Positions 1 to 11,469 of a DNA stretch of 11,469 nt are shown here, piece after piece. Each line of letters starts with the position of its first letter. Positions within the stretch are counted from its first letter, which is position 1. Source of the DNA: Candidatus Shapirobacteria bacterium UBA4809 (GTDB taxonomy: Bacteria > Patescibacteriota > Microgenomatia > UBA12405); NCBI GenBank assembly GCA_002402535.1, contig DHGB01000036.1, forward strand, positions 7,875 through 19,343, given 5' to 3'. The notes under the pieces were generated by a model. The model was not told the origin of the DNA. It did not search any database and saw only the letters and a program-made list of their open reading frames with translations. Position numbers and translations under genes: made by a program.

Positions 1-86
1 AGTTTAAACATCCCGAGACAGGAGCTAATTTAAGCTTTGAGGGAGAGCTGGCGAGTGATTTAAAAGAATTACTCGCAAAATTATGA
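1..86 (+). CDS. RluA-family pseudouridine synthase, C-terminal fragment (5' end outside window)
   Basis: Reading from base 3, the last 27 codons before TGA (84-86) encode a tail that begins FKHPETG, continues LSFEGEL and ends DLKELLAKL. This is the typical C-terminus of RluA/RluD-type pseudouridine synthases, where an HPxTG motif, an F-E-A/G-P/L segment and a DLxxLL helix close the catalytic domain. The family isomerises uridine to pseudouridine in rRNA or tRNA. The catalytic Asp region lies outside the window, so the target cannot be told. The stop overlaps the next start as ATGA (83-86), which suggests translational coupling in one operon. The identification rests on a short but characteristic motif. 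Confidence 0.72.
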   Translation, partial: FKHPETGANLSFEGELASDLKELLAKL

Positions 87-895
87 AAAAAATTATATTA
101 ATCTTAATAATTATCGCAATTTTTGGGTATTTATTGAAAAAATCATGGCAGAATAATGATTTTAAGCTGGGAATTATTACCCCAAATCAAATCGCTCTTC
201 TTTCAATTTCACCCGAAAGGGGCATGATAAACCTGCTAAGTGTTGATTCTGAAGTGGAAGTCTGGCTACCCGGAGGAATGGGGTGGTATCCGAGCAATAA
301 AATCCTGAAGATTTATCAAGCTGATAAGAATATTAAATTAATAAAACAGACTTTTTATTATAATTTTGGTTTTATGCCCGAAAATATTGTTGTTTTAGAT
401 GAGGTAGGGGATTGGCGAAGCTGGGATTTGATAAAGCATCTCGGTTTTTTAAACTGGATTCGTTATCTTTTTGAGCAAGGTAGCTGGCTATATAAAACCG
501 ACACATTAACCAGATCAATGGAGATGGAAAAAGAAAAACTAGATGAGCTATTGCCGAGAGATTTTGCTGAAAGTGAACTGCTAGGGCAAGAGCTAAAAGT
601 GACAGTAATTAATGACAGTGGGGAAAACAAGCTTGGTTCTTTTGTAGCTGATAGATTAAACTGGATGGGATTTAGGGTAATGGAGGTCAGAAGTGAGCAG
701 GCAAAAAAGGAATGTGAAATTATGTTTCGGATTGGAAGTGAAGGGATAATTAAAAAATATGCCGAAATACTGGCTAAAGAATTCTCTTGTTCTTTGATTA
801 GTAGTGGAACACTTCTGGAAAATGAAATGGTTTTATATTTAGGTCAAAACTATAGCTCGATGATAAAATACAATAGCTATGTCGGGACATTCTAA
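83..895 (+). CDS. Membrane-anchored LytR-like protein: degenerate LCP-like region plus LytR C-terminal domain
   Basis: The protein has 270 residues. Residues 3-19 form one hydrophobic N-terminal segment (signal anchor), so the rest is probably outside the cell. Residues about 34-110 recall the start of LCP (LytR-CpsA-Psr) domains as seen in Patescibacteria: IALLSISPERG, then a PGGMGWYP segment and a D-rich strand. The usual SIPRD catalytic Arg/Asp segment, however, reads SVDSE here and the rest of the LCP fold is missing. Residues 170-257 fit the LytR C-terminal domain well: KVTVINDSG, a GSFVADRLNWMGF helix, and a closing VLYLGQNY. LCP enzymes attach glycopolymers to the cell wall; without the LCP catalytic Arg this one is more likely a wall-associated binding or regulatory protein (inference). 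The start at 83 is set by the ATGA overlap upstream. There is no Shine-Dalgarno. The gene overlaps yebC by 17 nt. Confidence 0.7.
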   Translation: MKKIILILIIIAIFGYLLKKSWQNNDFKLGIITPNQIALLSISPERGMINLLSVDSEVEVWLPGGMGWYPSNKILKIYQADKNIKLIKQTFYYNFGFMPENIVVLDEVGDWRSWDLIKHLGFLNWIRYLFEQGSWLYKTDTLTRSMEMEKEKLDELLPRDFAESELLGQELKVTVINDSGENKLGSFVADRLNWMGFRVMEVRSEQAKKECEIMFRIGSEGIIKKYAEILAKEFSCSLISSGTLLENEMVLYLGQNYSSMIKYNSYVGTF

Positions 896-1598
896 ATGGG
901 CAAATATTAAAAATCGGAAGGGAGCTCAGGATAAAAAAAGAAGTGAAGCTTTTACCAGAGCTTCTAAAAATATCATGACGGCGATTCGAGAAAGTGGGGG
1001 AAATTCTAATCCTGAGTCGAATATTAGTCTTCGAGAGGCAATAGACAAAGCGAGGGCAATTAATATGCCTAAAGAAAATATTGAAAGACTGCTCCAAAGA
1101 TTTGAAGAAAGAAAAAATAACCTAGTTAGTGGCGTTTTTGAAGGTTTTGGCCCTTTCGGGGTGCCAGTTATGATAGAGGTAGAAACAGATAATAAAAATA
1201 GAATCCTGGGTGAAATTAAATTAATTTTTAGAGATTATGAAGGGTCTCTCGGTGAAAGTGGCAGTGTCGCTTTTATGTTTAAAAGAGTGGGGGAGATTGA
1301 GCTTGAGTCTAAACTTGATGAAGAGTCAGAGCTAAAATTGATCGATGAGGGGGTAAAAGACATAAAAGATAATCTGGTGCAAACTGAAGTGAATGACTGT
1401 AAAAAAATAGGAGAGAAGATAAAGGCAATGGGGGGCCGGATTAAAAAAATAGGGCTTGTTTATCAGTGCTTAAATCCGGTCAGGCTGAATGACGAGACTA
1501 AACTGGAAAAAATACTCGATATGATTGAAGAACTGGAGGATAATGATGAGGTGATTAATGTTTTTGCTGGTTTTGACTATTATGTCCAAAAGAATTAA
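879..1598 (+). CDS. yebC: YebC/PmpR (TACO1) family protein
   Basis: At 239 residues this is the usual family length. It opens with the hallmark MSGHSKWANIKNRKGAQDKKR (residues 1-21). Residues 88-135 carry the second signature: FEGFGPFGVPVMIE, TDNKNR (103-108), GSLGESGSVAFMF (122-134). These match the conserved YEGYGP, TDNRNRT and G-LG--GSV-YMF blocks. The third domain (about 136-235) is acidic and more divergent. YebC proteins were first described as transcriptional regulators and have more recently been linked to relieving ribosome stalling at difficult sequences such as proline runs; mitochondrial TACO1 is a homologue. The start lies inside the upstream gene (17-nt overlap) with no Shine-Dalgarno, and the canonical N-terminus fixes it. 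It overlaps the next gene by another 17 nt, so the three genes are probably translated by coupling. Confidence 0.93.
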   Translation: MSGHSKWANIKNRKGAQDKKRSEAFTRASKNIMTAIRESGGNSNPESNISLREAIDKARAINMPKENIERLLQRFEERKNNLVSGVFEGFGPFGVPVMIEVETDNKNRILGEIKLIFRDYEGSLGESGSVAFMFKRVGEIELESKLDEESELKLIDEGVKDIKDNLVQTEVNDCKKIGEKIKAMGGRIKKIGLVYQCLNPVRLNDETKLEKILDMIEELEDNDEVINVFAGFDYYVQKN

Positions 1599-2367
1599 AT
1601 ATTTTATTTCTTCGCTAATTGGAGCTTTGGTTTTTTATTTATATCTAGGTTTACCGGTAGAATCCAAATACTATGGTTTAATTTTGATGCTGGTAATCGT
1701 GGTTTTTTGTTTTTGGTTTGGCCTAGGGATAATATTTGAAGGTAATTTTGAAACCCGAATTATGCCAGTATTGCTGCCGATTTTATGGACAATGGGCTTT
1801 GGCTTATTTTCCGTATTATTGCCCTTAAACTGGCTAAATATATTACTTATTACTATTTTTTTTGGAGTTATTTTATATATTATCTTTTTGGTGGAAAATA
1901 TTTTTTTGGTGGCGATTGGCTATCGAACTGTCCCGCTTTATCGGGCTGCTTACACAGTCAGTCTAATATTGGTTCTATTAATATCTTTTTTTGTTTTTGA
2001 TTCTTTATTTTCCTTTAAGTTTCCTTTTTGGGGAAATATGCTGGGAACAATAATCCTGGGCTTATTAATTTTCTCCTATCAGTATTGGGCGGTGGCAATT
2101 GAACTACCAGATGATGGTAAGGAGAAGGGTAAATGGCCTTATATTTTAGTTCCCACCTTAATACTGACGGAATTGGCTGGTATATTGTCTTTTTGGCCAG
2201 TGGGAATATTTAAAGGCTCAATTTATCTGGTTGCGGCTATATATATAATTACTGGCTTATTACAGGCAGAAATTAGAGATAGACTTTTTAGGGGAGTGGT
2301 TTTGAGTTATAGCTATATTGGTGTGGCTGTGATCCTGGCGATTATTTTAGTAACTAAATGGGGATAA
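1582..2367 (+). CDS. Polytopic inner-membrane protein of unknown function
   Basis: From the ATG at 1582 the product is 261 residues and very hydrophobic, with about eight or nine predicted membrane segments (roughly residues 7-23, 31-51, 62-80, 84-105, 124-140, 150-172, 187-206, 209-228, 236-257). The only clear polar stretch is the loop at about 174-186 (ELPDDGKEKGKW). I see no enzymatic or transport motif and do not recognise the family. An in-frame ATG at 1558 would add eight residues and has a GAGGTG 4 nt upstream, but that sequence is also yebC codons. The 1582 start gives a normal MSKRIK positive-inside N-terminus and a 17-nt overlap with yebC like that of the preceding junction, so I prefer it. 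It is the last gene of the plus-strand run and is followed by a non-coding region. Confidence 0.75.
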   Translation: MSKRIKYFISSLIGALVFYLYLGLPVESKYYGLILMLVIVVFCFWFGLGIIFEGNFETRIMPVLLPILWTMGFGLFSVLLPLNWLNILLITIFFGVILYIIFLVENIFLVAIGYRTVPLYRAAYTVSLILVLLISFFVFDSLFSFKFPFWGNMLGTIILGLLIFSYQYWAVAIELPDDGKEKGKWPYILVPTLILTELAGILSFWPVGIFKGSIYLVAAIYIITGLLQAEIRDRLFRGVVLSYSYIGVAVILAIILVTKWG

Positions 2368-2406
2368 GATAAAAAAAGTCTATTAAATAGAATATAAATG
2401 AGTGGG

Positions 2407-2433
2407 CCCGCCTTCGTAAAATACTACGGCGGG
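2407..2433. repeat. GC-rich hairpin, possible operon-end or REP-like element
   Basis: The arms CCCGCC (2407-2412) and GGCGGG (2428-2433) pair perfectly. An inner GTA/TAC stem closes on an AAA loop, with a 3x3 internal loop between the two stems. It lies 40 bp after the stop of the membrane-protein gene, in sequence otherwise very AT-rich. No T-run follows (TAAAGAAG), so it is not a classical intrinsic terminator. It may stabilise the 3' end of the upstream mRNA or be a copy of a dispersed palindromic repeat. Confidence 0.5.
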
Positions 2434-2463
2434 TAAAGAAGTAGGGAAGTGGGTTTTCACGAT

Positions 2464-2497
2464 ATATCCTATAATTTTCACAATAATTATAGGATAT
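2464..2497. repeat. Perfect 13-bp inverted repeat with 8-nt loop
   Basis: ATATCCTATAATT (2464-2476) is followed by TTCACAAT and then its exact reverse complement AATTATAGGATAT (2485-2497). Its half-site core TATCCTATA recurs at 4151-4159 and 4175-4183, on the far side of the recombinase gene. It could be a protein-binding site or a cruciform/hairpin. The arms are almost all A/T, so an RNA hairpin would be of moderate stability. Confidence 0.7.
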
Positions 2498-2531
2498 TAT
2501 AGGACCTACTACTGATATAGTATGATATAGT
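2487..2531. repeat. Two pairs of 10-bp-phased direct repeats
   Basis: TTATAGGA occurs at 2487-2494 and again at 2497-2504. GATATAGT occurs at 2514-2521 and again at 2524-2531. Both pairs have a 10-bp start-to-start distance, one helical turn, which would put protein contacts on the same face of the DNA. The first pair shares its sequence with the right arm of the inverted repeat at 2464-2497. Confidence 0.5.
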
Positions 2532-2709
2532 CTGTGTGGAAAACTATTTAGCAATCGACGATATCACTTCTCAAGGCAAGAGTGGGCTCTAGGAGAGAGA
2601 TAGGGAGAGAGAAATAAAAAGAAATAAAAATCTAAATTATAAAATCTAAAGCATGAGAACTAATGGAGAAAGATGGTTACTCCCCACCAGAGGGGTAGTT
2701 GATTTTAAT

Positions 2710-2737
2710 ATGTCGCACAATGTATCTTTTACGACTA
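2710..2737. other. Candidate dif-like Xer recombination site
   Basis: This 28-bp sequence can be read as two 11-bp arms around a 6-bp spacer: ATGTCGCACAA, TGTATC, TTTTACGACTA. The inner nine bases of the arms are an imperfect inverted repeat matching at 7 of 9 positions (GTCGCACAA against GTCGTAAAA). The left arm and spacer resemble the known proteobacterial dif consensus: CGCAnAATGTAT is shared with CGCATAATGTAT. The right arm matches the usual TTATGTTAAAT only weakly, at 4 of 11. It lies 298 bp upstream of the xer start. The arm/spacer architecture and location support a Xer site; no function has been shown. Confidence 0.4.
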
Positions 2738-2996
2738 TACAAAAGCGGGAAGTGGAGGGGAGAGGCAAAAAATAAATTTTCAATTATCAGTTATAAATTG
2801 CGAATTATTAAAATATTTCATATTTTGAACCGTAAAATAAAGTCTTTAATTCCTCTCTTACGCTCCTGGCTACCCAAAATCTGTCTTTAGCTTAAAATTC
2901 CTTCTTGGCTACTTCCCTGGCCTGTTTTAAAGAGGGTATTTATAAATTATACCTAAAATACCGTTATTTATATATATGGCTTCACCAGAAGCCCGT

Positions 2997-3008
2997 AAAC
3001 GTACGTTT
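2997..3008. promoter_or_regulatory. 12-bp perfect palindrome over the xer -35 position, possible operator
   Basis: AAACGTACGTTT reads the same on both strands. The -35 element expected 17 bp before the -10 element at 3024-3029 would fall at 3001-3006, inside this palindrome. A dimeric repressor bound here would block the promoter. The role is inferred from position only. Confidence 0.35.
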
Positions 3009-3020
3009 TATATTTTTGGA

Positions 3021-3029
3021 TGTTAGAAT
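3021..3029 (+). promoter_or_regulatory. Extended -10 promoter of xer, predicting a leaderless mRNA
   Basis: TGTTAGAAT contains a TGn extension followed by TAGAAT, which matches TATAAT at five of six positions. It ends 5 nt before the ATG at 3035, so transcription would start at or within 1-2 nt of the start codon. No Shine-Dalgarno is present, which agrees with a leaderless transcript. Confidence 0.45.
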
Positions 3030-3034
3030 AAGAT

Positions 3035-3967
3035 ATGAATTTAGATTTAGCGACAGGAATCAGAAGATTTCTCGAACATTTGGAGGTAGAAAAGAACTGC
3101 TCTAAACTGACAATCAGAAATTATCAACATTATCTCGAAGTTCTCTTGAACTACATTGAGAAACAGAATCAGAAAACTCCCGAGGTGTCTGACATTGACC
3201 AAGAGACCATTAGAAGCTTTAGATTGTATTTATCAAGACAGGCTGGGATTGACGGTGAAATGAAAATTGTAACTCAGGGCTATTATGTAATTGCCCTGAG
3301 ATCTTTTTTAAAATGGCTGATTAAAAACGATTATGAGGTAATGCAGCCGGAAAAAATTGATGTGCCTAAAAATAAAGATCATTCTTTAAAGTTTTTAAAC
3401 GGTGAACAAATAGAAAGATTGTTAAATCAGCCCTTACTTTCGACAAAAGTTGGTATTCGAGACCGGGCTATTCTGGAGCTTTTGTTTTCAACTGGGCTTC
3501 GGGTTTCAGAGCTTACAAGGCTTAATCGTGATCAAATTAACCTAAATACCCGTGAATTTGGGGTAATTGGCAAGGGGGGTAAGGCGAGAGTGGTCTATAT
3601 TAGTAAAAGAGCGGTAATTTACGTTGATAAGTATTTAAAAACAAGAAGCGACAAGGATAGGCCCCTCTTTATTCGCTACGGAGGGAAAAAGGAAATTATT
3701 AATGAAGAGGAAAAAATGAGGCTCAGTCCCCGCTCGATTGAAAGAATAGTCAAGCATTATGTACGCCTGGCCAAATTACCGGTTGATGCCACGCCACATA
3801 CCCTCAGACATTCGATGGCCACGGACCTGCTACAGAGTGGCGCTGATATCAGGTCAGTCCAGGAAATGCTTGGTCATAAAAATATTGCTACGACTCAAAT
3901 TTATACCCATGTTACCAATGCCCGGCTTCGGGAAATTCATGATAAATTTCATTCAGGTAATAAATAA
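3035..3967 (+). CDS. xerC/xerD-like: Xer-family tyrosine recombinase, complete active site
   Basis: The protein has 310 residues, normal for XerC/XerD. Residues 1-105 are the N-terminal SAM-like core-binding domain (LTIRNYQHYL at 25-34, ALRSFLKWL at 87-95). Residues about 120-305 are the catalytic domain. All catalytic positions are present: Arg156 in STGLRVSEL, Lys180 in GKGGKARVV, His255 and Arg258 in PHTLRH, His281 in MLGH, and nucleophile Tyr290 in QIYTH. Xer proteins resolve chromosome dimers at dif by sequential strand exchange, normally with FtsK. I see no second recombinase in the window, so whether the cell uses one Xer or a pair cannot be said. The gene stands alone, with a dif-like sequence and repeats upstream and no phage or integron genes beside it, which favours a housekeeping role over a mobile integrase. 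A 30-residue polar insertion-like loop (about 203-232) precedes the final helices. Confidence 0.92.
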   Translation: MNLDLATGIRRFLEHLEVEKNCSKLTIRNYQHYLEVLLNYIEKQNQKTPEVSDIDQETIRSFRLYLSRQAGIDGEMKIVTQGYYVIALRSFLKWLIKNDYEVMQPEKIDVPKNKDHSLKFLNGEQIERLLNQPLLSTKVGIRDRAILELLFSTGLRVSELTRLNRDQINLNTREFGVIGKGGKARVVYISKRAVIYVDKYLKTRSDKDRPLFIRYGGKKEIINEEEKMRLSPRSIERIVKHYVRLAKLPVDATPHTLRHSMATDLLQSGADIRSVQEMLGHKNIATTQIYTHVTNARLREIHDKFHSGNK

Positions 3968-4150
3968 GGATGTGTAACAGGTATGTCCTATAGTTTCGAT
4001 ATTTTTAAGAAAGATCGGGGAAATCTTATTTTGACTACTCCCCTAGCCTATTGAAATTGTGTTTTTGCCTATTTTAAGACTTTATTAATTTTTCAAAGCT
4101 GGTTAGCAAGGTAGAATTTTGACTGCTATTAAAGCTAAATTTTATTTAGG

Positions 4151-4165
4151 TATCCTATAATTATT
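4151..4165. repeat. Distal copy of a 15-bp inverted repeat flanking xer
   Basis: TATCCTATAATTATT is the exact reverse complement of 2482-2496. The core TATCCTATA appears again at 4175-4183, running into the gyrA stop codon. The rest of the 211-bp convergent gap 3968-4178 is AT-rich; a weak hairpin AAGAT/ATCTT (4011-4027) is the only other structure I see, and no clear intrinsic terminator separates xer from gyrA. Confidence 0.5.
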
Positions 4166-4178
4166 ATATAGTTATATC

Positions 4179-6848
4179 CTATATTTTTTGGGGTAGCTCC
4201 CCTTCTTTCTCATTTTTCTGTAAAACCGTCATGGCTGAGACCTTGTCGTCATTTTTAAGTCTCATTAAAATAACCCCACGGGTGTTGCGAGACAGTGTCG
4301 GAATATTTTTGAGAGGAAGCTTGATGGTCACCGCTTTTTTGCTAACAAAGAGAACCTGTTCATCGTTTTCCGTGACGACTACCGTAGCAGCTAAATTGCC
4401 AGTTTTGCTCGTAAGATTGGCAACTTTTACACCAAAACCGCCCCGTTTTTGAAGAGGATAGAGATAAACGTCACTCCGTTTGCCGACTCCATTTTCAGTA
4501 ATGACTAAGAGGTGGCGGAAAAATTTTCTCTTCTTTTCTTCTTTAATGGCCAGAACACTTTGAGGAAGAACATCAATGCCAACCAGATAATCATTTTCTT
4601 TGAGAGAAATTCCTCGAACGCCACGAGTATGTCGACCCATGGGGCGGCAGTCAACTTCATTGAAACGAATGCATTTACCGGCGTGAGTGGCCATAAAAAT
4701 TTGGTCATTGCCGGAGGTAAGCTTGGCCCAGATTAATTCATCTTTGGGGTCGAGCTTGATCGCGGTGAGTCCAGATTGACGGATATTTTTGAATTTTTCG
4801 ATGGCAGTTTTTTTGATGGTACCTTTTTTGGTGGCTAAAAGGATGTATTTTGCCGGATTATTTTTACTGATGGGTAAAACAGCCTGAACGATTTCACCTT
4901 GAATGATATTGATTAAATTAATGACAGCTTGGCCTTTTGATTGACGACTACTTTCATTGATATCCCAAACTTTTATTTTAAAACAGCGACCTTTGTTGGT
5001 AAAAATTAAAAGATCGTCGTGAGTATCAACGAAAAGAAGGCTATCGACCTCATCTTCACTTTTGGTGGCCATCCCCATAACACCGACACCACCACGCTGT
5101 TGGGTCCGGTAGGTTTCCATGGGAACTCTTTTGATATAACCGCCACGAGTTAGAGTGACCAAAGTTGCTTCATTCGGAATTAAATCTTCATCACTGAACT
5201 GCTCAAGCCCCTTGGCGTAAATTTTAGTTAAACGAGAATCGGCGTATTTTTCGGTAATTTCTTTGTTTTCAGATTTAATCATGGCTACCATTTTTTCAGG
5301 AATGGTAATAATGGCGGTTAAATTGGTGATGGTTTCTTCAACTTCTTTATATTCTTCGTCGAGTTTTTGACGCTCGAGCCCGGAAAGCTTTTTGAGTTGC
5401 ATTTCTAAAATGGCTTGGGCTTGAAGATCAGTAAAGCCGAATTTATCCATGAGCTTGGTCTTGGCATCTTCATCGGGTTTTGTGCCTCGGATAGTTTTGA
5501 TTATTTCGTCAATAACATCCAGAGCTTTTTTGAGCCCTTCAAGGATATGGGCCCTCATATAAGCTGATTTGAGATCAAAAATACTGCGACGACGGATGAC
5601 ATTTTCCCGGTGTCTAAGGAATAAAAGTAATATTTGGCGGAGATTAAGAGTCTGAGGGATACCATTAACCAAGGCCAATAAATTGGCAGAATACGATGAT
5701 TGAAGGGCAGTATATTTAAATAGTTTATTTAAAATGGCTTTGGGTTTGCCGTTCTTTTTTATTTCAATAACGACCCGAATTCCGTGACGGTCAGACTCAT
5801 CCCGAAGATCAGAAATACCGATAATTTTTTTGTCGGTAACCAACTGGGCGATCTTTTGAATCATCTCGGACTTGTTGACCTGATAGGGAATCTCGGTAAT
5901 GATAATTCTGATTTTGCCAGATTTAGTTTCTTCGATATTTGTTTTACCCCGGAGAGTAAATTTACCCCGGCCGGTAGTGTACATTTCTAAAATACCGGTT
6001 TTACCGTAAATTTCACCGGCAGTGGGAAAATCGGGGCCGGTAATTATCTTGGTCAGGTCCTCGATGGTAGCGGTAGTTTCAAAATTAAAAGATAATTTTT
6101 GAAGCTCACGGAGAGGTTTTAGAACTATTTCCTGAGTACTAAGATTTTTCTCTAAAAGAGGGTTAATTTCAATTTCATTTTCCTGTTTTTCAAGGGTAGC
6201 GTGATCTAAAATAAAGTCGAGTCCACTACAGATTTCTTTTAAATTATGGGGTGGGATTTTGGTGGCCATACCGACAGCTATACCGTCGGCACCATTTAAG
6301 AGCAAATTGGGAATTCGGGTGGGTAGGACTTCGGGCTCTTTGAGGGTAGCGTCGAAATTATCGACCATGGAAACAGTGTCTTTTTCAATATCAGTGATTA
6401 ATTCCGGAGAAATTTTACTCATCTTGACTTCGGTATAACGCATGGCGGCTGGAGGGTCGCCATCAATAGAACCGAAATTACCCTGACCATTAACAAGGGT
6501 GTATCTTAGGGAGAAATCTTGAGCCAGACGTACCATGGAGCCATAAACGGCCATGTCGCCGTGAGGATGATATTTACCGAGAACTTCGCCGACAACTTTG
6601 GCTGATTTGGAATAGTGTCCACCGGGAGTCAAACCCATTTGGTTCATAGCATAGATAATGCGGCGATGCACTGGTTTCATGCCATCACGGACATCAGGCA
6701 GAGCTCGGGCGACGATAACTGACATGGCATAGTCGAGATAGGACTTTTCCATCTCGGGGACAATATCGATATCCAAAATCTTGCCAATATTATTAACAAA
6801 GGCAGGAGTATCATTAACAATAGTGTTTTTTTGTTTATCTATGGGCAT
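4179..6848 (-). CDS. gyrA: DNA gyrase subunit A
   Basis: The protein has 889 residues. The breakage-reunion domain (about 30-510) shows [36 protein letters not shown] (91-98), [12 protein letters not shown] and the catalytic Tyr138 in AAMRYTE. The C-terminal domain (about 545-875) has six beta-pinwheel blades. The GyrA box at 583-589 reads QQRGGVG instead of QRRGG(K/R)G; a second similar motif, QKRGGFG, lies at 800-806. With GyrB it forms the A2B2 complex that introduces negative supercoils. Two quinolone-contact positions are unusual: Met99 (E. coli Ser83) and Gly103 (E. coli Asp87). An insertion of nearly 40 residues lies between HNL (201-203) and GPDFP (271-275). The ATG is 5 nt from the gyrB stop, with no Shine-Dalgarno. 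ParC is the main alternative, but pairing with gyrB, a six-bladed tail and a recognisable GyrA box favour GyrA. Confidence 0.93.
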
Positions 6849-6852
6849 AAAA

Positions 6853-8793
6853 TTAAATATCCAAATTAGCTAAATGGGCATGGGTAACGATAAACTTTTT
6901 GCGCGGTGGGACTTCGTCACCCATTAAAATTCTAAAAGTTTCGTCGGCTTTTTCGGCGTCGGCAATCGAGATTCTTTTGAGAAGTCTTGTCTCTGGATTC
7001 ATAGTAGTTTCCCAGAGCTGCTGAGGATTCATTTCTCCGAGACCCTTGTAGCGCTGTTGGTCGTAGTTTTTGGAAGTATCGAGAGTCTTTAAATAGGCCT
7101 CTTTTTCTTCGTCGGTATAGACATATTTGACTGTTTTCCCTTGCTTTATTTTATAAAGTGGTGGCATGGCGATATAAACATAACCGTGTTCAATTAAACC
7201 GGGCAGATGGCGGAAGATAAAAGTCAGTAAAAGGGTGGCAATGTGGGCGCCGTCAACATCAGCATCAGACATTAAAATTATCCGGTGATAACGCAATTTC
7301 TCTATATTAAAGGTGTCGCCAATTCCCATGCCGAGGGCAACAATAAAGTCTTTTAATTTATCGGAGCTAACGACTTTATCAAGTCTCATCCCTTCGGTGT
7401 TTAAGGCTTTACCCCAAAGAGGGAGGATGGCTTGGAATTTACGATCCCGACCTTGTTTGGCGCTACCACCAGCTGAATCTCCTTCGACAATATAAATTTC
7501 ACATTCTTCAGGTTTTTTACTTTGACAATCGGCAAGTTTACCGGGAAGACCCATAGAATCGAAGGCACCTTTGCGCATAATGGCATCTTTAGCGGCCTTG
7601 GCAGCTTTGCGGATTTGGATAGTCAAAAGGGCTTTGCTGATAATGATTTTGGCGGTATCGGGATGTTCTTCAAAATAAGTATCGAGTTGTTCTCTAACAA
7701 TTTTATTGACAATCGGTTGGACTTCAGAATTACCAAGCTTGCCTTTGGTTTGGCCTTCAAACTGAAGATCTTTACTCCCCATTTTAATGGAAAGAGCGGC
7801 AGTGAGACCTTCACGAACATCGTCACCAGTAATGGTGTCGTCTTTGTTTTTTATCATTTCTTTGCGCTCAGCATAGTCTTTTATGGCTTTGGTTAGGGCA
7901 ATTTTAAAGCCTGTTAAGTGAGTGCCGCCTTCGTGGGTGTTGATGATATTGACATAGGAGGGAGTGTTTTCCTGAAAAGAATCGTTGTACTGAATGGCGA
8001 CTTCGACATTAACGCCATCACTTTCCCCCTGAATGTAGATGGGATCATGAATGACGTTTTTATTTTTATTTAATTCTCGAAGCAGGGATAAAATACCGCC
8101 TTCAAAAAAATAATGGTGTTCGCTATGATTGCGGTCATCATAAAAATGAAAGTAAATTTTGCTGGTTAAATAAGCTCGATCTTTGAGTGATTTAATAATG
8201 GTTTTGTTGTCAAACTCGGTAGTTTCTTTAAAGATTTCTGGATCAGGATAAAAAGTAGTAGTGGTGCCGGTAATGCCGCCGGGAAGGATACTTTCGAGTC
8301 TCTCAATTTTGCTTTTAGGAATGGTAGTTAATTTTGTTTTAACCTTACCTTTGGAAAATTCGATAAAATGAGTTTCCTTTTCCCGGCGAACTTCAACTTG
8401 AAAAAGAGTCGAAAGAGCATTGACACAGGCAGCGCCCACCCCATGAAGCCCTCCAGAAACTTTGTAGGCTGTGCCTTCAAATTTACCACCGGAATGGAGG
8501 GTGGTCATGATGACTTCGATAGCAGGTTTTTTGTATTTGGGCATGATATCAATAGGAATGCCCCGGCCATCATCGGCGACGGTAGCAGAATTGTCGGGAT
8601 GAATGATAATCCAAATATTTTTGGCAAAGCCAGCTAAAGCCTCGTCAATAGAATTGTCGATGATTTCGTTGAGACAGTGATGAAGACCAGTGGTATCAGT
8701 TGAACCAATATACATGGCGGGACGTTTTCTGACCGGCTCAAGACCCTCGAGAACAACAATTTGTTTAGAAGTATAATCTGTGGTTTCTGGCAT
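6853..8793 (-). CDS. gyrB: DNA gyrase subunit B
   Basis: From the ATG at 8793 the protein has 646 residues, the size of the short GyrB type without the extra proteobacterial insert. The GHKL ATPase domain shows Glu43 and Asn47 in [17 protein letters not shown] (74-80), and [15 protein letters not shown] (114-128). The transducer includes the QTKGKLGN loop (348-355). The TOPRIM domain has [15 protein letters not shown] (437-451) and DADVDG (510-515), whose Glu437, Asp510 and Asp512 bind Mg2+. The tail [19 protein letters not shown] is standard. Trp460 (PLWGK) replaces the usual Lys/Arg, equivalent to E. coli Lys447. An in-frame TTG at 8937 would add 48 residues of non-conserved hydrophobic sequence, but it lies upstream of the predicted promoter, so I reject that start. 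The gap to gyrA is only 4 nt, so the two are one operon. Confidence 0.94.
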
Positions 8794-8810
8794 ATTGAAA
8801 AATAAAAAAA

Positions 8811-8831
8811 TCCAAAGTCTAAATTCTAAAA
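8811..8831. repeat. Three degenerate heptad repeats in the gyrB leader
   Basis: TCCAAAG, TCTAAAT and TCTAAAA follow each other without gaps (consensus TCTAAAN; on the gyrB strand NTTTAGA). A similar 7-bp pattern (AAATCTA, AATTATA, AAATCTA) occurs at 2628-2648. They look like short dispersed AT-rich tandem repeats; no function can be assigned. Confidence 0.4.
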
Positions 8832-8840
8832 TATTTAGAA
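8824..8840. promoter_or_regulatory. Palindrome in the gyrB leader, possible operator or RNA hairpin
   Basis: TTCTAAA and TTTAGAA form a perfect 7-bp inverted repeat around ATA. It lies about 11-27 nt downstream of the transcription start expected from the promoter at 8858-8885. It could be a binding site through which gyrase expression is controlled, or a hairpin in the 5' UTR. Evidence is limited to symmetry and position. Confidence 0.35.
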
Positions 8841-8857
8841 TAATTAGGGATAAATTA

Positions 8858-8885
8858 ATTGTAGCAGATAAAAATAGCTTGACAA
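8858..8885 (-). promoter_or_regulatory. Sigma-70-type promoter of gyrBA
   Basis: On the minus strand, TTGTCA (8885-8880, one mismatch to TTGACA) is followed after 16 nt by TACAAT (8863-8858, one mismatch to TATAAT). A TGC directly before the -10 makes it an extended -10. Transcription would start near 8851, giving a leader of about 58 nt before the ATG at 8793. This supports that start over the TTG at 8937. Confidence 0.6.
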
Positions 8886-8989
8886 TAAGCAAATATGATG
8901 GAAAGATAGGCCAAATAAAATGATAAAACCATATCAAAATAGGTAAAATTAAGTGCTAATTTATAGCCTTAAATAAGGTAAATTTTTTG

Positions 8990-8998
8990 TGTTAAAAT
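8990..8998 (+). promoter_or_regulatory. Extended -10 element directly before a small ORF
   Basis: TGTTAAAAT combines TGn with TAAAAT (five of six matches to TATAAT). Exactly 6 nt separate it from the ATG at 9005, so the transcript would begin at the start codon. No clear -35 is visible. The spacing equals that of the methyltransferase promoter at 10393-10398. Confidence 0.45.
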
Positions 8999-9004
8999 AG
9001 CCTA

Positions 9005-9232
9005 ATGTCGGTTGAAATAATAAAAAGTGCTTTATGTTCACCTACGGGCGATTTAATGCCAGATGAAATTGGTTACAGTCCTGAGTTGTACCGAAGACAA
9101 TTAATGACAGTAAATGCTTCAAGAAATAATGTTTACGAATGTTCTCTTTTTCTTAAAGGAGAATGTAAGAAGAGTGGAACTGAATGTCTTCCCAATAAAG
9201 GAAATTTCTTTAGAGTAATAGTTTTACCTTAG
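9005..9232 (+). CDS. Small soluble protein with a Cys cluster, unknown function
   Basis: This 75-residue ORF has no membrane segment. Four cysteines occur at 11, 46, 54 and 61; the last three, in YECSLFLKGECKKSGTEC, are spaced C-x7-C-x6-C and could bind a metal or form disulfides. I do not recognise the family. In favour of a real gene are balanced amino-acid use, an extended -10 element placed for a leaderless start, and a fit filling the space between gyrB and the next gene. Against it are its shortness, the absence of a Shine-Dalgarno (though that is general here) and a 9-bp tail-to-tail overlap with the SpoU gene, where the 9 bases 9224-9232 hold both stop codons. Confidence 0.5.
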   Translation: MSVEIIKSALCSPTGDLMPDEIGYSPELYRRQLMTVNASRNNVYECSLFLKGECKKSGTECLPNKGNFFRVIVLP

Positions 9233-9760
9233 TTTTATTTTACTGATAGCATTGAAGGCGATGACTGCGGTGGCGACGAGGACATTTAGAGAAATATTGA
9301 TGCCAAACATTGGAATTTCCACAATTTGATCACAGATTTTTAAAATATCTTTAGAGATACCATTAATTTCGCTACCAGCGACGATAGCTAAGGGGTATTT
9401 ATACTTTGCTTTTTGATAGAGGATGCTCCCCTCACCTTGCTCGCAGGCAACGAGGTGATAGCCTTCTTTCTTTAGTTTTAAAAGGCATTCCTTTGTAGAA
9501 GATATTTGTTCCCAAGGGACCCATTTCCAGGTGCCAATAGAGGCTCGGTGGATTTTGATGTTGGGGGGGGTAACGACGGAACCACAGAGATATATTTTCT
9601 CGACTCCGAGGGCATCAGCTAGGCGAAAAAAGGAACCGATATTGTAGGTATCCAGAATATTGTCGAGGACTAAAACTAGAGGCTGACGCTTTAGCAGTTT
9701 TTGTTTTTTCAGTGACTCCCCTACTCTAGATTTTCGCAGCTGATGAGAATTTAGTTTCAT
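9224..9760 (-). CDS. SpoU/TrmH-family RNA 2'-O-ribose methyltransferase
   Basis: At 178 residues this is a minimal SPOUT (alpha/beta knot) enzyme. Motif 1 is LDNILDTYNIGSFFRLADA (32-50), with Asn40 and the catalytic-type Arg46. Motif 2 is LAIVAGSEINGIS (124-136); the usual GNE reads GSE here, with Glu131 kept. Motif 3 is EIPMFGINISLNVLVATAV (148-166), forming the knot that binds S-adenosylmethionine. The segment YLCGSVVTPP (57-66) resembles TrmH-like proteins that act on tRNA or rRNA ribose. There is no N-terminal substrate-binding (L30e-like) domain, so the RNA target cannot be named. Its ATG overlaps the stop of the upstream methyltransferase as ATGA (9760-9757), so both are translated from one mRNA. 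Confidence 0.88.
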   Translation of the reverse strand: MKLNSHQLRKSRVGESLKKQKLLKRQPLVLVLDNILDTYNIGSFFRLADALGVEKIYLCGSVVTPPNIKIHRASIGTWKWVPWEQISSTKECLLKLKKEGYHLVACEQGEGSILYQKAKYKYPLAIVAGSEINGISKDILKICDQIVEIPMFGINISLNVLVATAVIAFNAISKIKLR

Positions 9761-10386
9761 ATTTTTTTGCCGACAAATCTAATTAAATTTTTGATGCTGT
9801 CTTTATATGTTTCACCATTTTCATCTAAAATTTCAATTTGGTATCTATCCCCTATTAGTTGACGAAGATATTTCACCGGAAAAAACCTCTTTTTAATTCC
9901 TACCGGACTGAGAAAATATCCTTCTTCTATTTTTTCTGATTCGGCAACTTCCGGATCATTGATTGTATTAACTAAAATGGCCAATATACCGTTTTTTTTT
10001 AAGATTCTATGTATTTCGTTAAATATGTTTTGAGTTGTGATGTTATCAAAATAATGTAGAGATAAATGAGAATAAACGATATCAAAAGAAGAGTCGTCAA
10101 ATGGTAAAGGTTTTGTTAAATCAACATTTTTATAATCGATTTCTAAATTATTAGATTTGTTTCTGGAAATATCTAAAGCATCTTGGGTAAAATCAGTGCT
10201 GGTAACTTGAAAATTATTTTGGGCAAAGAAGCGACTGTCTTGGCCTTGACCGGCGCCAAGATCGATTAGCTTTCCATTTTTTGGTAAAAGATTCACTATT
10301 TGTTCAGCAAAAATAGTTGGTTTGGTTATCCAATCATAGGTGGAATAATTTTGGTGTTGCTTTTGCCAATAGTCATGAGATTTCAT
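9757..10386 (-). CDS. Class I SAM-dependent methyltransferase
   Basis: The protein has 209 residues with a Rossmann-like methyltransferase fold of the Methyltransf_11/25 type. Motif I is LIDLGAGQGQD (40-50), the SAM-binding loop. The acidic residue ending strand beta-2 is Asp65 (VTSTDFT). Motif II is FDIVYSHLSLHYF (101-113), followed by the EIHRILKKNGILAILVNT helix-strand (124-141) usual for this family. No substrate-specific domain is visible, so small-molecule, protein and RNA substrates are all possible. Co-translation with a SpoU RNA methylase makes an RNA-related role plausible but not shown. It begins the two-gene minus-strand unit, with a -10 element 6 nt before the ATG. Confidence 0.85.
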   Translation of the reverse strand: MKSHDYWQKQHQNYSTYDWITKPTIFAEQIVNLLPKNGKLIDLGAGQGQDSRFFAQNNFQVTSTDFTQDALDISRNKSNNLEIDYKNVDLTKPLPFDDSSFDIVYSHLSLHYFDNITTQNIFNEIHRILKKNGILAILVNTINDPEVAESEKIEEGYFLSPVGIKKRFFPVKYLRQLIGDRYQIEILDENGETYKDSIKNLIRFVGKKI

Positions 10387-10392
10387 AAATAT

Positions 10393-10398
10393 ATTTTA
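10393..10398 (-). promoter_or_regulatory. -10 element of the methyltransferase pair, predicting a leaderless mRNA
   Basis: On the minus strand TAAAAT (10398-10393) is followed by ATATTT and then the ATG at 10386, a 6-nt gap identical to that before the small ORF at 9005. A TG lies directly before the hexamer. No good -35 is visible and no Shine-Dalgarno occurs before the ATG. Confidence 0.4.
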
Positions 10399-10486
10399 CA
10401 TCAAAAATTACCTAAAATTGGGAATAAAAATTTTTTAAATTTGGTTGGTTGAGTTTGTATTGGGAATAACGGGTCTAATTGTGTTT

Positions 10487-10518
10487 TTGTAGAGACGCCA
10501 TATATGGCGTCTCTACAA
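10487..10518. repeat. Perfect 32-bp palindrome, likely dispersed palindromic repeat (REP/MITE-like)
   Basis: The left half TTGTAGAGACGCCATA (10487-10502) is followed immediately by its exact reverse complement (10503-10518), with no unpaired centre. The GTAGAGACGC half-site is of a type I know as dispersed intergenic palindromes in cyanobacteria and other bacteria. It is far more GC-rich than the surrounding sequence, which suggests an inserted or spreading repeat. It lies in the 280-bp gap between the methyltransferase pair and the thioredoxin-fold gene. Confidence 0.75.
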
Positions 10519-10592
10519 GGAAAGTTCGGAAATTGAATACTAAATAAATAGTTGTCGAAACAACCAATGGTGAAATAATTATTATTATATCA

Positions 10593-10621
10593 AAAAATCC
10601 CCCTATTACAGGGGGATTTTT
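10593..10621 (-). terminator. Intrinsic terminator after the thioredoxin-fold gene (bidirectional)
   Basis: AAAAATCCCCC (10593-10603) and GGGGGATTTTT (10611-10621) form an 11-bp perfect stem with a 7-nt loop. On the minus strand the stem ends in a T-run (TTTTTTG), and it lies 46 bp beyond the stop at 10667. The plus strand also has a T-run, so it can act in both directions. It isolates the gene from the methyltransferase promoter. Confidence 0.88.
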
Positions 10622-10630
10622 AAAATCTAA

Positions 10631-10657
10631 GATTGCTTCGGATTATCTCGCAATGAC
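10631..10657. repeat. Short inverted segment resembling a common intergenic repeat
   Basis: ATTGC (10632-10636) and GCAAT (10650-10654) can pair around a 13-nt loop, and the segment begins GATTGCTTCGG and ends TCTCGCAATGACAGG. This wording recalls dispersed intergenic repeats of the GATTGCTTCG...CTCGCAATGACA kind seen in many bacterial genomes. One copy alone cannot prove a repeat family. Confidence 0.4.
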
Positions 10658-10666
10658 AGGTTGAGA

Positions 10667-11469
10667 TTAGCATCCGCCGGCGGGCACAGCTTGACCGGTC
10701 AGGTCAGGAATTTCAGTTTTACACTCGGTGGGACTTTTTTGGAAAGAGGTACAGAGGGCTTCTTTAATTACATTTGGAGTCCGGTAACGATCTTGGGTGG
10801 CCACTTTACTGCCAATTTTAAGAGAACCTTTGCCGTCTTGAGTGTAGGCAGTTTCTGGGGGGAAGGAGACATCATTAATGAGAACTGTGGGAGAACCCGA
10901 AACATTATATTTGGTAGTTAGGGCAATTTCTTTCTCGATAAGGTCTATTCCCTCTTTATTAAAACATTCGGTAATTTTGGCTGTTTCATAGCCAGCACTT
11001 TTAGCCTGTTCTTCCCAGCAATTATCAACATTAGTCGAGGTACAGTTCTTGTTGACATTACCAACAAAATTCCACCATTGAGTTTTGTCAGTAGCTAAAT
11101 TCCAGGCACAAATTTCCCGAACATCCTGATTAGCTTCTTGACGGCCATGGAGAGAGGCGTACATGGCTCCTTTTTCAGATTTTATATAGGCACTTTCATC
11201 CTTACAGTCGGATAAACTTTTGGCGATGGCTTTTTGACAGTCAGCGACGGTGCTAAAGTATTTATTCTCGACATAAGCGGCACACTGAGTGGCATCGCCA
11301 GAACGGCTTTTGCAATAGGTGTCGAGATTTTCGATTTTATCAAAAATATAATGAGGGGTGATATCAGCACTATCTTTAAGTAAGTCAAAGACGGGACGGA
11401 GAACATCCTCCATTTGATTACCGTAGGGACAAAAACTCATGACAAAAAATTTTAATTCAGGTTTTTGGC
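10667..11469 (-). CDS. Cys-rich thioredoxin-fold protein, DsbA/GILT-like (5' end outside window)
   Basis: The frame is open to the window edge: residues QKPELKFFV precede the ATG at 11440 and form the first thioredoxin beta strand, so that ATG is internal and the gene starts further upstream. Counting from it, FCPYGNQ (3-9) is the active site, with Cys4 but Gly7 in place of the second Cys. VSGSPTVLIND (180-190) carries the cis-proline Pro184 typical of the fold. LHGRQEANQDVREIC (97-111) resembles the GILT signature C-x-HG-xx-EC-xx-N-x4-C, with some Cys replaced. The visible part has 12 cysteines and ends in a terminal Cys (AVPAGGC), which fits a secreted or membrane-anchored, disulfide-bonded protein. 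Its likely role is thiol redox or disulfide handling outside the cytoplasm. An anchor or signal peptide would be in the unseen 5' part. Confidence 0.75.
   Translation of the reverse strand, partial: QKPELKFFVMSFCPYGNQMEDVLRPVFDLLKDSADITPHYIFDKIENLDTYCKSRSGDATQCAAYVENKYFSTVADCQKAIAKSLSDCKDESAYIKSEKGAMYASLHGRQEANQDVREICAWNLATDKTQWWNFVGNVNKNCTSTNVDNCWEEQAKSAGYETAKITECFNKEGIDLIEKEIALTTKYNVSGSPTVLINDVSFPPETAYTQDGKGSLKIGSKVATQDRYRTPNVIKEALCTSFQKSPTECKTEIPDLTGQAVPAGGC

Follow-up and report, generated by a model that had tools for sequence, protein, structure and literature searches.

Introduction

A near-palindromic 28-mer lies upstream of a gene for a Xer recombinase in the DNA studied here, and the initial annotation read it as a dif site. 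The question raised by this locus is whether the 28-mer is indeed the place where chromosome dimers are resolved in this member of the Patescibacteria, and which of the encoded recombinases acts on it. The window, that is the whole stretch of 11,469 bases that was analysed (G000:C55:7875-19343), belongs to a draft genome of 555,024 bases in 67 contigs, and its relevant features are:

2710..2737, + strand: predicted dif site with 11-6-11 layout (single-copy at up to 3 mismatches, conservation 0.92 vs 0.55, found in 58 of 80 wider loci)
2710..2720, + strand: predicted left Xer-binding arm, ATGTCGCACAA, assigned by sequence (arm positions 3-6, 8, 10 and 11 invariant in 58 sites)
2721..2726, + strand: 6-bp centre TGTATC, where strand exchange would occur (lineage-specific spacers, C-ending in 58 of 58 sites)
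2727..2737, + strand: predicted right Xer-binding arm, TTTTACGACTA (TTTT and CGAC unchanged across the 58 sites)
3035..3967, + strand: xer, encoding a 310-aa tyrosine recombinase (Pfam Phage_integrase 1.8e-42, Phage_int_SAM_1 3.1e-11; six catalytic residues complete)

The 28-mer and its surroundings

The 28-mer reads ATGTCGCACAA-TGTATC-TTTTACGACTA and sits between xer, whose ATG at 3035 is 297 bases away, and an ORF that ends at 2367. Its layout, a 6-bp centre between inverted arms of 11 bp each, is that of dif, and the annotated coordinates, sequence, 11-6-11 division and distance to the Xer gene (given as about 300 bp) were all correct. The inner 9-bp arms are identical at 7 of 9 positions, as claimed, and the full arms at 7 of 11. 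The core CGCANAATGTAT, noted at the outset as shared with proteobacterial dif, is indeed present, with a single copy in the window (at 2714). Symmetry alone is weak evidence, as the inner-arm symmetry is equalled by 28 of the 11,442 28-mers of the window, and 15 of 28 letters are identical to E. coli dif (taken from a table in PMC2731167). Since these two properties carry little weight by themselves, it is conservation that makes the 28-mer more than a chance resemblance. A search of the window against Rfam gave two matches, both under the gathering score (E 0.3 and 0.5).

Two further observations concern the neighbourhood. The genes gyrA and gyrB follow xer on the other strand (window 4179-8937); they adjoin the presumed terminus site and are directed towards it. 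The word TATCCTATA occurs at 2465, 2488, 4151 and 4175 (one copy inverted) and thus flanks the dif-xer unit on both sides; its four copies in the window compare with 0.15 expected from other chromosomes of the class, and at least one copy is present in 10 of 10 loci (L002-L011).

Conservation of the site

In its own 555-kb draft genome, the 28-mer is the sole match at up to 3 mismatches. Among 29 loci from the same family, fetched via the Xer protein, at least 25 of the 28 letters are kept in 26; the remaining three are a truncated contig (L022) and two loci, L027 and L030, which retain 20 and 22 letters, respectively, and carry matching changes in both arms. When 28 of the 29 family loci (L002-L030, the truncated L022 being omitted) were aligned, mean column conservation was 0.92 for the site and 0.55 for the 150-bp flanks.

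Throughout the Microgenomatia, a matching 11-6-11 site was found upstream of xer in 58 of the 80 xer loci taken from named genomes, at distances of 216-4536 bp and always in one orientation, as judged by the unequal inner bases. These loci are from one class and so are not independent. Of the 22 loci without a site, 18 have less than 5 kb of upstream DNA on their contig; those with 5 kb upstream are L057, L062, L102 and L103, and L062 is probably contig G301:C4, where a site lies about 5.3 kb upstream. Downstream of xer there are 3 pattern matches in 358 kb, and a control pattern, read backwards, gave 0 matches in the 675 kb of the 80 wider loci. Both checks on relatives and copy number that the initial annotation had called for, a single copy in the own genome and retention in genomes with the same xer neighbourhood, have thus come out in its favour.

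At the level of whole genomes, the class pattern (at most 1 mismatch) matched in 277 of 373 class genomes, in 264 of these at one place, and was absent within 1 mismatch from the other 96; any match to the control pattern was found in 23 of the 373. More than one place on a strand was seen in 13 of the 277 matched genomes, and in the 12 multi-site genomes examined a second exact match occurs only in G030, on a phage contig. Phylum-wide, 186 of 380 genomes gave a pattern match, made up of 26 of the 33 from the class and 160 of the 347 from outside it, the right arm often being TTATGCGAC or TTGTGCGAC. The site also co-occurs with the recombinase: an orthologue of the adjacent Xer (at least 300 bits, or split in two pieces) is present in 48 of 56 relatives, of which 45 have the site (47 by a looser pattern), and the site is matched in 3 of the 8 relatives without this orthologue, although some matches in this comparison (G035, G042, G055) are one-strand and one-mismatch and may be due to chance.

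The 58 sites share invariant letters in the left arm (GTCG, A, AA) and in the right arm (TTTT, CGAC). Their spacers are TAATAC (32), TATAAC (9), TGTATC (7), TGATAC (5) and others (5), all ending in C. The two arms agree at 7 of 11 positions in 6 sites, at 8 in 21, at 9 in 21 and at 10 in 10, which places the window copy at the low end of the range; the arms of E. coli dif agree at 6 of 11. The concern that the divergent right arm might mean a partly accidental similarity is not upheld, as the arms of the 58 relatives agree at 7-10 of 11 positions.

Position relative to the terminus signature in single-contig relatives

The window genome is a 67-contig draft, and terminus position was judged in single-contig relatives, using skew tables that exclude wholly masked windows. 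In three of them (G373, G049 and G058) the site coincides with the peak of cumulative GC skew or is at most one sampled step away from it, and the coding strand switches there, in agreement with the skew check originally suggested; together with single copy and conservation, this supports the dif reading.

In G373 (CP055307.1, 901,682 bp) the site at 779,670 falls inside the sampled window of the skew peak, and coding bias across it runs from +0.49 through +0.06 to -0.85. This agreement is approximate, because full masking affects three of the sampled windows, the skew of one window past the site is slightly contrary, and the breakpoint of a two-segment fit falls near 675 kb, about 105 kb ahead of the site. 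The site of G049 (1,020,299 bp) is at 112,658, where the skew peak forms a plateau (coding bias +0.67, +0.03, -0.86), and that of G058 (785,860 bp) at 620,913, one sampled step past the peak (+0.60, -0.02, -0.62). Along the shorter way, the angle between site and dnaA is about 101 degrees in G373, 129 in G049 and 134 in G058. In G374 (CP066693.1; site at 754,836) coding bias is +0.77 before the site and -0.32 in the site window, the neighbouring windows being masked. On a contig of the same genus (G006), the skew at the site falls from +0.35 to +0.18 with its sign unchanged, and coding bias changes from +0.40 to -0.42; two windows farther along show the opposite coding bias.

The same switch is seen when the 58 sites are pooled in 1.5-kb bins. 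The share of coding bases pointing right is 97, 65 and 99% in the bins that approach the site from the left, and 66, 43, 29, 12 and 7% to its right; two thinner bins beyond these give 19 and 42%.

A candidate for polar guidance was given up. The KOPS-like word GGGNAGGG is directed towards the site 91 times vs 19 away from it in three sampled chromosomes, ranking 2 among 56 letter-matched words, and these controls make its bias inseparable from strand composition.

The recombinases and FtsK

The Xer protein encoded beside the site has all six catalytic residues (R-K-H-R-H-Y) in 109 of 109 loci, a set that is not independent and includes at least 7 duplicate pairs in which the same contig occurs twice (e.g. 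L003/L032). It misses the NCBIfam cut-offs for XerC (250.4 vs 335.15) and XerD (247.4 vs 329.6) and barely passes that for archaeal XerA (220.6 vs 220), a model by which it scores lower than by those for XerC and XerD. Its best match of solved structure is E. coli XerD (1a0p), while the XerH chain 5jjv is matched distantly (3e-14). The initial annotation had likened the locus to the single-Xer arrangements of XerS and XerH. The arrangement does fit, but the protein is far under the XerS cut-off (121.9 vs 267), being nearest to XerC, XerD and archaeal XerA, and a degenerate second paralogue is present.

For this reason the term “lone” Xer, also used initially, applies to the immediate vicinity of the site but not to the genome. 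The second paralogue is encoded elsewhere (G000:C33:14567-15436, L270). It keeps R, R, H and Y of the active site; the catalytic lysine is replaced by E in 31 and by N in 1 of 32 loci, and the HxxR histidine by N in 32 of 32 (drawn from L270 and its relatives L414-L443, L278 and L279). A pair of catalytically complete Xer proteins, as in XerCD systems, is therefore not what these loci encode. The second paralogue was matched in 56 of 56 relatives, where the weakest matches are merely the first Xer itself. FtsK-gamma scored above the cut-off in 8 of 8 genomes searched.

Proposed function and alternative explanations

At the level of sequence, these comparisons establish a conserved 11-6-11 site with inverted arms that mostly occurs once per genome, has a fixed orientation upstream of xer and carries a terminus signature in single-contig relatives. 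Of several possible explanations, we favour one in which the 28-mer is the chromosomal dif and the target of the Xer encoded 297 bp downstream, probably under the control of FtsK, and we consider this reading as a whole likely to be correct. Its parts differ in strength. That the 28-mer is a dif appears highly probable; that the adjacent Xer is the single catalytic species is fairly likely; and that FtsK controls the reaction is what we would lean towards.

In the proposed process, two Xer protomers would bind the two similar arms of a site, two such sites would pair, and strands would be cut and exchanged across the 6-bp centre, so that a chromosome dimer may be converted into two monomers at division. 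The direction of the site would be set by its unequal inner bases (CAA on the left, TTTT on the right) and by the spacer. Since the two arms closely resemble each other and the active site is complete in just one of the paralogues, the catalytic tetramer would most likely consist of the adjacent Xer alone. FtsK, which is encoded with its gamma domain, would most likely bring the sites into alignment and trigger the reaction.

The same dif could instead be served by a mixed tetramer, in which the conserved paralogue binds one arm and has a structuring or regulating, non-cutting role beside the adjacent Xer. Known XerCD systems use two paralogues (PMC5357621), and the occurrence of the second protein in 56 of 56 relatives (weakest matches as above), with R, R, H and Y retained, would fit such a role. 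We nevertheless regard this as unlikely, given that its lysine is E or N and its HxxR histidine N in all 32 loci, that the arms are nearly alike, and that in the window genome its gene is located away from the site.

Explanations that dispense with dif fare worse. Tyrosine recombinases are often integrases, and sites of the same arm type are found on phage contigs, so that the 28-mer might be the attachment site of a mobile element with the adjacent Xer as its integrase. Such an element would hardly be expected mostly at one place per genome across the class, in a fixed orientation upstream of xer and at the terminus signature of single-contig relatives, and the named genes of the window include no phage genes; we judge this explanation very improbable. 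More improbable still, the palindrome might serve as an operator for xer or another nearby gene: it is intergenic and 297 bp ahead of xer, which would suit such a role, but in relatives the distance to xer ranges over 216-4536 bp, the layout is that of dif, and in single-contig relatives the site coincides with the terminus signature.

Comparison with known systems

The dif/Xer system proposed here is reminiscent of archaeal XerA/dif, where a 28-bp 11-6-11 site with few arm mismatches is served by one recombinase whose gene is sometimes beside dif (PMC2958812, PMC5357621). The adjacent Xer also reaches, if barely, the NCBIfam XerA cut-off. Archaeal dif is often 122-144 degrees from oriC (PMC2958812, PMC5357621), compared with about 101-134 degrees from dnaA in the present relatives. 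The two differ in that Archaea are described as lacking FtsK, while here the host is bacterial, encodes FtsK-gamma and retains a degenerate second Xer. The XerCD/dif system of E. coli and other proteobacteria shares the 11-6-11 layout, the CGCANAATGTAT core, the terminus position as indicated here by single-contig relatives, and FtsK (PMC2731167), but the arms of E. coli dif agree at 6 of 11 rather than 7-10 of 11 positions, and here one competent Xer is linked to the site.

Among the single-recombinase systems, XerS/difSL of streptococci and lactococci likewise has one recombinase gene adjoining its site, although difSL is 31 bp long with an 11-bp centre (PMC5357621), unlike the 28 bp and 6-bp centre found here. 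XerH/difH resembles our case in its single recombinase, whereas the arms of difH measure 11 and 10 bp and differ in sequence (PMC5357621) and the 5jjv match is distant. XerL/dif of Legionellales is a single-recombinase system that was long overlooked and whose dif is mimicked by a mobile element (PMC9765430); it belongs to another lineage, and the likeness is drawn from its published description.

The literature searched, mainly openly available journal papers, yielded no description of dif in Patescibacteria/CPR. PMC6251912 names dif solely in a reference title, and Kono et al. 2011 (PMC3025954) predicted dif in 16 phyla, with TM7 absent from the main text. For this very large group, most of which is uncultured, the site would mark the terminus by its sequence, which is of use in assembly checks and in estimates of replication rate. 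With a single cloned site and a single protein, the resolution of chromosome dimers in Patescibacteria also becomes open to direct test, and the retention of a second Xer with an incomplete active site calls for an explanation.

Related sites on phage contigs and in an array of accessory genes

In IMG/VR (loci L282-L402), the pattern GTCGYACAA-N6-TTTTRCGAC matched 91 stretches vs 12 for the read-backwards control. Analysis of 80 of the 91 gave 70 distinct 28-mers, and the 12 control matches comprise 4 distinct sequences, nine of them being identical. Of the 70 phage sites, 46 have a spacer with A as its last letter and 15 one with C; in the 38 distinct host sites the last letter is always C. 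As we read the ORF clusters, terminase-like and portal-like ORFs recur near the phage sites, with PHROGs confirmation for L276 only, and Xer-like proteins are encoded in the stretches of 3 of the 80 site-bearing phage loci. Among the 12 multi-site genomes examined, none showed a prophage enclosed by two sites.

L276 is the phage contig of G030 (G030:C4, site L276:5944-5971), an assignment by binning that may be in error. Its site has the same 28 letters as that of an IMG/VR relative, L385, whereas the 60-bp flanks are 70 and 65% identical; both were chosen by the pattern. The terminase of the G030 phage had one match (22.7% identity) among 50,697 phage records and no other copy among the 373 class genomes. 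A second site-bearing terminase matched at least 500 phage records from many hosts, all of those listed at less than 60% identity; these two terminases make up the host comparison.

An array of a different kind is present in G301 (G301:C3:111061-122056, L274), where 11 kb of DNA contain seven dif-like palindromes with 6-bp centres, and what lies between neighbouring palindromes is mostly a single accessory gene. This genome has the most loose-pattern matches of all 373 genomes (10 per strand, the next having 6). By itself this count proves little, since one genome (G299) has 11 matches to the control pattern; the stronger argument is the way the sites are spaced gene by gene. Phages that exploit Xer and the dif modules of Acinetobacter are likewise mobile DNA with altered-centre Xer sites (PMC5357621), and in Acinetobacter gene modules lie between such sites, comparable to the G301 array, which is known from its sequence.

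These data tentatively suggest, at somewhat less than even confidence, that Patescibacteria have their own kind of widespread dif/Xer system, with a near-palindromic dif, one competent Xer beside it and a conserved degenerate second Xer, and that this system may be exploited by diverse tailed phages having the same arms and a distinct spacer class, as well as by dif-module-like accessory genes in at least one chromosome (G301). If so, the distinct spacer class would favour recombination of phage with phage, resulting in single genomes, over integration at dif.

Beyond the letters fixed by the pattern, complementarity of the outer arms is mildly above that of shuffled sets, both in phages (1.00 vs 0.84, reached by 42 of 2000 shuffles) and in hosts (0.95 vs 0.75, reached by 69 of 2000).
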